A stretch of DNA of 64,000 bases. Origin: Planobispora longispora (GTDB lineage Bacteria > Actinomycetota > Actinomycetes > Streptosporangiales > Streptosporangiaceae). The notes beneath the pieces are model-generated. The model was not told the origin of the DNA. It searched no databases and worked only from the letters and a program-made list of their open reading frames with translations. The DNA lies in contig NZ_BOOH01000068.1 of NCBI RefSeq assembly GCF_016863135.1, positions 1-64,000 on the forward strand, read 5' to 3'. Positions 1 through 64,000 of this stretch are shown here, piece after piece (within the stretch, counting starts at the first letter, position 1; each line of letters begins with the position of its first letter). Both the position numbers and the translations under genes were made by a program.

Positions 1-60
1 ATCTCTCCGCTGGAGGTCGACGACCTGCTCCGGGTCACCCCGTGGCCGCAGGCCGTCTGA
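1..60 (+). CDS. C-terminal end of an unidentified protein (partial)
   Basis: The first 60 bases read open in frame 1 and end in TGA at 58-60, giving a 19-residue tail with a hydrophobic/acidic helix followed by a Trp-Pro stretch. Base composition is coding-like. The gene starts outside the window and the visible piece is too short to assign a family. It converges on the NmrA-type gene at 85-909. Confidence 0.5.
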   Translation: MSPLEVDDLLRVTPWPQAV

Positions 61-84
61 CCGTCCGCTCCCGGGGCCGCCCGA

Positions 85-909
85 TCAGGGGCGGAACGCT
101 CCGGCGTGCTCCGCGGCCCACTGCGCGAAGCTGCGCGCCTCCCGGCCGGTGATCTCCTTCACGGTCGGGACCACCGTGTAGCCGGCCTCCGGCGTGTCGC
201 CCAGGGCGCCGACGAGGAACTCGACGGTCTCCTCGCCCATGCCGTCGGCACGCCACTTGGCCCGAGCCTCGTCCACGCTCAGCTCCACGAACCGCACCTC
301 CCTGCCGACGGCGGCGCTCAAGATCGCGATCTTCTCCCTGAGCGTGATCGCCTCGGGGCCGGTCAGCGTGTACGTCCTGCCTCCGTGTCCCCCCTCGGCC
401 AGCACGGTCGCGGCCACGGCGGCGATGTCGCGCTCGTGCACCAGCGCGCTCAGCCGGTCGCCGAACGGCTCCTTGATGACGCCTTCCGTCTTGATCGTCT
501 GAGACCACCAGCGCAGCGTGTTGGACATGAACTCGACCGGCTCCAGCAGCGTCCACTCGACGTCCGCGGCGGCGAGCGCCTGCTCCAGATCGCCCTCGGC
601 GCGTCCGCCGAGCACCGTGACCCGGCGCACGCCCGCCTCGGTGATCAGCTTCACCAGACCGGCGCCGTCCGGCAGGGGCCGGTAGTCGTCACCGGCGAAG
701 TTGATGAGGTGCGCGGCCTCGACGCCGTCGAAGACCCCGGCCAGCGAGTCGAGCCGGGCGAGGTCGCCGGCGACGACCTCGACGCCCTCGGGCAGGCCCG
801 CCTCGGCGGGGTTCCTGGTCAGGGCCCGCACCGGCCGTCCGGCGGCGAGGAGCTCCTCGACGACGAGACGGCCGACGGTCCCGGTGGCACCGGTGACGAG
901 GAAGGTCAT
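85..909 (-). CDS. NmrA-like atypical short-chain NAD(P)-binding protein
   Basis: The 274-residue protein opens with a Rossmann dinucleotide site, TGATGTVG, at about residues 6-13, followed by an R-rich second strand (ALTRNP) that favours NADP(H). It lacks the classical YxxxK pair at the usual SDR position. That combination is typical of NmrA/HSCARG and NAD(P)H:quinone oxidoreductase 2-like proteins, which act as redox sensors or quinone reductases. The ATG at 909 is preceded by AAGGGG at a normal spacing. An inverted repeat lies 30 nt upstream (940-963), so the gene is probably under its own repressor. It is divergent from the two-component pair. The family is fairly sure; the substrate is unknown. 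Confidence 0.8.
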   Translation of the reverse strand: MTFLVTGATGTVGRLVVEELLAAGRPVRALTRNPAEAGLPEGVEVVAGDLARLDSLAGVFDGVEAAHLINFAGDDYRPLPDGAGLVKLITEAGVRRVTVLGGRAEGDLEQALAAADVEWTLLEPVEFMSNTLRWWSQTIKTEGVIKEPFGDRLSALVHERDIAAVAATVLAEGGHGGRTYTLTGPEAITLREKIAILSAAVGREVRFVELSVDEARAKWRADGMGEETVEFLVGALGDTPEAGYTVVPTVKEITGREARSFAQWAAEHAGAFRP

Positions 910-939
910 GGCGAACCCCTTATCTGTTCGGAACGGAAC

Positions 940-963
940 GTTCTGATCTCAGAGTATCAGAAC
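940..963. promoter_or_regulatory. Inverted repeat upstream of the NmrA-like gene
   Basis: GTTCTGAT (940-947) and ATCAGAAC (956-963) are perfect 8-nt arms around an 8-nt spacer, 31 nt upstream of the minus-strand start at 909. Half-site echoes (CTGTTC, GAACAG) flank it. It has the size and symmetry of an operator for a dimeric TetR, MarR or HxlR repressor. No regulator gene lies next to it except the OmpR-type one at 1069. Confidence 0.45.
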
Positions 964-1068
964 AGAATGCTTCATTCCACTTATTTCACGGACGAATCGG
1001 GGGCCGTCTCCGAACGGTGATCGCAAACGTTAACCGCGGCCTCACCCCGGCCGCGCTAGGAAGGAGGC

Positions 1069-1719
1069 ATGCGGATTCTGGTGGCCGAGGACGAGCGGGT
1101 CCTCGCGGACCTCATCGGCGAAGGGCTCCGGCGCGAGTCGATGGTGGTCGACGTGGTCTACGACGGCGGGGCGGCCCTGGAACGGCTCGCGGCCGACGAG
1201 TACGAGGTGCTCGTGCTGGACCGCGACCTGCCGGTGGTCCACGGCGACGACGTCTGCCGGGAACTGGCGGAGCGGGAGATTCCGGTGCGCATCCTCATGC
1301 TGACGGCGGCGGTCACGGTCGGCGACCGGGTCGCCGGCCTGGGCCTGGGCGCCGACGACTACCTCACCAAACCCTTCGCCAGCGCCGAGCTGATCGCGCG
1401 GGTCATGGCGCTCGGACGGCGCACCGCCCCGCGGCTGCCACCGGTGCTCGAACGCCACGGCGTCGTGCTCGACACCCCGTACCGGCAGGCGTTCCGCGAC
1501 GGCGTCCGCCTGTCGCTCTCCCGCAAGGAGTACGCGGTGCTGGAGGTGCTCATGCGCGCCAGAGGCGCCGTCGTCACCACCGAGGAACTGCTGGACCGGG
1601 CATGGGACGAGCAGACCGACCCGTTCACCACCGTGGTCAAGGTGACGGTGAGCAAGCTGCGGGTCAAGCTCGGCGACCCGCCCCTGATCAGGACCGTGCC
1701 GGGCGGGTACGCGCTGTGA
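1069..1719 (+). CDS. OmpR/PhoB-family response regulator
   Basis: This 216-residue protein has an N-terminal receiver domain (about 1-115) with the acidic pocket EDE at residues 7-9, the phospho-acceptor Asp51 in LVLDRDLP and the conserved Lys101 in LTKPF. A C-terminal winged-helix DNA-binding domain follows (about 125-216, with LSRKEYAVLEVL and the typical C-terminal GGYAL). The start is the ATG behind AGGAAGGAGG. Its TGA stop (1717-1719) overlaps the kinase ATG at 1719, so the two are translationally coupled. It should be phosphorylated by that kinase and act as a transcription factor. The signal and target genes are not apparent. Confidence 0.93.
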   Translation: MRILVAEDERVLADLIGEGLRRESMVVDVVYDGGAALERLAADEYEVLVLDRDLPVVHGDDVCRELAEREIPVRILMLTAAVTVGDRVAGLGLGADDYLTKPFASAELIARVMALGRRTAPRLPPVLERHGVVLDTPYRQAFRDGVRLSLSRKEYAVLEVLMRARGAVVTTEELLDRAWDEQTDPFTTVVKVTVSKLRVKLGDPPLIRTVPGGYAL

Positions 1720-2945
1720 TGCGCATGACGATCCGGACCCGGCTGACGCTGGTGTTCGGCGGGCTCTTCCTGCTCACCTCCGCCATCGTGCTGATCGCCG
1801 CGGACTACATGGTGGAGCGGGCCTTCGATGGGAGCGTCACCATGCGGTCGGGAGAGCTTCGTGACACCTCCCGGTCGTCCGCGCAGCCGCCCGAACGGAC
1901 AGGGCCCAAGCAACCGACTGAACAGACAGGACCCGAGCAACCGGCCGAGCGGACAGGACCCGAGCAACCGGCCGAGCGGTCCGCGGTCGCTCCGCGCCTC
2001 CCGCCCGACGGCGACGCCCCCCACCCCGACGTACCCGCCGAGGTCATCGTGAGAGGTCTGCGCGCGGACGTTCTCAGCTCGCAGTGGCGGACCACCCTGG
2101 CCTCGATCGCGGTCATGGGAACGGCCGCGTTCGCCCTGTGCTGGTGGTTGTCGGGCCGGGTGATGCGCCCCGTCCACCGGATCACCGACACGGCGCGGCG
2201 GTTGTCCCTGTCCAATCTCGACCAGCGCATCGGCATGAAGGGGCCCCGCGACGAGCTCAAGGAGCTCGCCGACACCTTCGACGCCATGCTGGAGCGGCTC
2301 GCCCGCGCCGCCGACGACCAGCGCCGCTTCGTCGCCAACGCCTCGCACGAGCTGCGGACGCCCCTGGCCGTGCAGAGGGCCGCGATCGAGATCGGCCTGG
2401 CCGACCCGTCGCCGGAGCGCGTCGCCGCCATGCGCGCCGAGCTGCTCCGCATCACCGAACGCTCCCAGCGGCTCATCGACGGCCTGCTGGCCCTCGCCCA
2501 GGGCGAGCGGGGCCCGCAGTCGCGGGTCCCGGTCGACCTCGCCGCGGTGGTGCGCCGCTCGGCCGACCCGCACGCCTCCCCCGACATCACCCTCGACCTG
2601 GACGTGCGTCCGGTCACGGTCCTCGGTGACGAGGTGCTGCTGGCCCGCCTCGTCGAGAACCTGATCGAGAACGCGGTCCGCCACAACCGCCCCGGCGGCC
2701 GTGTCACCGTACGGCTGGCGCCGCGCACCGGCCTGGTCGTCTCCAACACCGGGCCGCCCGTCGATCCGGAGCGGGTGGACGAGCTGTTCCAGCCGTTCCG
2801 CCGCCTGTCCCCCGACCGGACCGGCTCCGCGGCGGGCGCCGGTCTCGGCCTGTCCATCGTCGCCGCGATCGCCCGCGCCCACGACCTCGAGGTCTCCGCC
2901 GCCGCCAATCCCGACGGCGGGCTCACGGTACGGCTGGCGCTGTGA
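1719..2945 (+). CDS. Sensor histidine kinase, partner of the upstream regulator
   Basis: I place the start at ATG 1719, overlapping the regulator stop; this gives 408 residues. The order is transmembrane helix 1 (about 10-28), an extracytoplasmic segment (about 30-125), transmembrane helix 2 (127-145), HAMP (about 146-200), a HisKA domain with His210 in NASHELRTPL, and a HATPase_c domain with an N-box (NLIENAVRHN) and G boxes near GAGLGLSI. All catalytic motifs are intact, so it should autophosphorylate and transfer to Asp51 of its partner. The sensor segment is not a known ligand domain: it is Pro/Gln/Glu-rich and holds a 9-residue tandem repeat (residues 59-85). This suggests a disordered spacer or wall-contacting loop rather than a folded pocket. 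Confidence 0.92.
   Translation: MRMTIRTRLTLVFGGLFLLTSAIVLIAADYMVERAFDGSVTMRSGELRDTSRSSAQPPERTGPKQPTEQTGPEQPAERTGPEQPAERSAVAPRLPPDGDAPHPDVPAEVIVRGLRADVLSSQWRTTLASIAVMGTAAFALCWWLSGRVMRPVHRITDTARRLSLSNLDQRIGMKGPRDELKELADTFDAMLERLARAADDQRRFVANASHELRTPLAVQRAAIEIGLADPSPERVAAMRAELLRITERSQRLIDGLLALAQGERGPQSRVPVDLAAVVRRSADPHASPDITLDLDVRPVTVLGDEVLLARLVENLIENAVRHNRPGGRVTVRLAPRTGLVVSNTGPPVDPERVDELFQPFRRLSPDRTGSAAGAGLGLSIVAAIARAHDLEVSAAANPDGGLTVRLAL
1893..1973 (+). repeat. 27-bp tandem repeat inside the kinase sensor loop
   Basis: Three consecutive 27-bp units encode ERTGPKQPT, EQTGPEQPA and ERTGPEQPA, with a fourth unit beginning (ERS) before the pattern decays. The repeat is in frame and lies between the two membrane helices of the histidine kinase. 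Confidence 0.85.
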
Positions 2946-3095
2946 GCCCCGGTTCGCGGACCCGGCGGGCGGTTCGCGGACCCGGTGGGCGAACCCCCGG
3001 CCCGGTGGACGGGGCGACCGACACGATGGACGAGGCCGCCGACACGGTGGACGGGGTCACCGGCACAGCGAACGAGGGCACCGGAACGGCAGAGG

Positions 3096-3779
3096 TCAGA
3101 GGTCCAGCGCCGAGCGGCCGAAGCGGTCCCGCAGGAAGTGTCCCTGGTCGCGCAGGGCCTGCTCGTCGCCCCGGTGGACGGCCTGGGCGACCTGCCGCAT
3201 GCCGGCCTCCAGCAGGTCGAGCTGGGCCAGGAGCTCCTCGTGGGCGCTGCGCTCGCGGTCGCCGCGCCGGGCGATCGCGTAGGCGCGGGGAAGGTTGGCG
3301 TAGGCCTCCAGGCTGACCGGCAGGTAGTCGCGGATCGTCTGGGAGACGACGTGCAGGTGGTCCGGGGAGGCCGCCAGCACCTCCGCCCGCTCCAGCACTC
3401 CCCCGATCACCTCGGACAGGGCGGTCACCCGTGCCACCACGTCGTCGGGGAAGCGCCGGGAGTCCCGCACCCGGCGCAGCAGCGCGTCGAGGTCCTCCCG
3501 GAGCGGGCCCGCCTCGATCTCGGCGTGCGAGACGGCCAGCCGGACCCGGTCCGGCGGGGACAGCAGCGCGCCCACGCCGTACAGCCCCGCCACGACCACC
3601 GGCCAGAGCGTGCCCGCCAGACCGAGGAAGTGGGCCAGGAGACCGGCCAGGGCCAGCGCGCAGCCGACGATGTTCCTGGTCGAGCCGAGGTAGCGGAGCA
3701 CCGGCCCCGCCGTGCCCGCCTCCCCGGCCGGGACCGGGGACCGCCGGCGCCGCGGGCCCGGCCCGTCACTGGTAGCCAC
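3096..3779 (-). CDS. Two-helix membrane protein of the TelA/VWA cassette
   Basis: The 227-residue protein has a Pro/Arg-rich cytoplasmic start, then two adjacent hydrophobic helices (about 36-54 and 57-72), and a long soluble alpha-helical region rich in Leu, Glu, Arg and Ala. The helical part resembles a bundle or coiled coil, reminiscent of XpaC-like proteins found beside TelA genes, though I cannot confirm that link by eye. It is the last gene of the four-gene minus-strand set. Its GTG start overlaps the end of the VWA lipoprotein gene by 14 nt. No enzymatic motif is visible. A structural or adaptor role at the membrane is an inference from its neighbours. Confidence 0.75.
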   Translation of the reverse strand: MATSDGPGPRRRRSPVPAGEAGTAGPVLRYLGSTRNIVGCALALAGLLAHFLGLAGTLWPVVVAGLYGVGALLSPPDRVRLAVSHAEIEAGPLREDLDALLRRVRDSRRFPDDVVARVTALSEVIGGVLERAEVLAASPDHLHVVSQTIRDYLPVSLEAYANLPRAYAIARRGDRERSAHEELLAQLDLLEAGMRQVAQAVHRGDEQALRDQGHFLRDRFGRSALDL

Positions 3780-5373
3780 GGATCTCCTTGAACGCCGCGG
3801 CCAGCGAACTGTCGCGGGCGTCGAAGACGGCGCCCCCGGTCAGCTCGGCGACCTTGTTCATCTCCGCCACGTCGCTCTCCCCGAACAGCACGACGAACGC
3901 GCGGGGGCGGATGTCCGCCGGCAGCATCTCGTAGAGCCGCCGGAAGTCCTCGAACGAGGCCCCGTCGGTGTTCTCGCCGTCGGTCATGAGCACGACCGAG
4001 GTGTAGTGCTCCGGATCGGCCCGGAGACTCTCGCTGTAGGCGGCCCGCAGCCCGTCGTAGATCGCGGTCCCGCCGTTGGCGTCGAGCCCCTCGGCGTATC
4101 CCTTGATCTGCTCCAGCACCGGTCCGGGGTCGCCCTCGGGCAGTTTGAAGGTGCGCGGCGTCCCGACGCCGTCGCTGAACGGGACCATGGTCACGGTCTC
4201 GCGGCTGCGGAACCGGGAGAACGTCCCGGAGGCCGAGCGGTCGGCGCCGGTCAGCATGACCAGGGCCTCGCGCAGCGCCTCGATCCGATCGCCGCGCATC
4301 GAGCCGGAGGTGTCCAGCACGAACAGGGCGTGCGCGGGCACGCGCGCCTCGTCGAGGTAGGCGGTGATCAGCTGGTCGGCGGCGGCCCTGCGGTTGGGGA
4401 AGGGCAGCTCCAGCAGCGGCGCCGAACCGAACTCCGGCCCCGGCCTGACCTCGGGGACGACGGGCCGCCGGTGGGTCGTGGTCATGATCTCCCGCTGGGT
4501 GTCCGGCGTGCGCAGCCAGGCGGTCAGCTTTCCGTACAGCTCCCGCTTCTCCGGCGGCGCGGAGGCCAGCAGGGTCAGCGGGTAGTCGGCGGTGATCACG
4601 CCGTCGCCCGGGTAGACGAGCGTCAGGTCCTTCATGCCCAGCAGCACCGACTCGTAGTTCACGATGCCGTCCACGCCGCCCTGCCGGGCGTAGACGTCGG
4701 CCAGCCAGCCCGACGACCCGGCGGTCAGCCGCTGGGCGGAGAAGAACTCCTTCAGCTCCGGCGTGACCGCCGACACCTGCGCGGCGTCCAGCGCCTCCCC
4801 GGCGTCCGACAGCGCGGCGGCCACGCCGACCAGCGCGGAGAAGCCCGAGTTGGAGGAGGCCGGGTTCGCCATGCCGAAGGTGAACTTCCCCTCCCGGGCG
4901 GCGGTGGCGATCTGCTTCCAGGTGGCCTTCCCGTCCTGCCAGCCGAGCTCCCGGGCCTTGGCGCCGCTCAGGCCGAGCAGCACGGGAGAGACCATGATCT
5001 TGGTCTGGGTGGACAGCCGGGCGGACGCCCCGTCGATCAGCGACAGGTAGCGGTTGGAGGAGAACCAGACGGCGTCGTACTCGCCGTCGGCGCTGCCCCC
5101 GGCCACCTGCTCGGCCCCGTCCAGGGTGCCGGTGTAGGAGATCTTCACCTTGACCCCGGAGCGGGCCAGCATCGGCTCGAGGTCCTTGACCTCGCTCCCG
5201 GCCAGGATCCGCAGGGTGTCGGGGTCGTCGGCGACGTCCTCGCCGGGCCCGCACCCGGCCAGGCCGAGCACGAGGGCCAGGGCCAGCACCGGCGCCAGGA
5301 CCGCCCGCAGGACCGGCCCCGGCGGCCGGGCGGCCGCCGTCGCGGGAAGGAGCCCGCAAGGCGGGGCGGTCAC
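3766..5373 (-). CDS. Lipoprotein with solute-binding domain fused to a VWA domain
   Basis: The protein is 535 residues. The N-terminus is a signal peptide ending in a lipobox (GLAGC at about residue 41), so it should be lipid-anchored outside the membrane. A type-2 periplasmic-binding fold follows (about 50-330), with stretches resembling molybdate- or phosphate-type binding proteins. A von Willebrand A domain then occupies about 345-530, with an intact metal-dependent adhesion site: DTSGS, a downstream Thr, and LMTDGEN. VWA domains bind protein partners through a divalent metal. The GTG start overlaps the TelA stop by 4 nt. The same two-domain architecture is known in actinobacteria as substrate-binding and VWA domain proteins; its ligand is not established. 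Confidence 0.88.
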   Translation of the reverse strand: MTAPPCGLLPATAAARPPGPVLRAVLAPVLALALVLGLAGCGPGEDVADDPDTLRILAGSEVKDLEPMLARSGVKVKISYTGTLDGAEQVAGGSADGEYDAVWFSSNRYLSLIDGASARLSTQTKIMVSPVLLGLSGAKARELGWQDGKATWKQIATAAREGKFTFGMANPASSNSGFSALVGVAAALSDAGEALDAAQVSAVTPELKEFFSAQRLTAGSSGWLADVYARQGGVDGIVNYESVLLGMKDLTLVYPGDGVITADYPLTLLASAPPEKRELYGKLTAWLRTPDTQREIMTTTHRRPVVPEVRPGPEFGSAPLLELPFPNRRAAADQLITAYLDEARVPAHALFVLDTSGSMRGDRIEALREALVMLTGADRSASGTFSRFRSRETVTMVPFSDGVGTPRTFKLPEGDPGPVLEQIKGYAEGLDANGGTAIYDGLRAAYSESLRADPEHYTSVVLMTDGENTDGASFEDFRRLYEMLPADIRPRAFVVLFGESDVAEMNKVAELTGGAVFDARDSSLAAAFKEIRGYQ

Positions 5374-6632
5374 CGGCCCGCCTCCGCGGCCCGGTCCAGG
5401 TAGGTCTTGGCGTGCTCCAGCTCGCCGCTGAGGCTCTGGACGGTGACGGCCATGCTCTCCACGGCCTGGGCGCGGAAGGAGTCGATCATGTCCATGGTGG
5501 CGTAGACGTTGTCGAAGGCCCTGCGCAGGGCGTCCATGTCCACCGTGGTCGAGGCCGCCTGGTTCTGGATGACGCCCGCCTGGGTGCGCAGCATCTCACT
5601 GGTGGCCAGGATCAGGTCGCTCGTCGTGGCGTTGAGCGCGCTGATCTGGTCGAGCACCAGCTTCTGGTTGGCCAGCGCCTGCGCCACCGTGACCGCGGTG
5701 CGCAGCGCGGCGACCGTCGTGGTGGTCGCCCGGTCCACACCCTTGCTGAGCTCCATGTTGTTCTTGCGGACCAGGTCCAGGGCGAGGTAGCTCTGGGCGG
5801 AGACGGCCAGCTGGGTGAGGATGTCCTGGTGCTTCTGCCGTACGGTGAACAGGGCGTCGGAGCGCAGCGCGGTCGCCTTGTCCGGGTCGGCCGCGTCCAG
5901 GTGGAGCAGGCGGTCCTCGATCGCGGCGTCGAGCGCGGCGGCCATCACCGCGTACTCCTGCAGGCGGGTCATCGCCTCCCACAGGTTCGCCTTCTCGCCC
6001 TCGATCGCGGCGTTGTCCTTCAGCAGCTCGTCCTGGCCGGACTTCAGCGCCCGGATGATGTCGTCGATGTGCTTCTGCGCGCTCCGGTACTTGGCGAAGT
6101 AGTCGCGGAGCCGGTCGCCGAACGGGATCAGCCCGAGCAGCTTGCGCGTCCCGGCGGCGGCCTGCTTCGGATCGAGGTCCACCACCGTACGGCGCAGCGC
6201 CACCAGCTGCCCGGCCACCCGGCCCTGGGCGTCGGCCGCCTCCCCCTTGGCCGAGGCCAGCGCGGCGACGGGGCGTTTGAGCATGCGGTTGGCCACCTGG
6301 GAGGCGGCGCGGATCTCCGAGTCGCCCATCGAGGAGATGTCGTGGACCCTCCGGGTGAACTCCGGCGCCCGCGGGTCCAGGCCGGTCAGCTCCGCGGCGA
6401 AGTCCCGCGCCTTGGCGGCCAGCTCCTCGGCGCGGCCCTCGGGCAGCGGCAGCATGGTCGCGGCGCGCTCGGCGGGTACGGCGGTCACCGGGGCCGGCGG
6501 GGTGAGCGTCAGGGAGGGCGGGGTGAGCGTCAGGTCGCCGCCGGTCGTGCTCCCGGCCGGGTTCCCCGCCGCGCCGCCGCTCGCGCGCCCCGTCATGTCT
6601 CCGGTCGCGTTTCCGGCCGTGTCGTGGGCCAC
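5370..6632 (-). CDS. telA: Toxic anion resistance protein, TelA family
   Basis: I choose the GTG at 6632, which follows AAGGAGGA at 8-nt spacing and lies 2 nt after the upstream stop; this gives 420 residues. After a low-complexity Thr/Gly/Pro N-terminus (about 1-50), the protein is a long all-helical TelA domain with the typical FGDRLRDYFAKY and NLWEAMTRLQEYA-like segments and heptad-rich C-terminal helices. TelA/KlaA proteins are linked genetically to tellurite and other oxyanion resistance and to envelope stress, but their biochemistry is unresolved. It has no signal peptide, so it is probably cytoplasmic and works with the membrane and lipoprotein partners encoded on either side. Confidence 0.9.
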   Translation of the reverse strand: MAHDTAGNATGDMTGRASGGAAGNPAGSTTGGDLTLTPPSLTLTPPAPVTAVPAERAATMLPLPEGRAEELAAKARDFAAELTGLDPRAPEFTRRVHDISSMGDSEIRAASQVANRMLKRPVAALASAKGEAADAQGRVAGQLVALRRTVVDLDPKQAAAGTRKLLGLIPFGDRLRDYFAKYRSAQKHIDDIIRALKSGQDELLKDNAAIEGEKANLWEAMTRLQEYAVMAAALDAAIEDRLLHLDAADPDKATALRSDALFTVRQKHQDILTQLAVSAQSYLALDLVRKNNMELSKGVDRATTTTVAALRTAVTVAQALANQKLVLDQISALNATTSDLILATSEMLRTQAGVIQNQAASTTVDMDALRRAFDNVYATMDMIDSFRAQAVESMAVTVQSLSGELEHAKTYLDRAAEAGR

Positions 6633-6634
6633 GG

Positions 6635-7756
6635 TCAGGATCCTCCTTCGGCCTGCGGTACGGAACCGTCGGCGTAGAGCCGTTCGATGGTGGTGATCAG
6701 CTGCTCCAGGCGGTCGTAGGCGGGCGGCTCGACCACGTCCACCAGATCGCGGGCGATCGGCGCGCCGGTCTTGGCGGCCAGGTCGGTGAAGGCCGCCGGA
6801 TCCGCCGTGCGGAAGCCGTGCCGGGCGGCCAGGGCGCGCAGCTCGGGGTCCTCGGTCAGCAACCGCCCGACCTCTCCCGCCTGCTCGGTGAAGGGCACCA
6901 GCGTGTGCTTGCTGAGCACCGTCGGCGCGGGGTAGAGCAGGCGCATCTCGGGAGTGATCGAGCCGTCCCGGGCGAACAGGCGCGACAGGTACTGGGCCTC
7001 GTAGACGATCACCATCGGCGTCTTGCCCGAGCCCATCACCAGGTAGTCCTCGAAGGGGGCCTCGGTCGAGGACTGCGAGTAGCCCTGGTCGAGGAAGACC
7101 GGCGCGACCTTCCCGGCCGCCTCCGGCACCTGACCGGCGGCGGTGACCACGTCCTCGCCGTTGGCGACGTAGCTGGTCATCGCCAGGTACATGGCGGCGG
7201 AGTTGGAGGTCCTGACGTCGGTGGTGGTCAGCAGCACCCGCTTGCGCGCCGGGTAGGCGGTGTTGCCGGGCAGCTCGTCCCACCGGGTCCCCTTGGCCAC
7301 CAGCTCCATGTACGCGGCGACGTCCAGCACCTGGTAGCCGCGGCCGGAGTCGCGCACCAGCCCGGCCTCGGCCAGCACGCCGGCGATCGGCTCGAAGGTG
7401 GCCACCGCCATGGGCGAGTAGAACGGGGAGAAGACCCGGGTGACCCCCCGGTCCTTCCTGATCTTCTCCGCCGCGGGGACGCTGGAGGGGAAAGCGAAGG
7501 CGTAGCCGTCGAGGTCCACCTCGGTGGCGATCTGCCGGGATCCGGCGGTGTCCACCTCGACGCGCAGTCCGTGCTTTTCGAAGGCCGCACGCACCCGGGG
7601 GTCGTCGAAGAACGGTTTCTTCTCCGAACCGATCACGCCCCGCACGACCGTGGGTCCGCCGGCCCCGTTGCCGAGCACGACCGCCACCACGACCGCGGCG
7701 CCGAGCAGCAGCGCCAGGGCGATGCCGATCGACCGTCTCATCACACCCCTTTTCAT
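6635..7756 (-). CDS. Membrane-anchored solute-binding-like protein, first gene of TelA cassette
   Basis: The 373-residue protein has a positively charged N-terminus and one hydrophobic segment (about 9-29) without a lipobox cysteine. It is therefore either signal-anchored or cleaved. The remainder looks like a type-2 periplasmic-binding fold (beginning VVRGVIGSEKKPFF), with alternating strands and helices and a hinge-like segment near DVRTSNSAAMY. It is the promoter-proximal gene of the cassette: ATG 7756 follows AAAGGAG at good spacing and a 400-nt intergenic region. Together with the SBP-VWA lipoprotein, the cassette encodes two extracytoplasmic binding-fold proteins but no ABC permease or ATPase, which argues for sensing or scaffolding rather than import. 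Confidence 0.8.
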   Translation of the reverse strand: MKRGVMRRSIGIALALLLGAAVVVAVVLGNGAGGPTVVRGVIGSEKKPFFDDPRVRAAFEKHGLRVEVDTAGSRQIATEVDLDGYAFAFPSSVPAAEKIRKDRGVTRVFSPFYSPMAVATFEPIAGVLAEAGLVRDSGRGYQVLDVAAYMELVAKGTRWDELPGNTAYPARKRVLLTTTDVRTSNSAAMYLAMTSYVANGEDVVTAAGQVPEAAGKVAPVFLDQGYSQSSTEAPFEDYLVMGSGKTPMVIVYEAQYLSRLFARDGSITPEMRLLYPAPTVLSKHTLVPFTEQAGEVGRLLTEDPELRALAARHGFRTADPAAFTDLAAKTGAPIARDLVDVVEPPAYDRLEQLITTIERLYADGSVPQAEGGS

Positions 7757-8159
7757 GGAATAACTCCTTTAACCGGGATTATGTGAGGTTGAGAAAAGGG
7801 GTGCGTGCCTCATATGGGGGTACATCGGAGAATTCAGCGGCTGTTCACTCTCTCGTCATTCTTCGACATATAAGTGCCTTTGTAGCGGTTACAGGGCTTT
7901 ATGGGGGTTTTCTGCTGGCACCCGGCCCCCGCGCCGCGGGGTGCGGCCCCCCGGGCTCCCGACCCGGGAAGCCCGGCGCACAAGGGGTTCGCGGGATGCC
8001 GGCAAGGCTTTGTCTTGCGGGGGGACGCCGCGGCCCCCAGGGTGGGAGGAGGCCGCCGGATGATCCGCCGGCCGATGCGTGGCGTACGGCCTCGCGTGAC
8101 ATGGGGCCGTGCGTGACGTGAGGTCGACGCCCGGCCGCGAGGCGGGAGAAGGGACGACG
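7757..8159. other. 403-nt divergent intergenic region, no gene recognised
   Basis: This holds the promoters of the TelA cassette (minus) and the alcohol dehydrogenase (plus). The left part (about 7780-7900) is unusually AT-rich for this genome, with ATATAAG and TTTATGG-like segments, and is the likely promoter zone. The right part is very GC-rich with several possible hairpins, for example the near-palindrome at 8051-8073. I find no convincing ORF, tRNA or known riboswitch core. Confidence 0.5.
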
Positions 8160-9200
8160 ATGCGCGCCGTACGGATGACCGCATGGCAGAGCGAGCCGGA
8201 GATCCTCGACGTCCCGGTGCCGGAGCCGGGCCCCGGCCAGGTGCTGATCAAGGTGGCGGGAGCCGGCGTCTGCCACTCCGACCTGCACATCATGGACCTG
8301 CCGGAGGGGCTGCTCCCGTACGAGCTGCCCTTCACCCTCGGGCACGAGGCCACCGGGTGGATCGAGCGGACCGGGCCCGGCGTGCGGGACTGGACCGCCG
8401 GGGAGGCGGTGGCCGTGTACGGCGCCTGGGGCTGCGGGCGCTGCCACCGCTGCGCCCAGGGCATCGAGAACTACTGCGAGAAGGCGTCCCAGGTCAGCCC
8501 CTCCGGGGGCGGGCTCGGCCTGGACGGCGGGATGGCCGAGTACATGCTCGTTCCCTCGGCCCGCTTCCTCGTCCCGCTGGGCGATCTCGACCCGCGTGCG
8601 GCCGCCCCGCTCACCGACGCCGGCCTGACCTCCTACCACGCGATCAAGCGCTCCCTGCACCGGCTGGTCCCCGGGAGCACGGCGCTGGTCATCGGAGTCG
8701 GCGGCCTCGGGCACATGGCGGTGGAGCTGCTCAAGGCGCTCAGCCCGGCCACCGTGATCGCGATCGACGTCGCGGCCGACAAGCTGGACCTGGCCAAGCG
8801 GCTCGGCGCCGACCACGTGCTCCCCGGCGAGCAGGGCGTCGCGTTCCAGGTCCGCGACCTGACCGGCGGCCGGGGCGCCGACCTCGTGCTGGACTTCGTG
8901 GGCGAGCAGCAGACCCTCGCCCTGGCCGCGGCCGGCGCCGCCACGCTCGGCGAGGTGGCCGTCGTCGGCATGGGCGGCGGCGAACTCCCGGTGGGCGTGG
9001 GCCGGCTGCCCTTCGCGTGCTCCGTCAGCATGCTGTACTGGGGATCGCGTCCCGAGCTGATGGAGCTCGTCACGCTGGCACGGCAGCGCCGCATCACGCC
9101 CCGGGTCGAGACCTTCCCCCTGGAGCAGGCGGCGGAGGTCTACCGCAGGCTGCGCGAGGGGCGGCTCACCGGCCGGGCCGTGCTCCTGCCGCACGGCTGA
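8160..9200 (+). CDS. Zinc-dependent NAD(P)+ alcohol dehydrogenase (MDR superfamily)
   Basis: The start is ATG 8160 behind GGGAGAAGGGA, giving 346 residues. It carries the catalytic zinc ligands (GVCHSD and GHEATGW), the four-cysteine structural zinc lobe (CGRCHRC plus a later Cys), and a Rossmann site GVGGLG followed by VIAID, whose Asp favours NAD+. The domain order is GroES-like (about 1-150) then nucleotide-binding (about 150-300). It should oxidise an alcohol or reduce an aldehyde in the cytoplasm. The substrate cannot be read from sequence. It converges with the nitrilase-family gene; a functional link to the nearby Liv transporter and acyl-CoA ligase is possible but unproven. Confidence 0.92.
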   Translation: MRAVRMTAWQSEPEILDVPVPEPGPGQVLIKVAGAGVCHSDLHIMDLPEGLLPYELPFTLGHEATGWIERTGPGVRDWTAGEAVAVYGAWGCGRCHRCAQGIENYCEKASQVSPSGGGLGLDGGMAEYMLVPSARFLVPLGDLDPRAAAPLTDAGLTSYHAIKRSLHRLVPGSTALVIGVGGLGHMAVELLKALSPATVIAIDVAADKLDLAKRLGADHVLPGEQGVAFQVRDLTGGRGADLVLDFVGEQQTLALAAAGAATLGEVAVVGMGGGELPVGVGRLPFACSVSMLYWGSRPELMELVTLARQRRITPRVETFPLEQAAEVYRRLREGRLTGRAVLLPHG

Positions 9201-9267
9201 CGCCGCGTCCGGCCCCGCGCGGCGGCGCGACCGGCGCCACGCGGAGGGCGCCAGGACGCGAGGCGGG

Positions 9268-10122
9268 TCAGGGCCGCGGCCGGAACGCGCCGCCGTACAT
9301 CGGCAGCTCGATCCGGTCGCCGTACCGCTCCAGCTGGGCCCAGGGGCGGTTGATGCCCGAGGAGCCGTAGGCGCGGACCCGGGTGACGGCGTCGAGGTCC
9401 AGGACGTCGACCAGGATCTCCTCTCCCGGGCCCGCCTGCTGGCGGACGATGCCCTCCGGGTCGACGATCGCGCTCGCGCCCACACCGGCCGGATCGGCGG
9501 CGTTGAGGTTGACCACGTACACCTGGTTCGTCCAGGCGTTGGCCCGCGCGCAGATCAGCTCCATCTCGCGGTCGCGGGTGGTGGTCAGCGTCGGCTGGAT
9601 GACCACCTCGGCGCCGAGCCAGGCCAGCTGGCGCACGGTCTCCGGGAAGGAGCCGTCGTAGCAGATCGCCAGGCCCGCGCGGCCGATGCCGGGCAGGTCG
9701 AACACGACGAACTCGCGGCCGGGCTCGGTCCTCTCGTACGGCTGCCAGGGGAAGACCTTGCGGTAGGCCGCGACGATCCGCCCCTCTGGCGAGACGGCGA
9801 TCGCGGTGTTGTAGATCAGCCCGTCACCGGCCCGCTCGTACAGGGTGCCCGGCACCAGCCACAGGCCGAGCTCGCGCGCGAGCGCGCAGACGCGGTCGGT
9901 CAGCGGCCCGGGAACGGTGACGGCGACCTGCTCCATCCAGTCCGGGCGCGCCGCCAGGAGCGGGGCCTCGGCGGCCAGCATCAGCTCGGGCGCGATCACG
10001 AGCTGCACGTGCGGGAAGGTGTCGCGCACCGCGCGCACCTGGGAGGCATAGCGCTGCCAGGTGGCTTCGAGATCGTGCGGGACGGGGGTGGTCTGCACGG
10101 CGGCGACGGCGAGTGTGCGCAC
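9268..10122 (-). CDS. Carbon-nitrogen hydrolase (nitrilase superfamily)
   Basis: The 284-residue protein shows the full catalytic triad of the nitrilase superfamily: Glu46 in IAPEL, Lys122 in YRKVFPW and Cys154 in AICYDGSFPE. The second glutamate beside the Cys is also present. Length and motifs fit the aliphatic amidase / N-carbamoyl amidohydrolase branches, which hydrolyse non-peptide C-N bonds. Its closeness to the Liv-type transporter suggests an amide or nitrogen-containing substrate, but this is inference. The GTG start at 10122 lies 27 nt from a palindromic operator candidate at 10150-10168. Confidence 0.9.
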   Translation of the reverse strand: MRTLAVAAVQTTPVPHDLEATWQRYASQVRAVRDTFPHVQLVIAPELMLAAEAPLLAARPDWMEQVAVTVPGPLTDRVCALARELGLWLVPGTLYERAGDGLIYNTAIAVSPEGRIVAAYRKVFPWQPYERTEPGREFVVFDLPGIGRAGLAICYDGSFPETVRQLAWLGAEVVIQPTLTTTRDREMELICARANAWTNQVYVVNLNAADPAGVGASAIVDPEGIVRQQAGPGEEILVDVLDLDAVTRVRAYGSSGINRPWAQLERYGDRIELPMYGGAFRPRP

Positions 10123-10149
10123 GGGGCTGCTCCGGGGGTGGCTCGAATC

Positions 10150-10168
10150 ATTTGAACGGGATTCAAAT
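10150..10168. promoter_or_regulatory. Operator candidate upstream of the nitrilase-family gene
   Basis: ATTTGAA (10150-10156) and TTCAAAT (10162-10168) form perfect 7-nt arms around CGGGA. The site is AT-rich in a GC-rich setting and is 27 nt upstream of the minus-strand start at 10122. That position suits a repressor site over the promoter or 5' leader. Confidence 0.5.
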
Positions 10169-10241
10169 CATGCCACCGGCCCGCCTCCCGATCGATCCCC
10201 GCGCATGCCGCCGTCCGGCTCCCGCGCATGCCGAGGCCGGC

Positions 10242-10273
10242 TCCCGGCCCGGAAGACGGTTTCCGGGCCGGGA
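10242..10273 (-). terminator. Strong hairpin after the liv operon
   Basis: A 13-bp perfect stem (10242-10254 paired with 10261-10273, core GGCCCGGAA/TTCCGGGCC) closes on the 6-nt loop GACGGT, 36 nt past the stop of the solute-binding gene. There is no U-tract, as is common in actinobacteria. It would separate the liv operon from the nitrilase-family gene downstream. Confidence 0.65.
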
Positions 10274-10308
10274 ACCGGCCGCCGTACGCGATCAGGCTCG
10301 CGGCCCGG

Positions 10309-11586
10309 TCAGTTCGTCAGCGGGCCGAACTCCTTACGGGTGTCGATCACCTCGCCGAAGAGCTCCCACCGCTCGCCCTTGAACCTCATGAGCTGCATCG
10401 ACTCGATGGGGAAGCCGTCGTCCGCCCCCGTGGTCATCGTCACCCCCGGCAGCAGCATGCCGATCTCGACGTTGTTCAGCGAGCGCACGGCGTCGCGCAG
10501 CCCCTCGCGCGTCGGGCACTTCACCGCCTCCATCGCCTTGTGGAAGCTGCTGGCCACCGCCCAGCCGAAGGTGTGGTACGGAACGGCCGGGTCGGCCTCG
10601 GGGACGTACTGCTTCATCTTCTCGAAGTAGAGCTTCATCTCCGGGTCGTCCTTCCACTGCGGGTCGTTGGGGTCCTTGTAGTACGCGGCGGACACCACGC
10701 CCTGCACGTTCTCGAAGCCGACCGGCTTGAGGACGGTGATCGAGGAAGAGACGTTGTTGACGATGTGCAGCGGGTTCCACGCCCCGTTCCTGGCGTCGGA
10801 CGCCAGCGCCTGGGAGCCGAACTTGGGCGTCGTGATGTTGAGGAGCACATCGGCCCCGGACTCGGCGAGGTTGCGCATCTGGGGGTCGATGCTCGGATCG
10901 GTGACCTCGTAGCTCTGCTCGGCGACGATCTTGATCTGGCTGCCGTCGACGGCCCGCTGGAACCCGCCGAACAGGTCCTTGCCGAAGTCGTCGTTCTGGT
11001 ACAGCACCGCCACCTTGGCGTCGGGGCGCTCCTGCTTGAGGTACTGCGCGTAGACCCGGGCCTCGGAGACGTAGTTCGGCTGCCAGCCGATGGTCCACGG
11101 GTGCGCGGTGTCGGTGCCCCACTTCGAGGCGCCGGTCGCGACGAAGATCTGGGGCACCTTGCGCTGGTTGGCGTAGTCCCAGGTCGCCGTCGTCGAGGGC
11201 GTGCCCAGCGTCTGGAAGAGCGCGAACACCTGCTCCTGCTCGACGAGCCGGCGCGCCTCCTCCACGGCCTTGGGCGGCTGGTAGCCGTCGTCGCGCACCA
11301 CGAACTCGACCTTGCGCCCGCCGATGCCGCCCTTCTCGGCGTTGACGTAGTCGAAGTACGCCTTGATGCCCTTGGGGATGTCGCCGTAGGCGGAGGCTGG
11401 TCCCGACAGCGGGTAGATGCCGCCGAGCTTGATGCTCGTGTCCGTGATGCCGGTGGTCTGCTGGCCCGGGCACTGGCCCGCGGCCGTCGTCGCGCCCGTC
11501 CCGGCCTCCTCGCGTCCCCCGCAGGCCGCCGTGGCCAGCAGCAGGGTCGCCGTCACGGCCGCACAGCCGATCGGAGATAGCCGCAT
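10309..11586 (-). CDS. Liv-type ABC transporter solute-binding lipoprotein
   Basis: The start ATG 11586 follows AAGGAG; the protein has 425 residues. The signal peptide ends in a lipobox (TAACG at about residue 22), so it is a membrane-anchored binding protein. The mature part is a type-1 periplasmic-binding fold beginning IKLGGIYPLSGPASAYG, the classical opening of the branched-chain amino acid (LivK/HBTL) group. That group also includes binders of amides, urea, aromatic acids and dicarboxylates. It is the last gene of a five-gene minus-strand transporter operon in the order ATPase, ATPase, permease, permease, binding protein, and is followed by a strong hairpin. Confidence 0.92.
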   Translation of the reverse strand: MRLSPIGCAAVTATLLLATAACGGREEAGTGATTAAGQCPGQQTTGITDTSIKLGGIYPLSGPASAYGDIPKGIKAYFDYVNAEKGGIGGRKVEFVVRDDGYQPPKAVEEARRLVEQEQVFALFQTLGTPSTTATWDYANQRKVPQIFVATGASKWGTDTAHPWTIGWQPNYVSEARVYAQYLKQERPDAKVAVLYQNDDFGKDLFGGFQRAVDGSQIKIVAEQSYEVTDPSIDPQMRNLAESGADVLLNITTPKFGSQALASDARNGAWNPLHIVNNVSSSITVLKPVGFENVQGVVSAAYYKDPNDPQWKDDPEMKLYFEKMKQYVPEADPAVPYHTFGWAVASSFHKAMEAVKCPTREGLRDAVRSLNNVEIGMLLPGVTMTTGADDGFPIESMQLMRFKGERWELFGEVIDTRKEFGPLTN

Positions 11587-11591
11587 TTCCC

Positions 11592-12707
11592 TTACTCCTT
11601 CCGGAGGATGTTCTTGGTCGAGCGCGTCACGCGCCCCGCCAGCCCGGCCAGACCGGTCGGCGCGACGTACATCACCACGATGATCAGCAAGCCGAAGATG
11701 ACGCCGGGAGCCGCGTCGTTGACGTCCTGGGAGATGCTCGGCACGAACATCACGAACAGGCCGCCCAGCAGCGGCCCGGAGAACGAGCCCAGGCCGCCGA
11801 TGACGATGCCCGCCAGCATGGTGATCGAGAGCGTGACGACGAACGAGTCCGGGGAGACGAACCCGATGACCCAGGTGTAGGCGCAGCCCGCCGCCCCGGC
11901 GAACATCGCGCTCCAGGCGAAGGCGAGCGTCTTGTAGAACGGCAGCCGCACGCCCATGACCTCGGCCGCCGCCTCGTTGTCCCGGACGGCGTGCAGGGCC
12001 CGGCCGACGCGCGAGCGCAGCAGGCCGTAGGCCAGCAGGAAGGCGAGGACGGCCACGGCCAGCGTCAGGAAGTACAGCCACTGGTCCTCGGCCAGCCCCG
12101 TCCAGGCCGGCGGCGCCGGCTTGGCGAGCGTCAGCCCCATGGAACCGCCGGTCACCGACTCGAACCGCTTGAGCAGCGGCACCAGGAAGATCGCGATGGC
12201 CAGCGTCACGAGGGCCAGGTAGAGCCCCCGCAGGCGTACGGCGGGCAGGCCGAACGCCAGGCCGAGCGCGAACGCCACCGCGGCGGCGATCGGCAGGGTC
12301 GCCAGGTGGGGCAGGTCCCACCGGTCGAGCATGATCGCGGTCGTGTAGGCGCCGACGGCGAAGAAGGCGCCGTGGCCGAGGGAGATCTGACCGGCGTGGC
12401 CGACGAGGAGGTTCAGGCCGAGCAGCGCCACCGCGTAGACCATCACCATGGTGAACTGGAAGACGCGGAAGGGCACGAGCTGGAACGGCAGGTAGCAGGC
12501 CACCGCCAGCAGCGCCGCCACCGCGATCCACCCCCGCCGTCCGGGGGTGACGCGCGCCAGGGCCGGCGCCAGGACCCGTCCCCGGGAGGGCGTGCCCGCG
12601 CGCGGGGGCGTGTCCGCCGCCTTCGCCGGCTCTCTCGTGCGGTCCTCACCCGGCGGCTCGGAGCCCGCGTTCGCGAACGCCCCGCGCTCGTTGGTCCGCT
12701 CGCTCAT
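11592..12707 (-). CDS. livM: Liv-type ABC transporter permease, LivM family
   Basis: The 371-residue integral membrane protein has a roughly 60-residue charged, Pro/Ala-rich cytoplasmic N-terminus, then about nine hydrophobic segments. It carries the LivM-type sequence GHAGQISLGHGAFFAVGAYT and the EAA-like loop near RDNEAAAEVMG. It should pair with the LivH-type permease to form the channel. Its ATG start at 12707 overlaps the upstream permease stop by 4 nt. The long N-terminal extension is larger than usual and has no recognisable domain. Substrate specificity follows the binding protein and is not evident. Confidence 0.92.
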   Translation of the reverse strand: MSERTNERGAFANAGSEPPGEDRTREPAKAADTPPRAGTPSRGRVLAPALARVTPGRRGWIAVAALLAVACYLPFQLVPFRVFQFTMVMVYAVALLGLNLLVGHAGQISLGHGAFFAVGAYTTAIMLDRWDLPHLATLPIAAAVAFALGLAFGLPAVRLRGLYLALVTLAIAIFLVPLLKRFESVTGGSMGLTLAKPAPPAWTGLAEDQWLYFLTLAVAVLAFLLAYGLLRSRVGRALHAVRDNEAAAEVMGVRLPFYKTLAFAWSAMFAGAAGCAYTWVIGFVSPDSFVVTLSITMLAGIVIGGLGSFSGPLLGGLFVMFVPSISQDVNDAAPGVIFGLLIIVVMYVAPTGLAGLAGRVTRSTKNILRKE

Positions 12708-13585
12708 GCCCGCTCCACCACCGCTCGGCCGAACAGGCCCTGGGGCCGCAGCAGCAGGACGAAGAGGATGATGACCAACGGCACGCCCACCTTGAGATCG
12801 GATCCGATGAAGCCGACGTACGCGCCGGCGAGCGTCTCCGCGACGCCGACGATCAGGCCGCCCGCCACCGCGCCCCCGGGGCTGTCGAACCCGCCGAGGG
12901 TCGCCGCGGCGAAGGCGTAGATGAGGACGCCGCCCATCATGTTGGGCTCCAGGAACAGCAGCGGGGCCACCAGGGTCCCCGAGACCGCGCCGACGGTGGC
13001 GGCCAGTCCCCAGCCGAGGGCGAGCATCCAGCCCACCCGGATGCCGACGAGCCGGGCCGAGGCGGGGTTGGCCGCCACGGCGCGCATCCCCAGGCCGATC
13101 TTCGTGTGCTGGAACAGCAGGTACAGCAGGCCCATCACCACGCCGACCACGGCGAGGACGCCCAGCGTCGAGTAGCCCACGCTGAGCCCGCCGGCCTCGA
13201 GCGCCCCGCCGGGGAACGGGTTGGGGAAGTCCTTGATGAGGAACGTCCAGATCCACCCGGCGGCGGCGTTGACGAAGATGAACAGCCCCACGGTGACGAT
13301 CACCACGGTCAGCTCGGGAGCGCCCTCCACCGGTCGGATGACGACCCGCTCGATCAGCATGCCCCCCGCGAAGGACACCGCCAGCGCGAGCGCCAGGGCC
13401 AGCCAGAACGGCAGGCCCGCGGCCGTGAACTGCCAGGCGATGTAGGTGGAGAACATCGCCAGCTCCCCCTGGGCGAAGTTGACGATCCCGGTGAACTGGT
13501 AGATCAGCACCAGGGCCAGGGCCAGGCTGGCGTAGATGGCGCCCGCGCCGAGCCCCTCGATGACCTGCTGCAGGAAACCGGTCAT
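12704..13585 (-). CDS. livH: Liv-type ABC transporter permease, LivH family
   Basis: The 293-residue membrane protein has about eight transmembrane segments and the LivH hallmarks: an N-terminal FLQQVIEGLGAGAIYASLA-like segment and NFAQGELAMFS, plus the cytoplasmic EAA-like loop GMRAVAANPASARLVGI. It is the second half of the membrane channel with LivM. The ATG at 13585 comes 2 nt after the stop of the first ATPase gene (13588). The length is normal for the family and no key motif is missing. Confidence 0.93.
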   Translation of the reverse strand: MTGFLQQVIEGLGAGAIYASLALALVLIYQFTGIVNFAQGELAMFSTYIAWQFTAAGLPFWLALALALAVSFAGGMLIERVVIRPVEGAPELTVVIVTVGLFIFVNAAAGWIWTFLIKDFPNPFPGGALEAGGLSVGYSTLGVLAVVGVVMGLLYLLFQHTKIGLGMRAVAANPASARLVGIRVGWMLALGWGLAATVGAVSGTLVAPLLFLEPNMMGGVLIYAFAAATLGGFDSPGGAVAGGLIVGVAETLAGAYVGFIGSDLKVGVPLVIILFVLLLRPQGLFGRAVVERA

Positions 13586-13587
13586 GG

Positions 13588-14313
13588 CTAGACCCGGTAT
13601 CCGAGGTAGGACTGGACGACCTTCTCGTCCTGCAGGATCCTGTCCGCCGTGCCCGACAGGACGATCCGGCCGCTCTCCAGGACGTGGGCCTGCTGGGCGA
13701 TGCCGAGGGCGAGATGGGCGTTCTGCTCGACGACGACCACGGTGGTGCGCTCCTGTTCGTTGACCGTCCGCACGATGCGGAACAGCTCCCGGGTGACCAG
13801 CGGGGCGAGCCCGAGGGACGGCTCGTCCAGCAGCAGCAGCCGCGGCCTCGACATGAGCGCCCGGCCGATCGCCAGCATCTGCTGCTCGCCGCCGCTGAGA
13901 CTGCCCGCGACCTGCCGCAGCCGTGTCTTCAGCACCGGGAAGTAGGTGTAGATCCGTTCGAGGTCGGCCTCCACCGTGCCGCGCCCCCGCCGGGTGAAGG
14001 CGCCCAGGCGCAGGTTCTCCTCGACGGTCAGCGGCATGAAGGTGCCGCGTCCCTCCGGCACGTGCGCGACTCCGCGCCGGGCGATCGTGTCCGGCGAGCG
14101 CCGGGCCAGGTCGGCGCCGTCGAACCCGATGCTCCCGCGCACCCAGACCATGCCGGACAGCGCCCGCATCAGGGTCGTCTTGCCCGCCCCGTTGGGCCCG
14201 AGGATCGCGCAGATCTCCCCCCGGCCCACCGACAGGTTCACCCCGTGCAGCACGCGGGCGTCGCCGTACCCGGCGTTCAGGTCCGAGATCGTCAGGAAGC
14301 CCTCGGCACTCAT
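13588..14313 (-). CDS. livF: Liv-type ABC transporter ATPase, LivF family
   Basis: I take the ATG at 14313, which overlaps the LivG-type stop by 4 nt, giving 241 residues. All nucleotide-binding motifs are present: Walker A GPNGAGKT, signature LSGGEQQ, Walker B LLLLDEPS and the switch His region. The motif VAHVPEGRG is typical of LivF. It pairs with the LivG-type subunit to energise transport on the cytoplasmic face. Confidence 0.95.
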   Translation of the reverse strand: MSAEGFLTISDLNAGYGDARVLHGVNLSVGRGEICAILGPNGAGKTTLMRALSGMVWVRGSIGFDGADLARRSPDTIARRGVAHVPEGRGTFMPLTVEENLRLGAFTRRGRGTVEADLERIYTYFPVLKTRLRQVAGSLSGGEQQMLAIGRALMSRPRLLLLDEPSLGLAPLVTRELFRIVRTVNEQERTTVVVVEQNAHLALGIAQQAHVLESGRIVLSGTADRILQDEKVVQSYLGYRV

Positions 14314-15068
14314 ACGGCTGTCCCCAGGTACGCCTCGATGACCGCGGGATCGCGCTGGACCTCCGCGGGAGCCCCCTCGGCGATCTTGCGGCCGAAGTCC
14401 AGGCACACGACCCGGTCGCAGACGCCCATGACGAAGCCCATGTGGTGCTCGACCACGACCACCGTCACGTCGAACTCCTCGCGGATCGCGCGGAGGGTGC
14501 CGGAGAACTCCGCGACCTCGCCGGAACTGAGCCCGTTGACGGGTTCGTCGAGCAGCAGCAGCCGGGGCCGCCCGGCCAGCGCCCGGGCCAGCTCCACCCG
14601 CTTGAGCGTGCCGAACGGCAGCCCGGTCGCCGGGTGGTCCGCGACCCGGGCCAGCGCCAGCCGTTCCAGCGTCCGGTCCGCCTCGGCGCGGAGCCGGGCC
14701 TCCTCGCGGCGGACCCGGGGCAGCCACAACGACGCGGTCAGGAACCCGGCCCCGCCGCGGTGGTGCGCCCCGACCAGCACGTTGTCGCGCACCGACATGT
14801 GCGGGAACAGGCCGAGGTTCTGGAAGGTCCGCGCGATGCCCGCCGACGCGATCGCGTACGGCGGCACGGTCAGCAGGTCCCTCCCCTCGTACCGGACGGT
14901 TCCCGCGTCGGCGTCGTAGCGCCGGGTCAGGCAGTTGAACAGCGTGGTCTTGCCGGCGCCGTTCGGCCCGATGAGCCCCACCATCTCCCCGCGCTCCACG
15001 GAGAACCCCACGCCGTCCAGCGCGGTGATGCCGCCGAAGCGGACGGTGAGGTCGCGCACTTCCAGCAT
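14310..15068 (-). CDS. livG: Liv-type ABC transporter ATPase, LivG family
   Basis: The 252-residue ATPase has Walker A GPNGAGKT, the LivG-typical IARTFQNLGLF and Walker B LLLLDEPVNGL. Its ABC signature reads LPFGTLKRVE instead of LSGGQ; LivG proteins normally have a divergent signature, so this does not imply loss of function. It is the first gene of the operon (ATG 15068) and faces the PucR-type regulator across about 200 nt containing a small palindrome. Confidence 0.94.
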   Translation of the reverse strand: MLEVRDLTVRFGGITALDGVGFSVERGEMVGLIGPNGAGKTTLFNCLTRRYDADAGTVRYEGRDLLTVPPYAIASAGIARTFQNLGLFPHMSVRDNVLVGAHHRGGAGFLTASLWLPRVRREEARLRAEADRTLERLALARVADHPATGLPFGTLKRVELARALAGRPRLLLLDEPVNGLSSGEVAEFSGTLRAIREEFDVTVVVVEHHMGFVMGVCDRVVCLDFGRKIAEGAPAEVQRDPAVIEAYLGTAV

Positions 15069-15108
15069 CCGGCCTCCCGATGGCGGCGAGCGAAGACACC
15101 TCGGCAGA

Positions 15109-15121
15109 AGAACAATGTTCT
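15109..15121. promoter_or_regulatory. Palindrome between liv operon and PucR gene
   Basis: AGAAC (15109-15113) and GTTCT (15117-15121) are inverted around AAT, 41 nt upstream of the livG start and 154 nt before the PucR gene start. It is a plausible binding site for the divergent regulator; the short arms make this tentative. Confidence 0.35.
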
Positions 15122-15274
15122 GAGGGTGTGGTCAGCGTAGGTTCCGCCCGTCGCGGACCGCATTGGGCGCGGACACCCAAGATGTTCCGGGGGTGTTGTC
15201 CGCCGCGCACAGCGTCCGTCTCGGACCGGTTACGGGTCGTTGACCGCCCGGCGGCCAGCGGGGAACATCCGGGC

Positions 15275-16684
15275 ATGTCCAGTGGTTTCAGCACGGGAAC
15301 CTCCGCCGCGGCGTCCGCGACGGCGGGAGCGGTCCGCGCGGAACGCGCGCGCATCCTCTCCGAGATCCTCGACGACCTGGACGAGCTGGCCGGAACCGCC
15401 GTCAGGACCATGCGGGCCGAGATCCCCGCGTACGCGGCCCAGGACGCGGCCTTCCACGCGGACGTGCGCGACCAGGTGATCCGGCACTACCGCAGCAAGC
15501 TGGCCGTCCTGTTCGAGGAGCGCACGGTGACGCTCGACGACATCGCCTTCACCCGCCGGGCGGCGATGCGGCGGGCGCGGGCCGGGGTCGCCCTGGCCGA
15601 CTACATCAACGCCTTCCGCGTCGGCCAGCAGGTCTTCTGGGAGTCGGTGCTCGAACGCGCCGGCTCCTCGTTCGCCGGCCACGACGCCGCGCTCTCGCTG
15701 GCGGCCCCGCTGATGCGCTACTGCGACTTCGCCAGCACGCACGCCGCCAACGCGTACATGGAGTTCCAGCAGTACGCCGCCGCCGAGGCGGTGCGCGAGA
15801 GCAGGGACCTGCTGGAGACCTTCCTGGCCGGGGGCGCGCCCACCCGGGGCCGCCAGCTCGCCGCGGCGCAGGCGCACGGCCTCGGGCCCGACAGCTCGGC
15901 GCCGCTGCTCGTCGTGGTCGCGGTCCTGCTGCCGCGCGTTCCCGGGCCGCACGGGCAGGCCGTGCCGGCCGGCCCGGACCAGGGCGCCGACGCGCGCCAC
16001 GCGGCCTGCGCGGCGATCGCCCGGACCTGGGGGAACGGCGCCAGGACGCTGTCGGTCGTGCGGCACTCGGAGATCGTGGCCGTTCCCGTGCTCGGCCCGG
16101 GGGCCGGTCCCGGGGAGCTGTGCGACCGGCTGCAGGCCGTACGGGAGAGCCTGCTCAGCGAGCAGATCGTCCTGGCGATGGGGGTCAGCACCGTGATCGC
16201 CGAGGCCGCCCAGATCCCGCAGGCCTACCAGGAGGCCCGCACCGCGCTGGAATTCCTGCCCGAGGAGGGCGGGGTGGCGGCGCTGCCCAGGATCACGCCC
16301 TTCCAGTACCTGGCGCTGAAGGCCGACGACACCGCCCGGCACCTGATCGATCCGCGGGTCGCGTCCCTCCTGGCCGAGGACCGGGCGCGCGGCGGCGTGC
16401 TCACCGCCACGATCCGGGCCTTCGCCGTCGCCGACCTGAACCTGCGCGCCGCCGCGGAACGGTTGCAGATCCACCCCAACACCGCCCAGTACCGCCTGCG
16501 GCGGATCCGGGAGCGCACCGGGCGCAACCTGCGCCGGATCAACGATCTCGTCGACCTGCTCGTCGCGATCGCGCTCCACGACTCCCTGCCGCCGGACACC
16601 GATCCCGAGCGGACAACACCGGTGACCGCGACCGATGATCGCCGTGCCGGCCGGACGTACGGTCGTTCCCATGAATCTCGCTGA
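15275..16684 (+). CDS. PucR-family transcriptional regulator with C-terminal HTH
   Basis: From ATG 15275 the protein has 469 residues; an in-frame upstream start exists at 15080 but would add a Pro/Arg-rich stretch of non-coding character. The middle resembles a RsbRD-like N-terminal plus GGDEF-like PucR ligand domain. The C-terminus (about 390-440) is the PucR helix-turn-helix with NLRAAAERLQIHPNTAQYRLRR-type sequence. Such regulators often control neighbouring catabolic or transport genes in response to a small molecule, and its divergence from the liv operon makes that operon the natural target. The 3' end overlaps the acyl-CoA synthetase start by 14 nt, so the two are probably cotranscribed. 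Confidence 0.88.
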   Translation: MSSGFSTGTSAAASATAGAVRAERARILSEILDDLDELAGTAVRTMRAEIPAYAAQDAAFHADVRDQVIRHYRSKLAVLFEERTVTLDDIAFTRRAAMRRARAGVALADYINAFRVGQQVFWESVLERAGSSFAGHDAALSLAAPLMRYCDFASTHAANAYMEFQQYAAAEAVRESRDLLETFLAGGAPTRGRQLAAAQAHGLGPDSSAPLLVVVAVLLPRVPGPHGQAVPAGPDQGADARHAACAAIARTWGNGARTLSVVRHSEIVAVPVLGPGAGPGELCDRLQAVRESLLSEQIVLAMGVSTVIAEAAQIPQAYQEARTALEFLPEEGGVAALPRITPFQYLALKADDTARHLIDPRVASLLAEDRARGGVLTATIRAFAVADLNLRAAAERLQIHPNTAQYRLRRIRERTGRNLRRINDLVDLLVAIALHDSLPPDTDPERTTPVTATDDRRAGRTYGRSHESR

Positions 16685-18146
16685 CCGGCTTCTCCACGCC
16701 GCAGAGCGGCTCGCCGGCAGAGCGGCCGTCACACTCGACGGGGTGGAGATCACCTACGGCGCGCTGGAGCGGATGAGCGGGCGCGTCGCGACGCTGCTGC
16801 GCCGGCGCGGGATCCGCGCCGGCGACCGGGTGGCGGTCATGCTGCCGAACGTCCCGGAGTTCGCCGTCGTCTACTACGGGGTCCTGCGGATCGGGGCCGT
16901 GGTCGTCCCGCTCGACCCGCTGCTGAGGAGACGGGAGATCGCCGCGTACGTCGGCGGCAGCGGGGCCCGGCTGCTCATCGCCTGGCACGCCCTGGCCGAG
17001 ACCGCGGAGGCCGGGGCGGTGGGCACCGGCGCCGACTGCTTCTTCGTGGTCCCCGAGGAGTTCCCCCGGCTGCTGCGCGGCCTGGCGGCCGAGTCCGGGA
17101 CCACCCCGCGGGCGGCCGGCGACACCGCCGTCATCCACTACACCTCCGGGACGACCGGCCGGGCCAGGGGCATCGAGCTCACCCACGCCAACCTCGGGAG
17201 CAACGCCGCGACGGTCGCCCGGATGCAGGCGCTCGGGGTGGACGACGTCCTCCTCGGCGCGCTGCCGCTCTACCACTCCTTCGGGCAGACGTGCTCGCTC
17301 AACGCGGCCGTCCACGCCGGCGCGCGCCTGACGCTGCTGCCGCGCTTCGAGCCGGGCCGCGCGCTGGAGGTGATCCGGCGCGACGGCGTCACGGTCTTCC
17401 AGGGCGTGCCCACGATGTACATCGCGCTGCTCGACCACCCCGGGGCCTCCGACATGTCGCTGCTGCGGGTCTGCGTCTCCGGCGGCGCCGCCATGCCCCT
17501 CGACGTGCTGCGGGCCTACGAGACCCGGTTCGGCTGCGTGATCGTGGAGGGGTACGGCCTCAGCGAGACCTCCCCGGTCGCCGCGACCAACCGCACCGGC
17601 CCCGGCCGCAGGGCCGGGTCGATCGGCTGGCCGGTCAAGGACGTCGAGATGAAGGTGGTCGGCGAGGACGGCCGCGAGGTGCCGTGCGGCCAGGTCGGTG
17701 AGATCGTCGTGCGGGGCCCCAACGTGATGAAGGGCTACTGGAACGACCCGGCCGCGACCGCGGAGGCCGTCCGCGACGGCTGGTTCCACACCGGCGACCT
17801 CGGCCGGGTCGACGCCGACGGGTTCTTCTTCCTGGTCGACCGCCGCCGCGATGTGATCATCCGGGGCGGTTACACCGTCTATCCCCGCGAGGTGGAGGAG
17901 GTCCTGTACGAGCACCCCGCCGTACGGCAGGCGGTGGTCGTCGGCCTCCCCCACCCGGAGCTCGGCGAGGAGATCGCGGCCGTGGTGACGCTGCGCGCCC
18001 CGGTCGATCCCGACGAGCTGCGCGCCTTCGCCAAGGAGCGGGTGGCGGCCTACAAGTACCCCCGCCACATCTCCTTCACCGACGAGCTGCCCGTGAGCCC
18101 CACCGGAAAGGTCCTCAAACGCACCATCACCCTGTCGCTGGAGTGA
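16671..18146 (+). CDS. Long-chain-type acyl-CoA synthetase (AMP-forming)
   Basis: The 491-residue ANL-family enzyme carries the AMP-binding loop YTSGTTGRARG (slightly unusual: Arg-Ala-Arg where most have Lys-Pro-Lys), GYGLSETSP, the HTGDLGRVD motif and the C-terminal catalytic Lys in PTGKVLKR. It should convert a carboxylic acid to its acyl-CoA via an acyl-adenylate. Overlap with the PucR gene suggests joint control, and with the nearby Liv transporter it would activate the imported acid. Alternatively it has its own leaderless promoter: TACGGT at 16658-16663 lies 7 nt before the ATG. Confidence 0.92.
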   Translation: MNLADRLLHAAERLAGRAAVTLDGVEITYGALERMSGRVATLLRRRGIRAGDRVAVMLPNVPEFAVVYYGVLRIGAVVVPLDPLLRRREIAAYVGGSGARLLIAWHALAETAEAGAVGTGADCFFVVPEEFPRLLRGLAAESGTTPRAAGDTAVIHYTSGTTGRARGIELTHANLGSNAATVARMQALGVDDVLLGALPLYHSFGQTCSLNAAVHAGARLTLLPRFEPGRALEVIRRDGVTVFQGVPTMYIALLDHPGASDMSLLRVCVSGGAAMPLDVLRAYETRFGCVIVEGYGLSETSPVAATNRTGPGRRAGSIGWPVKDVEMKVVGEDGREVPCGQVGEIVVRGPNVMKGYWNDPAATAEAVRDGWFHTGDLGRVDADGFFFLVDRRRDVIIRGGYTVYPREVEEVLYEHPAVRQAVVVGLPHPELGEEIAAVVTLRAPVDPDELRAFAKERVAAYKYPRHISFTDELPVSPTGKVLKRTITLSLE

Positions 18147-18157
18147 CGGCCGCGGGG

Positions 18158-20074
18158 TCAGCCGAAGACGGTGCGGGCGGCGACGAGTTCGCCGTCCTGG
18201 AAGCCCTCGATCCGGATCACCCGCGCGGAACCGATGCCGGGGACGGGAACGGTCATCACCTCCTGCGTCACGTCCGCCGACAGGCGCGGCCGGCCGTCCA
18301 GATAGACGTCGGCCCGGTCCAGGAGCCGGGTCCGGAGCGTCAGCTCGCCGGCCGCCCCGGCGATCTCGGCGTCGAGCCGCCGCACCGGCATGCCGGCGAG
18401 CAGCCGCCCGGCGCGTTCGAGCAGGTCCCTGTTGTCGTGGAGGAGGTCGTCACGGGTCATGCGGTGCTGGTGGTCGGGCACGACCCCGAGGTCCTCCACC
18501 GGCGTGCCCGCCAGGTCGTGGACGCGCAGGGTGCGCCGTATCGACACCCGCATGCCCGCCTGCCCGGGGAGCGGCCGGTAGGGGCTGTCGGCCGCGGGGG
18601 CGGGCAGCTCGAGGAGGAGCTTGAGCAGCTCGTGAGTCCACACGTTGGCGCCGCCCGCGCCGGTGTTGCCGTCCACGCCGAGGACGGGGCCGATCCTGTG
18701 GTCCTGGAATCCGGCGGCGAAGATGTCCGTCGCCGAGTAGCAGCGCGCATCCGTGATCAGCACGACCGGGCCGTGATACCGCTGGCCGATGGCGTTGGCC
18801 CGGTCGGCGGGGGTGATGGAGAAACCGCCCGAGTAGACGGCGCCCGTCTCCAGTGCCTGGCTCATGGAGGGACACCAGGATCCGAGGTCGATCGAGCCGG
18901 TCGGGTTCTCCTCGTGCTGCCGGCAGATCCGCGCGTTCAGCGGCGTCGTGATGAACTGCGTCGGTTCGGGGGAGATCGGGCGGGGCGTGAGCGTCTGCAG
19001 GAGGAACTCGGAGGCGAAGATGTGCCCGCCGCCGTTGCCCCGCATGTCGAGGACGAGCCCCTCCTGCGGCAGCAGCCCGATGAGGCGGACGAACTCCCGC
19101 ACGAACCCGTCGGGGTCGTTGACGTTGAAGGTGAACACGCGGATGTGACCGAAGACTCCGGAGGCGGTGGCGACGCTCCTGGCCCGGAACACCGCCGGCA
19201 TGGACGTCGGGACGTCCGCGCCCGGCTGCGCGGGCTCGGTCGTGAGCTCCGCGGCGTCCACCGTCTCGTGCGGCGTGACGGCCTGCGGGACGAAGAGCAT
19301 CTTGACCGCGCGGCCGATCTCGTCCGTGCCGAGGTCGAGACCCTGGGCCAGGGCGGCGGTGCTGAGCTCGTCGGCGTCGACGAAGGGCGGCAGGTTGTCG
19401 GTGACGCGCCAGCCCTCCCGCAGTTCCCTGGCGGCCCCGTCGGCGCCGATGTAGCCGAGCGCCACCCACGCCTCGTCGGGCGGCACGTGGAGGCGGAGCG
19501 GCCGGATGGTCAGCGACTGCAGCCCGCGCGAGTGCCGCGCCGCCGCGTTGCCGCCCGCGAACCTCGCCGCGTTGACGGCCACCGCCCTGTCGATCGGGAC
19601 CCCGTTCCAGTGGGTCACCTCCGCGCCCGGGCCGAAGGACGGGGCGGAGAAGCCCTGCACGATCCTGGTCACCGCGTAGTGACGCTCCCCGTCCCGGTAG
19701 TACTCCTCGATCTGGTACGGCAAATAGGCGATCTTGCCGGTGAAGGGCTGCGGGAGCAGGTAGTTGGTGTGCAGGTCGCGCAGCGAGTGGAAGATCTCCG
19801 ACAGCTCCGCGTGGAACACCTGTTCCGGGTCCATGAGCGCCTCGGTCTGCCGGCTGAGCCTCAGGGCCAGCAGCCGGAGCCGCTGCACCGGGTTCACCGC
19901 GTGCATCGCGGCCTTCAGCGGCAGATGCACGTAGTTCTGCTCGATGAGCACCAGCGCCTGCTGGACCAGCGTGCGCCGGTCGTCGAGCGTCAGCGTGCCC
20001 GCCGTGCGCAGGAAATCCTGAAGGTCCACCGCTCCGGCGAGTCGTTTCGCCATCCGCTCCGATGCCTCGGTCAT
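18158..20074 (-). CDS. S41-family (C-terminal-processing-like) serine peptidase
   Basis: The 638-residue protein has the S41 core: a strand motif LVLDMRGNGGG and the nucleophile Ser447 in CYSATDIFAAG. It has a helical N-terminal region (about 1-130), a PDZ-like segment near GPGAEVTHWNGVPIDRA (about 180-230), the catalytic core (about 320-540) and a C-terminal beta-rich tail. No signal peptide or membrane helix is visible, so it is probably cytoplasmic or leaves by another route. S41 enzymes cleave near protein C-termini; its target is unknown. It converges with the acyl-CoA synthetase with an 11-nt gap. A nested palindrome lies about 56 nt upstream of its start. Confidence 0.85.
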   Translation of the reverse strand: MTEASERMAKRLAGAVDLQDFLRTAGTLTLDDRRTLVQQALVLIEQNYVHLPLKAAMHAVNPVQRLRLLALRLSRQTEALMDPEQVFHAELSEIFHSLRDLHTNYLLPQPFTGKIAYLPYQIEEYYRDGERHYAVTRIVQGFSAPSFGPGAEVTHWNGVPIDRAVAVNAARFAGGNAAARHSRGLQSLTIRPLRLHVPPDEAWVALGYIGADGAARELREGWRVTDNLPPFVDADELSTAALAQGLDLGTDEIGRAVKMLFVPQAVTPHETVDAAELTTEPAQPGADVPTSMPAVFRARSVATASGVFGHIRVFTFNVNDPDGFVREFVRLIGLLPQEGLVLDMRGNGGGHIFASEFLLQTLTPRPISPEPTQFITTPLNARICRQHEENPTGSIDLGSWCPSMSQALETGAVYSGGFSITPADRANAIGQRYHGPVVLITDARCYSATDIFAAGFQDHRIGPVLGVDGNTGAGGANVWTHELLKLLLELPAPAADSPYRPLPGQAGMRVSIRRTLRVHDLAGTPVEDLGVVPDHQHRMTRDDLLHDNRDLLERAGRLLAGMPVRRLDAEIAGAAGELTLRTRLLDRADVYLDGRPRLSADVTQEVMTVPVPGIGSARVIRIEGFQDGELVAARTVFG

Positions 20075-20129
20075 GATTTCGCCCCTCCCGCTCGTCTGCC
20101 TGACGATTGCGAGCGGCCCGCCCCGTCGC

Positions 20130-20152
20130 CGTACGGACGGATCATCCGTACG
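20130..20152. promoter_or_regulatory. Nested palindrome upstream of the S41 peptidase gene
   Basis: CGTACGGA (20130-20137) and TCCGTACG (20145-20152) are perfect 8-nt arms. An alternative inner palindrome ACGGATCATCCGT overlaps it. The site is 56-78 nt upstream of the minus-strand start at 20074. The rest of the 353-nt gap 20075-20427 shows no further gene or clear signal. Confidence 0.4.
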
Positions 20153-20427
20153 CGAGGCGGCCTCACACCGAGCCGGGCCCCGAGCTCCTCAGTGCGGCCG
20201 CTCACACGTGACACGTCCGGCGGCCGCCGTCCCGCGGCCATCGGCGCGTCTCACGCTTTCGGCATAGACGGAATATCCCAGGACGTCACTATCCTCCAGC
20301 GCTGTATCTCCGGTCCCCTCCGCCCGGAGATCGCAGCTCCGGCGCCACGGGCCTCACCGGTCGAGGACGGACGGCGGCCCCACTCCGCGGGCCGTCGCGC
20401 CGGTGGACGGGTTCACGCGCCGATCCG

Positions 20428-21267
20428 TCAGCGCAGGAACCCGGCCACCGTCTCGGTGAACCGCCCGGGGTCGTCGAGCCAGGGATAGTGCCCGCCGCCC
20501 GGCTGCACGGACAGCCCGGCGTGCGGGAACAGGGCGGCGTACTCGGCGGCGTGCTCCGGGGGGAGGGCGACGTCGTACTCTCCCGCGACGAGCAGGACCG
20601 GCGCCCGGAGGCGGGCGAGGGCGGATCTGACGGCTTCCGGGTCGAAGGCGCCGGCCGAGTAGTAGACGGCCGCCGCGTCCGCGTTCTTCTGGCTCGCCCC
20701 CTGGGCGACGTGCGCCTGGCTGACGGCGTCCCACCGGCCGTGGAAGAACGGGGTGATCGCCTCCCAGTCGGCGTCCGCGGCCGCGCCCGACCAGATCCGT
20801 TCGAACGCGGCGAAGGCATCGGGGAACCAGGGCTCTCCCCGGCGCAGTTCGGCGCATTCCCGCCGGTCCGGGTCGGCGATCTCCAGGCCGACCACCCGCG
20901 GGCTGGGGGTGATCAGGACGAGGCGGCCGACGCGGTCGGGGCGGCGGGCGGCGTACAGCAGGGCGACGGCCGCACCGGCGGAGTGCCCGGCCAGGTCGAG
21001 CCGGTCCAGCCCGAGGTGGACGCGCAGTGCTTCGAGGTCCTCCACCTGCCGGTCGCACCGGTAACTCGCCGGGTCCGCCGGAACGGCCGACTCCCCGGTC
21101 CCGCGCAGGTCCAGCAGCGCCAGCGGGTGACGCGCGGACAGCCCGCCCAGATCTCCGAGATAGGCCGACGCCTGCATGGGACCGCCGGGGACGCAGACCA
21201 GCGGGCGGCCTTCGCCGGTCCGGTGGTATGCGAGCCGCGTGCCGTCGGCGCCGTCGAAGGTGGTCAT
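20428..21267 (-). CDS. Alpha/beta hydrolase, proline iminopeptidase-like
   Basis: The 279-residue protein has the alpha/beta hydrolase layout: an oxyanion-hole region near CVPGGPMQ, LDLRGTGES, the nucleophile elbow GHSAG with Ser96, an acid in VAGEYDV and the late His in GGGHYPW. The LDLRGTGES sequence is shared with S33 peptidases (proline iminopeptidases). The enzyme is cytoplasmic by sequence. It is divergent from the NRPS operon across 550 nt and may or may not share its control. Confidence 0.88.
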   Translation of the reverse strand: MTTFDGADGTRLAYHRTGEGRPLVCVPGGPMQASAYLGDLGGLSARHPLALLDLRGTGESAVPADPASYRCDRQVEDLEALRVHLGLDRLDLAGHSAGAAVALLYAARRPDRVGRLVLITPSPRVVGLEIADPDRRECAELRRGEPWFPDAFAAFERIWSGAAADADWEAITPFFHGRWDAVSQAHVAQGASQKNADAAAVYYSAGAFDPEAVRSALARLRAPVLLVAGEYDVALPPEHAAEYAALFPHAGLSVQPGGGHYPWLDDPGRFTETVAGFLR

Positions 21268-21507
21268 GCGGAGATCATATGCACCGGAAGATCGTCGCGA
21301 GATCGCCGCCGTTCCCGGCCGCGTCGAGGCCGCCGGCTTCCCCGGGGCGGCGACGCGACCGCGTCCCCGACAGCCCGGGCCGGGGTGGCGCTGGTCATGG
21401 GGGTCTGACGCTGGTCATGGGAATGGCGGGTCTTCCTGTCGGCGGCAGCACAAAGGACAGCACAAATAGAAGCGGGCCATACTCCGCAAATGGTGCATAA
21501 ACCGGCG

Positions 21508-21521
21508 CGGGAGCGCTCCCA
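21508..21521. promoter_or_regulatory. CebR/CelR-like operator, upstream copy
   Basis: CGGGAGCGCTCCCA matches the published actinobacterial CebR box TGGGAGCGCTCCCA at 13 of 14 positions; its 12-nt core GGGAGCGCTCCC is a perfect palindrome with the central CG typical of LacI-family sites. It lies about 155 nt upstream of the NRPS promoter -35 and about 240 nt upstream of the divergent hydrolase start. Its centre is 207 bp from the second copy at 21715, a distance compatible with looping. Confidence 0.65.
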
Positions 21522-21620
21522 CACCCCCGGAAAACGCCCCTAAAACTAGGCATGCAGTAGGGGGGTGTCAAGAAATCGGGAAGGCGCCGTATCCACATCC
21601 GCCGCAACTCTCAGTGTAAT

Positions 21621-21637
21621 CCTGGTGAAACACCAGG
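21621..21637. other. Small inverted repeat in the NRPS promoter region
   Basis: CCTGGTG and CACCAGG form a perfect 7-bp stem around AAA. It sits between the upstream operator and the direct repeat; it could be another protein site or a minor hairpin. Confidence 0.35.
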
Positions 21638-21644
21638 CCAGGCG

Positions 21645-21674
21645 AGTAACGCGCCGGCAATGCCGAAGTAACGC
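21645..21674 (+). promoter_or_regulatory. 22-bp-phased direct repeat just upstream of the NRPS -35
   Basis: AGTAACGC occurs at 21645-21652 and again at 21667-21674, 22 bp apart (two helical turns), ending one base before the -35 hexamer. Direct repeats in this phase and position are typical of activators such as the SARP family, but the half-site differs from the SARP consensus I know. No activator gene is present in the window. Confidence 0.45.
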
Positions 21675-21675
21675 C

Positions 21676-21705
21676 TTGACGCGTTCGATCACGTCTCCCT
21701 ACCCT
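21676..21705 (+). promoter_or_regulatory. Predicted promoter of the NRPS operon
   Basis: TTGACG at 21676-21681 and TACCCT at 21700-21705 are separated by 18 nt, a good match to the actinobacterial housekeeping promoter. Transcription would start near 21711-21714, placing the second CebR-like box on the first transcribed bases. Confidence 0.6.
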
Positions 21706-21714
21706 GCTCCGCAG

Positions 21715-21728
21715 TGGGAGCGTTCCCA
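21715..21728. promoter_or_regulatory. CebR/CelR-like operator at the NRPS transcription start
   Basis: TGGGAGCGTTCCCA matches the CebR box at 13 of 14 positions (one C to T change) and is extended by GTGGGA/TCCCAC symmetry. It lies directly downstream of the predicted -10, where a bound LacI-family repressor would block initiation. Confidence 0.65.
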
Positions 21729-21818
21729 CGCTTTTCCGGCGACCCTCGACGCAGAGATGTCCGCCACCCTCAACCGCCTCGTCTCCGGCGGGTTCATCCC
21801 GATATGAGGGAGAAAACC

Positions 21819-24800
21819 ATGCTCGATGAGCTGGACTCGCGCGTTGCCACGCTGAGTCCCGCCAAGCGCGCCCTGCTGCTCCAGCGGTTGCGCGGCGGCG
21901 CGGGCACGGCGGTCGCGCCGATCCCGCGCCGTCCCTCCGGCGCGCCCGCGCCCCTCACCTTCGGCCAGGAACGGATCTGGTTCCTCGACCAGCTCGACCC
22001 CGGTGACGTGGCGTTCAACATGTGCCTGTCGCAGCGGTGGCGGGGCAGGCTGGACCTGGACGCGCTGCGGGGCGCCGTCACGGCCGTCGTCGAACGGCAC
22101 GAGAGCCTGCGCACCCGCTTCCGGTCCGAGGACGGCAGGCCGGTGCAGGAGGTCGTCCCGGACGTCGCCGTGCCGGTCGAGTTCCTCGACCACGCCGAGG
22201 CGGGACCGGGCGCGCCCCCGCCCGAGGAGTGGGCGCGCGCGGCCGTCGCGGCGCGCACCAACACCCCGTTCGACCTGGAGCGGGCGCCGCTGCTGCGGGT
22301 GAGCGCGCTGCGCCTGGGCGAGGACGACCACGTGATCTGCGTGGTCTGCCACCACATCGTGGCCGACGGGGTGTCGCTGAACGTCTTCGCCGACGAGCTG
22401 ACCGCCCGGTACGGCGCGGGCCCGGCCTACGAGCCGCCCCCGCTGCCCGTGCAGTACCCCGACTTCGCCGCCTGGCAGCGGGAGCGCCTGACGGAGGAGG
22501 CGGCCGGGCGGTCCCTGGCGTACTGGGCCGCGCGCCTGGCCGACCCGCCCGTGCTGGAGCTGCCCGCCGACCGGCCCCGGCCGGCCGTGCACTCCTCCCG
22601 CGGCGACGTCGTCACGGTGACGCTCGGCGCGGAGCCGGCCGCGGCCCTGGAGGAGTTGGCCGCCCGGCACGGCGCGACGCTGTTCATGACCCTGCTCGCC
22701 GCCTACCAGGCGTTGCTCGCGCGGCACACCGGGCAGGACGACATCTGCGTCGGATCCCCTGCCGCGGGCCGGGACCGGGTGGAGCTGGAGCCGCTGATCG
22801 GCTTCTTCCTCAACACGCTGGTGCTCCGCGGCGACCTGTCGGGGGACCCGGCCTTCCGCGAACTCCTCGACCGCACCCGCACCGCGGTGCTCGACGCCTT
22901 CGACCACCAGGACATCCCCTTCGAGCAGGTGATGGGCGAGCTGCGCGTCGAGCGCGACCTCAGCCGCTCCGCGCTGTTCCAGACGATGTTCGTCCTGCAC
23001 ACCCAGAACGACCTGCGGCGGCGGCCCGCGTTCCCCGGGGCCCGCGAGACCCCTCAAGCCCTCGATGCCGGCGAGACCTCCGAAGCCCCCGGGATCGCTG
23101 GAACCGCCGGGACCCCCGGAGCGGCGGGCGGCGGGATCGAGGAGATCACCGGGTTCGACGCCGGGTACACCGCGGCCAAGTTCGACCTGTCCCTCGACGC
23201 CTGGCGGACCCCCGACGGGCTGAGCCTGATGTTCGGGTACGCCACCGACCTGTTCGACCGCGACACCGTCGCCGCCCTCGCCGACCGTTTCACCCGGCTG
23301 CTCACCGCCGTCGCCGCCGACCCCGGCCTGCGGCTGTCGGAGATCGACCTGCTCTCCGAGGAGGAGCGCCGGCGGATCCTGGACTGGAGTGTCAACACCG
23401 CTCCGCCCTCCGCGGCCACGGTCCCCGAGCTGTTCGCCGCCGCGGTGGCGGCCCGCCCCGACGCCCCCGCGGTGACCTGCGCCGGCCGGACGCTCACCTA
23501 CGCCGAGCTGGACGCGCGCGCCGACGCCCTGGCCCGGGCGCTGCGCGCGGCGGGAGCCGGCCCGGAGTCGGTGGTCGCCGTCTCGATGGACCGCTCGCCC
23601 GACCTGCTCGCGGCCCTGCTGGCCGTCTGGAAGGCGGGCGGCGCCTACCTGCCGCTCGACCCGGCCTACCCGCCGTCGCGCCAGACCGCCATGCTCGACG
23701 ACAGCGGCGCGCGGGTGGTGCTCACCACCGCGGCGCTGCGCGAGCGCCTGCCGGACGGGCCGTACCGGGTGCTCTGCGTGGACGTCGGGCTTTCCGCCGG
23801 CACACCGGACCCGCTGCCCGCCGCCGATCCCGGCCGCGCCGCCTACGTGATCTACACCTCCGGCTCCACCGGACGGCCCAAGGGCGTCGTGGTCGAGCAC
23901 GGGGCGCTGGCGGCCCGCGTGGGCTGGATGCGGGAGGCCTACGGCCTGACCCCGGACGACCGGGTGCTCCAGTTCGCCACGGTCAGCTTCGACACCCATG
24001 CCGAGGAGATCTATCCCTGCCTGGCCGCCGGGGCCGCGCTCGTGATGCTGCCCGGCGGCGGGGAGTTCCTGCCGGACTTCCTGGCCACGCCGTACGCCAG
24101 GGACCTGACCGTCCTGGACCTGCCCACTCCCTACTGGCACGAGCTGGTCACCGACCTGGACACCGTGGACTGGCCGCCCGGTCTGCGGCTGACGATCCTC
24201 GGCGCCGACCAGGCCCAGGCGGCGGCCGTGACGGCGTGGCACCGGCACTTCGGCGGCCGGGTGCGCCTGATGAACACCTACGGCCCCACCGAGGCCACGA
24301 TCATCGCCAGCGCCGCCGAGCTGCGCGCGGACGACCGGCGCCCGCCGATCGGCAGGCCCATCGCGGCCACCGCCCTCTACGTGCTGGACGAGCGGCGGCG
24401 GCTCGCCCCGGTCGGGGTCCCGGGCGAGCTGTACATCGGCGGGTCCGGGCTGGCCCGCGGCTACCTCGGCCGGCCCGATCTCACCGCCGAGCGCTTCGTC
24501 CCCGACCCGTACGGCGGCGGCCGCCTCTACCGCAGCGGCGACCGCGCCCGCTGGCGGCCCGACGGGGAGCTGGAGTTCCTCGGCCGCGCCGACGACCAGG
24601 TCAAGGTGCGCGGGTACCGGATCGAGCCCGGCGAGATCGAGTCCTGCCTGCTCGCGCACCCCGCCGTCGCCCAGGCCGTGGTCTTCGCCGAGCGGGGCAA
24701 CCTGCTGGCCTACGTGGTCCCGGCGGCCGACGCCCTGACGGCGGGAACCCCCGCGGCCGACGTCCCGGGTGCCGGGGCTCCGGTGGCCGGTGCCGAGCTG

Positions 24801-27743
24801 GGACCGGAGCTGCGCGAGCACGTCGCCCGGGCCCTGCCCGCCCACATGGTGCCCGCCGCCGTGACGGTCGTGGACCGCCTGCCGCTGACGCCCAACGGCA
24901 AGCTGGACCGGGCCGCGCTGCCCGCCCCCGAGTTCGGCGGCGGCGGCGGTCACGTCGCCCCCTCGACCCCCACCGAGCAGGCGATCGCCGATGTCTGGGC
25001 GCAGGTGCTCGGGATCGAGCGGGTCGGCGTCGAGGACGACTTCTTCGATCTGGGCGGCCATTCCCTGCTGGCCACCCAGGTCATCGCCAGGATGCGGCGC
25101 GCGCTCGGCGCGGGCGTCTCCCTGATGGACCTGTTCCGGCACCCCACCGTCCGCGAGCTCGCCGCCCTGGCCGACACCCCCGCCGACGCCAGGCGGTCCG
25201 GCCGCCTGCTGCACGAGCTCACCCCGCCGATCCCGCAGGACCGGTGCGTGCTCACCTACGTCTGCGTCCCGTACGGCGGCGGCAGCGCGGTGGTCTACCA
25301 GCCGCTGGCCGACGCCCTGCCCGAGGGGTACCGGCTGTTCTCGCTGGCCGTGCCGGGGCACGACGTGGGCCTGGCCGAGGACCCGCTGCCCTTCGACGAA
25401 CTCGCCGCCCGCTGCGTGGCCGAGGTCCTGGAGCGGGTGACGGGCCCCGTGGTGGTCTACGGCCACAGCAGCGTGGGCTCGGCCCTCGCCGTGGAGGTCG
25501 CCCGGCTGCTGGAGGCGGCGGGTCGGATACCCGAGGCCGTCTACATCGGGGCGGCCTTCCCGTTCGCGCGGCCCCGCGGCCGCGTGATGAACGCGCTGTC
25601 CCGCCTGGCCCGCGCCTCCGCCGTCGCCTCCGACCGGGCCTACGGCAACTGGCTGGCCTCCATGGGCGTGGACCTCAGCGAGCTCACCCCCGAGCAGGCC
25701 CTCCACATCGTGCGCACCATGCGCGCCGAGGCCGAGCACGCCGAGCGGTACTTCACCGGCCTGCTCGACGGCGGGATCACACGGCTGCGGGCCCCGCTGG
25801 TCACGATCGCCGGCGAGCGCGACCCGGCCACCGAGTACCACGAGGAGCGCTACCGCGAGTGGCACTTCCTGACTCCGACCAGCGTCCTGGTGGTGCTGGA
25901 GGAGGCGGGCCACTTCTTCGTCCGCTACCGCGCCCGGGAGCTGGCCGAGATCATCACCACCGCGCACCTCGCCGCGGATCCGGCGACGGATTCGGCGACG
26001 GAGCCTGCGCGAGGACCGGCGGCGGAATCCGCGACGGGATCGGCATCGGGTCCGGCGGCGGGGTCGACGGCGGGAGCGGAGGGGCCGCCTGGGGTGAGAG
26101 ACGCGGCCGCATCGCCGTCGCGGCGCGAGGACGGCGCGACCTGGTGGCTGGAGGGCGTCTCACGCTCCCCGGAGGCCGCGCGATCCGCGGGGGCCGTACG
26201 GTCCGCGGAGTCCGCAGAGGTAACGGAGTCTGCGGAGGCCACGGGGCCTGCGAGGGCTGCGGATCGCGCGGAGCCCGCGGGGCCGGAGCCGAGCATGCGG
26301 CGCTTCCTCGTGGTCGCCTCCGGCCAGCTCATCTCGATCACCGGTTCCGCGCTCACCGAGTTCGCCGTCCCCATCTGGATCTACCTGACGACCGGCTCCG
26401 TGGCCGACTTCGCCCTGTTCGCGGTGCTCGGCCTGGTCCCCGGCCTGCTGGTCGCGCCGCTGGCGGGGGCGGTGGTCGACCGGCTCGACCGCAGGAAGGT
26501 CATGCTCTGCGGGGACATCGGGGCCTTCGGCACCCAGCTCGCCCTCGGCGTCCTGCTGTGGACGGGGAACCTGCAGATCTGGCACATCTACCCGCTGCTG
26601 GTCTGCCTGTCCATCGCGCTGACCTTCCAGCGCCTGGCCTACGCCTCGGCCATCCCGCAGCTGGTGCCCAAGCGGTACCTGGGCCACGCCAACGGCGTCA
26701 ACCAGATGGTCACCGGCGTCTCCCAGCTGATCGTGCCGCTGGCCGCCGCCGGGCTGGTGGCGGGCGTCGGGCTGGAGGGCGTCCTCATCCTGGACGTGGT
26801 GAGCTACCTGTTCGCCATCGGCGTGCTGCTGGCCGTGCGCTTCCCCCGGACCATGGCCCACCGGCGCAGGGAGACGGTGACCGCCGAGATCGTCGAGGGC
26901 TTCCGCTACTCCTGGGGGCACCGCGGCTTCCGGAGCATGCTGATCTTCTTCGCCGTCCTGAACGTCTTCCTCTCCCCGCTGTTCCTGATGATCTCCCCGC
27001 TGGTGTTGTCGTCCGGGACGCTCGGCGACGTGGGGCGGGTCTCGTTCGCCTCGGGGATGGGCGTGTTCCTCGGCGGCCTGGTGATGAGCGTGTGGGGCGG
27101 GCCGCGACGGCTGCGGGTGCGCGGCATGCTGTTGTTCACACTCGTCCTGGGCCTGTTCTCCCTGGTCACAGGGGTGCAGGAGGATCTGCTCGTCATCGGG
27201 GCCGGGGCCTTCGGCATGGGCATGGCGCTCACCCTGGTGAACGGGATCTACGCCACGGTCGTCCAGGTCAAGGTGGCGCAGCGGTTCCACGGGCGGGTGT
27301 TCGCGCTCAACACGATGATCGCGTGGTCCACCACGCCGATCGGGATGGGCCTGCTCGCGCCGTACGCGTCGGCCGTCCTGGAACCCCTCATGACGCCGGA
27401 CGGACCGCTCGCCCCGACCGTGGGGGCGCTCCTGGGCACCGGCCCCGGGCGGGGCATCGGGCTGATGTACGTGATCTGCGCCGTGATGATCCTGGTGATC
27501 GCCGGTACGGCGCTGCGCCTGCGCTCGCTGACCCGCTTCGACCGGGAGGCGGTGGACTCCGTCCCCGACGACGTGCTCGGATCCGTCGCCCTGGTCCGCC
27601 GGGGCCGCGCGGGCGGCGGCGTGGACAACGCGAACGGCGTGAACCGCGGGGTGAACGGCGCGGGTGACAGCGGCGCGGACGGCGGTGGGAACGGCGGCGG
27701 CTCGCAGGAGAACGACCCGCGCCTGGAGAGGGAGCTGCGATGA
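21819..27743 (+). CDS. NRPS module C-A-T-TE fused to an MFS transporter
   Basis: One uninterrupted 1974-residue frame. I choose ATG 21819 (GAGGGAG six to seven nt upstream). Order: condensation (about 43-500; active-site HHIVADG at 178-184), adenylation (about 530-1035; YTSGSTGRPKG, NGKLDR), carrier (Ser1082 in LGGHSL), type-II-like thioesterase (about 1141-1381; Ser1217 in GHSSVG, late GERD and AGHFF), an Ala/Glu/Ser/Thr-rich linker (about 1382-1490) with short repeats, then a major facilitator domain (about 1493-1910; 10-12 helices, DRLDRRK loop). The pocket residues read D-T-E-D-I-G-T-I-I-K by my alignment, an acidic pocket suggesting a basic amino acid. So synthesis, release and export sit on one chain. 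An internal ATG 26295 with GGAG nearby could yield free transporter. RefSeq has used the name NRPS/MFS transporter for similar fusions, but they are uncommon. Confidence 0.92.
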   Translation: MLDELDSRVATLSPAKRALLLQRLRGGAGTAVAPIPRRPSGAPAPLTFGQERIWFLDQLDPGDVAFNMCLSQRWRGRLDLDALRGAVTAVVERHESLRTRFRSEDGRPVQEVVPDVAVPVEFLDHAEAGPGAPPPEEWARAAVAARTNTPFDLERAPLLRVSALRLGEDDHVICVVCHHIVADGVSLNVFADELTARYGAGPAYEPPPLPVQYPDFAAWQRERLTEEAAGRSLAYWAARLADPPVLELPADRPRPAVHSSRGDVVTVTLGAEPAAALEELAARHGATLFMTLLAAYQALLARHTGQDDICVGSPAAGRDRVELEPLIGFFLNTLVLRGDLSGDPAFRELLDRTRTAVLDAFDHQDIPFEQVMGELRVERDLSRSALFQTMFVLHTQNDLRRRPAFPGARETPQALDAGETSEAPGIAGTAGTPGAAGGGIEEITGFDAGYTAAKFDLSLDAWRTPDGLSLMFGYATDLFDRDTVAALADRFTRLLTAVAADPGLRLSEIDLLSEEERRRILDWSVNTAPPSAATVPELFAAAVAARPDAPAVTCAGRTLTYAELDARADALARALRAAGAGPESVVAVSMDRSPDLLAALLAVWKAGGAYLPLDPAYPPSRQTAMLDDSGARVVLTTAALRERLPDGPYRVLCVDVGLSAGTPDPLPAADPGRAAYVIYTSGSTGRPKGVVVEHGALAARVGWMREAYGLTPDDRVLQFATVSFDTHAEEIYPCLAAGAALVMLPGGGEFLPDFLATPYARDLTVLDLPTPYWHELVTDLDTVDWPPGLRLTILGADQAQAAAVTAWHRHFGGRVRLMNTYGPTEATIIASAAELRADDRRPPIGRPIAATALYVLDERRRLAPVGVPGELYIGGSGLARGYLGRPDLTAERFVPDPYGGGRLYRSGDRARWRPDGELEFLGRADDQVKVRGYRIEPGEIESCLLAHPAVAQAVVFAERGNLLAYVVPAADALTAGTPAADVPGAGAPVAGAELGPELREHVARALPAHMVPAAVTVVDRLPLTPNGKLDRAALPAPEFGGGGGHVAPSTPTEQAIADVWAQVLGIERVGVEDDFFDLGGHSLLATQVIARMRRALGAGVSLMDLFRHPTVRELAALADTPADARRSGRLLHELTPPIPQDRCVLTYVCVPYGGGSAVVYQPLADALPEGYRLFSLAVPGHDVGLAEDPLPFDELAARCVAEVLERVTGPVVVYGHSSVGSALAVEVARLLEAAGRIPEAVYIGAAFPFARPRGRVMNALSRLARASAVASDRAYGNWLASMGVDLSELTPEQALHIVRTMRAEAEHAERYFTGLLDGGITRLRAPLVTIAGERDPATEYHEERYREWHFLTPTSVLVVLEEAGHFFVRYRARELAEIITTAHLAADPATDSATEPARGPAAESATGSASGPAAGSTAGAEGPPGVRDAAASPSRREDGATWWLEGVSRSPEAARSAGAVRSAESAEVTESAEATGPARAADRAEPAGPEPSMRRFLVVASGQLISITGSALTEFAVPIWIYLTTGSVADFALFAVLGLVPGLLVAPLAGAVVDRLDRRKVMLCGDIGAFGTQLALGVLLWTGNLQIWHIYPLLVCLSIALTFQRLAYASAIPQLVPKRYLGHANGVNQMVTGVSQLIVPLAAAGLVAGVGLEGVLILDVVSYLFAIGVLLAVRFPRTMAHRRRETVTAEIVEGFRYSWGHRGFRSMLIFFAVLNVFLSPLFLMISPLVLSSGTLGDVGRVSFASGMGVFLGGLVMSVWGGPRRLRVRGMLLFTLVLGLFSLVTGVQEDLLVIGAGAFGMGMALTLVNGIYATVVQVKVAQRFHGRVFALNTMIAWSTTPIGMGLLAPYASAVLEPLMTPDGPLAPTVGALLGTGPGRGIGLMYVICAVMILVIAGTALRLRSLTRFDREAVDSVPDDVLGSVALVRRGRAGGGVDNANGVNRGVNGAGDSGADGGGNGGGSQENDPRLERELR

Positions 27744-29248
27744 CGGACACGCCGGTGCTGCGGACCGTGCCGGACCTACTGCGACTGCGCGCCGCCGAGG
27801 ATCCCGGGCGGACCGCGATCGAGGTGGCGGGCGGGGACGCGCTGACCTTCGAGGAGTGGGAGCGGCGTTCGGACGCGGTCGCCCACGGCCTGCTCGGCCT
27901 GGGGGTGCGTCCCGGCGACCGGGTCGGGCTGCTGTTCGGGAGCGGGGACTGGACCGGCTTCGCCGTCGCCTTCTGCGCCGCGCAGAAGGCCGGGGCGGTG
28001 GCCGTGCCGATCTCCGACCGCCTCGCCCCGCCGGAGGCCGGATACATGCTCGACCACTGCTCGGCCTCCGTCGTGGTGCACGCCGAGGGGCTGACCCCGC
28101 CCGCCGGGCCGTACCCGGCCGTCCCCGCCGCCCGGCTGGAGGACGCCGGCGAAGGACCCGTCGGCGTCCGGGTCCGCTCCGGCGACCTGGCGCAGATCCT
28201 CTACACCTCGGGCACCACCGGGCGGCCCAAGGGCGTGGGCGCCGCTCACGCCAACCTGGTCCACGGCTGCGAGACCCGCCGGAACCGGCGCCGCTTCCGG
28301 CACTCCGAGCACCTGCTGCACGCCTTCCCGATCGGCACCAACGCCGGTCAGACGATGCTGATGAACGCCCTGGACGCGCACCCCACGGTCGTGACCCCCG
28401 CCCGGTTCACCCCGGGCAGGTTCACCCGGCTGATCGAGGCGTACCGGGCGGGCACCGTCTTCGTCGTGCCCGCGATGGTGATCGAGCTGCTCGACACGGG
28501 ACTGCACGAACGCCACGACCTGTCGAGCGTCGTGCTCCTCGGCTCGTCGGCGGCGGCCCTCCCCCCGGCGCTGTCCGCGCGGCTGGCCGCCGCCTTCCCC
28601 AACGCCACGGTGACGAACTACTACACCTCCACCGAGGCGGCCCCCGCCCAGACGATCATGATCTACGACCCGGCCAGGCCCGCCGCGCTGGGCCGCCCGG
28701 CCTTCGGCGGCGCCCTGCGCGTCGCCGACCGCGAGGGCCGCCCGCTGCCGCCCGGCGAGACGGGCGAGATCTGGCTGCGCTCCCCCGCCGCCGCCCGCAG
28801 CTACTACGGCGACGAGCGGGCCAGCGCCGAGACGTTCCGGGACGGCTGGGTGCGGATGGGAGACGTCGGGCACCTCGACGCCGACGGCTACCTCTACCTG
28901 GACGACCGGGAGAGCGACGTGGTGAAGACCGGCGCCTTCAAGGTCTCGACGCTCCAGGTGGAGGCCGCGCTGTACGAGCACCCGCAGATCAAGGAGGCGG
29001 CGGTGGTCGGCGTCGCGCACCGGGTGCTGGGCTCCGTGCTCGCCGCCGCGGTCGTGCCGCGTTCCCCGGACCTGTCCGCCGGCGAGCTGCGCGCCTTCCT
29101 GATGGATCGGCTGGCCCGGCACGAACTGCCCGAACGGGTGCTGGTCATGGACGCCCTGCCCAGAAACCAGACCGGCAAAGTCATCAAGGGGCGACTGCGG
29201 GAACTGCTCGACGGCTCCGCGCCCCAGGCACGAACGGAAGGTGCATGA
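27740..29248 (+). CDS. Free-standing AMP-dependent acyl ligase of the NRPS operon
   Basis: The 502-residue ANL-family protein has YTSGTTGRPKG, YYTSTEAAP (the A5 region), MGDVGHLD and the C-terminal catalytic Lys in NQTGKVIKG, but no carrier domain. It starts at ATG 27740 inside the preceding stop (ATGA overlap) with GAGAGGGAG upstream. In NRPS clusters such enzymes adenylate an acyl or aryl acid and load it on a carrier or CoA. The natural acceptors here are the C-T protein or the 79-residue carrier just downstream. The sequence is nearer to fatty-acyl/acyl-CoA ligases than to amino-acid A domains. The acid is unknown; no aryl-acid biosynthesis genes are present. Confidence 0.88.
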   Translation: MTDTPVLRTVPDLLRLRAAEDPGRTAIEVAGGDALTFEEWERRSDAVAHGLLGLGVRPGDRVGLLFGSGDWTGFAVAFCAAQKAGAVAVPISDRLAPPEAGYMLDHCSASVVVHAEGLTPPAGPYPAVPAARLEDAGEGPVGVRVRSGDLAQILYTSGTTGRPKGVGAAHANLVHGCETRRNRRRFRHSEHLLHAFPIGTNAGQTMLMNALDAHPTVVTPARFTPGRFTRLIEAYRAGTVFVVPAMVIELLDTGLHERHDLSSVVLLGSSAAALPPALSARLAAAFPNATVTNYYTSTEAAPAQTIMIYDPARPAALGRPAFGGALRVADREGRPLPPGETGEIWLRSPAAARSYYGDERASAETFRDGWVRMGDVGHLDADGYLYLDDRESDVVKTGAFKVSTLQVEAALYEHPQIKEAAVVGVAHRVLGSVLAAAVVPRSPDLSAGELRAFLMDRLARHELPERVLVMDALPRNQTGKVIKGRLRELLDGSAPQARTEGA

Positions 29249-29252
29249 CCCC

Positions 29253-30908
29253 ATGCGATCATCGGTAACCGGGGACCGGGCCTCCCTCGCCCAGCACGGG
29301 ATGTGGCTCACCGAGCGGACGGGCGTGGGCGGGGGCGCCGCGCACCACATGCCGCTCGCCGTCCATCTGGAAGGGCCTCTGGACGAGGCCGCGCTCCGGG
29401 ACGCCTGCGCCGCCGTCGCCGCCCGCCACCCCGTTCTCGCCTCCGCTCTGGTGGAGGAGGACGGCGAGCTGCGGCTCGTCCCCGGCGCGGCCGGACCGCC
29501 CTTCACCGTCGAGGACGTGACCGAGGAGGACGTGCCGGCCGCCCTCGACGAGGCGGCGGCCCGCCCCTTCGACCTGGCCGCGGGACCGCTCGTCCGGTTC
29601 ACGCTGTTCCGGCTGGGGCTCAAGCGGCACCTCCTGCTGGTCGTCGCCCACCACGCGGCCTTCGACGGCATGTCGAAGGACCTCCTCCTGCGTGACCTCG
29701 CCGTCGCCTACGGCGGCTCGCCCCTGGCCCCGCTGGAGACCTCCTACGGCGAGGCGGCGGCCGACGAGCACGACCGCGTGGCGGCGAAGCTGGCGGACGC
29801 GGCGCAGTTCTGGCGGCCCCGCTGGAACGACGGGGGCGGACTGCTGCTCCCCGGGCTGCGGCGCGTGTCGCTGCGCGCCGCCCCCGGCGAGACGGTGGAC
29901 GTCGCCCTCGGCTCCGGCCTGGGCTCCGCGCTCGGCCCGGCCGCCGAGCGGATCGGCGTCACCCGCTTCGAGCTGCTGCTGGCCGCGGTGCACACCCTGC
30001 TGTACGGCTACGGCAACGCCCCGGCCACCGTGTCCGTGGACGTCTCGACCCGGACCGGGCAGACGCGGGACCACGTGGGGATGTTCGTCAACGAGCTCCC
30101 GGTGACCGCCTCGCCGGCCGGGACCCTCGCACCGGACGGAACCCTCGCACCGGAGGGGACGTTCGGCGCCTTCGCCCGGTCGGTCCGCGACGAGCTGCGC
30201 GCGGCCTACCGGTTCAGGGAGGTGCCGGTCGCGCGGGCCCTGGGCGGTGTCTCCCCGCGCGCCTCGCTCACCCCGGTCTCGCTGAGCTACCGCAGGCGCG
30301 GCGAGGCCCCCCTCTTCCCCGACCTCGACTCCCGCGTCGAGTGGACGATGTCCAACCACACGGTCCGGGGGACGTTGCACCTGCAGGCCGTGGAGGCCCC
30401 GGACGGGGTCACCGCCCACCTGCGGTTCGACCCCGGCTGCCTGGACCGCGCCTCCTGCGAGGCCGTCGCCGGGCACCTGACGGCCCTGCTGCGCGCCGTC
30501 GCCGCCCGTCCCGACACGCCGATCGCCGAGCTGCCGCTCCCGCCCCGGCAGCAGGCGGTCACGGCGCCGGCCGCCGCGTCCGGGCCCGGCCTCACCGCCG
30601 GATCCGCCGCCGCGAACGGGTCCGCTTCCGCCGCCCCCGCCGCTGAGCCCGCTTCCGGGTCCGCCCCGGGCGGATCCCGCGTCCTGGACGAGGTCCTGGA
30701 GATCTGGCGCGAGGTCCTCGGCATGGACGACATCACCCCCGACGACGACCTGTTCGACCTCGGCGGCCACTCGTTGTCCATCACGCAGATCATCGCCAAG
30801 GTGCGCGACCGGATGGGTGTGGAGCTCTCCTTCGAGGTGTTCATCGACACCCCGACCGCCGCGGGCGTCGCCGCCGACATCGACCGGCTACGGGAGGAGG
30901 CGTGCTGA
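29253..30908 (+). CDS. Condensation domain plus carrier protein (C-T)
   Basis: I prefer ATG 29253 (551 residues), preceded by GGAAGGTG; a GTG at 29241 is possible but has no spaced ribosome site. The condensation domain (about 10-430) keeps the full active site HHAAFDG. A 60-residue Ala/Ser/Pro-rich linker follows, then a carrier domain (about 470-551) with DLFDLGGHSLSITQ, whose Ser takes phosphopantetheine. There is no adenylation domain, so its carrier must be charged in trans, perhaps by the ligase encoded just upstream. It overlaps the next gene by 7 nt. Confidence 0.88.
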   Translation: MRSSVTGDRASLAQHGMWLTERTGVGGGAAHHMPLAVHLEGPLDEAALRDACAAVAARHPVLASALVEEDGELRLVPGAAGPPFTVEDVTEEDVPAALDEAAARPFDLAAGPLVRFTLFRLGLKRHLLLVVAHHAAFDGMSKDLLLRDLAVAYGGSPLAPLETSYGEAAADEHDRVAAKLADAAQFWRPRWNDGGGLLLPGLRRVSLRAAPGETVDVALGSGLGSALGPAAERIGVTRFELLLAAVHTLLYGYGNAPATVSVDVSTRTGQTRDHVGMFVNELPVTASPAGTLAPDGTLAPEGTFGAFARSVRDELRAAYRFREVPVARALGGVSPRASLTPVSLSYRRRGEAPLFPDLDSRVEWTMSNHTVRGTLHLQAVEAPDGVTAHLRFDPGCLDRASCEAVAGHLTALLRAVAARPDTPIAELPLPPRQQAVTAPAAASGPGLTAGSAAANGSASAAPAAEPASGSAPGGSRVLDEVLEIWREVLGMDDITPDDDLFDLGGHSLSITQIIAKVRDRMGVELSFEVFIDTPTAAGVAADIDRLREEAC

Positions 30909-31141
30909 GGCGGCGCCTGGCCGAGCTGGTCTCCGGCGCGAGCGACGGCGGCCTCGACGTCGAGGAGATCATGGCGGCCTCCGGCTCGCTGACCGCCCTG
31001 GGCGTCACCTCCCTCGCCTACCTGCGGCTGATCGACGCGGTGGAGGAGGAGTTCGGCGTCGAGCTGGACGGACCGGCCGTCCTCGACACCCTGGACGGGC
31101 TGGCCGCCCACATCGCCGACCGGCGGGCGGCGCCGCGATGA
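30902..31141 (+). CDS. Free-standing acyl/peptidyl carrier protein
   Basis: The 79-residue acidic helical protein has the carrier signature LGVTSLAYLRL, with the Ser as phosphopantetheine site. The GTG start at 30902 follows GGAGGAGG and overlaps the C-T gene. The serine motif (GVTSL rather than GGHSL) is closer to acyl carrier or aryl carrier proteins than to the in-line carriers in this operon. That supports loading by the free AMP ligase. It should hand its acyl group to one of the free condensation domains next to it. Confidence 0.85.
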   Translation: MLRRRLAELVSGASDGGLDVEEIMAASGSLTALGVTSLAYLRLIDAVEEEFGVELDGPAVLDTLDGLAAHIADRRAAPR

Positions 31142-32532
31142 CCGGGCGCCCCTTCGCCTGGCTGCGCTCGGCGACGGTGGAGTTCACCGGGGAACGCGGC
31201 GGCCAGGCCCCGCTCACCTGGGGGCAGCGGTCGATCTGGCGCATCACCCGGTGGCTGGAGGACGGCGACCCCTACTTCAACACGCCATGGGTGCTGCCCG
31301 TCCCCGGCAAGCCGGACCTCGGCACGGTGCTGCGGGCGCTGGGAACGCTGGTCGGGCGGCACGAGTCCCTCCGGACCACCTGCCACCAGACTCCGGAGGG
31401 GCCCGTCCAGCGGGTCGCGGCCGGCGGGCGGCTGACCGTCGAGATATTCGACGCGCTGGACGCCGCTCCCCGGCAGGTCGCCGCGGATCTCGCCGACGAG
31501 CTCGCCGCCAAGGGCTTCGACTACGCCGCCGAGCTGCCGCTGCGGTGCGCCGTCGTGACGGCGGACGGGCGGCCGAGGGCCCTCGCGCTGGCCCTGTCCC
31601 ACCTGGCCGTCGACGCCTGGGCGCTCGACCTGATCGCCGCGGAGTGGCGGCGGCTGCTGGCCGGGGAGGACCTGCCGCCGCCCGCCTGGCAGCCGATGGA
31701 CCAGGCCGCCTTCGAGTGCTCGGACAAGGGCGCCGAGCGCGGCGAACGGGCCCTGCGCCACTGGCGGTCGGTGCTGGAGCGGACGCCCGCGACGCTGTTC
31801 GACCACCCGCCCGGCACGCCGGAGGATCCGCGCTTCGTCAGGGTCGGCATGGAATCGGCCGCCGTCGCGGCGGCCGCCCGGGTGCTGGCGGAGCGCTGGG
31901 CGGTCAGCACCACCAGCGTGCTGCTGACGGCGAGCGCCGTGCTGCTGACCGCGCTGACCGGCCGCGGCACGGCGGTCATGCAGTTCATCGTGGGCAACCG
32001 GCACGACCCGCGGCTCCACGGCATGGTGGGCACCGCCGTACAGGACGGATTGTTCGTGCTCGACCTGCCGGACGGCACGTTCGCCGACGCCGTCCGGGCC
32101 GGGCACCGGCAGGCGCTGGTCACCTACCGGCACGCGCACTACGAGCCGTACGCGATGATGGCGCTGCGCGAGGAGACCGGGCCCGCCGATCTGTCGGCCT
32201 ACTTCAACGACGTGCGCACCGTCCCCGCCTGGCCGAACCTGCCCGCCCACGCCACGCGGGACCCGGCCGCGCTCACCGGCCGGACGAAGACCTTCCACGT
32301 CGGCTCCTGGGCCGAGGTGGACGCGAAGGTGTTCTTCGCCACCGGGCCCGCGACCCACACCTGTCAGCTCTACCTGCTGACCGACACCGCCTACCTGCCG
32401 CGGTCCACCGCCTACGCGCTGCTGCGGGGCGTGGAGACGCTGCTGGTGCGCTGCGTGACCGAGGAGGTGCCGCTCGGCCGCGTCGCCGGGGTCTGCGGCC
32501 TCGTCGGCGCCCTACCCGAGGAGATGAGATGA
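31138..32532 (+). CDS. Condensation-like protein with degenerate active site
   Basis: The 464-residue protein has the two-lobed condensation fold (LTWGQRSIWRITRW start, FNDVRTVP and related motifs). The usual HHxxxDG is SHLAVDA instead: the first His and the Gly are replaced, while the second (catalytic) His and the Asp remain. It might therefore keep activity with altered substrates, catalyse another transfer, or act as a docking or gatekeeping domain. It is translated by a 4-nt ATGA overlap from the carrier gene and overlaps mbtH at its end. It has no carrier or adenylation domain of its own. Confidence 0.82.
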   Translation: MTGRPFAWLRSATVEFTGERGGQAPLTWGQRSIWRITRWLEDGDPYFNTPWVLPVPGKPDLGTVLRALGTLVGRHESLRTTCHQTPEGPVQRVAAGGRLTVEIFDALDAAPRQVAADLADELAAKGFDYAAELPLRCAVVTADGRPRALALALSHLAVDAWALDLIAAEWRRLLAGEDLPPPAWQPMDQAAFECSDKGAERGERALRHWRSVLERTPATLFDHPPGTPEDPRFVRVGMESAAVAAAARVLAERWAVSTTSVLLTASAVLLTALTGRGTAVMQFIVGNRHDPRLHGMVGTAVQDGLFVLDLPDGTFADAVRAGHRQALVTYRHAHYEPYAMMALREETGPADLSAYFNDVRTVPAWPNLPAHATRDPAALTGRTKTFHVGSWAEVDAKVFFATGPATHTCQLYLLTDTAYLPRSTAYALLRGVETLLVRCVTEEVPLGRVAGVCGLVGALPEEMR

Positions 32533-32717
32533 CGGACGGTCCCATGCGCGTGGTCGTCAACGACGAGGAGCAGTACTCCATCTGGTGGTCCGACCGGGAG
32601 CTGCCGCCGGGGTGGAGCGCCACCGGGTTCGAGGGTCCCCGGCAGGAGTGCCTGGACCACATCGCGACGGTGTGGACGGACCTGCGGCCGCTCAGCGTCA
32701 GGAACCGGACGCCTTGA
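32529..32717 (+). CDS. MbtH-like protein
   Basis: The 62-residue protein has the MbtH signature: N-DEE-QYS-W, PPGW, G-EG-R-ECL, and W-TDLRPLSVR. MbtH proteins bind NRPS adenylation domains and are often needed for folding or activity. One variation stands out: the family SxWP motif reads SIWW here, so the proline after the Trp is lost. The gene overlaps its neighbours on both sides (ATGA at the start, TTGA at the end). It presumably serves the three adenylation domains of this operon. Confidence 0.95.
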   Translation: MTDGPMRVVVNDEEQYSIWWSDRELPPGWSATGFEGPRQECLDHIATVWTDLRPLSVRNRTP

Positions 32718-34162
32718 CCGGGGACCCCCTGACCGGGCAGGACCGGCGGCAGGCGCTGCTGCGGCGCCTGGCCGCCCTGCCCCCCGCCCGCCGCGAGGCC
32801 CTGCGCCGCGCGATGACCGGGGCGCCCGCCGTCCCCGGCCTGCCGCTCTCCTCGGGCCAGGAGCGGCTCTGGTTCCTCAACCGGTTCGACCCGGCCGACA
32901 GCAGCAACCACATCCTGTGGTGCCTGCGGCTGCGCGGCCCGATCGACCCCGGCGGGCTGGCCGCCGCCCTCACCGCGGTCGCCGGGCGGCACGAGGTGCT
33001 GCGCGCGCGGTACCGCATGGACGGCGACCGGCCGGTCCAGGTCGTGCCGCCGCCGGAGCCGGTGGTCCTGGAGCTCTCCGACGGCGGCGCCGACCCCGAC
33101 GCGGCCGTGCTCGCCCTGTTCGACCGGCCCTTCGACCTGGAGAACGATCCCCCCGTCCGGGCGGCGCTGATCGAGCTGGAGGAACGGCACGCGCTGCTGT
33201 GCATCGTGCTGCACCACATCGCCGCGGACGGCTGGTCGCTGAACCTCCTCATGCGGGAGCTGGGCGAGTGCTACGCGGCCCACCGGGAGGGCAGGCCGCC
33301 CGAGCTGGAGGAACTGCCGGCGCGGTACGCCGACTTCGTGGCCTGGGAACGCAAGCAGGCCGAGCGGGCGGGGGCGGCCAGGCTCGCGTTCTGGACGGAG
33401 CGGCTGGCGGGCGTGCCCGTCCTCGACCTGCCGGCCGACCATCCGCGCCCGGCCCGCTGGACGGGACGCGGCGGGAGGGTGGACCTGCACGTGCCGGACG
33501 CGGAGGTCACCCGCTTCGAGCAGGTGGCCAGGCAGCGGCGGAGCACCCTGTTCATGGGGCTGCTGGCGGCCTTCCAGGCGACGCTCGGCGCCGTGGCCGG
33601 GCAGGACGACTTCTGCGTGGGCGTGCCGGTCGCGGGGCGCGGCCGTACCGAGTTCGCGCCGCTGATCGGCTACTTCTCCAACACCATCGCGCTCCGCGCC
33701 GACCTGTCGGGCGACCCCTCCTTCCGGGAGCTGCTCGGCCGGGTCCGCCCGGCGACCCTGCGGGCGCTGCAGCACGCGGAGGAGCCCTTCGAGCGGATCC
33801 TCGGCGCGCTCCGGCTCCCGCGCGACCTGAGCAGGCCGCCGCTGTGCCAGGCGATGTTCAACCTGACGCACAACCTGCCCAAGGACGACCTGCTGCGCAC
33901 GGCGATGGGCGATCTCGCCGTGGAGGTCTACCCGCCGCCGGAGACCGGCCGGACCAGGGCCGAGATCTCGGTGGACCTGTACCGGGGACCGGAGGGACTG
34001 GGCGGGTCCCTCGAATACGGCAGCGACCTGTTCTCGGCCGGGACCGCGCGGCGCGTGGCCGCCGCCTTCACCGGCCTGGTGACGCGCGCCGGGGCCGACC
34101 CGGACCTGCCGCTTTCTAAACTTTCTGAACTTTCCGGGCTTTCCGGACTGAAAGGTGAATGA
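32714..34162 (+). CDS. Free-standing condensation domain
   Basis: I assign the start to TTG 32714, which overlaps the mbtH stop (TTGA). It gives a 482-residue protein whose N-terminal helix (QALLRRLAALPPARREALRR) parallels the start of the first NRPS, so an internal ATG at 32812 is less likely. It is a complete condensation domain with HHIAADG intact, GYFSNTIALR and the usual C-terminal lobe, and no carrier. The C-terminus is a short Leu/Ser/Gly repeat encoded by four 9-bp units. It probably acts in trans on the A-T protein encoded next. Confidence 0.85.
   Translation: MTGDPLTGQDRRQALLRRLAALPPARREALRRAMTGAPAVPGLPLSSGQERLWFLNRFDPADSSNHILWCLRLRGPIDPGGLAAALTAVAGRHEVLRARYRMDGDRPVQVVPPPEPVVLELSDGGADPDAAVLALFDRPFDLENDPPVRAALIELEERHALLCIVLHHIAADGWSLNLLMRELGECYAAHREGRPPELEELPARYADFVAWERKQAERAGAARLAFWTERLAGVPVLDLPADHPRPARWTGRGGRVDLHVPDAEVTRFEQVARQRRSTLFMGLLAAFQATLGAVAGQDDFCVGVPVAGRGRTEFAPLIGYFSNTIALRADLSGDPSFRELLGRVRPATLRALQHAEEPFERILGALRLPRDLSRPPLCQAMFNLTHNLPKDDLLRTAMGDLAVEVYPPPETGRTRAEISVDLYRGPEGLGGSLEYGSDLFSAGTARRVAAAFTGLVTRAGADPDLPLSKLSELSGLSGLKGE
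34112..34147 (+). repeat. 9-bp tandem repeat at the 3' end of the free C-domain gene
   Basis: Four units of the form CTTTCNRRR (34112-34120, 34121-34129, 34130-34138, 34139-34147) encode LSK, LSE, LSG, LSG just before the stop. The stretch is clearly more AT-rich than its surroundings. Confidence 0.8.
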
Positions 34163-34166
34163 CCAC

Positions 34167-36166
34167 ATGGGGACGACACTGGATCTGATCCGGCGGTGGT
34201 GCGAGCGCACGCCCGACGCGGTCGCCGTACGCGCGCCCGACGGCGAGCTGACCTACGGCGAGCTGTGGCGGCGCGCGGACGACCTGGCGGCGGTGCTTCG
34301 GGAGCGGGGCGTGGGGCCCGAGATCCCCGTCGGGCTCTGCCTGGAGCGCACGAGCGGGATACTCGTCGCGGTGCTGGCCGTCTGGGCCGCGGGCGGCGCG
34401 TACGTCCCGCTCGACCCCGCCTTCCCCGCCGACCGGCTCGCGCTGACGCGCGAGGACGCGGGGGTCGGCCTGGTGCTGACCCAGCCCGGGGTGGACCGCG
34501 CCCTGCTGGAGGGCGTGGCCGAGGTGATCGAACTCTCCCCCGGCGGCGTCGCCTCCCTCCCGGCCGGTACGGCCTCCGCCATCACGACCCCCGCCTCCGC
34601 CATCACGACCCCCGCCTCCGCCATCACGACCCCCGCCTCCGCCATCACGACCTCGCCCTCCGCCACCGGCACGACCTCGGCCTCCGCCACCGGATCCGCC
34701 GCGGACGACCTGGCCTACCTGATGTACACCTCCGGATCCACCGGCCGCCCCAAGGGCGTGGCGGTCCCGCACGGCGCGGTGGTCAACCTGCTGGAGTCCT
34801 TCGCGGCCCGCCTGGAGCTGACCCCCGGAGACGTCTGGCTCGCGGTGACCACCCTGTCCTTCGACATCTCGGTCCTGGAACTGCTGCTCCCCCTGACCTG
34901 CGGCGCGCGCGTGGTCGTCGCCGCGGGGACCGCGGACGGCCGGGCCCTGCGGGAGCGCGCGATCGCCGAGGGGGTCACGGTCATGCAGGCCACCCCGGCG
35001 GGCTGGCGGGTCCTGGTGGAGTCCGGCGGGGTCCCGGAGGGGATCGGCACCCGCCTGTGCGGCGGCGAGGCGCTCCCCCGCGACCTGGCCGACGCCCTGC
35101 TCGGCGGCGCACCCCGCAACGGCGTGCCCGGCGGGGACGCCCCGCACGCGGGCGGGGTCCGGCTGTGGAACGTCTACGGGCCGACGGAGACGACCGTGTG
35201 GTCCTCGGCGGGCCTCGTCGCTCCGTCGCCCGCGGCCGTCGACCTGGGCGAGCCCATCGCGCGCACCCAGTTGCACGTCCTGGGCCCCGACGGCCTGCCG
35301 GTGCCGCCCGGGGAGGTGGGCGAGCTGCACATCGGCGGGGCCGGGGTGGCCCGGGGCTACCACGGCATGCCCGCGATGACCGCCGACCGCTTCCTCCCGG
35401 ACCCCTTCGCCGACCGGCCCGGGGCCCGCATGTACGCCACCGGCGACCTCGTCCGGATCACGCCCGCAGGCCGCCTGGAGTACCTGGGCCGCGCCGACCA
35501 GCAGGTGAAGATCCGGGGGTTCCGGATCGAGCTCGGCGAGATCGAGACCGTCCTGCGCTCCCTGCCCGGCGTACGGCAGGCCGCCGTCAGCGCGTGCGAG
35601 GGCCCCGACGGGCTGCCCCGGCTGGTGGCCCACATCGTCCCCGAGACGCTCCCCGTACCCGCCGGACTCTGGCCCGACCTCCGCGGACGGCTGCGTAAGC
35701 GCCTGCCCGAGTACATGGTCCCCGCGCACCTGAGCGTGCTGGAGTACCTGCCCCTCACGCCCAACGGCAAGCTCGACCGCGCGGCGCTGCCCCGCCCCAA
35801 GTGGACCAGGGCCGCGACCGCCGCCTACCGGGAACCCCGAGGCGCCCTGGAGTCTGACTTAGCCGTCATGTGGGCCGAGGTGCTCGGCATCGCCGAGCCG
35901 GTCGGCGCCGACGACGACTTCTTCGACCTCGGCGGGCACTCGCTGACCGCCACCCAGATCATCGCCAGGATCCAGGAGCGCTTCGCGGTCACGGTGCCGA
36001 TCGCGCTGCTCTTCGAGCACCCCACCGTCGCGGGGCTGGCCCGGGAGATGGACCTCCTCGACCCCGACGACCTGGACCTGGCCGAGGTCGCCGCGCTCCG
36101 CGACCAGCTGGACGGCCTCAGCGCCGAGGACCTGGAAGCCCTCTTCGACGAACTGGCGCCGGGCGC

Positions 36167-36170
<4 letters not shown>
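34167..36170 (+). CDS. NRPS adenylation-carrier protein (A-T), predicted glycine
   Basis: I choose ATG 34167, eight nt after AGGTGA; a GTG at 34155 is the alternative. The protein has 667 residues. The adenylation domain spans about 10-540 (MYTSGSTGRPKG, NVYGPTETT, TGDLVRI, NGKLDR) and the carrier about 550-640 (Ser592 in LGGHSL), with an acidic helical tail that may dock to the next protein. My reading of the pocket is D-I-L-Q-L-G-V-V-W-K, very close to the glycine code D-I-L-Q-L-G-L-I-W-K as I recall it. A 21-bp repeat expands the loop before the A3 motif. It lacks a cis condensation domain; the free C domain upstream probably supplies it. Confidence 0.9.
34572..34655 (+). repeat. 21-bp tandem repeat in the A-domain loop
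   Basis: Four consecutive units encode ASAITTP (the last ends in TS), starting at residue 136, followed by two decayed copies (to about 34695). The first three units are identical at the DNA level, which points to recent expansion or active slippage. Confidence 0.9.
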
Positions 36171-39691
<3,521 letters not shown>

Positions 39692-39692
39692 G

Positions 39693-39719
39693 CGGGTACG
39701 GCGCGGCCCGCCGTACCCG
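39693..39719 (+). terminator. Terminator hairpin after the NRPS operon
   Basis: CGGGTACGGCG (39693-39703) pairs perfectly with CGCCGTACCCG (39709-39719) around a 5-nt loop, starting 2 nt after the last NRPS stop. The symmetry would serve both this operon and the convergent FBP gene. There is no T-run. Confidence 0.75.
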
Positions 39720-39757
39720 TTCGGAGACCCTCCTCGCGGCCCGCACTCCTCTCCGGC

Positions 39758-40252
39758 TCACGCCATGACCTTGTCCAGGAACGCGGACAGCCTGGCCCTG
39801 GTGCGATCGATCTGCTGCTCCACCGTGAGGGTCTCCTGGAGGCGTCCTCCCAGCTCCGGGAGCTTCTTGCCGCGCACGTAGAGGGAGCAGGAGAGGTCGG
39901 TGCAGATGTACACGCCGACCGAGTTGCTGTCGCGGCCGGCCCGGCCGGCCCGCCGGGCGGCCATCAGGGAGACGCCGCTGCCGGGATGCGTGGTCAGGCA
40001 CAGGGAGCACATGCCGCGGTGGAGGTATCCGCGCTGCTGGGAGGCCAGGCGGAGCGCCACGCCGACGATCTCGCCGCCGTGTCCGGTGACGAGGTAGCCG
40101 CGGTCGGGCGCTCCCGGGTCGCGCCAGCCCAGGAAGTCCAGGTCGTCCCAGGGCTGTCCGGCCAGGTCCCGCGGGAGCGCCAGCCGCGAGGCCTCCCCCT
40201 TGGAGCAGTTGACGAACGACGTGCGGATTTCCCGCTCACTCACTGCCTGCAT
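39758..40252 (-). CDS. FBP-type zinc-finger protein (EF-G-binding C-terminal domain)
   Basis: From ATG 40252 the protein has 164 residues; longer frames upstream run through the operator region and are unlikely. It contains SFVNCSKGE at the start and a treble-clef zinc site with paired cysteines (CSLCLTTHPG and later CTDLSCSLYVRGKK). This is the layout of the fusidic-acid-resistance FusB-like FBP domain proteins that bind elongation factor G. In actinobacteria many such proteins are of unknown role. It is divergent from a TetR regulator with shared palindromes between the starts. Confidence 0.82.
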   Translation of the reverse strand: MQAVSEREIRTSFVNCSKGEASRLALPRDLAGQPWDDLDFLGWRDPGAPDRGYLVTGHGGEIVGVALRLASQQRGYLHRGMCSLCLTTHPGSGVSLMAARRAGRAGRDSNSVGVYICTDLSCSLYVRGKKLPELGGRLQETLTVEQQIDRTRARLSAFLDKVMA

Positions 40253-40268
40253 GGCGCGGAACGCTACG

Positions 40269-40310
40269 CTTCCTAGAGATACTAGGCAACAGCTTTTTCT
40301 CTCTAGGAAG
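40269..40310. promoter_or_regulatory. Operator array between the FBP and TetR genes
   Basis: Two perfect 11-nt inverted arms, CTTCCTAGAGA (40269-40279) and TCTCTAGGAAG (40300-40310), flank 20 nt. An internal CTAGG at 40282-40286 also forms CCTAG-n5-CTAGG with the left arm. It lies 16 nt from the FBP start and 12 nt from the TetR start, so one TetR dimer or pair could control both. Confidence 0.65.
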
Positions 40311-40322
40311 CGGAGGCGGCGC

Positions 40323-40925
40323 ATGGCCCGTGCGGGACTGACGGCCGAGAGTGTGACGAGGGCGGCGGCGGACCTCGCGGACACCGTCGGGTTCGAGAAC
40401 CTGACCGTGTCCGCGCTGGCGCGGAGCCTCAGGGTCAAGGACCCCAGCCTGTACTCGCACATCCGGAGCCTTCAGGACCTGCGGGAACGGGTCGCGCTGC
40501 TGGCGGCGGGCGAGCTCGCCGACCGCATCGCCGCGGCGGTCGCGGGGCGGGCCGGATTCGAGGCCCTCGCCGCGTTCGCCGACGCGTACCGGGAGTACGC
40601 GCTGGCCTGTCCCGGCCGCTACGCGGCGACCCAGATCCCGCTGGCCCCCGCCGTCCTGGCCGCGTCCGCCGCCTACGCCCGCACCGTCGAACTCACCCAC
40701 GCGATGCTGCGCGCGTACCGGCTGAGCGAACCGGATCTCACCGACGCGGGCCGCCTGCTGCGCAGCGCCTTCCACGGCTACGTCACCCTGGAGGCCAACG
40801 GCGGGTTCAGCCACTCCCGGGACGTGCGCGCCTCCTGGGAGCGGGCCCTCCTGGCGCTCCACACCCTGCTGGAGAACTGGCCCACGGATCCGTCGCCCCA
40901 CGCGGCGGACGGAGGGGAACCGTGA
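40323..40925 (+). CDS. TetR/AcrR-family regulator (WHG-type C-terminus)
   Basis: The 200-residue protein starts at ATG 40323 behind GGAGGCGG. The N-terminal HTH (about 8-55; SVTRAAADLADTVGFENLTVSALARSL) and recognition helix (KDPSLYSHIRS) are clear. The C-terminal domain has the FHGYVTLEANGGF segment, resembling the TetR_C_33/WHG group. It should repress itself and the divergent FBP gene through the CTAGG palindromes. The ligand is unknown. Confidence 0.9.
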   Translation: MARAGLTAESVTRAAADLADTVGFENLTVSALARSLRVKDPSLYSHIRSLQDLRERVALLAAGELADRIAAAVAGRAGFEALAAFADAYREYALACPGRYAATQIPLAPAVLAASAAYARTVELTHAMLRAYRLSEPDLTDAGRLLRSAFHGYVTLEANGGFSHSRDVRASWERALLALHTLLENWPTDPSPHAADGGEP

Positions 40926-41001
40926 CGTCCGGACGGCGCGGGGCCCGGATCCCGCGCGGAAGATCCGCGCGCTCCGGACGCGTTCGGACGCGTCCCGGTT
41001 C

Positions 41002-41439
41002 CTAGACCGGGCGGGCGAAGTAGCTCACCGTGTAGCTGACCCCGCCGCTCCCGACGGTCTGCACGGCTCCGCCCGGTCCCGTGCCGCCGTCCGAGCAGTC
41101 CTCGGTGAACGACCCGAGCACGTCGTTGGCCTTGGGCCAGGGGTCGTCCTCGTGGATCGACACCGTCACCGACGCCTTGGTGGCCCTGGGGTTGTTCAGA
41201 TCGGAGTTGGTGAGCGTCTGGCCCTCGTTGACGCGGATGGAACGCAGGTAGGTCGGGAACCAGGAACCGGCCACCTTGACCCAGATCTCGTCGAATCCCG
41301 CGGCGTCCTCCTGGATGTCGCCGGCGGTCACCGCGATGACGACGACCTCGCACCCGCTCGCCCGGGCGCCGGCGGGCGCGGCCGTACCGGCCGACAGAGC
41401 GGCGGTGAGAAATACGACGGACATGAACACGCGGAGCAT
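41002..41439 (-). CDS. Small secreted protein of unknown function
   Basis: From ATG 41439 (GGAAGGGAG upstream) the protein has 145 residues. It starts with a Sec signal peptide (hydrophobic 5-20, AAPAGARA cleavage zone about 20-27). The mature part has two cysteines (near the start and near the C-terminus) that could form a disulfide, and predicted beta structure. It resembles C2- or galactose-binding-like small secreted domains only loosely. I do not recognise a family. It lies alone, with a 14-bp perfect palindrome 62 nt upstream. Confidence 0.75.
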   Translation of the reverse strand: MLRVFMSVVFLTAALSAGTAAPAGARASGCEVVVIAVTAGDIQEDAAGFDEIWVKVAGSWFPTYLRSIRVNEGQTLTNSDLNNPRATKASVTVSIHEDDPWPKANDVLGSFTEDCSDGGTGPGGAVQTVGSGGVSYTVSYFARPV

Positions 41440-41500
41440 GTTCGGCTCCCTTCCGTGTGCCGTGATGACGTCCTTGCACCGGACAGGGGACGCCGACCGG

Positions 41501-41514
41501 CTGGAACGTTCCAG
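41501..41514. promoter_or_regulatory. 14-bp perfect palindrome upstream of the secreted-protein gene
   Basis: CTGGAACGTTCCAG is fully symmetric with a central CG, the form of LacI-family operators. It lies 62-75 nt upstream of the start at 41439. Confidence 0.45.
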
Positions 41515-41652
41515 GTATTTCTGCACACATGCCGGACGGGCATCCCGGCCGACCTCCGCCCACGCATACGGGTCGCGGCGCTGCCGCCGCAACCCGTGAC
41601 GATCAAGCAGGCCCGCCCGGCGGCGTCCGGGCGGCGACGTCTCGCGGGAGCC

Positions 41653-41982
41653 TCAGGACATGAAGATCACGCGGTCGATCACACCGTTCCTGACCCGGTA
41701 GGAGACCAGCAGGTCGAAGTCGCCGCGCGAGGTTCCGACCGCGTGCTCGTGGTCCACCACCCAGTCGCCCTCGGCCACCCGGCCCAGCAGGTCGGCACGG
41801 CAGGACTTGGCGCTGAACTGCGGCGTGTACCGCTCGCGCAGGTAGTCGTGGCCCTTGCCCTGCACCTCGTCGCCGCCGAGCACGAGGACGTCCTCCGCGT
41901 AGCACGCGAGGAAGGCGTCGAGGTCGTGGGCGTTGTAGGCGTCGAGCTGGCGCTGGGCGAGATCGGAAGGTGTGGCGGTCAT
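41653..41982 (-). CDS. SnoaL-like / NTF2-fold protein
   Basis: The 109-residue protein begins with RQLDAYNAHDLDAFLACYAEDV, the hallmark opening of SnoaL-like NTF2-fold domains, and ends in the usual strand-rich half. Such proteins include polyketide cyclases, isomerases and many of unknown function. I chose ATG 41982; a second start 9 nt upstream is possible. It is divergent from the small membrane protein at 42070 and stands outside any operon. Confidence 0.87.
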   Translation of the reverse strand: MTATPSDLAQRQLDAYNAHDLDAFLACYAEDVLVLGGDEVQGKGHDYLRERYTPQFSAKSCRADLLGRVAEGDWVVDHEHAVGTSRGDFDLLVSYRVRNGVIDRVIFMS

Positions 41983-42069
41983 GCCGCACAGCATCCCAGA
42001 CCGTCGTCCGGAGCAGGACACCGCCCGGGGTTGACGGCGACCCGAACGCGTCTGGCAGGCTTCGTGACC

Positions 42070-42447
42070 ATGACCATGGACGTCAGGTACAACCCCGTTC
42101 TCGGCTGGATGTTCATCGTCCTGGGCGGCATAGGCGCGGTCCTCCAGATCTGGCTGCTGCTCCTCGGGACCTTCACCGTCTTCATCATCTTCTCGATCTT
42201 CTTCCTGATCGTCGGCTTCCTCTCCCTCCGCAGGACGTTCTTCTCCGTCTACCCCGGCGGAGTCACGACGTACGCCATGATCGGCCCCGCCAAGCGCGAC
42301 TTCCTCGTCGACGACCGGCAGACGCTGGCACTGGAGGGCGGCCGCCTGGTGCTCCGGATGGCGAACGGCAAGCGCAAGTCGGTCGCCAACCGCGCCATGT
42401 CGCACCCGGACGACTGGAAGGCGCTGGTCGCGGCCATGGGCCGGTGA
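42070..42447 (+). CDS. Small two-helix membrane protein
   Basis: The 125-residue protein (ATG 42070; ATG 42076 is also possible) has two long transmembrane segments (about 10-30 and 36-56) and a soluble C-terminal half with a strand-rich, PH-like pattern (FFSVYPGGVTTY, RDFLVDDRQTLALEGGRLVL). It resembles small actinobacterial membrane proteins of unknown function. No catalytic motif is visible. Confidence 0.75.
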   Translation: MTMDVRYNPVLGWMFIVLGGIGAVLQIWLLLLGTFTVFIIFSIFFLIVGFLSLRRTFFSVYPGGVTTYAMIGPAKRDFLVDDRQTLALEGGRLVLRMANGKRKSVANRAMSHPDDWKALVAAMGR

Positions 42448-42563
42448 GAGCGGGACGCCGAGCAGGACTCCGGACGGGAGTCACGCGGTCCCCGGCGAAC
42501 GCGTCGGAGACGCCGGACCCGCCGCGATCGCGGGTCGAGTCGTTCTCCGGCGCGGCCTCGGAT

Positions 42564-42601
42564 GGTTGAGAAAGTAAATCGCCTAGTAGAGAATCTCAAC
42601 C
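42564..42601. promoter_or_regulatory. Inverted repeat in the HxlR gene promoter
   Basis: GGTTGAGA (42564-42571) and TCTCAACC (42594-42601) are perfect 8-nt arms with a 22-nt AT-rich spacer, directly upstream of TAGGCT (42610-42615), a probable -10. The GTG start at 42623 would then be nearly leaderless. Autoregulation by HxlR is the simplest reading. Confidence 0.5.
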
Positions 42602-42622
42602 ACCTTCGCTAGGCTGGAGTCC

Positions 42623-43273
42623 GTGCGCTCGTACAACCAGTACTGCTCGATGGCACGCGCCCTGGATCTGGTCGGCGACCGCTGGACCCTGCTGATCGTC
42701 CGCGAGCTCCTCACCCAAGGCCCCTGCCGCTTCTCCGACCTGCGGCGCGGCCTGCCCGGCATCGCCAGCAACCTGCTGGCCGATCGCCTGCGCGAGATGG
42801 AGTCGGCCGCGCTGATCGCCCGGCACGACCAGCCGCCCCCGGCCGCCGCGACACTGATCGACCTCACCGACCGCGGCCGCGACCTCGTCGGCGTGGTGCG
42901 CGAGCTGACCCGCTGGGGCGCGCCCTTGATGATCGGTCCGCCGGACGGCGACGAGTTCCGGGTGCACTGGTTCGCGCTGCCCCTGCGCCATCTGTGCCGC
43001 GACGGCGCGCCCGGCGAGCCGGCCGTCACCGTGCGCGTCGGCGACCTGTACGACGGCTGCGACATCATCGCCGAGCACGGCCGGGTCGACGTGCGGCCCT
43101 GCGCGGCCGGGCGGCGCCCCGACGCGACGATCACGGCGCCGCCGCAGGTGCTCGTCGCGCTCTTCGCCGGGCAGATGCCCCTGCCGGCGGCCCGGGCCCA
43201 GGGGCTGGTCGTCGACGGCTCCGCGGCGGCGCTCCAGCGCCTTCTACCGGACAGAGGACGAACCGATGCCTGA
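42623..43273 (+). CDS. HxlR-family winged-helix regulator
   Basis: The 216-residue protein has the HxlR opening (NQYCSMARALDLVGDRWTLLIVRELL) and wing (GLPGIASNLLADRLREME). A C-terminal extension (about 110-216) resembles an SCP2-like sterol/lipid-binding domain, an arrangement common in actinobacterial HxlR proteins. HxlR regulators sense redox or small electrophiles and control detoxification genes. It overlaps the next gene by 8 nt, which is thus its likely operon partner. Confidence 0.9.
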   Translation: MRSYNQYCSMARALDLVGDRWTLLIVRELLTQGPCRFSDLRRGLPGIASNLLADRLREMESAALIARHDQPPPAAATLIDLTDRGRDLVGVVRELTRWGAPLMIGPPDGDEFRVHWFALPLRHLCRDGAPGEPAVTVRVGDLYDGCDIIAEHGRVDVRPCAAGRRPDATITAPPQVLVALFAGQMPLPAARAQGLVVDGSAAALQRLLPDRGRTDA

Positions 43274-43616
43274 CGGCCACGACGCGCTTGGGCTGCTCGA
43301 GGAGATCGCCGCGGACTTCGGCCACGAGCCGGACGTCGTCCTGGGGACGATGTTCCGCAACCCGGGGCTCCGCACCGGCGACAAGATCTTCGTATTCCTC
43401 GGCCATGGCGGACGGCTCATCGCGAAACTCCCCCGGGATCGGGCCCGGCGGCTCGTCGACGCGGGAATCGCCGAACAGGTGACCATGGGAGAGCGGACCA
43501 TGCGCGAATGGGTCGCGTTCCCGGCCCGGGAGAGCGATACGGCGACGCTCGCGCTGTGGCGGAACGTGGCACGCGACGCCCACCGGTACGTCGACTCCCT
43601 GCGACGATCGAGCTGA
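43266..43616 (+). CDS. TfoX-like N-terminal domain protein
   Basis: The 116-residue protein shows the pattern of TfoX/Sxy N-terminal or YjbR-like small proteins: GTMFRNPGLRTGDKIFVFL, LIAKLPRDRARRLVDAG and a final MREWVAF. In enterobacteria Sxy is a competence regulator, but actinobacterial members are uncharacterised. It overlaps the HxlR gene, so the two are probably cotranscribed. No DNA-binding motif is evident. Confidence 0.75.
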   Translation: MPDGHDALGLLEEIAADFGHEPDVVLGTMFRNPGLRTGDKIFVFLGHGGRLIAKLPRDRARRLVDAGIAEQVTMGERTMREWVAFPARESDTATLALWRNVARDAHRYVDSLRRSS

Positions 43617-43645
43617 CCGCCCGTGCGGCCGGTAATCTGGCGGCT

Positions 43646-44146
43646 GTGAATCACGTCCTGACGACGGAGCGCCTGGTCCTGCGTCCGGTCGCCGCGCGCG
43701 ACCACGCCGGGCTGCTGGCCCACTGGACCACACCGGAGGTCCGGCGGTTCATGTTCGACGGGACGGTCCTGACCCCCGAGCAGGTCACCTCGGCCATCGA
43801 GGACAGCCTCCGGGGCTTCGCCACGGCCGGGCACGGTCTGTGGCTGATCCGGGAGGCGGGCGGGAGCGATCTGGCCGGCACGGCCGGGCTGCGCCCCCTG
43901 GACGACCTCGGCCTGGAGATCACCTACAGCCTGGCCCCCGCCGTGTGGGGCAGGGGCTACGCCACCGAGGCCGCCCGCGCGGTGGTCGACCACGCCCTGG
44001 GCCCTCTCGGGCTGCCCGAGGTGCTGGCCGAGATCGACGAGGGCAACGCCGCGTCGGTCGCGGTCGTCGTCCGGCTCGGCATGACCCCGTTCGCGGTGGT
44101 GCCCGGCGTGCTCGGCCCGCTGGTCCGCTACCGCAGGACGCGCTGA
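43646..44146 (+). CDS. GNAT-family N-acetyltransferase (RimJ/RimL-like)
   Basis: From GTG 43646 the protein has 166 residues. It begins with LTTERLVLRP and holds the acetyl-CoA loop WGRGYATEAARA, both typical of RimJ/RimL-type acetyltransferases. TAATCT at 43633-43638 just before the GTG suggests a leaderless transcript. The substrate could be a protein N-terminus or a small amine. It converges with the M56 peptidase gene. Confidence 0.9.
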   Translation: MNHVLTTERLVLRPVAARDHAGLLAHWTTPEVRRFMFDGTVLTPEQVTSAIEDSLRGFATAGHGLWLIREAGGSDLAGTAGLRPLDDLGLEITYSLAPAVWGRGYATEAARAVVDHALGPLGLPEVLAEIDEGNAASVAVVVRLGMTPFAVVPGVLGPLVRYRRTR

Positions 44147-44198
44147 GCCACCCGGCCGGCGGCGTCGCGCCGCGCGCCGGCGGCCCCCGCACCGGAGA

Positions 44199-45116
44199 TC
44201 AGCAGGAGAGCCGCAGCAGGACGGCGATCAGCACCGCGCCGAGCAGCGGCGTCATGAGCAGCGCGGCCGTGGCGCTCGCCGATGACCGGCAGGCGCAGGT
44301 CCCCCGCTCGAGGCGGGCGATCCGCTGTTCCAGCCGCTGCCGGGGACCGGCGTTCGCCCCCAGGTCGCGGGGCTGGAGCGGGGCGGGGGCGAGCAGGCGC
44401 AGCGCGCCGATCACCGGGACCGGGCCGTGGCGGCGGGCGGCGGCGTCGTCGGCGGCCATCTCCACCAGGGCGGGCAGTTCGGCACGGGCCCGCCGTACGG
44501 TGCGCGACCAGGGCAGCGCGGTGCCCAGGGCGTCGACCACGGCCAGCAGCAGGTGGTGGCGGTGGCGCAGGTGGGCGCGTTCGTGCTCCAGTACGGCCGC
44601 GACCTGCAGCGCGTCGAGCCGTTCCAGGGTCCCGGTGGTCATCACGATCGGCCGGAACCGACCGGGCAGGCAGTAGACGAACGGGGCGGGATGCTCGATC
44701 AGGCGGACGTCGGCCGGCTCCTCGGGATGGCGGGCGACCAGGCTGACCATCTCACGGTGCTTCCTGCGGCCGGCGATCGTACGGCTCACGCGGGCCGTCC
44801 CCCGGCCCAGCCCCCACGCCACGACCCCCGCCGACAGGGCGGCGACCGCGAGCGTGCCCAGCTCCCCGGTGTGAGCGTGGCCGGGCAGGCAGGAGCGGAG
44901 GTGCTCGATCCAGGTGTGCAGCGGTCCCGGCGGCCAGGCCAGCAGCAGGATCAGCAGCGTCAGCAGCACGAGGACGGCGCCGGCCAGGGCGCTGGTCCAC
45001 AGCGCCACCGCGACGGCCGGATGGCGGCGCGTCCACCTCGCCCGGGCCAGCGCGGGGCCAGTCACGTGCCCGGTCAGATAGGCGAGGACGGCCAGCGCCA
45101 CGATGTTCCCGGCCAC
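44199..45116 (-). CDS. M56-family membrane metallopeptidase (BlaR1/MecR1-like, short)
   Basis: The 305-residue protein has about four membrane segments (near 4-22, 35-60, 86-104 and at the C-terminus). The zinc motif HERAH at 178-182 lies inside a hydrophobic environment, as in M56 peptidases. It is much shorter than BlaR1: the extracellular penicillin-binding sensor is missing. The ligand must therefore be sensed otherwise. The upstream BlaI-type repressor (6-nt gap) is the expected proteolysis target, giving a compact derepression switch. Such pairs are common in actinobacteria. Confidence 0.9.
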   Translation of the reverse strand: MAGNIVALAVLAYLTGHVTGPALARARWTRRHPAVAVALWTSALAGAVLVLLTLLILLLAWPPGPLHTWIEHLRSCLPGHAHTGELGTLAVAALSAGVVAWGLGRGTARVSRTIAGRRKHREMVSLVARHPEEPADVRLIEHPAPFVYCLPGRFRPIVMTTGTLERLDALQVAAVLEHERAHLRHRHHLLLAVVDALGTALPWSRTVRRARAELPALVEMAADDAAARRHGPVPVIGALRLLAPAPLQPRDLGANAGPRQRLEQRIARLERGTCACRSSASATAALLMTPLLGAVLIAVLLRLSC

Positions 45117-45122
45117 CGGGAC

Positions 45123-45503
45123 TCACCCGTCTTCGCCGGGACGGGAGGACCGGCCGGTCAGCGCGTCGAGGAGCCGCTGCGCGTCACCGGGCTCGACGCT
45201 CTCGGCGAATCTCGCCAGGACGGGACCGCGGTCGGGAAGATCGGACAGGGCGGCGAGCATGACGGCGACGACGTGCTCCTCGCGGGTGCGCACCGGCGCG
45301 TAGACGAACGCGACGCCGCTGCGGCTGCGCGTCAGGAGGCCTTTGCGGGCGAGCCGGTCGGCGACGGTCTGGACCGTCGTGTAGGCCAGGGGCTGTTCCC
45401 TCCCCTCGTTGACCGGCGCCAGCAGCTCACGGACCGAGAGCGGGCGGCCCGCCGCCCACAGCCCATCCATGATCGCCTGTTCGAGTGGCCCGAACCCTCC
45501 CAT
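45123..45503 (-). CDS. BlaI/MecI/CopY-family repressor
   Basis: The 126-residue protein has the BlaI winged helix: ILD-like GPLEQAIMDGLW start, RPLSVREL, AYTTVQTVADRLARKGLL, and a C-terminal dimerisation helix. It should bind as a dimer to its own promoter and be cleaved or released through the M56 peptidase encoded next. A near-direct repeat CCGCYGCCYGTCAC lies 54 and 73 nt upstream of the start (45557-45570, 45576-45589) and may be its site. No beta-lactamase gene is nearby, so the regulon is unknown. Confidence 0.92.
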   Translation of the reverse strand: MGGFGPLEQAIMDGLWAAGRPLSVRELLAPVNEGREQPLAYTTVQTVADRLARKGLLTRSRSGVAFVYAPVRTREEHVVAVMLAALSDLPDRGPVLARFAESVEPGDAQRLLDALTGRSSRPGEDG

Positions 45504-45556
45504 CCCGCCTCACCCTCCTGCGGTTCGTCGGCGCGCCGGATCCCGGAGCGTTGGAT

Positions 45557-45589
45557 CCGCTGCCCGTCACATAATCCGCCGCCTGTCAC
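45557..45589. promoter_or_regulatory. Imperfect direct repeat upstream of the BlaI gene
   Basis: Two copies of CCGCYGCCYGTCAC, 19 nt apart, precede the BlaI-type gene. They are direct rather than inverted, unlike classical BlaI operators, so the assignment is weak. Confidence 0.3.
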
Positions 45590-45656
45590 GAAGTCGCGGC
45601 TTTGTCCTCATCCGGACAATATTGGGTCCCGCCTCCCCGCGTCGGGGAAACCGCTG

Positions 45657-46148
45657 TCAGCCGTGCTCGGCGTGCTCGCCGTGGTCGCTCACCTGGGCGT
45701 CGAACCAGGCGTGCAGGGCCGTCACCAGGGCGGGGTCGGAGGTGGTGTAGGTGAGTCCGGCGCCGTCGGCGAGCTCCTCGTAGGAGACCGCGATCCGCCG
45801 GTAGCCGGCCGACAGCTCGCGCAGGCCCGGCATCCGCTCGCCGTGGATGGAGGCGGGGTCGCCGAAGTCGCCGCGGCCGAACCGGGCGGCCTCCTCGGTG
45901 AGGTGCTCGCGGATCAGGCGGACCTGCGAGGCGTCGGCGGGATCGTCGGCGGTGACGGTCTGCACTCCCCCGTCGCCGGCCTTGGTGAACCGGTGTGTGG
46001 TGCGGTCCAGGTCGAACGGCATGACGGTGCGGCCCTTGGCCGCCACCTCCCGCCGGCGGTCCTCGCCGGTCAGCGTGATCAGTGCGATCGCCGCCGCCGC
46101 GGCGACGATGACGGCGGTAATGATGATCGCGATGCGGTTACGGTTCAT
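45657..46148 (-). CDS. Membrane-anchored small protein of unknown function
   Basis: The 163-residue protein has an N-terminal membrane anchor or uncleaved signal (about 5-26) and an extracytoplasmic alpha/beta domain. The segments GVQTVTADDPADASQVRLIREHLTEE and the C-terminal YEELADGAGLTYTTSDPALVTALHAWFDAQ match a recurrent actinobacterial secreted family with no assigned function. The start overlaps the end of the marR-type gene by 11 nt, so the two form an operon. It ends in a His-containing tail (DHGEHAEHG) that might bind metal. Confidence 0.78.
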   Translation of the reverse strand: MNRNRIAIIITAVIVAAAAAIALITLTGEDRRREVAAKGRTVMPFDLDRTTHRFTKAGDGGVQTVTADDPADASQVRLIREHLTEEAARFGRGDFGDPASIHGERMPGLRELSAGYRRIAVSYEELADGAGLTYTTSDPALVTALHAWFDAQVSDHGEHAEHG

Positions 46149-46569
46149 CGACGGCCTCCGTGAGCAGGGCGAGCGCGCGCAGGACCGCGTCGCGTTCGCC
46201 GGCGGGGATGCGCTCCAGCGCGGCGCCGAAGCGGGCCCGGCGGGCGGCGGCCAGGTTCTGGGCGGCCTGGTGGCCCTGGGGCGTGAGCCGCACCAGAACG
46301 CCGCGGCCGTCGTCGGGGGCGGCGCTCCGTTCGGCCCAGCCCCGCCGGACCAGCTGGGTGACGATGCGGCTGGTGGTGCTCTTCTCCAGCCGCAGCCGCT
46401 GCACGAGCTCGACCTGCCGCAGCTCCCCCTCGTGGGCGAGCTCGCCCAGCGCGTGGGCCTCGGAGGTCGGGACCGGCGTGCCGCACGGGGTGCGGTCCGG
46501 CTGGTGCAGGCCGAAGACGCGGACGAACCGGGCCACGGCCTCCTGAAGATCTGACGCCTCATCGGACAT
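46138..46569 (-). CDS. MarR-family transcriptional regulator
   Basis: The 143-residue protein (ATG 46569) has the MarR winged helix: LRQVELVQRLRLEKSTTSRIVTQLVRRGW, the wing DDGRGVLVRLTPQG, and flanking dimerisation helices. Directly upstream of the start codon is an array of AACCA/TGGTT palindromes with 21-bp spacing, the obvious autoregulatory site. It is cotranscribed with the anchored protein gene downstream. Confidence 0.92.
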   Translation of the reverse strand: MSDEASDLQEAVARFVRVFGLHQPDRTPCGTPVPTSEAHALGELAHEGELRQVELVQRLRLEKSTTSRIVTQLVRRGWAERSAAPDDGRGVLVRLTPQGHQAAQNLAAARRARFGAALERIPAGERDAVLRALALLTEAVDEP

Positions 46570-46653
46570 GGTTCGACCATACAACCATCTGGTTCAGCTA
46601 AACAACCATCTGGTTCGACTACGCAACCATCTGGATCGACCATACGATCACTC
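46570..46653. promoter_or_regulatory. Phased palindromic operator array of the MarR gene
   Basis: Four 21-bp direct repeats abut the start codon (46570-46590, 46591-46611, 46612-46632, 46633-46653, the last decayed). Their junctions create palindromes AACCATCTGGTT at 46583-46594 and 46604-46615, and AACCATCTGGAT at 46625-46636. A related ATGGT/ACCAT palindrome covers 46568-46580, overlapping the start codon. The exact 21-bp phase puts all sites on one face of the helix. Confidence 0.75.
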
Positions 46654-46764
46654 GCCGGAGTTTCCCCGCGTCCGGGCGGTCCTCCCCCGGAGTCCCCCTG
46701 CGAATCGAGCACGAACGGCCTTCAAGATCCCGGTTTTCGGTCCGGGCGCACTATACTTCGCGGC

Positions 46765-47382
46765 ATGTCGGGTGATCTGGTGCCGGAACGCCGTGACCTC
46801 CGCGTCTCACACGAGGAGCGCGATCAGGTCGTGGAGCAGCTCAGAGTCGCCGCCGGCGACGGCCGTCTCACGATGGACGAGCTCGGCGAGCGACTCGAGG
46901 TGGCACTGGCCGCGCGCACGTACGGCGAGCTCGAAGTGGTCCTGCGGGACCTGCCGGCCGCTTCCGGCGCCGCCGCCCGGACCCCCGTCCCGGTCTCCAA
47001 GGAGCTCATCCAGCTGAAGACCGGCAGCGGCCACATCCGGCGGGACGGGGTGTGGACGGTGCCGCGCCGCATGGAGGTGGAGATCGGCAGCGGGCATGCG
47101 GTTCTCGACCTCACCCAGGCCGTCATCGCGCAGCCGGCCCTGGATCTCTCGGTCACGATCGGCAGCGGCCAGCTGCTGGTGATCGTGCCGCCCGGCGTGG
47201 CGGCGGACGTCGACAGCGTCACGGTCCGCAGCGGCACCGTCCGGCAGCGCGTGCGGCTCGACCCCGGCACGCCGGTCAAGCTGCTGATCACTGTGTCGGG
47301 CTCGGTGAAGAGCGGAAACGTCGTCGTCCGGCGGCCGCGCCGCAGTTTCTGGGACTGGCTGCGCCGCCGCCCGCTCCCCTGA
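46765..47382 (+). CDS. DUF1707 (SHOCT-like) domain protein
   Basis: The 205-residue protein begins with the DUF1707 helix pair (RVSHEERDQVVEQLRVAAGDGRL then MDELGERLEVALAARTYGEL; about 12-60). A C-terminal beta-rich region (about 80-190) has repeating strands containing GSGHI, GSGHA, GSGQL and SGSVKSG, compatible with a short beta-solenoid or putative adhesin-like (DUF4097) fold. Its role is unknown. TATACT at 46752-46757 lies 7 nt before the ATG, suggesting a leaderless transcript. Confidence 0.85.
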   Translation: MSGDLVPERRDLRVSHEERDQVVEQLRVAAGDGRLTMDELGERLEVALAARTYGELEVVLRDLPAASGAAARTPVPVSKELIQLKTGSGHIRRDGVWTVPRRMEVEIGSGHAVLDLTQAVIAQPALDLSVTIGSGQLLVIVPPGVAADVDSVTVRSGTVRQRVRLDPGTPVKLLITVSGSVKSGNVVVRRPRRSFWDWLRRRPLP

Positions 47383-47628
47383 GGGCTCACGCCGCGACCG
47401 CCCCTGACCGGGATCGCCGCCTGTCGCCCGCCGGCCGGAGGAGCGGCTCTCCCGCATCCCGGACCGAGCCGAAACCCGTAGGGCTCACCCCCAGGCCGCA
47501 CAGACCGGCCGGATGCGGCCGCCTCCCGCGCCTCGGCACGGACGGTCAGGCATACCCCCTCCCCGTACGGACGTCCCGCCGATAGCGGATTCCCGGATGA
47601 CGCCGCCCTCCGAAAGTTCGTTTGCCTC
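47383..47628. other. Non-coding stretch before the DUF4396 promoter
   Basis: The 306-nt gap 47383-47688 shows no supported ORF. The first 240 nt carry no recognisable element; the last part holds the promoter and the metal-type palindrome listed separately. Confidence 0.5.
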
Positions 47629-47645
47629 ATACCCCCAGGGGGTAT
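47629..47645 (+). promoter_or_regulatory. CsoR/RcnR-type metal operator in the DUF4396 promoter
   Basis: ATACCCCCAGGGGGTAT is a perfect palindrome of the TACCCCnGGGGTA class bound by copper-sensing CsoR and related repressors. It lies between a possible -35 (TTTGCC, 47621-47626) and -10 (TATCTT, 47645-47650), so bound repressor would block polymerase. No csoR gene is in the window. Confidence 0.75.
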
Positions 47646-47688
47646 ATCTTGGGCATGTCAGTTCCGATCGACGGAGGAGGCGACCGCC

Positions 47689-48336
47689 ATGGCGGAACCG
47701 ATACAGCGCACCGAGCACCCGGGGCACGGGGCACACCCCGGCCACGGGCGGCACGAGGGGCAGCACCACGATCACGGGCAGCACGACCACGCGCGGCACG
47801 GCGGACAGGACGAGCACCGCAGCCACGACGAGCACCGCGGACACGAAGGACACGGGCACGGGGAGCACGGGCACCACGCGCACGCGGACCACCCCGCGAA
47901 GACGACCTGGCGGATGGCCGCCTCGGCCACCCTGCACTGCCTCACCGGATGCGCCATCGGCGAGGTCCTCGGCCTGGTCATCGGCACCGCGCTGGGCTGG
48001 TCCACCGCGCCCACCATCGCCACGGCCGTCGCGCTGGCCTTCTTCTTCGGCTACCTGCTCACCCTGATCCCGCTGCGCCGCGCCGGGGTGGCCTGGGGCG
48101 CCGCCGTCAAGCTCGCCCTGGCCGCCGACACCGTCTCCATCATCGTGATGGAGATCGTCGACAACGGCGTCATGCTGGTCATCCCCGGCGCGATGGACGC
48201 CGGTCTGACCAGCGGCCTGTTCTGGGGGGCGCTGGCCTTCGCCTTCCTGGTGGCCTTCCTGGTCACCACCCCGGTCAACAAGTGGATCATCGGCCGGGGC
48301 AAGGGCCACGCCGTCGTCCACGCCTACCACCACTGA
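47689..48336 (+). CDS. DUF4396-family membrane protein with His-rich N-terminus
   Basis: The 215-residue protein starts at ATG 47689 behind GGAGGAGG. The first 68 residues hold about 22 histidines in HG, HD and HE pairs, a metal-binding tail. Four hydrophobic segments follow (about 78-100, 105-125, 130-155, 175-200), matching the DUF4396 domain with CLTGCAIGEVLGL and NGVMLVIPGAMDAG. With the CsoR-like operator just upstream it is very likely a metal-responsive (copper or nickel) membrane protein. Transport versus storage cannot be decided. Confidence 0.87.
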   Translation: MAEPIQRTEHPGHGAHPGHGRHEGQHHDHGQHDHARHGGQDEHRSHDEHRGHEGHGHGEHGHHAHADHPAKTTWRMAASATLHCLTGCAIGEVLGLVIGTALGWSTAPTIATAVALAFFFGYLLTLIPLRRAGVAWGAAVKLALAADTVSIIVMEIVDNGVMLVIPGAMDAGLTSGLFWGALAFAFLVAFLVTTPVNKWIIGRGKGHAVVHAYHH

Positions 48337-48343
48337 TCGCCAC

Positions 48344-48373
48344 CGGCTCCTCCCCCGTCGCGGGGCGGAGCCG
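48344..48373 (+). terminator. Terminator hairpin after the DUF4396 gene
   Basis: CGGCTCC (48344-48350) pairs with GGAGCCG (48367-48373), continued by CCCC/GGGG across one mismatch, 8 nt after the stop. The rest of the gap to 48483 is GC-rich without a gene. Confidence 0.65.
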
Positions 48374-48482
48374 AGTTGCGCATCCGCAGCCCAGAGGGCG
48401 TCGCCGCGCGACTCCCCCGCTGCCGCCGCACGGCTCCGTCCCCGCTGCGGCCCCTGCCGCTGCGCGGTCCCGCTGCCGCCTC

Positions 48483-48959
48483 TCAGGCCAGGGCGTACAT
48501 GCGGATGGCGACGACGTCCTCTCTCTCCGCGCGGGCGAGACCGACGAAGACGGTCTCGGCGAGCCACCGGTGCGCCGGCGCGTCGGTGCGGAAGGTGGGC
48601 GAGGTGCGGTAGTACACGCCGGCCGCGGAGACCTGCAGGTCGCCGTCGTACTGGTCGGGGCTCTGCCCGCCCTCGTGGTAGTACCCGCGGTTGACGATGT
48701 CGATGACGGCGCCGTCCTCCGCCCGGAGAAGGTAGCGGGCGTCCAGTTCGCAGACGCGGCCGCGGGTGTTCGACCAGTCACCGCCACCGGGCAGGACGGT
48801 CCCGCGCAGCATCGGGCCGTCCACCGTTCCGCCGATGATCGGGGTGAACTCGGTCTTCTCGCCGTCTCCGTGCCCGACGTGCAGGGTGGGAGAGAGCTCG
48901 GCGCGGATCTCGAACGCGAAGGTCAGGGCGGGGGTGAATGAGGCGTGGCCCTCAGGCAT
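48483..48959 (-). CDS. DUF3237 family protein
   Basis: I start at ATG 48959 (AAGGAG at 6-nt spacing), giving 158 residues; two further in-frame ATGs with a similar ribosome site lie 30 and 42 nt upstream because the initiation region is duplicated. The sequence follows the DUF3237 pattern (LTFAFEIRAEL, IIGGTVDGPMLRGTVLPGGGDW, YLLRAEDGAVIDIVNRGYY), a small beta-barrel-like family of unknown function often found beside hydrolases and dehydrogenases. It is the last gene of the transporter-hydrolase operon. Confidence 0.88.
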   Translation of the reverse strand: MPEGHASFTPALTFAFEIRAELSPTLHVGHGDGEKTEFTPIIGGTVDGPMLRGTVLPGGGDWSNTRGRVCELDARYLLRAEDGAVIDIVNRGYYHEGGQSPDQYDGDLQVSAAGVYYRTSPTFRTDAPAHRWLAETVFVGLARAEREDVVAIRMYALA

Positions 48960-48960
48960 G

Positions 48961-49020
48961 TTCGGCTCCTTGGAAATGGTGTCAGGCATGTTCGGCTCCA
49001 TGGGACTGGTGTCAGGGATT
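48961..49020 (-). repeat. 30-bp tandem duplication spanning RBS and start codon
   Basis: The blocks 48961-48990 and 48991-49020 are about 80 percent identical and each carries, on the minus strand, GGAGCCGAACATG. The duplication lies at the junction of the CocE and DUF3237 genes and offers staggered translation starts. Confidence 0.75.
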
Positions 49021-50712
49021 GTCACCGCGGCGCCCGTGCGCCTGCCGCAGCTGTTCGGGCTGCCACGCGCCGATGCGCAGGCAGGAGGGGCGAGGGCCGC
49101 CCAGGGCGATCTCCCTGGTGACCGGCTCGCCGGGCAGGCTGTCCCACGGGTCGGTTCCGTCGGGGGCTTCGGGCACGTAGTCGGGGAAGTCGCTGCTCAT
49201 GATGTCGAGCGCGAGACGGTGCCCGGCGCGCAGCCGGTAGGCGATGCTCTGCAGGTCCACGACGGTTTCCTCCCCCGCCGCGGGAACGTCGAGCCGTACC
49301 TGCCCCTTCGCGATGAGGAACGCGGCCCCGTCGGGCGCCGTGTCCAGCAGACGCGCGTGGACGTGCGCGCCGGCGGGGGCGGTGAGCCGCAGCAGCAGGG
49401 TGACCGTGCCGATCAGGTCGGTGTCCTGCCCGGCGGCGGGACCGGTGAAGCGGAGCACGTCCTCGCGCTGACCAACGGGGCTCAGGTCCGACCGGTCGAA
49501 CAGGGAGGCGAAGGGGTTCACCCCGGCCGAGGGGACCGGGTCGGACGGGTCGTGGGTCCACCGCAGCAGGCTCTCTTCCGGCGCCGCCTCGGTGGTCAGG
49601 CGCGGGGAGAGGCCCGGGGACAGGTAGTACTCGAGGTCGGACGCCTGCCGGGGCGGCCAGGTGTCGCTCTCGTTCCACTCTCCGTGGCAGACCTCGTAGC
49701 GCACGCGGGGCAGCGCCGCCAGGTCGCCGGAGCGGCCGAGGACGGCGTCGAAGAACTCGATCGCGGGGTCGAGGTACCGGGGCAGCATCCGGTCGAGGGC
49801 GGCGGGGTCGGCGCCGTGGTCGTCGCCCGGGGCGACGGGGGCGTGGCCCAGCCAGTAGTTCTCGTGGTCGATGGCCTCCAGGCGGAGGTAGAGGCGCTCG
49901 GCCCACTCCGGGTCCCGTGCCAGGGCGCGGACGTCGTGCCAGGACCAGATCGCGCAGTTGTCGAACCAGCCGATCGTGTACAGGGCCGGGACGGGACGGC
50001 TCTCGACCAGCGCCTTCACCGGGGGCGGGACGAACCGGGACCCGCCCGTGAACTCGGCGTCGAAGTTGGCCGAGCGCTTCCCGATCTGCTCGAAGAACCG
50101 CTCGAACGTCGCCCGCAGCGGGCGCCCGCTCCAGTCGGGCGCCCATTCGTAGCGGTCGGCGTCCACGTAGTGGGAGGCGAAGTAGAACTTCCGGGCCGTC
50201 TGCTCGACGTCCCGCGTGCCGTCGCCGTACTCCAGCACCATCGACAGCTGCGACCCCGTGACGCGGGGCGCGATGGCCTTGAGCGCGGGGTGGCCGCCGA
50301 TCGCCGCGGCGATGGTCGTGTAGCCGTAGTAGGAGTCCCCCCACATGACGACGTCCCCGTCGCACCACGGCTGCTCGGTGATCCACCGGATCGTGTCGTG
50401 CCCGTCCTCGACCTCGTGGAGACCGAACTCGGTCGCCCCCTCCGAGCGGTACTTGCCCCGGACGTCCTGGACGACGACGTGGTAGCCCCTGTCCAGGAAG
50501 TAACGGCTGATGACGGGCATGAAGCAGTAGACGCCGTTCTTGTCGTACGGCAGGCGGACCAGCACGACGGCCTGCGGGCGCGCCGCGGCCGGATCCGCCG
50601 CGCCGGCGAGGTAGACGTCGGCGGCCAGCCGGACCCCGTCCCGCATGGGGATCATGACCTGCTCGGCGTCCTGGGGCACGGCGCCCGGACCTACCTTGTT
50701 GATGGTCAGCAC
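49012..50712 (-). CDS. CocE/NonD-family (S15-like) hydrolase
   Basis: The 566-residue protein has the CocE layout: MRDGVRLAADVYL, VRLPYDKNG, the nucleophile Ser127 in GDSYYG, an acid/His pair near IDHENYWLGH, and a C-terminal jelly-roll domain (about 370-560). The family hydrolyses esters or acyl-dipeptides, cocaine esterase and X-Pro dipeptidyl peptidase being known members. No signal peptide is visible, so it is intracellular. It lies 86 nt after the ABC transporter ATPase and upstream of DUF3237, suggesting that the imported compound is its substrate. Confidence 0.9.
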   Translation of the reverse strand: MLTINKVGPGAVPQDAEQVMIPMRDGVRLAADVYLAGAADPAAARPQAVVLVRLPYDKNGVYCFMPVISRYFLDRGYHVVVQDVRGKYRSEGATEFGLHEVEDGHDTIRWITEQPWCDGDVVMWGDSYYGYTTIAAAIGGHPALKAIAPRVTGSQLSMVLEYGDGTRDVEQTARKFYFASHYVDADRYEWAPDWSGRPLRATFERFFEQIGKRSANFDAEFTGGSRFVPPPVKALVESRPVPALYTIGWFDNCAIWSWHDVRALARDPEWAERLYLRLEAIDHENYWLGHAPVAPGDDHGADPAALDRMLPRYLDPAIEFFDAVLGRSGDLAALPRVRYEVCHGEWNESDTWPPRQASDLEYYLSPGLSPRLTTEAAPEESLLRWTHDPSDPVPSAGVNPFASLFDRSDLSPVGQREDVLRFTGPAAGQDTDLIGTVTLLLRLTAPAGAHVHARLLDTAPDGAAFLIAKGQVRLDVPAAGEETVVDLQSIAYRLRAGHRLALDIMSSDFPDYVPEAPDGTDPWDSLPGEPVTREIALGGPRPSCLRIGAWQPEQLRQAHGRRGDNP

Positions 50713-50798
50713 GTGATGTCTCCGTGGTTCGGAAAGCGAGGGAAGCGAGAGGGAACGAGGAGGGGCGAGGAGGACGGCGGGAGCGGCGCGGCGGGGTC

Positions 50799-51677
50799 TC
50801 AGCGCAGGTCGAGCGCGCGGCGGTCCTGAACCACCCGGTCGAGGTCCCAGTCCGGCGAGGGGATCGAGTCGAGCAGCAGGCGGGTGTAGGGATGCTGGGG
50901 ACCGCGCAGGATCTGCTCGGTCTCGCCGCGCTCGACGATGCGGCCGTGCCGCATCACGATGGACGTGTCGGTGATGTAGCGCACGACCGCCAGGTCGTGG
51001 CTGACGAAGACGTACGAGATGCCGGTGTCCCGGCGCAGCTGGTCGAGCAGGGTGAGGATCTGGGCCTGGATCGAGACGTCGAGCGCGGCGACCGCCTCGT
51101 CCAGCACCAGGACGCGCGGCGCGATGCCGAGCGCGCGGGCGATCGCGGCCCGCTGCCGCTGCCCGCCGGACAGGTCGCGCGGGAGCGACTCCCCCGCGCG
51201 GCGGCTCAGCCCGACCTGGTCCAGGAGCTCGTCGACGCGGGCCTGGTGCTCCTTCCTGGAGCCCGGCGCGTGCAGCCGCAGGGGTTCCGCGATGGACCGG
51301 GCTATGGTCTGACGGGGGTCGAAGGAGCTGTACGGGTCCTGAAAGATCATCTGAAGCCGGCGGGCGTGCCGGAGACGCGCGCGGCGTGAATGTCCCTCGA
51401 TGACCTCGCCGTCGAGGGCGACGGTCCCCGAGGTCGGCTGCTCGAGCCCGGCGAGGATGCGGGCCGTGGTCGTCTTGCCCGATCCCGACTCGCCGACGAT
51501 CCCGAGCGAGGCGCCGGGCATCAGCTCGAAGCTCACGTCGTCCACCGCGGTGAAGTGCCCGAACTTCTTCACCAGGGACGTCACACTCAGCACGGGCGCG
51601 TTCACGGAGCCGCCCGCGTTCACGGAGCCGCCCGTGTCCACGAGGTCGCCTGCGTTCATGGAGTCACCTGCGTTCAC
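50799..51677 (-). CDS. Oligopeptide/dipeptide-type ABC transporter ATPase (second)
   Basis: I choose GTG 51677, overlapping the first ATPase stop by 4 nt (292 residues), but the first 30 residues come from an 18-bp tandem repeat with a start codon in nearly every unit, so the true start is uncertain. The ATPase core is complete: Walker A GESGSGKT, Q-loop MIFQDPYSSFDPR, signature LSGGQRQR, Walker B VLVLDEAVAALD, switch His in VSHDLAV. The LDEAVAALD form (Val-Ala instead of Pro-Thr) is a mild variant. This is the DppF/OppF-type subunit, though it lacks the usual C-terminal iron-sulfur Cys cluster. Confidence 0.92.
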   Translation of the reverse strand: MNAGDSMNAGDLVDTGGSVNAGGSVNAPVLSVTSLVKKFGHFTAVDDVSFELMPGASLGIVGESGSGKTTTARILAGLEQPTSGTVALDGEVIEGHSRRARLRHARRLQMIFQDPYSSFDPRQTIARSIAEPLRLHAPGSRKEHQARVDELLDQVGLSRRAGESLPRDLSGGQRQRAAIARALGIAPRVLVLDEAVAALDVSIQAQILTLLDQLRRDTGISYVFVSHDLAVVRYITDTSIVMRHGRIVERGETEQILRGPQHPYTRLLLDSIPSPDWDLDRVVQDRRALDLR

Positions 51678-51689
51678 GGGGTCACCTGT
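51600..51689 (-). repeat. 18-bp tandem repeat with a start codon per unit
   Basis: Five units (51600-51617, 51618-51635, 51636-51653, 51654-51671, 51672-51689) encode VNAGDS-like hexapeptides at the N-terminus of the second ATPase. The upstream units also contain AGGTGA next to GTG or ATG, so the ribosome site itself is repeated. Confidence 0.85.
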
Positions 51690-52702
51690 TCCGGGCGGAC
51701 GCACGCGACGAGGGACGTCCCGTGCGGGCGGTGGGCGGGCACGGTCCCGGCGCACTCGTCGCCGGCGAGCGGGCAGCGGTCGCGGAACGAGCAGCCGGAC
51801 GGCGATTCGGCGAGCGCCCTCGGGCGTCCCGTGATGGCCTTGATCTCCGCCTTCTCGCCGTGCACCGACGGGCTCGCCTCCAGCAGCGCCCTGGTGTACG
51901 GGTGCGCGGGCGCGGCGAAGAGGGAGGCGCTGGCGGCCTCCTCCACGATGCGCCCGGCGTACATGACGTAGACGCGGTCGCAGATGGCCGCGGCCAGGTC
52001 GAGGTCGTGCGTCACGAAGAGCATGCCGGTGCCGTGGACCCGCTGCATGTCCTTCAGCAGCCCGACCACCTCGGCCTGGGTGGTGACATCGAGGGCGGTG
52101 GTGGGTTCGTCGGCCAGGAGCAGCTCCGGTTCCGTCGACAGCGCCCCGGCGATCACGACACGCTGCAGCATTCCGCCGGAGAACTCGTGCGGGAAGCGCC
52201 GCATCGCGCCCTTCGGGTCACGGATGCCGACCTGGTCGAGCAGGTCCCGCGCCCGCTCGGCGGCGGCGCGCGCGGGCACGCCGCGGGCCCGTAGCCCCTC
52301 GGTGAGGTAGTCGCCGATGCGGCGCACCGGGTTGATCGACGCCCGCGGGTCCTGGAAGATCATCGAGGCTCGGGTGCGCCGCAGGTCGCGCAGCTGCCTG
52401 CGCCCGGCGGCGAGCACGTCGACGTCCGCAACCGTGACGCCGCCGGTGGCGCGCGCGCCGCGGGGCAGCATGCCCAGGGCGGCCCTGGCGGTCAGCGACT
52501 TGCCCGAGCCGGACTCGCCGACCAGGCCGACGGTCTCCCCCCGGCCCACCCGGACGGTGACGTCGGCGAGCAGGGGGATCGCCCTCTCGCCCGTGCCGAC
52601 GGCCAGGCTCAAGCCCGAGATGCCGAGGGCGTCCCGCCGGTCCTCGGCTCTCCCGTCCGGGGTCCCCTTGCGCGCCAGCGTCTTCTTCGCGAGCACCTTC
52701 AC
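51674..52702 (-). CDS. Oligopeptide/dipeptide-type ABC transporter ATPase (first)
   Basis: The 342-residue protein has Walker A GESGSGKS, IFQDPRASINPV, signature FSGGMLQR, Walker B LLLADEPTTALD, THDLDLAAAICDRVYVMYAGRIVE and the C-terminal oligopeptide-transporter extension with FRDRCPLAGDEC, whose cysteines match the DppD/OppD iron-sulfur-type motif. It pairs with the second ATPase. The start at ATG 52702 overlaps the permease stop by 4 nt. Confidence 0.94.
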   Translation of the reverse strand: MKVLAKKTLARKGTPDGRAEDRRDALGISGLSLAVGTGERAIPLLADVTVRVGRGETVGLVGESGSGKSLTARAALGMLPRGARATGGVTVADVDVLAAGRRQLRDLRRTRASMIFQDPRASINPVRRIGDYLTEGLRARGVPARAAAERARDLLDQVGIRDPKGAMRRFPHEFSGGMLQRVVIAGALSTEPELLLADEPTTALDVTTQAEVVGLLKDMQRVHGTGMLFVTHDLDLAAAICDRVYVMYAGRIVEEAASASLFAAPAHPYTRALLEASPSVHGEKAEIKAITGRPRALAESPSGCSFRDRCPLAGDECAGTVPAHRPHGTSLVACVRPEQVTP

Positions 52703-53568
52703 GCTCCCTCACTCTGCTTGCGGCCGATGGACCCGCCGATGTGCTCGCCCAGCACGTTGACGCTCACGACGGTCAACAGGACCACGAGGCCGGGCAGCAG
52801 CCCGCTCCACGGCTCCCCCTGGAGAATGGCGCTGCGCGCCTGGCTGATCATCGAGCCCCAGTCCGCGTCCGGCGGCCGTACGCCGAGGCCCAGGTAGGAC
52901 AGGGCGGCCAGGTCCACCAGCGCGTAGCCGAAGGCCAGGGTGCTCTGCGCGACGAGGACCGGCACCACGTTGGGCAGCAGGTGGCGGAGCGTCACCCACA
53001 GCTCGCCGAAGCCCATGACGCGGTAGCTCTCCATGTACGGCCGCGTCCCCTCCTGGATCGCCACGCTGCGCACGACGCGGCCCACGAAGGGCGTGTAGCT
53101 GACGGCCAGGGCGCAGATCGGAGCGGTGAGCCCCGGTCCGAACACCGCCACGACGAGCATCGCCAGCAGCATGCTGGGGAAGGCGAAGACGATGTCCATG
53201 CCGCGCGAGAGCACGGCGTCGGCCCAGCCCCCCGCGCGGGCGGCGAGCAGGCCGATCGCGGTCCCGAGCAGCCCCGACAGCAGCACCACGCCCAGGGGCG
53301 CGAGCAGCGAGAGCCGGGCTCCGTACATGATCCGGGACAGCACGTCCCGGCCGGTGGAGTCGGTGCCCAGCCAGTGCCCCTCGGCGCCCGGGGGCAGCAG
53401 GGAGTTCAGCAGGCTCGTGGCGTCCGGGGAGTGCGGCGCGAGCACGGGGGCCAGCAGCCCCATGGCGGCGACGAGGATCAGGAACGCCACCGCGAGCGAG
53501 ACGATGAGCGGCCGCCGCCGGCGCCTCTTGGCGCTCCGCGCCCGGAGCGCGGGAATCGTCAGGGTCAT
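52699..53568 (-). CDS. ABC transporter permease, DppC/OppC family
   Basis: From ATG 53568 the protein has 289 residues. It has an Arg-rich N-terminus, one membrane helix and an external loop with HWLGTDSTGRDVLSRIMYGARLSL, the DppC signature, then about five more helices and the EAA loop near ESYRVMGFGELWVTLRHLLPN. It forms the inner-membrane channel with the DppB-type permease. Length and motifs are normal. Confidence 0.94.
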   Translation of the reverse strand: MTLTIPALRARSAKRRRRRPLIVSLAVAFLILVAAMGLLAPVLAPHSPDATSLLNSLLPPGAEGHWLGTDSTGRDVLSRIMYGARLSLLAPLGVVLLSGLLGTAIGLLAARAGGWADAVLSRGMDIVFAFPSMLLAMLVVAVFGPGLTAPICALAVSYTPFVGRVVRSVAIQEGTRPYMESYRVMGFGELWVTLRHLLPNVVPVLVAQSTLAFGYALVDLAALSYLGLGVRPPDADWGSMISQARSAILQGEPWSGLLPGLVVLLTVVSVNVLGEHIGGSIGRKQSEGA

Positions 53569-54557
53569 CGGCCGGGTCCTCCCACCGTCACGCGCGGGTC
53601 GATGAACGGCATCGCCAGGTCCACCAGCGTGTTGACGACCACGAACAGCAGGACCGCGATGAGGGCGATGCCCTGCACGACGGGGAAGTCGCGCCGCGAC
53701 ACGGAGCTGACCAGCAGGGAACCGACGCCGTCCAGGCCGAACGCGGTCTCGACGACGGCGGTGCCGACGAACAGGCTCGCGAACAGCAGCCCGATGATCG
53801 TGAGGATCGGCGCGAGCGCGTTGCGCACCACGTGCCTGCGGATCACGGCGGCGGTGCTCACCCCGCGGCTGCGCGCCACCTCCACGTGCTCGCGGCGCAG
53901 TTCCTCGGCGAACGCCGCGTTGCCGACCCGGGCCAGGACGCCGAAGGCGACGATCGCCATGGCGACCGCGGGCAGGGTCAGGTGCCAGAGCCGGTCGGCC
54001 AGGCCGGTGCCCGCGCCGGTGGCGGGGAACCAGCCGAGGCCGACCGAGAAGAGCGCCAGGAGCCCGATGGCCGACACGAACGTCGGCGTGGCGGTGGTGA
54101 CCGCCGCCACGATGCCCGCCACCCGGTTGACCAGGCCGCCCTTGACCGCGGACGCCAGCGCCACCGCGAAGCCGAACACGATCGCCAGGACCGCCGAGTA
54201 CAGGATCAGCACGCCGGACACGCCGAGCCGGTTCGTGATGAGGGAGGTGACGCTGGTCTGGTAGTTCATCGACGTCCCGAAGTCCAGGCGGAGCGCGTCG
54301 CCGATCCAGGCCAGGTACCCCTGCATGAAGCCCTGGTCGAGCCCGTAACGGTGGCGCAGTGCCTCGACCTGGTCCGGGGTGAGGCGGCGGCCGCCGGTCA
54401 TCGCCAGGACCGGGTCTCCGGGGGCCAGCCGGAGCGCGCCGTAGATGAGGATCGACGCGAGCAGGACGGTGAGGACTCCGCCGAGAGCACGTTTGCCGAT
54501 CCAGCCCGCGAACGTGCGCTTCCTGTTCCGGTCCGCGAGTGTGCGCTTCATCGTCAC
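53565..54557 (-). CDS. ABC transporter permease, DppB/OppB family
   Basis: The 330-residue protein has six predicted helices, the DppB-type first loop (RLAPGDPVLAM, RYGLDQGFMQGYLAWIGDALRLDFGTS) and the EAA loop EHVEVARSRGVSTAAVIRRHVVRNAL. The GTG start at 54557 overlaps the binding-protein stop by 4 nt; an ATG two codons on is possible. It belongs to the same operon as the other transporter genes. Confidence 0.94.
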   Translation of the reverse strand: MTMKRTLADRNRKRTFAGWIGKRALGGVLTVLLASILIYGALRLAPGDPVLAMTGGRRLTPDQVEALRHRYGLDQGFMQGYLAWIGDALRLDFGTSMNYQTSVTSLITNRLGVSGVLILYSAVLAIVFGFAVALASAVKGGLVNRVAGIVAAVTTATPTFVSAIGLLALFSVGLGWFPATGAGTGLADRLWHLTLPAVAMAIVAFGVLARVGNAAFAEELRREHVEVARSRGVSTAAVIRRHVVRNALAPILTIIGLLFASLFVGTAVVETAFGLDGVGSLLVSSVSRRDFPVVQGIALIAVLLFVVVNTLVDLAMPFIDPRVTVGGPGR

Positions 54558-56185
54558 TCACCGCCGAGGGTGGTCGCCCACGGAGTGACGAGGTAGCTCT
54601 GCCGCGGGACGAGACCGGTCAGCTCCGGCCCGTAGTAGACGTTGACGTACTGCGTCGCGATCGGGATGTTGACCAGGTCCTTGGCCATGAGGGCCTGTGC
54701 CTTGGCCACCTCGCGGGCGCGGGCGGCGGGGTCCTCCGTGACCATCGCGGTGAAGACCGCGGTGTCGTAGTCCTTGTTCTTGTATCCGGGGAAGTTGTAG
54801 AAACTGCTGCTGGTGAAGAACTGGTAGTACGAGAGCGGCTCGGGGAAGTCGAGGTAGCCGGTCACCAGGAAGAGGTCCAGGCCCGCGCGCGCCTGCGGGG
54901 CGGCGAAGATCGCGCCGAACTGCTCGCCGGTGAGGGGCTTCAGCTCGATGTCCATGCCCACCTGGGTGGCCGCGTCGGCGATCGCGGTGGCGATCCGGGT
55001 CTCCTCCTCGCTGGCCGTCGTGTAGGCCAGGACGATCTTCTCCTTGGCCTTGGCGGACTGGCCGACGAGAGTCTTGGCCTTCTCCAGGTCCTGGACCGGC
55101 TCGGGCAGCTTGTCGTACTCCGCCTGGAAGACCTCCTTGCCGTAGCCCCAGGCCGCCGGCGGGACCAGAGCCCGCAGCGGCTGCGCCGTACCCTGGTAGA
55201 CCGAGCCGATGATGCCCTTGTAGTCGATCAGGGCCTGCAGGGCCTGACGGGTGGCGGGGTCGGAGAGCGCGCCGTCCGGGTTGAGCACCGCCAGGAACGT
55301 GGGCGACAGGCTCGTGCCGAACAGCATGTTGCCCTTGGCCGCGAGCTGCTCGTGGGCGGCGCGCGGGACGATGAACTGGCCGTCCACGTCACCGCTGGCC
55401 AGCGCCGCGGTCTGGGCGGAGGGGTCGGCGACGAAGGTGAAGCGCAGATCCTTGATCTTGGGCTTGACCTCGGTGTTCCACCAGGCGTCGTTGCGGGTCA
55501 ACTTGACGTCCTGACCCTGGGTCCAGGAGCCGTACGTGTAGGGGCCGGTGCACATCACGCCGCTTTTGGCGGTGCCGAAGTCGCGGCCGGCGGCCTCGGT
55601 GAAGTCCTTCTGCACGACGTAGAAGGCGGGCATGGCGAAGAAGTTCGGGATCATGACGTCCGGCTTCTTCAGCTTGACGGTGATCTCGTTGCCGCCGGTG
55701 GCCTCGATGGTGTCCAGGTTCACCGCCCAGCCGATCCACGACGAGCCGAGCTCGGGGTCGAGGATGCGCTTGACGCTGTAGAGAACGTCCTCGGCGGTGA
55801 CCGGCTTGCCGTCCCAGAACGTCACGCCCTCGCGCAGGCTGATCACGTAGGTGAGCGGATCCGGGTGGGTGAACCCGGTGGCCAGGGCGGGCTGGAGCCG
55901 GTAGTCCGGGCCGAGGGTGAACAGGCCCTCGCACATGTTGGCCACGACCGTGCTGATCGACTCGACGCCGGCCATGGCGGGGTCCAGTGTGGCGGGCTCG
56001 CCCGTGGCGAGGTTCCAGGTGACGGCCTCGACGTTCTTGGTCGGGGCCGGGACGGACGTGGTGACCACCGGGGCGGTGGCCTGCTCGGCGGCCGGGCCGC
56101 CGCTGCCGGCGTTGTTCGAGCACGCGGCGAGCGTGCAGGCGCCGGCGAGGACCGCGGTGAGGGCGGCCAGGCGGGGACGTGTCAT
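54554..56185 (-). CDS. Peptide/opine-type ABC transporter solute-binding lipoprotein
   Basis: The 543-residue protein begins with a lipoprotein signal (LAACS, Cys at about 22). It has the family 5 binding fold: GEPATLDPAMAG near the start, VTFWDGKPVTAEDVLYSVKRILDP, and a C-terminal closing lobe. Such proteins bind peptides, opines, nickel complexes or sugars. It is the first gene of a seven-gene minus-strand operon that ends in hydrolase genes. Its promoter region holds one copy of a 22-bp repeat whose partner precedes the divergent TetR gene, so TetR control is likely. Confidence 0.94.
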   Translation of the reverse strand: MTRPRLAALTAVLAGACTLAACSNNAGSGGPAAEQATAPVVTTSVPAPTKNVEAVTWNLATGEPATLDPAMAGVESISTVVANMCEGLFTLGPDYRLQPALATGFTHPDPLTYVISLREGVTFWDGKPVTAEDVLYSVKRILDPELGSSWIGWAVNLDTIEATGGNEITVKLKKPDVMIPNFFAMPAFYVVQKDFTEAAGRDFGTAKSGVMCTGPYTYGSWTQGQDVKLTRNDAWWNTEVKPKIKDLRFTFVADPSAQTAALASGDVDGQFIVPRAAHEQLAAKGNMLFGTSLSPTFLAVLNPDGALSDPATRQALQALIDYKGIIGSVYQGTAQPLRALVPPAAWGYGKEVFQAEYDKLPEPVQDLEKAKTLVGQSAKAKEKIVLAYTTASEEETRIATAIADAATQVGMDIELKPLTGEQFGAIFAAPQARAGLDLFLVTGYLDFPEPLSYYQFFTSSSFYNFPGYKNKDYDTAVFTAMVTEDPAARAREVAKAQALMAKDLVNIPIATQYVNVYYGPELTGLVPRQSYLVTPWATTLGGE

Positions 56186-56363
56186 GGGGGGACCCTTCGT
56201 GATGCGGATGCGGGCCGAGACGATCTGCGTCGCCGAATGAAAGAGGGGCTGATCCCCGGCTGCGGCGCGGTGCGGCGCGAGGCGATCAACCTGCCGCGTC
56301 TGCGCGGTGGAGGTGAGCGGACCCGATACCCAGGTCGTGCCACTTAGCGTGGTTGTTCATCAA

Positions 56364-56385
56364 TTGATTGTCAATACTGCAAAAC
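56364..56385. promoter_or_regulatory. Operator candidate, copy 1 (transporter operon side)
   Basis: A 22-bp AT-rich element of the form TTGATTGT-n7-GCAAAAC, 179 nt upstream of the binding-protein start. Its minus strand contains TTGACA, a consensus -35. ATTGA/TCAAT symmetry lies inside it. The same element recurs at 56601-56622. Confidence 0.55.
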
Positions 56386-56600
56386 AAAAATAGGCGGCCG
56401 GGAAGAGTGCGGTGAACACCGGACCTCGGCGGGCGGGGTGCCGCCGCCACCGGGATTGCGAATGGCGACGTCGGGCCCCGGGACCGACACCCCGGGCACC
56501 CTGCATGAGCAGGCCGTTCGGGGCGGGTCGCGGCGCCGGCGGGACCGGCCGGATTCGCGAACTCCCCCGAATGGATCACGGTGCTACGCTGGAAAGTAAG

Positions 56601-56622
56601 TTGATTGTTATAAGTGCAAAAC
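56601..56622. promoter_or_regulatory. Operator candidate, copy 2 (TetR gene side)
   Basis: The second TTGATTGT-n7-GCAAAAC element, in the same orientation as copy 1, ends 22 nt before the TetR gene start and contains TTATAA, a possible -10. The rest of the 458-nt gap 56186-56643 shows no gene. Confidence 0.55.
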
Positions 56623-56643
56623 TATTGAGGTGAAGGGGATCAG

Positions 56644-57252
56644 GTGGGGAGACCCAGCCTCGCCGAGGAGCGGCGCGAGCAGATCCTGCGGGCGGCCGCC
56701 CAGTCAGTGGCCAGGTACGGCCTGGCCGGGAGCACGCAGGAGCGGATCGCCGCCGCGGCCGGCATGAGCCGCTCGCACATCCGGCACTACGTGGGCAACC
56801 GCGACGAGCTCATCGACGCCCTGTGGGACCACGTCATCACGCCGTACTTCGAGGCGACGCACGCCGCCCTGACCGGTCTCGCGCCGGACGCGCAGCTGCG
56901 CGCGCTCGTGGACTTCCTCTTCGGGCCGCAGATGGCGCGCAACGAGGACGATCTCGTCATCGAGGCGCTCATCAGCGGGGCGATGCACGACGTCCGGCTC
57001 CGCGGCCGGATCTACGACAGCTACAGCCGGCTGGAGCGCGAGATCGCCAAGACGATCCGCGAGGCGGTGCCCGGCTGCGAGTCGGCCGAGAGCCTGCAGC
57101 TCGCCTATGCCCTCATCTGCATGGCCTTCGGCCACTCCACCCTGGCGCCGCTGCCGTTTCCCGCATCGCGCCCCGCGGGCCTGAAGGTCCTGGCCATGCA
57201 GATGATCGAGGCGCTCCGGGCGGACCGCGCAGGGCAGGCCGCGGGCCGCTGA
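56644..57252 (+). CDS. TetR-family regulator, divergent from transporter operon
   Basis: From GTG 56644 (GAGGTGAAGGGG upstream) the protein has 202 residues. The N-terminal HTH is canonical (RREQILRAAAQSVARYGLAGSTQERIAAAAGMSRSHIRHYVGNRDEL). The C-terminal ligand domain is helical with no recognisable subfamily except a general BetI/TetR_C_6-like look. It is the natural regulator of the divergent ABC transporter-hydrolase operon through the shared 22-bp element. Confidence 0.92.
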   Translation: MGRPSLAEERREQILRAAAQSVARYGLAGSTQERIAAAAGMSRSHIRHYVGNRDELIDALWDHVITPYFEATHAALTGLAPDAQLRALVDFLFGPQMARNEDDLVIEALISGAMHDVRLRGRIYDSYSRLEREIAKTIREAVPGCESAESLQLAYALICMAFGHSTLAPLPFPASRPAGLKVLAMQMIEALRADRAGQAAGR

Positions 57253-57330
57253 GACGGGACGGCCGCCGCAGGGCGCGTGTTCGTTCGGATCCATCCGCGG
57301 CACCTTTCTACGGGATGGGAGCGGAAAGGA

Positions 57331-57906
57331 CTATGAGGATGCGGTCAGCAGCCGGACGAGCCGCTCGATGAGCGGGGCGACCCGCTCGCTGGTCCAGCGC
57401 TCGGGATCTTCCAGACTGGATAAGTAGAAACCGCGGAGCATGAGATGCAGGACGTCGGCGACGAACGCGGCGTCGGCCGCCCCCGCGTCGCGGGCGGCGT
57501 CGGCCAGCAGGTCGCGGTTCTGCCGCGAGTCCTCCCGCAGGACCTGGGACGCCTCCGACTCCGGGCCGACGCGGCCGAGGACCTCCATGAAGAGCCGGCG
57601 CAGCACCTGGTCGTTGCCCTCGGTCGAGCACGCCCAGCGGACGACGTCGGACAGCCGCTCCCCCGCGGTGGCCTCCCCGGCGACCTGCCCCACCTCCGCG
57701 TCCCAGGACGCGAGCGCGTGCTCGATGGCGTTGCGCAGCAGGGCTTCACGGGTGGGCAGGTAGTTGGTGACGAGCGTCGTGGAGCCGCCCATCCGCCTGG
57801 CCACGGCTCTTATGGTCACCCCGTCGATGCCCTCCGTCGCCACGATCTCCAAGGTGGCGTCGGCGATGGCCGCGAGGCGCTGGGTGATGTCAATCTCCAC
57901 CGGCAT
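57331..57906 (-). CDS. TetR-family regulator, divergent from amidase gene
   Basis: From ATG 57906 the protein has 191 residues (longer frames run through the operator and are unlikely). The HTH is clear: LAAIADATLEIVATEGIDGVTIRAVARRMGGSTTLVTNYLPTREALL. It is divergent from the amidase-amidohydrolase pair, with a TACAAC/GTTGTA palindrome between, so it probably represses those genes and itself. Confidence 0.9.
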   Translation of the reverse strand: MPVEIDITQRLAAIADATLEIVATEGIDGVTIRAVARRMGGSTTLVTNYLPTREALLRNAIEHALASWDAEVGQVAGEATAGERLSDVVRWACSTEGNDQVLRRLFMEVLGRVGPESEASQVLREDSRQNRDLLADAARDAGAADAAFVADVLHLMLRGFYLSSLEDPERWTSERVAPLIERLVRLLTASS

Positions 57907-57937
57907 GGCGGCAGGGTAACGAGAGAGGGACCGGATA

Positions 57938-57963
57938 TACAACACCGTTGTACATCAACGTTG
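57938..57963. promoter_or_regulatory. Double palindrome between TetR and amidase genes
   Basis: TACAAC-ACC-GTTGTA (57938-57952) is followed closely by CAACGTTG (57956-57963). Both lie 32-57 nt upstream of the TetR start, an apt place for autorepression and control of the divergent amidase operon. Confidence 0.6.
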
Positions 57964-58096
57964 CATGACGTACCCTCCTCGACATCACCGATGCGAATCC
58001 GCCTTTCGGTCATTGACGCCCACCGACGGCCACCGACGGTTACCGACGGCCGATGACGCCCCCGGTACGGGCAGGGGACATCCCTTAGGAGCAGGC

Positions 58097-59509
58097 ATGG
58101 AACTCTGGCAGCTGTCCGCAACTCAGCTCGCGGCAGGAATCCGCACCCGGGAGATCTCAGCGGTCGACGTCGTGGAGTCCTGCCTGAGCAGGATCGACGA
58201 GGTCAATCCCATGTTGAACGCCCTCGTCGACGTCCGTCCCGAGGAGGCCCTGGCCGACGCGCGCCGGGCCGACGAGGCGGTCGCCGCCGGCGAGGCGCTC
58301 GGCCCGCTGCACGGCGTGCCGGTCTCGACCAAGCTCAACACGCCGCAGAAGGGGCGCCTGATGAGCCACGGGATCGCGGCCCTGGCCGGCGCGACGGCCA
58401 CCGAGGACGACGCGTGCATCGGCGCCCTGCGCGGCGCGGGCGCGATCCTCCTCGGCCGGAGCAACGTCCCCGCGTTCTCGGTGCGCTGGTTCTCCACCAA
58501 CGACGCGCACGGCAGGACCCTCAACCCGTGGAGCGCCGACCACACGCCGGGCGGCTCCAGCGGCGGTGCGGCCAGCTCCCTCGCCGCCGGCATGACGCCG
58601 CTGGCGCAGGGCAACGACATCGGCGGGTCGATCCGCTTCCCCGCGGCATGCTGCGGCGTGGTCGGCATCCGCCCGACCGTCGGCCTGGTGTCCAACTGGA
58701 TGGCTCCCGAGGACAGCTCGATCGAGGGCCCTCTGACCTTCCAGTCGTGGGCGGTGCAGGGCCCGCTGGGCCGGAACGTGGCCGACGCCCGCCTGGCCCT
58801 GCAGGTGATGGCCGGCCCCGACCTGCGCGACCCGTTCGGCGTCCCCGCGCTGCCCGAGGCCGCGCCGCCGGCCGGGCCGGTTCGCGTCGGGCTCGTCCGC
58901 GACGTGGGCCTCGCCGCTCCGCACCCGTCCGTCGACGCCGCGCTGGACGACGCGGCGCGGTGGCTGGCCGACGCCGGCTACGAGGTGGAGGAGCTGGAGC
59001 TGCCGATGCTCGCCGAGGCGTCGAGGCTGTGGTCCCTGCTGCTGTTCGAGGACATGCGGCCCGGGCTGCCCGGCATGCTGGCGATGGCGGACGAGGGGCT
59101 GCGCGTCCACATGCGCCACGCCTATGAGTACGCCGCGGAGCTGTGGGGGGACAAACCCGGCCTCGAGGTCTACATCCAGGGCTGGGCCCGCCGGGCGACG
59201 CTCATCACCCGGCTCCAGGAACTGCTGGGCAGGGACCGGATCCTGCTGACCCCGGTCTCGGCAGAGCCTCCCTTCGAGCAGGACGCCGACATCGACGACC
59301 CGGCGCGCGGACGCGCCATCGTCCCGGCGCAGTGGCCGATGACCGCGCTGCCGGTGCTGGGGTTCCCCGGCGTCTCCGTGCCGGCCGGGCTGGCCGACGG
59401 GCTCCCGATCGGCGTCCAGCTCATCGGCGGGCGGTTCGCCGAGGACGTCATCCTCGACGCCGCCCAGGCGATCGAGGACCGGGCGCCCCGGCTCGTCCCA
59501 GCCCTGTAA
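58097..59509 (+). CDS. Amidase-signature family hydrolase
   Basis: From ATG 58097 (TTAGGAG upstream) the protein has 470 residues. It has the amidase signature: the catalytic Lys in PVSTKLN, and the Gly/Ser-rich stretch TPGGSSGGAASSLAAGM with the cis-Ser and, after GNDIGGSIRFPA, the nucleophile Ser. Such enzymes hydrolyse carboxamides. It is followed 34 nt later by an amidohydrolase gene, and is under the divergent TetR. Its substrate is probably a compound imported by the neighbouring ABC transporter, which is inference. Confidence 0.93.
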   Translation: MELWQLSATQLAAGIRTREISAVDVVESCLSRIDEVNPMLNALVDVRPEEALADARRADEAVAAGEALGPLHGVPVSTKLNTPQKGRLMSHGIAALAGATATEDDACIGALRGAGAILLGRSNVPAFSVRWFSTNDAHGRTLNPWSADHTPGGSSGGAASSLAAGMTPLAQGNDIGGSIRFPAACCGVVGIRPTVGLVSNWMAPEDSSIEGPLTFQSWAVQGPLGRNVADARLALQVMAGPDLRDPFGVPALPEAAPPAGPVRVGLVRDVGLAAPHPSVDAALDDAARWLADAGYEVEELELPMLAEASRLWSLLLFEDMRPGLPGMLAMADEGLRVHMRHAYEYAAELWGDKPGLEVYIQGWARRATLITRLQELLGRDRILLTPVSAEPPFEQDADIDDPARGRAIVPAQWPMTALPVLGFPGVSVPAGLADGLPIGVQLIGGRFAEDVILDAAQAIEDRAPRLVPAL

Positions 59510-59543
59510 GAAGCCGTACCGCCCGCCGATTGGAACCGCTCGC

Positions 59544-61190
59544 ATGACCCACGCCCCCGCCGACCTGCTGTTCACCGGCGGCCCCATCCTGACCATGGAC
59601 TCCGCCCGCACGTGGGCGTCCAGCCTGGCCGTCCGCGGCGGCCGGATAATCGCGGTCGGGCACGACGAGGTCAAGGACCTGGCCGACCCGCACACCGAGG
59701 TCGTCGACCTGCGGGGGCGGCTGCTGCTGCCCGGCTTCCAGGACGCCCACATCCATGCCGTGATGGGCGGGGTGGAACTGGGGCAGTGCGATCTGTCCGA
59801 CACCACCGACCCGCGCGAGTACGTGCGCCGTGTGCGCGCGTACGCCGAGGCGAACCCCGGCAAGGAGTGGATCACCGGCAGCGGCTGGTCCATGGAGAGC
59901 TTCCCCGGCGGCGTGCCCACGCGCGACCTGCTCGACGCGGCCGTGCCCGACCGGCCCGTCTACCTCACCAACCGCGACCACCACGGGGCCTGGGTCAACA
60001 GCCGGGCCCTGGAGCTGGCCGGGATCACCGAGCGCACCCCCGACCCGGCCGACGGCCGCATCGAACGGGATCCCGGCGGCGTTCCCGCGGGGACGCTCCA
60101 GGAGGGGGCGATGGCCCTGGTCGGCGCCCTCGTGCCCGAACCGACCGCCGAGGACCGTCTGGCCGGGCTGCTCCGCGCGCAGGAACTGCTGCACAGCCTC
60201 GGTGTCACCGCCTGGCAGGACGCCCTGCCGGCCGGTTCCGACGGCTATCCCGACCCGTCCGACGCCTACCTGGCCGCCGCCCGCGACGGCCTGCTCACCG
60301 CGACCGTGGTCGGCGCGCTGTGGTGGGCCCGGGGACGGGGGGCCGAGCAGATCCCGGAGCTGCTGGAGCGGCGCGAGCGGCTCACCCGCGGCCGGCTGCG
60401 CTGCGGCACCGTCAAGATCATGCAGGACGGCGTCGCGGAGAACTTCACCGCCGCGATGACCTCCCCCTACCTGGACGTCTGCGGCTGCGCCACCGGCAAC
60501 AGCGGCATCAGCTTCATCGACCCGGAGGCGCTCAAGGAGTACGTCACCGCGCTCGACGCGCTCGACTTCCAGGTGCACTTCCACGCCCTGGGCGACCGCG
60601 CCGTCCGCGAGGCGCTGGACGCCGTGCGGGCCGCCCGCACGGCCAACGGGTGGCGGGACACCCGCCCGCACCTGGCGCATCTGCAGGTCGTCCACCCCGA
60701 CGACCTGCCCCGGTTCCGGGCGCTCGGCGCGGCCGCCAACATCCAGCCGCTCTGGGCCGCCCACGAACCCCAGATGGACGAGCTGACCATCCCCTTCCTG
60801 GGGCCCGAGCGCGCCGCCCGGCAGTATCCGTTCGGCGACCTGGTGCGGGCCGGGGCCGTCCTGGCGGCCGGGAGCGACTGGCCCGTCAGCAGCCCCGACC
60901 CCCTGCACGGCGTCCACGTCGCCGTCAACCGCGTCGCGCCCGGCGAGGACGCCGAGCCGTTCCTGCCCGGGCAGGCCCTCGACCTGGTCACCGCGCTGAC
61001 CGCGTACACCGCGGGCTCCGCCCATGTGAACCATCTCGACGACACCGGCAGCCTGCGTCCCGGCAACCGGGCCGACCTCGTCGTCCTGGACCGCGATCCC
61101 TTCGCCGGCCCCGCCGGGGCGATCGCCGGGACACGGGTCGCCCTCACCTACGCCGGCGGGACGCGCGTGTACACGGCTCCCGGCGCCTGA
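59544..61190 (+). CDS. Amidohydrolase family 3 (YtcJ-like) protein
   Basis: The 548-residue protein has the metal-dependent amidohydrolase pattern of the YtcJ/AdeC-like group: an N-terminal beta-sandwich (about 1-60), DAHIH at 68-72 (metal ligands), later HFHALGDRA, HLAHLQ and the Asp in GSDWPVSSPDP. It should hydrolyse a C-N bond. Together with the amidase it may carry out sequential steps on one compound. The start ATG 59544 has no strong ribosome site, suggesting coupling to the amidase gene. Confidence 0.92.
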   Translation: MTHAPADLLFTGGPILTMDSARTWASSLAVRGGRIIAVGHDEVKDLADPHTEVVDLRGRLLLPGFQDAHIHAVMGGVELGQCDLSDTTDPREYVRRVRAYAEANPGKEWITGSGWSMESFPGGVPTRDLLDAAVPDRPVYLTNRDHHGAWVNSRALELAGITERTPDPADGRIERDPGGVPAGTLQEGAMALVGALVPEPTAEDRLAGLLRAQELLHSLGVTAWQDALPAGSDGYPDPSDAYLAAARDGLLTATVVGALWWARGRGAEQIPELLERRERLTRGRLRCGTVKIMQDGVAENFTAAMTSPYLDVCGCATGNSGISFIDPEALKEYVTALDALDFQVHFHALGDRAVREALDAVRAARTANGWRDTRPHLAHLQVVHPDDLPRFRALGAAANIQPLWAAHEPQMDELTIPFLGPERAARQYPFGDLVRAGAVLAAGSDWPVSSPDPLHGVHVAVNRVAPGEDAEPFLPGQALDLVTALTAYTAGSAHVNHLDDTGSLRPGNRADLVVLDRDPFAGPAGAIAGTRVALTYAGGTRVYTAPGA

Positions 61191-61321
61191 CCCCGCGGCG
61201 GCCCGCCGGTGAACCGCGTACGGAGGTCGTCGCCGCCCCGGCCGGCGGCATCGGACCCCGCCGGGCGGTGGATCTCACCAAAGCGGCAATACGGTCATCG
61301 GTCTCCCGTTAGCCTCGGCCC

Positions 61322-62479
61322 ATGCGATTCCGACGTAACGCGCTCCTCGTCCCAGTGGTGTCGGGAATCACTGTTTCGGCATGCGCGTGGATCGGCCAGC
61401 CGCCGGCCGCGGCGGCCCCGCCGTCCACCGGTTCCGCGCAGGCCGGTTCCCCGCGGCTCGGGTCATCACAGGCCGGGGCGGCGGAGGCGCCCGGCCCGGG
61501 GAACCCCCGCGGCCGCGCGGCCGTACCGCCCGAGGCCCGGCCGGTCGACACCTCGCGACCGACGCGGGTCGTCGGCGACGGCACGCCCGGCAGCTGCACC
61601 TCGCGGGCCGTGGTGCGGGCGGTCGCCGCGGGCGGCGTCATCACCTTCTCCTGCGGTCCCGGGCCGGTGACCATCAAGCTGACCGCCACCGCCAAGGTCC
61701 GCAACACCAGCCCGCGCGTCGTCATCGACGGCGGCGGGAAGGTGACGCTCAGCGGCGCGGGCAGGCGGCGGATCCTCTACATGAACACCTGCGACAAGGC
61801 GCAGGTGTGGACCACGTCGCACTGCGACGACCAGGAGACCCCCCGGCTCACCGTGCAGAACCTGACGTTCGCGGACGGCGACGCCACCGGGGAGCGGCTC
61901 GACGGGGGCGGGGGCGGGGCGATCTTCGTGCGCGGCGGCCGGCTCACAGTGATCAACTCCCGGTTCGTCCGCAACCGCTGCGATCCCACCGGCCCGGACG
62001 TGGGAGGAGCCGCCATCCGGGTGCTCGACCAGTCGCGCGATCTGCCGGTCCACGTCGTCGGCAGCACGTTCGGCGGGGCCGCCGGCCAGGGCGGCGTGTG
62101 CTCCAACGGCGGCGCGCTGAGCAGCATCGGCGTGTCGTGGGAGGTGCTCAACAGCGTCTTCACCCACAACAGGGCCGTCGGGCGGGGCGCCAACCCGGCG
62201 AAGGCCGGGACCCCGGGCGGCGGCAGCGGCGGGGCCGTCTACGCCGACGGGAACAGATTCACCGTGCGGATCGCCGGGTCGATCATCACGGACAACCACG
62301 CCCGCGAGGGCGGCGGAGCCGTCTTCTTCGTCAGCAACGACCGCACCGGCACCCTGCGCGTCGAGCACTCGACGCTGCGCCGCAACCGCAGCGCCGGATT
62401 CGAGACCGGGGGCTTCCCCGGCATCTTCTTCCTCGGCGCCGGCGGCCGCCCGCTGGTGACCTCCTCCACGATCAGATGA
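61322..62479 (+). CDS. Secreted right-handed beta-helix protein
   Basis: The 385-residue protein has an N-terminal signal with a possible lipobox (TVSAC, Cys21), an Ala/Pro/Gly-rich spacer (about 25-75), then a repetitive region of short strands with GGGGAIFVRGG, GGAAIRVLD, NGGALSSIG, GGAVYADG and GGGAVFFVSN. These are typical rungs of polymorphic-repeat / pectate-lyase-like beta-helices. No catalytic residues of polysaccharide lyases are evident. TAGCCT at 61310-61315 just before the ATG suggests a leaderless transcript. It may be a cell-surface or wall-associated protein. Confidence 0.82.
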   Translation: MRFRRNALLVPVVSGITVSACAWIGQPPAAAAPPSTGSAQAGSPRLGSSQAGAAEAPGPGNPRGRAAVPPEARPVDTSRPTRVVGDGTPGSCTSRAVVRAVAAGGVITFSCGPGPVTIKLTATAKVRNTSPRVVIDGGGKVTLSGAGRRRILYMNTCDKAQVWTTSHCDDQETPRLTVQNLTFADGDATGERLDGGGGGAIFVRGGRLTVINSRFVRNRCDPTGPDVGGAAIRVLDQSRDLPVHVVGSTFGGAAGQGGVCSNGGALSSIGVSWEVLNSVFTHNRAVGRGANPAKAGTPGGGSGGAVYADGNRFTVRIAGSIITDNHAREGGGAVFFVSNDRTGTLRVEHSTLRRNRSAGFETGGFPGIFFLGAGGRPLVTSSTIR

Positions 62480-62512
62480 CCGGCGAGCGGCGCGGCGGTG
62501 CCCCGGCCCCCG

Positions 62513-63397
62513 TCACGTCTCCGGCGTCGGGATGGTGTCGAGGGTGCTCCCGGCCTGCTCGCGCGAGGTGGTGTCGTAGCGGTCGGACAGGGTCCGGAAG
62601 ACGTGCTCGGCCCGGATGGCGGGCCAGTCGGCGGGCAGGTGTTCGGCGGGCAGGTGGGGATCGGTGCGCACCAGCTGGAGCCAGTCGTTGTGCAGCAGGA
62701 GCTGGCGGGTGAAGTCGTCGGGGACGGCCGGCGCGGGGTCGGGGTGGTCCCAGCGGTCCAGGAAGGCGCGGTATCGGGCGGCGATGCCGGCGGTGTCGAA
62801 CGCGCGGCGGACGAGCTGGGCGGCCTCGGTCGGCTCCGCGGCGTGGGCCCTCATCACGTTGAGATGGCCGTCCAGGCCGAGCTCCGCGACCACCCGGGGG
62901 ACGTCGACGTGGCCTGGAGCGATCCACAGGCCGTTCTGCAGGGGACCGAAGCCCGCCCACATGAGGCGGGTGCGCAGGTCGTGCCGTTGACGCCGCCAGG
63001 CCTCCGGCAGGGAGAAGCCGACCAGGGTCCAGGTGCCGTCCCACTCCCGGTTGACCACCCCCGTGCTCCAGATGCGGTCGTGGCCGTCCCGTAGGACGGC
63101 GCCGGAACGGCCGGTGAGCCCGAAGTACATCTTGCGTCCGCGACGGTGCCGGGCCAGCAGGTCCCGCCGGACCATGCGGGCCAGGGTGGCGCGGACGGCC
63201 TCCTCGGAGACCCCGACGCGGGCCAGCACGTCGATGACGCTGCCCGAGTAGACCGCGACGTCCCGGCCGAGGACGTGCAGGCCCAGAAAGCTCAGGAGCA
63301 GGGACTGCGGTCGCGGTGAGCCCGCCTGCTCGTCTCCGGCGGTCTCGCCGCCGTCATGGTCCCCGGTCGTGGTGTCCGCTGTCGTCGCGCTCGTCAC
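62513..63397 (-). CDS. PaaX-family transcriptional regulator
   Basis: The 294-residue protein has, after a low-complexity Thr/Asp/Gly-rich N-terminus, the PaaX winged helix (SVIDVLARVGVSEEAVRATLARMVRRDLL) and the PaaX middle and C-terminal domains (TWTLVGFSLPEAWRRQRHDLRTRLMWAGFGPLQNGLWIAP). PaaX represses phenylacetate catabolism in enterobacteria by sensing phenylacetyl-CoA; actinobacterial homologues control assorted catabolic genes. It is divergent from an SDR gene, the likely target, with an inverted repeat between them. Confidence 0.92.
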   Translation of the reverse strand: MTSATTADTTTGDHDGGETAGDEQAGSPRPQSLLLSFLGLHVLGRDVAVYSGSVIDVLARVGVSEEAVRATLARMVRRDLLARHRRGRKMYFGLTGRSGAVLRDGHDRIWSTGVVNREWDGTWTLVGFSLPEAWRRQRHDLRTRLMWAGFGPLQNGLWIAPGHVDVPRVVAELGLDGHLNVMRAHAAEPTEAAQLVRRAFDTAGIAARYRAFLDRWDHPDPAPAVPDDFTRQLLLHNDWLQLVRTDPHLPAEHLPADWPAIRAEHVFRTLSDRYDTTSREQAGSTLDTIPTPET

Positions 63398-63416
63398 GCG
63401 GCAAGTGTAGGTCCGC

Positions 63417-63439
63417 CAACAAAGTTATGCACTTCGTTG
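63417..63439. promoter_or_regulatory. Operator candidate between the PaaX and SDR genes
   Basis: CAACAAAGT (63417-63425) and ACTTCGTTG (63431-63439) are 9-nt arms with one mismatch around TATGC. The site overlaps the -35 of the SDR promoter and lies 20 nt upstream of the PaaX start, so it fits a repressor of both. Confidence 0.6.
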
Positions 63440-63465
63440 ACTGTCGACATAAAAGTGTCTAACGT
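63437..63465 (+). promoter_or_regulatory. Predicted promoter of the SDR gene
   Basis: TTGACT (63437-63442) and TAACGT (63460-63465) are separated by 17 nt, a good housekeeping-type promoter; transcription would begin near 63472, leaving a short leader with GAGGAG before the GTG at 63499. Confidence 0.6.
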
Positions 63466-63498
63466 CTGAGCCTGTAGACGTGAGATGAGGAGCCACCA

Positions 63499-64000
63499 GT
63501 GGATCTGACAGGGAAAGTCGCGGTCGTCACCGGCGGCGGGCGCGGCCTCGGGTTCGCCTACGCCTCCGCGCTGGCCGGGGCCGGCGCGGCCGTCGTGGTC
63601 AACGACGTGGACGCCGAGGCCGCCGGGCACGCGGTCGAGGAGATCACCGCCGCGGGCGGGCGGGCCGTCGCCGAGGTGGCGCCGGTCGGCACCGGCGAGG
63701 CCGCGCAGGCGCTGGTGGACCGCGCGGTCGACGCGTTCGGCCGGCTGGACGTCATGGTCGCCAACGCGGGCATCCTCCGGGACCGCGTGTTGTGGAAGAT
63801 GACGGACGAGGACTTCGACGACGTGGTCCGCGTGCACCTGCGCGGCACGTTCACCTGCGCCCGCGCCGCCGCGATCCGCATGCGCGAGCAGGGCGGGGGC
63901 GGCCGCATCATCACCGCCTGCTCCCCGGCCGGCCAGCGGGGCAACTTCGGCCAGACCAACTACGCCGCGGCCAAGGCCGGCATCGCGGCGATGACCCGCA
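63499..64000 (+). CDS. Short-chain dehydrogenase/reductase (partial, runs off the window)
   Basis: From GTG 63499 the visible 167 residues show a classical SDR: TGGGRGLG cofactor loop (about 11-18), VNDVD with Asp favouring NAD(H), NAG at about 92-94, and the active-site YAAAKAG. The segment GRIITACSPAGQRG precedes it with the catalytic Ser probably in ACS. Such enzymes near PaaX regulators often act in fatty-acid or aromatic beta-oxidation-like pathways. The gene is incomplete at the 3' end. Confidence 0.92.
   Translation, partial: MDLTGKVAVVTGGGRGLGFAYASALAGAGAAVVVNDVDAEAAGHAVEEITAAGGRAVAEVAPVGTGEAAQALVDRAVDAFGRLDVMVANAGILRDRVLWKMTDEDFDDVVRVHLRGTFTCARAAAIRMREQGGGGRIITACSPAGQRGNFGQTNYAAAKAGIAAMTR

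Follow-up and report, generated by a model that had tools for sequence, protein, structure and literature searches.

CebR control of a biosynthetic gene cluster is so far known mainly from thaxtomin in a plant pathogen, Streptomyces scabies, where the published CebR sites are found either 786-900 nt ahead of txtR/txtA or within txtB (PMC5332605, PMC4890002, PMC12527672). Release of CebR by cellobiose and cellotriose has been reported on Streptomyces sites (PMC4890002), and a 2025 collection of regulator sites in biosynthetic clusters gives, in the available part of its text, thaxtomin alone for CebR (PMC12527672). Levels of concanamycin and coronafacoyl compounds shift with cellobiose and/or cebR deletion (PMC8552735). 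A 2012 survey described CelR sites near pyruvate-dehydrogenase-related genes of Streptosporangium roseum; it also located one within an A. mirum polyketide synthase gene, and on that basis suggested that secondary metabolism might be among the targets (PMC3377646).

Here, a non-ribosomal peptide synthetase (NRPS) operon preceded by two CebR-type boxes was analysed in a 64-kb stretch of DNA from a Planobispora genome (called 'the window', at its full length) and compared with related loci. With a probability of roughly 0.85, CebR directly represses this operon and cellobiose or cellotriose releases it; binding, repression and release by sugar are steps that we infer from predicted sites.

Boxes, promoter-like sequences and genes of the window

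An initial annotation of the window had placed two near-perfect CebR/CelR boxes upstream of the first NRPS gene, and a TTGACG-n18-TACCCT promoter at the second of them. A re-scan recovered both boxes, starting at 21508 and 21715 and each matching TGGGAGCGCTCCCA at 13 of 14 positions, and the promoter was present as well. The promoter region thus holds two sites at one mismatch from the 14-bp palindrome TGGGAGCGCTCCCA that marks CebR/CelR regulons, 207 bp apart from start to start. Box 1 (21508-21521; CGGGAGCGCTCCCA, one mismatch) is a putative CebR-type operator of a divergent, minus-strand promoter, and box 2 (21715-21728; TGGGAGCGTTCCCA, one mismatch) is a putative CebR-type operator just downstream of the NRPS promoter. 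The latter promoter (21676-21705, plus strand) consists of TTGACG (21676-21681), 18 nt and TACCCT (21700-21705), and is conserved between clades; box 2 starts 9 nt past the -10 hexamer and 104 nt (start to start) ahead of the first codon of the operon. The divergent promoter (21543-21571, minus strand) reads TTGACA, 17 nt, TAGTTT, and box 1 begins 21 nt past its -10. These promoter assignments rest on conservation, a strict promoter scanner having returned no call within 21200-21900. The stretch 21508-21728 is best read, from its sequence, as a putative two-way control region of the cellobiose regulon.

The boxes are located in a 551-bp gap with an alpha/beta hydrolase gene (20428-21267, minus strand; Pfam PF00561) on one side and the NRPS operon (21819-39691, plus strand) on the other. 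A 90% identical hydrolase gene occupies the same place in P. rosea (L058); in the locus maps no such gene was called beside the operon in Planomonospora, and the hydrolase is for that reason a weak candidate for a conserved target of box 1. By Pfam, the nine genes of the operon encode, in order, a protein of 1974 aa with C-A-T-thioesterase domains fused to an MFS transporter (g1, 21819-27743), a stand-alone adenylating enzyme resembling acyl-AMP/CoA ligases (g2, 27740-29248), a condensation-thiolation (C-T) protein (g3, 29301-30908), a stand-alone carrier protein (g4, 30902-31141), a stand-alone condensation domain (g5, 31138-32532), an MbtH-like protein (g6, 32529-32717), a further stand-alone condensation domain (g7, 32714-34162), an A-T protein with a glycine-like pocket code (g8, 34155-36170) and a final C-A-T protein (g9, 36167-39691), all on the plus strand. 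Start positions are approximate, since genes were called by a simple codon-position script. The nearest solved structures to g2 are fatty-acyl and feruloyl-CoA synthases, so that g2 may load an acyl starter. In g1 the MFS transporter domain follows the thioesterase, and the synthetase is apparently fused to its own exporter; long relatives of g1 are present in most orthologous operons. The A-domain codes were read by eye with pocket positions and meanings that we presume to be the usual ones, under which g8 is glycine-like in the seven loci compared and the g1 and g9 pockets of the window resemble those for basic residues; the g1 pocket differs in some genera. Among the window genes, annotated in part, no regulator gene lies within the operon and a TetR-type gene lies 0.6 kb past it.

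At a tolerance of up to three mismatches, the window contains 9 sites against 8.93 expected, an absence of excess that would fit chance resemblance. At up to one mismatch it contains 2 sites, where 200 dinucleotide shuffles gave 0.04 on average and never more than 1; when the 551-bp gap was shuffled 3000 times, one shuffle gave one site and none gave two, and no two-site result appeared in 3000 shuffles per locus. The whole genome (8.84 Mb) has 10 exact and 5 one-mismatch sites, two of these five being boxes 1 and 2, and no exact match to a reversed-pattern control. In 17 related genomes taken together there are 193 exact boxes (0 to 18 in each, present in 16 of the 17) and no match to the reversed pattern. 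Shuffles, the reversed-pattern control and the held-out conservation given below together led us to reject a chance match, to which we assign next to no probability.

CebR and its predicted regulon in the genome

A genome scan for a CebR-like LacI regulator, and for boxes upstream of ceb/cel genes, had been set as a test by the initial annotation, and it turned up both. The CebR orthologue (L005:11109-12128, contig C1) is encoded with cebEFG-bglC in an operon of the order SBP-permease-permease-GH1-LacI (cebEFG-bglC-cebR), behind two perfect boxes 131 bp apart. Its LacI protein aligns at 421 bits with PDB 5ysz, which we take to be Thermobifida CelR, and has an identical recognition segment; this segment, GVGRGTVSRV, is also identical in all 16 genomes with a CebR of at least 75% identity. 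The one genome of the 17 that has no close CebR (G061, best match 57% identity) is also the one with 0 exact boxes.

Further exact boxes stand ahead of GH48, GH6 and GH9 genes, of two additional GH1 genes, of an SBP_bac_5 importer beside a LacI gene and of another LacI gene, while one exact site (C23) falls within an ORF with no Pfam match and one site with a single mismatch (C8) is inside a coding region. Another one-mismatch site (G000:C11:79974; L014:5475-5488), at which the genome has its only exact TGGGAGCGTTCCCA besides box 2, precedes a GFO/IDH/MocA-type oxidoreductase gene by 33 bp, measured to the called start. At the GH48 gene, the perfect box before the gene is followed by a one-mismatch box of sequence CGGGAGCGCTCCCA (L007:11769-11782) just inside the called start; the true GH48 start may be further downstream. 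At cebE, all 9 of the 9 loci measured (L005, L165-L172) have two perfect boxes, at a separation of 120-122 or 130-131 bp, two classes that differ by about one helical turn; the maps show no divergent gene, and looping or double locking may matter there.

Conservation of the boxes across orthologous operons

For comparison between genomes, the C-T protein encoded by g3 was used as query in two family searches, of 61 and of 140 genomes, each a sample of a larger group. Altogether 39 loci were mapped, 22 in a first round (in which the 13 weaker of 32 places were left out) and 17 in a second (all 17 new places of 34). The operon and its matched C-T protein were present in all four Planobispora genomes compared, P. 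rosea included. Three records (L061, L064 and L065) represent L058, L060 and L059 and were not counted again, and matches in G086 and G096 duplicate L067 and L063; an Actinacidiphila locus (L068) of another layout, with no box within two mismatches, was excluded from the 39. Some operons were incomplete in the maps, L067 being cut by a contig end after g3, L097 having no called g1 or g5, and L102 no calls for g2, g4, g6, g7 and g9.

Conservation of the boxes upstream of orthologous operons, on which the initial annotation had staked its proposal, was borne out: a box within one mismatch precedes the first gene in 23 of 23 operons, from 11 genera of Streptosporangiaceae, and the pair is present in 22 of them, the exception (L066) having a single box in the gap, with a perfect box beyond it. 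The 13 operon orthologues of the first round (13 with a box, 12 with the pair) were classed after their boxes had been seen. The ten full operons of the second round served as a held-out set, for which a prediction covering full operons with E below 1e-150 had been noted before they were fetched; all ten have the pair. One further locus (L158) had an E-value within the bound of that prediction but a different layout and no box. In eight diverged loci, 1 of 120 flanking columns is invariant, as compared with 12 of the 14 columns of the boxes.

Of all 39 loci, 31 show an NRPS gene preceded by a box at up to one mismatch, including five of the other seven second-round loci, in which that gene belongs to a shorter layout (L158 and L162 have none). 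The eight loci with no such box (L101, L104, L105, L107, L109, L110, L158 and L162) include no full operon. In seven of these, g2-g3 are present but the remaining operon genes do not follow; behind g3 there are instead genes of dehydrogenase E1/E2 type in six (a Pfam assignment for L109, one from similarity for L158 and L162, and one from gene size only for L104, L107 and L110) and other NRPS genes in L105. Five of the seven were placed on a tree, where they form one group with support of 94/85, just under the mark of the tool; the box label required 2 changes there, and each of 500 shuffles required more. The eighth locus, L101, groups with the box-bearing loci and is a genuine exception: 3.6 kb separate its first NRPS gene from the nearest box before it. 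One of the box-less loci with E1/E2 genes behind g2-g3, L109 (G000:C33), is a second related NRPS locus in the genome of the window, and has no CebR box.

Each box adjoins promoter-like sequence of its own in most loci. In 21 of the 22 loci with a pair, TTGAC(N)-N17/18-TA(N3)T adjoins box 2, and in 20 of the 22, TTGACA-N17/18-TA(N3)T adjoins box 1, facing away; 14 of 20000 random 60-mers of the window match the promoter expression. Box 1 starts 1-4 nt past the divergent -10 in 15 of the 20 loci, and 21-22 nt past it in the clade of the window (5 loci). From this arrangement, each box is best taken to be the operator of its own promoter, the two promoters being divergent.

What lies behind box 1 varies. 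In most other genera the divergent promoter is followed by 2-oxoacid dehydrogenase genes. Pfam identifies E1/E2 genes there in L060, in L067 and, behind its single box, in L066; similarity does so in 9 of the 10 held-out operons, those of L157 being located downstream. In L060 (16106-19325) and L148-L156, the divergent genes are E1-alpha/E1-beta/E2 genes that use a control region in common with the NRPS operon, each side having a box. These dehydrogenase genes may supply an acyl starter, and the published S. roseum sites are likely to belong to the divergent genes of such an NRPS locus, although S. roseum itself was not identified among the loci mapped. The gene behind box 1 is the hydrolase in the window and in P. 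rosea, and a LacI gene in one operon of G018. The latter regulator (L102, G018:C8, 15122-17493) adjoins a sugar-binding-protein gene; among the proteins of the window's genome it is most similar (40%) to a LacI protein other than CebR.

The perfect box 1 in front of dehydrogenase genes in most other genera would also suit an arrangement in which both boxes serve the divergent promoter only, with the NRPS operon a bystander. We regard this as highly improbable: box 2 adjoins the NRPS promoter and is conserved at least as well as box 1, shorter clusters with no dehydrogenase on that side (L103, L106, L108, L159-L161, L163 and L164) keep a box before an NRPS gene, and the divergent gene has been swapped in the clade of the window.

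Looping between the two sites had also been suggested from their 207-bp spacing, a figure that stands, but looping is not needed, since each box has its own promoter, and as a required feature it was set aside. A looped unit, in which one CebR oligomer bridges both boxes and full repression needs both boxes and their spacing, would draw on the 197-208 bp found in 20 of the 22 pairs; these spacings fall into two classes that differ by about one helical turn, as for the cebE pairs. Yet conservation of the pair calls for no loop where each box has a promoter in most loci, the pairs are related sequences whose spacing classes represent few independent events, and there are spacings of 184 and 229 bp as well as a locus with a single box in the gap (L066). 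We therefore hold a loop of this kind to be doubtful, and retain separate operators as the preferred reading.

Linkage to cebR itself was found at 9 of the 23 operons, in four genera, within about 7 kb. The last NRPS gene and cebR are tail-to-tail neighbours, about 85-100 bp apart, in G138 and G067; one further condensation gene separates them in G053; one to five genes, at most 6.6 kb, do so in G098, G041, G137 and G118; and in G063 and G119 cebR is about as close, from coordinates alone. The other 14 operons, that of the window among them, are separated from cebR by 160 kb or more or lie on a different contig, a count that takes in L067 and L155, whose contigs end soon after the operon; three contigs in the linkage mapping were covered in part.

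The imperfection of box 2 is itself conserved. Of the 23 operons, 17 have TGGGAGCGTTCCCA as box 2, 4 have its reverse complement, 1 has a different deviation and 1 a perfect box, so that the same one-base deviation occurs in 21. Box 1 is perfect in 17 of 22, and the remaining 5, the clade of the window, have CGGGAGCGCTCCCA, which is identical to the published txtA/txtR site. The conserved deviation suggests a tuned, weaker operator. The S. scabies authors described imperfect CebR sites as bound more weakly and responding earlier (PMC5332605), and by analogy the same may apply at box 2; a caution has also been published that one-mismatch sites are possibly not all functional.

A different LacI-family protein could be the main binder of box 2, the deviation then being the preferred site of a paralogue. 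Besides the identical deviation, this draws on the 24 LacI HTH matches of the genome (23 above the cut-off), which include three further proteins 45-54% identical to CebR, one of them adjoining a box with GH1 and SBP genes, and on the LacI gene of another type behind box 1 in G018. Box 2 is, however, one base off an exact box that is itself found in nearly all related genomes, the paralogue recognition segment is GVSRATVSRVVNG as against that of CebR, cebR itself is the gene found beside the linked operons, and exact TGGGAGCGTTCCCA has just 1-6 occurrences per genome in 24 genomes. A paralogue as main binder is thus unlikely, and CebR remains the preferred candidate.

Proposed switch and comparison with known systems

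In the proposed switch, CebR, encoded with cebEFG-bglC, would bind box 2 past the NRPS -10 and block transcription of the nine-gene operon, and would bind box 1 and block the divergent promoter. Cellulose breakdown would bring cellobiose or cellotriose into the cell, CebR would be released and both promoters would become active, with the one-base deviation presumably making box 2 weaker and easier to open. Production of the peptide would probably follow the sensing of cellulose fragments. Boxes, promoter-like sequences, regulon, regulator gene, conservation, linkage and the absence of the box from the related cluster type all point this way; the counterpoints are L101 with no box, a divergent gene that is not conserved, two imperfect boxes in the window and a cebR on another contig. 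More tentatively, the operon may be an old, built-in part of cellulose utilisation in Streptosporangiaceae, with an acyl starter perhaps from the dehydrogenase and a weaker operator through which cello-oligosaccharide, at low and early levels, would switch it on ahead of the cellulases, for example to defend or condition a plant-debris niche; we consider this possible, rather less than an even chance.

No report of this NRPS operon under CebR was found in open-access papers (supplementary files lay outside the search), and the operon is not identified in the available main text of an RNA-seq paper on P. rosea (PMC8269224). The locus shares with the CelR/CebR regulons of Actinobacteria the 14-bp palindrome, and the genome shares with them cellulases, a cellobiose importer and the regulator gene as targets; it differs from those accounts in that, in their available text, no NRPS operon is named (PMC3377646, PMC4898821). 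In the rotihibin cluster of S. scabies, NRPS proteins likewise respond to cellobiose, but that response was reported to be independent of cebR (PMC8552735).

Thaxtomin, the precedent cited by the initial annotation, applies as far as CebR boxes on NRPS genes are concerned, and not in layout. As in thaxtomin, NRPS genes here have imperfect CebR boxes, and box 1 has the sequence of a thaxtomin site. In thaxtomin, where the activator TxtR is involved, the sites are far upstream or inside coding sequence; box 2 is in neither position, lying on the operon's own core NRPS promoter and paired with a divergent box. Unlike in thaxtomin, too, the wiring spans many genera and often lies beside cebR, the same arrangement having been kept over 11 genera of another family. 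Cellobiose or cellotriose is a cheap candidate elicitor for an uncharacterised peptide family in rare actinomycetes, and the wiring makes testable the idea that secondary metabolism is generally switched on ahead of the cellulases by means of imperfect CebR sites.
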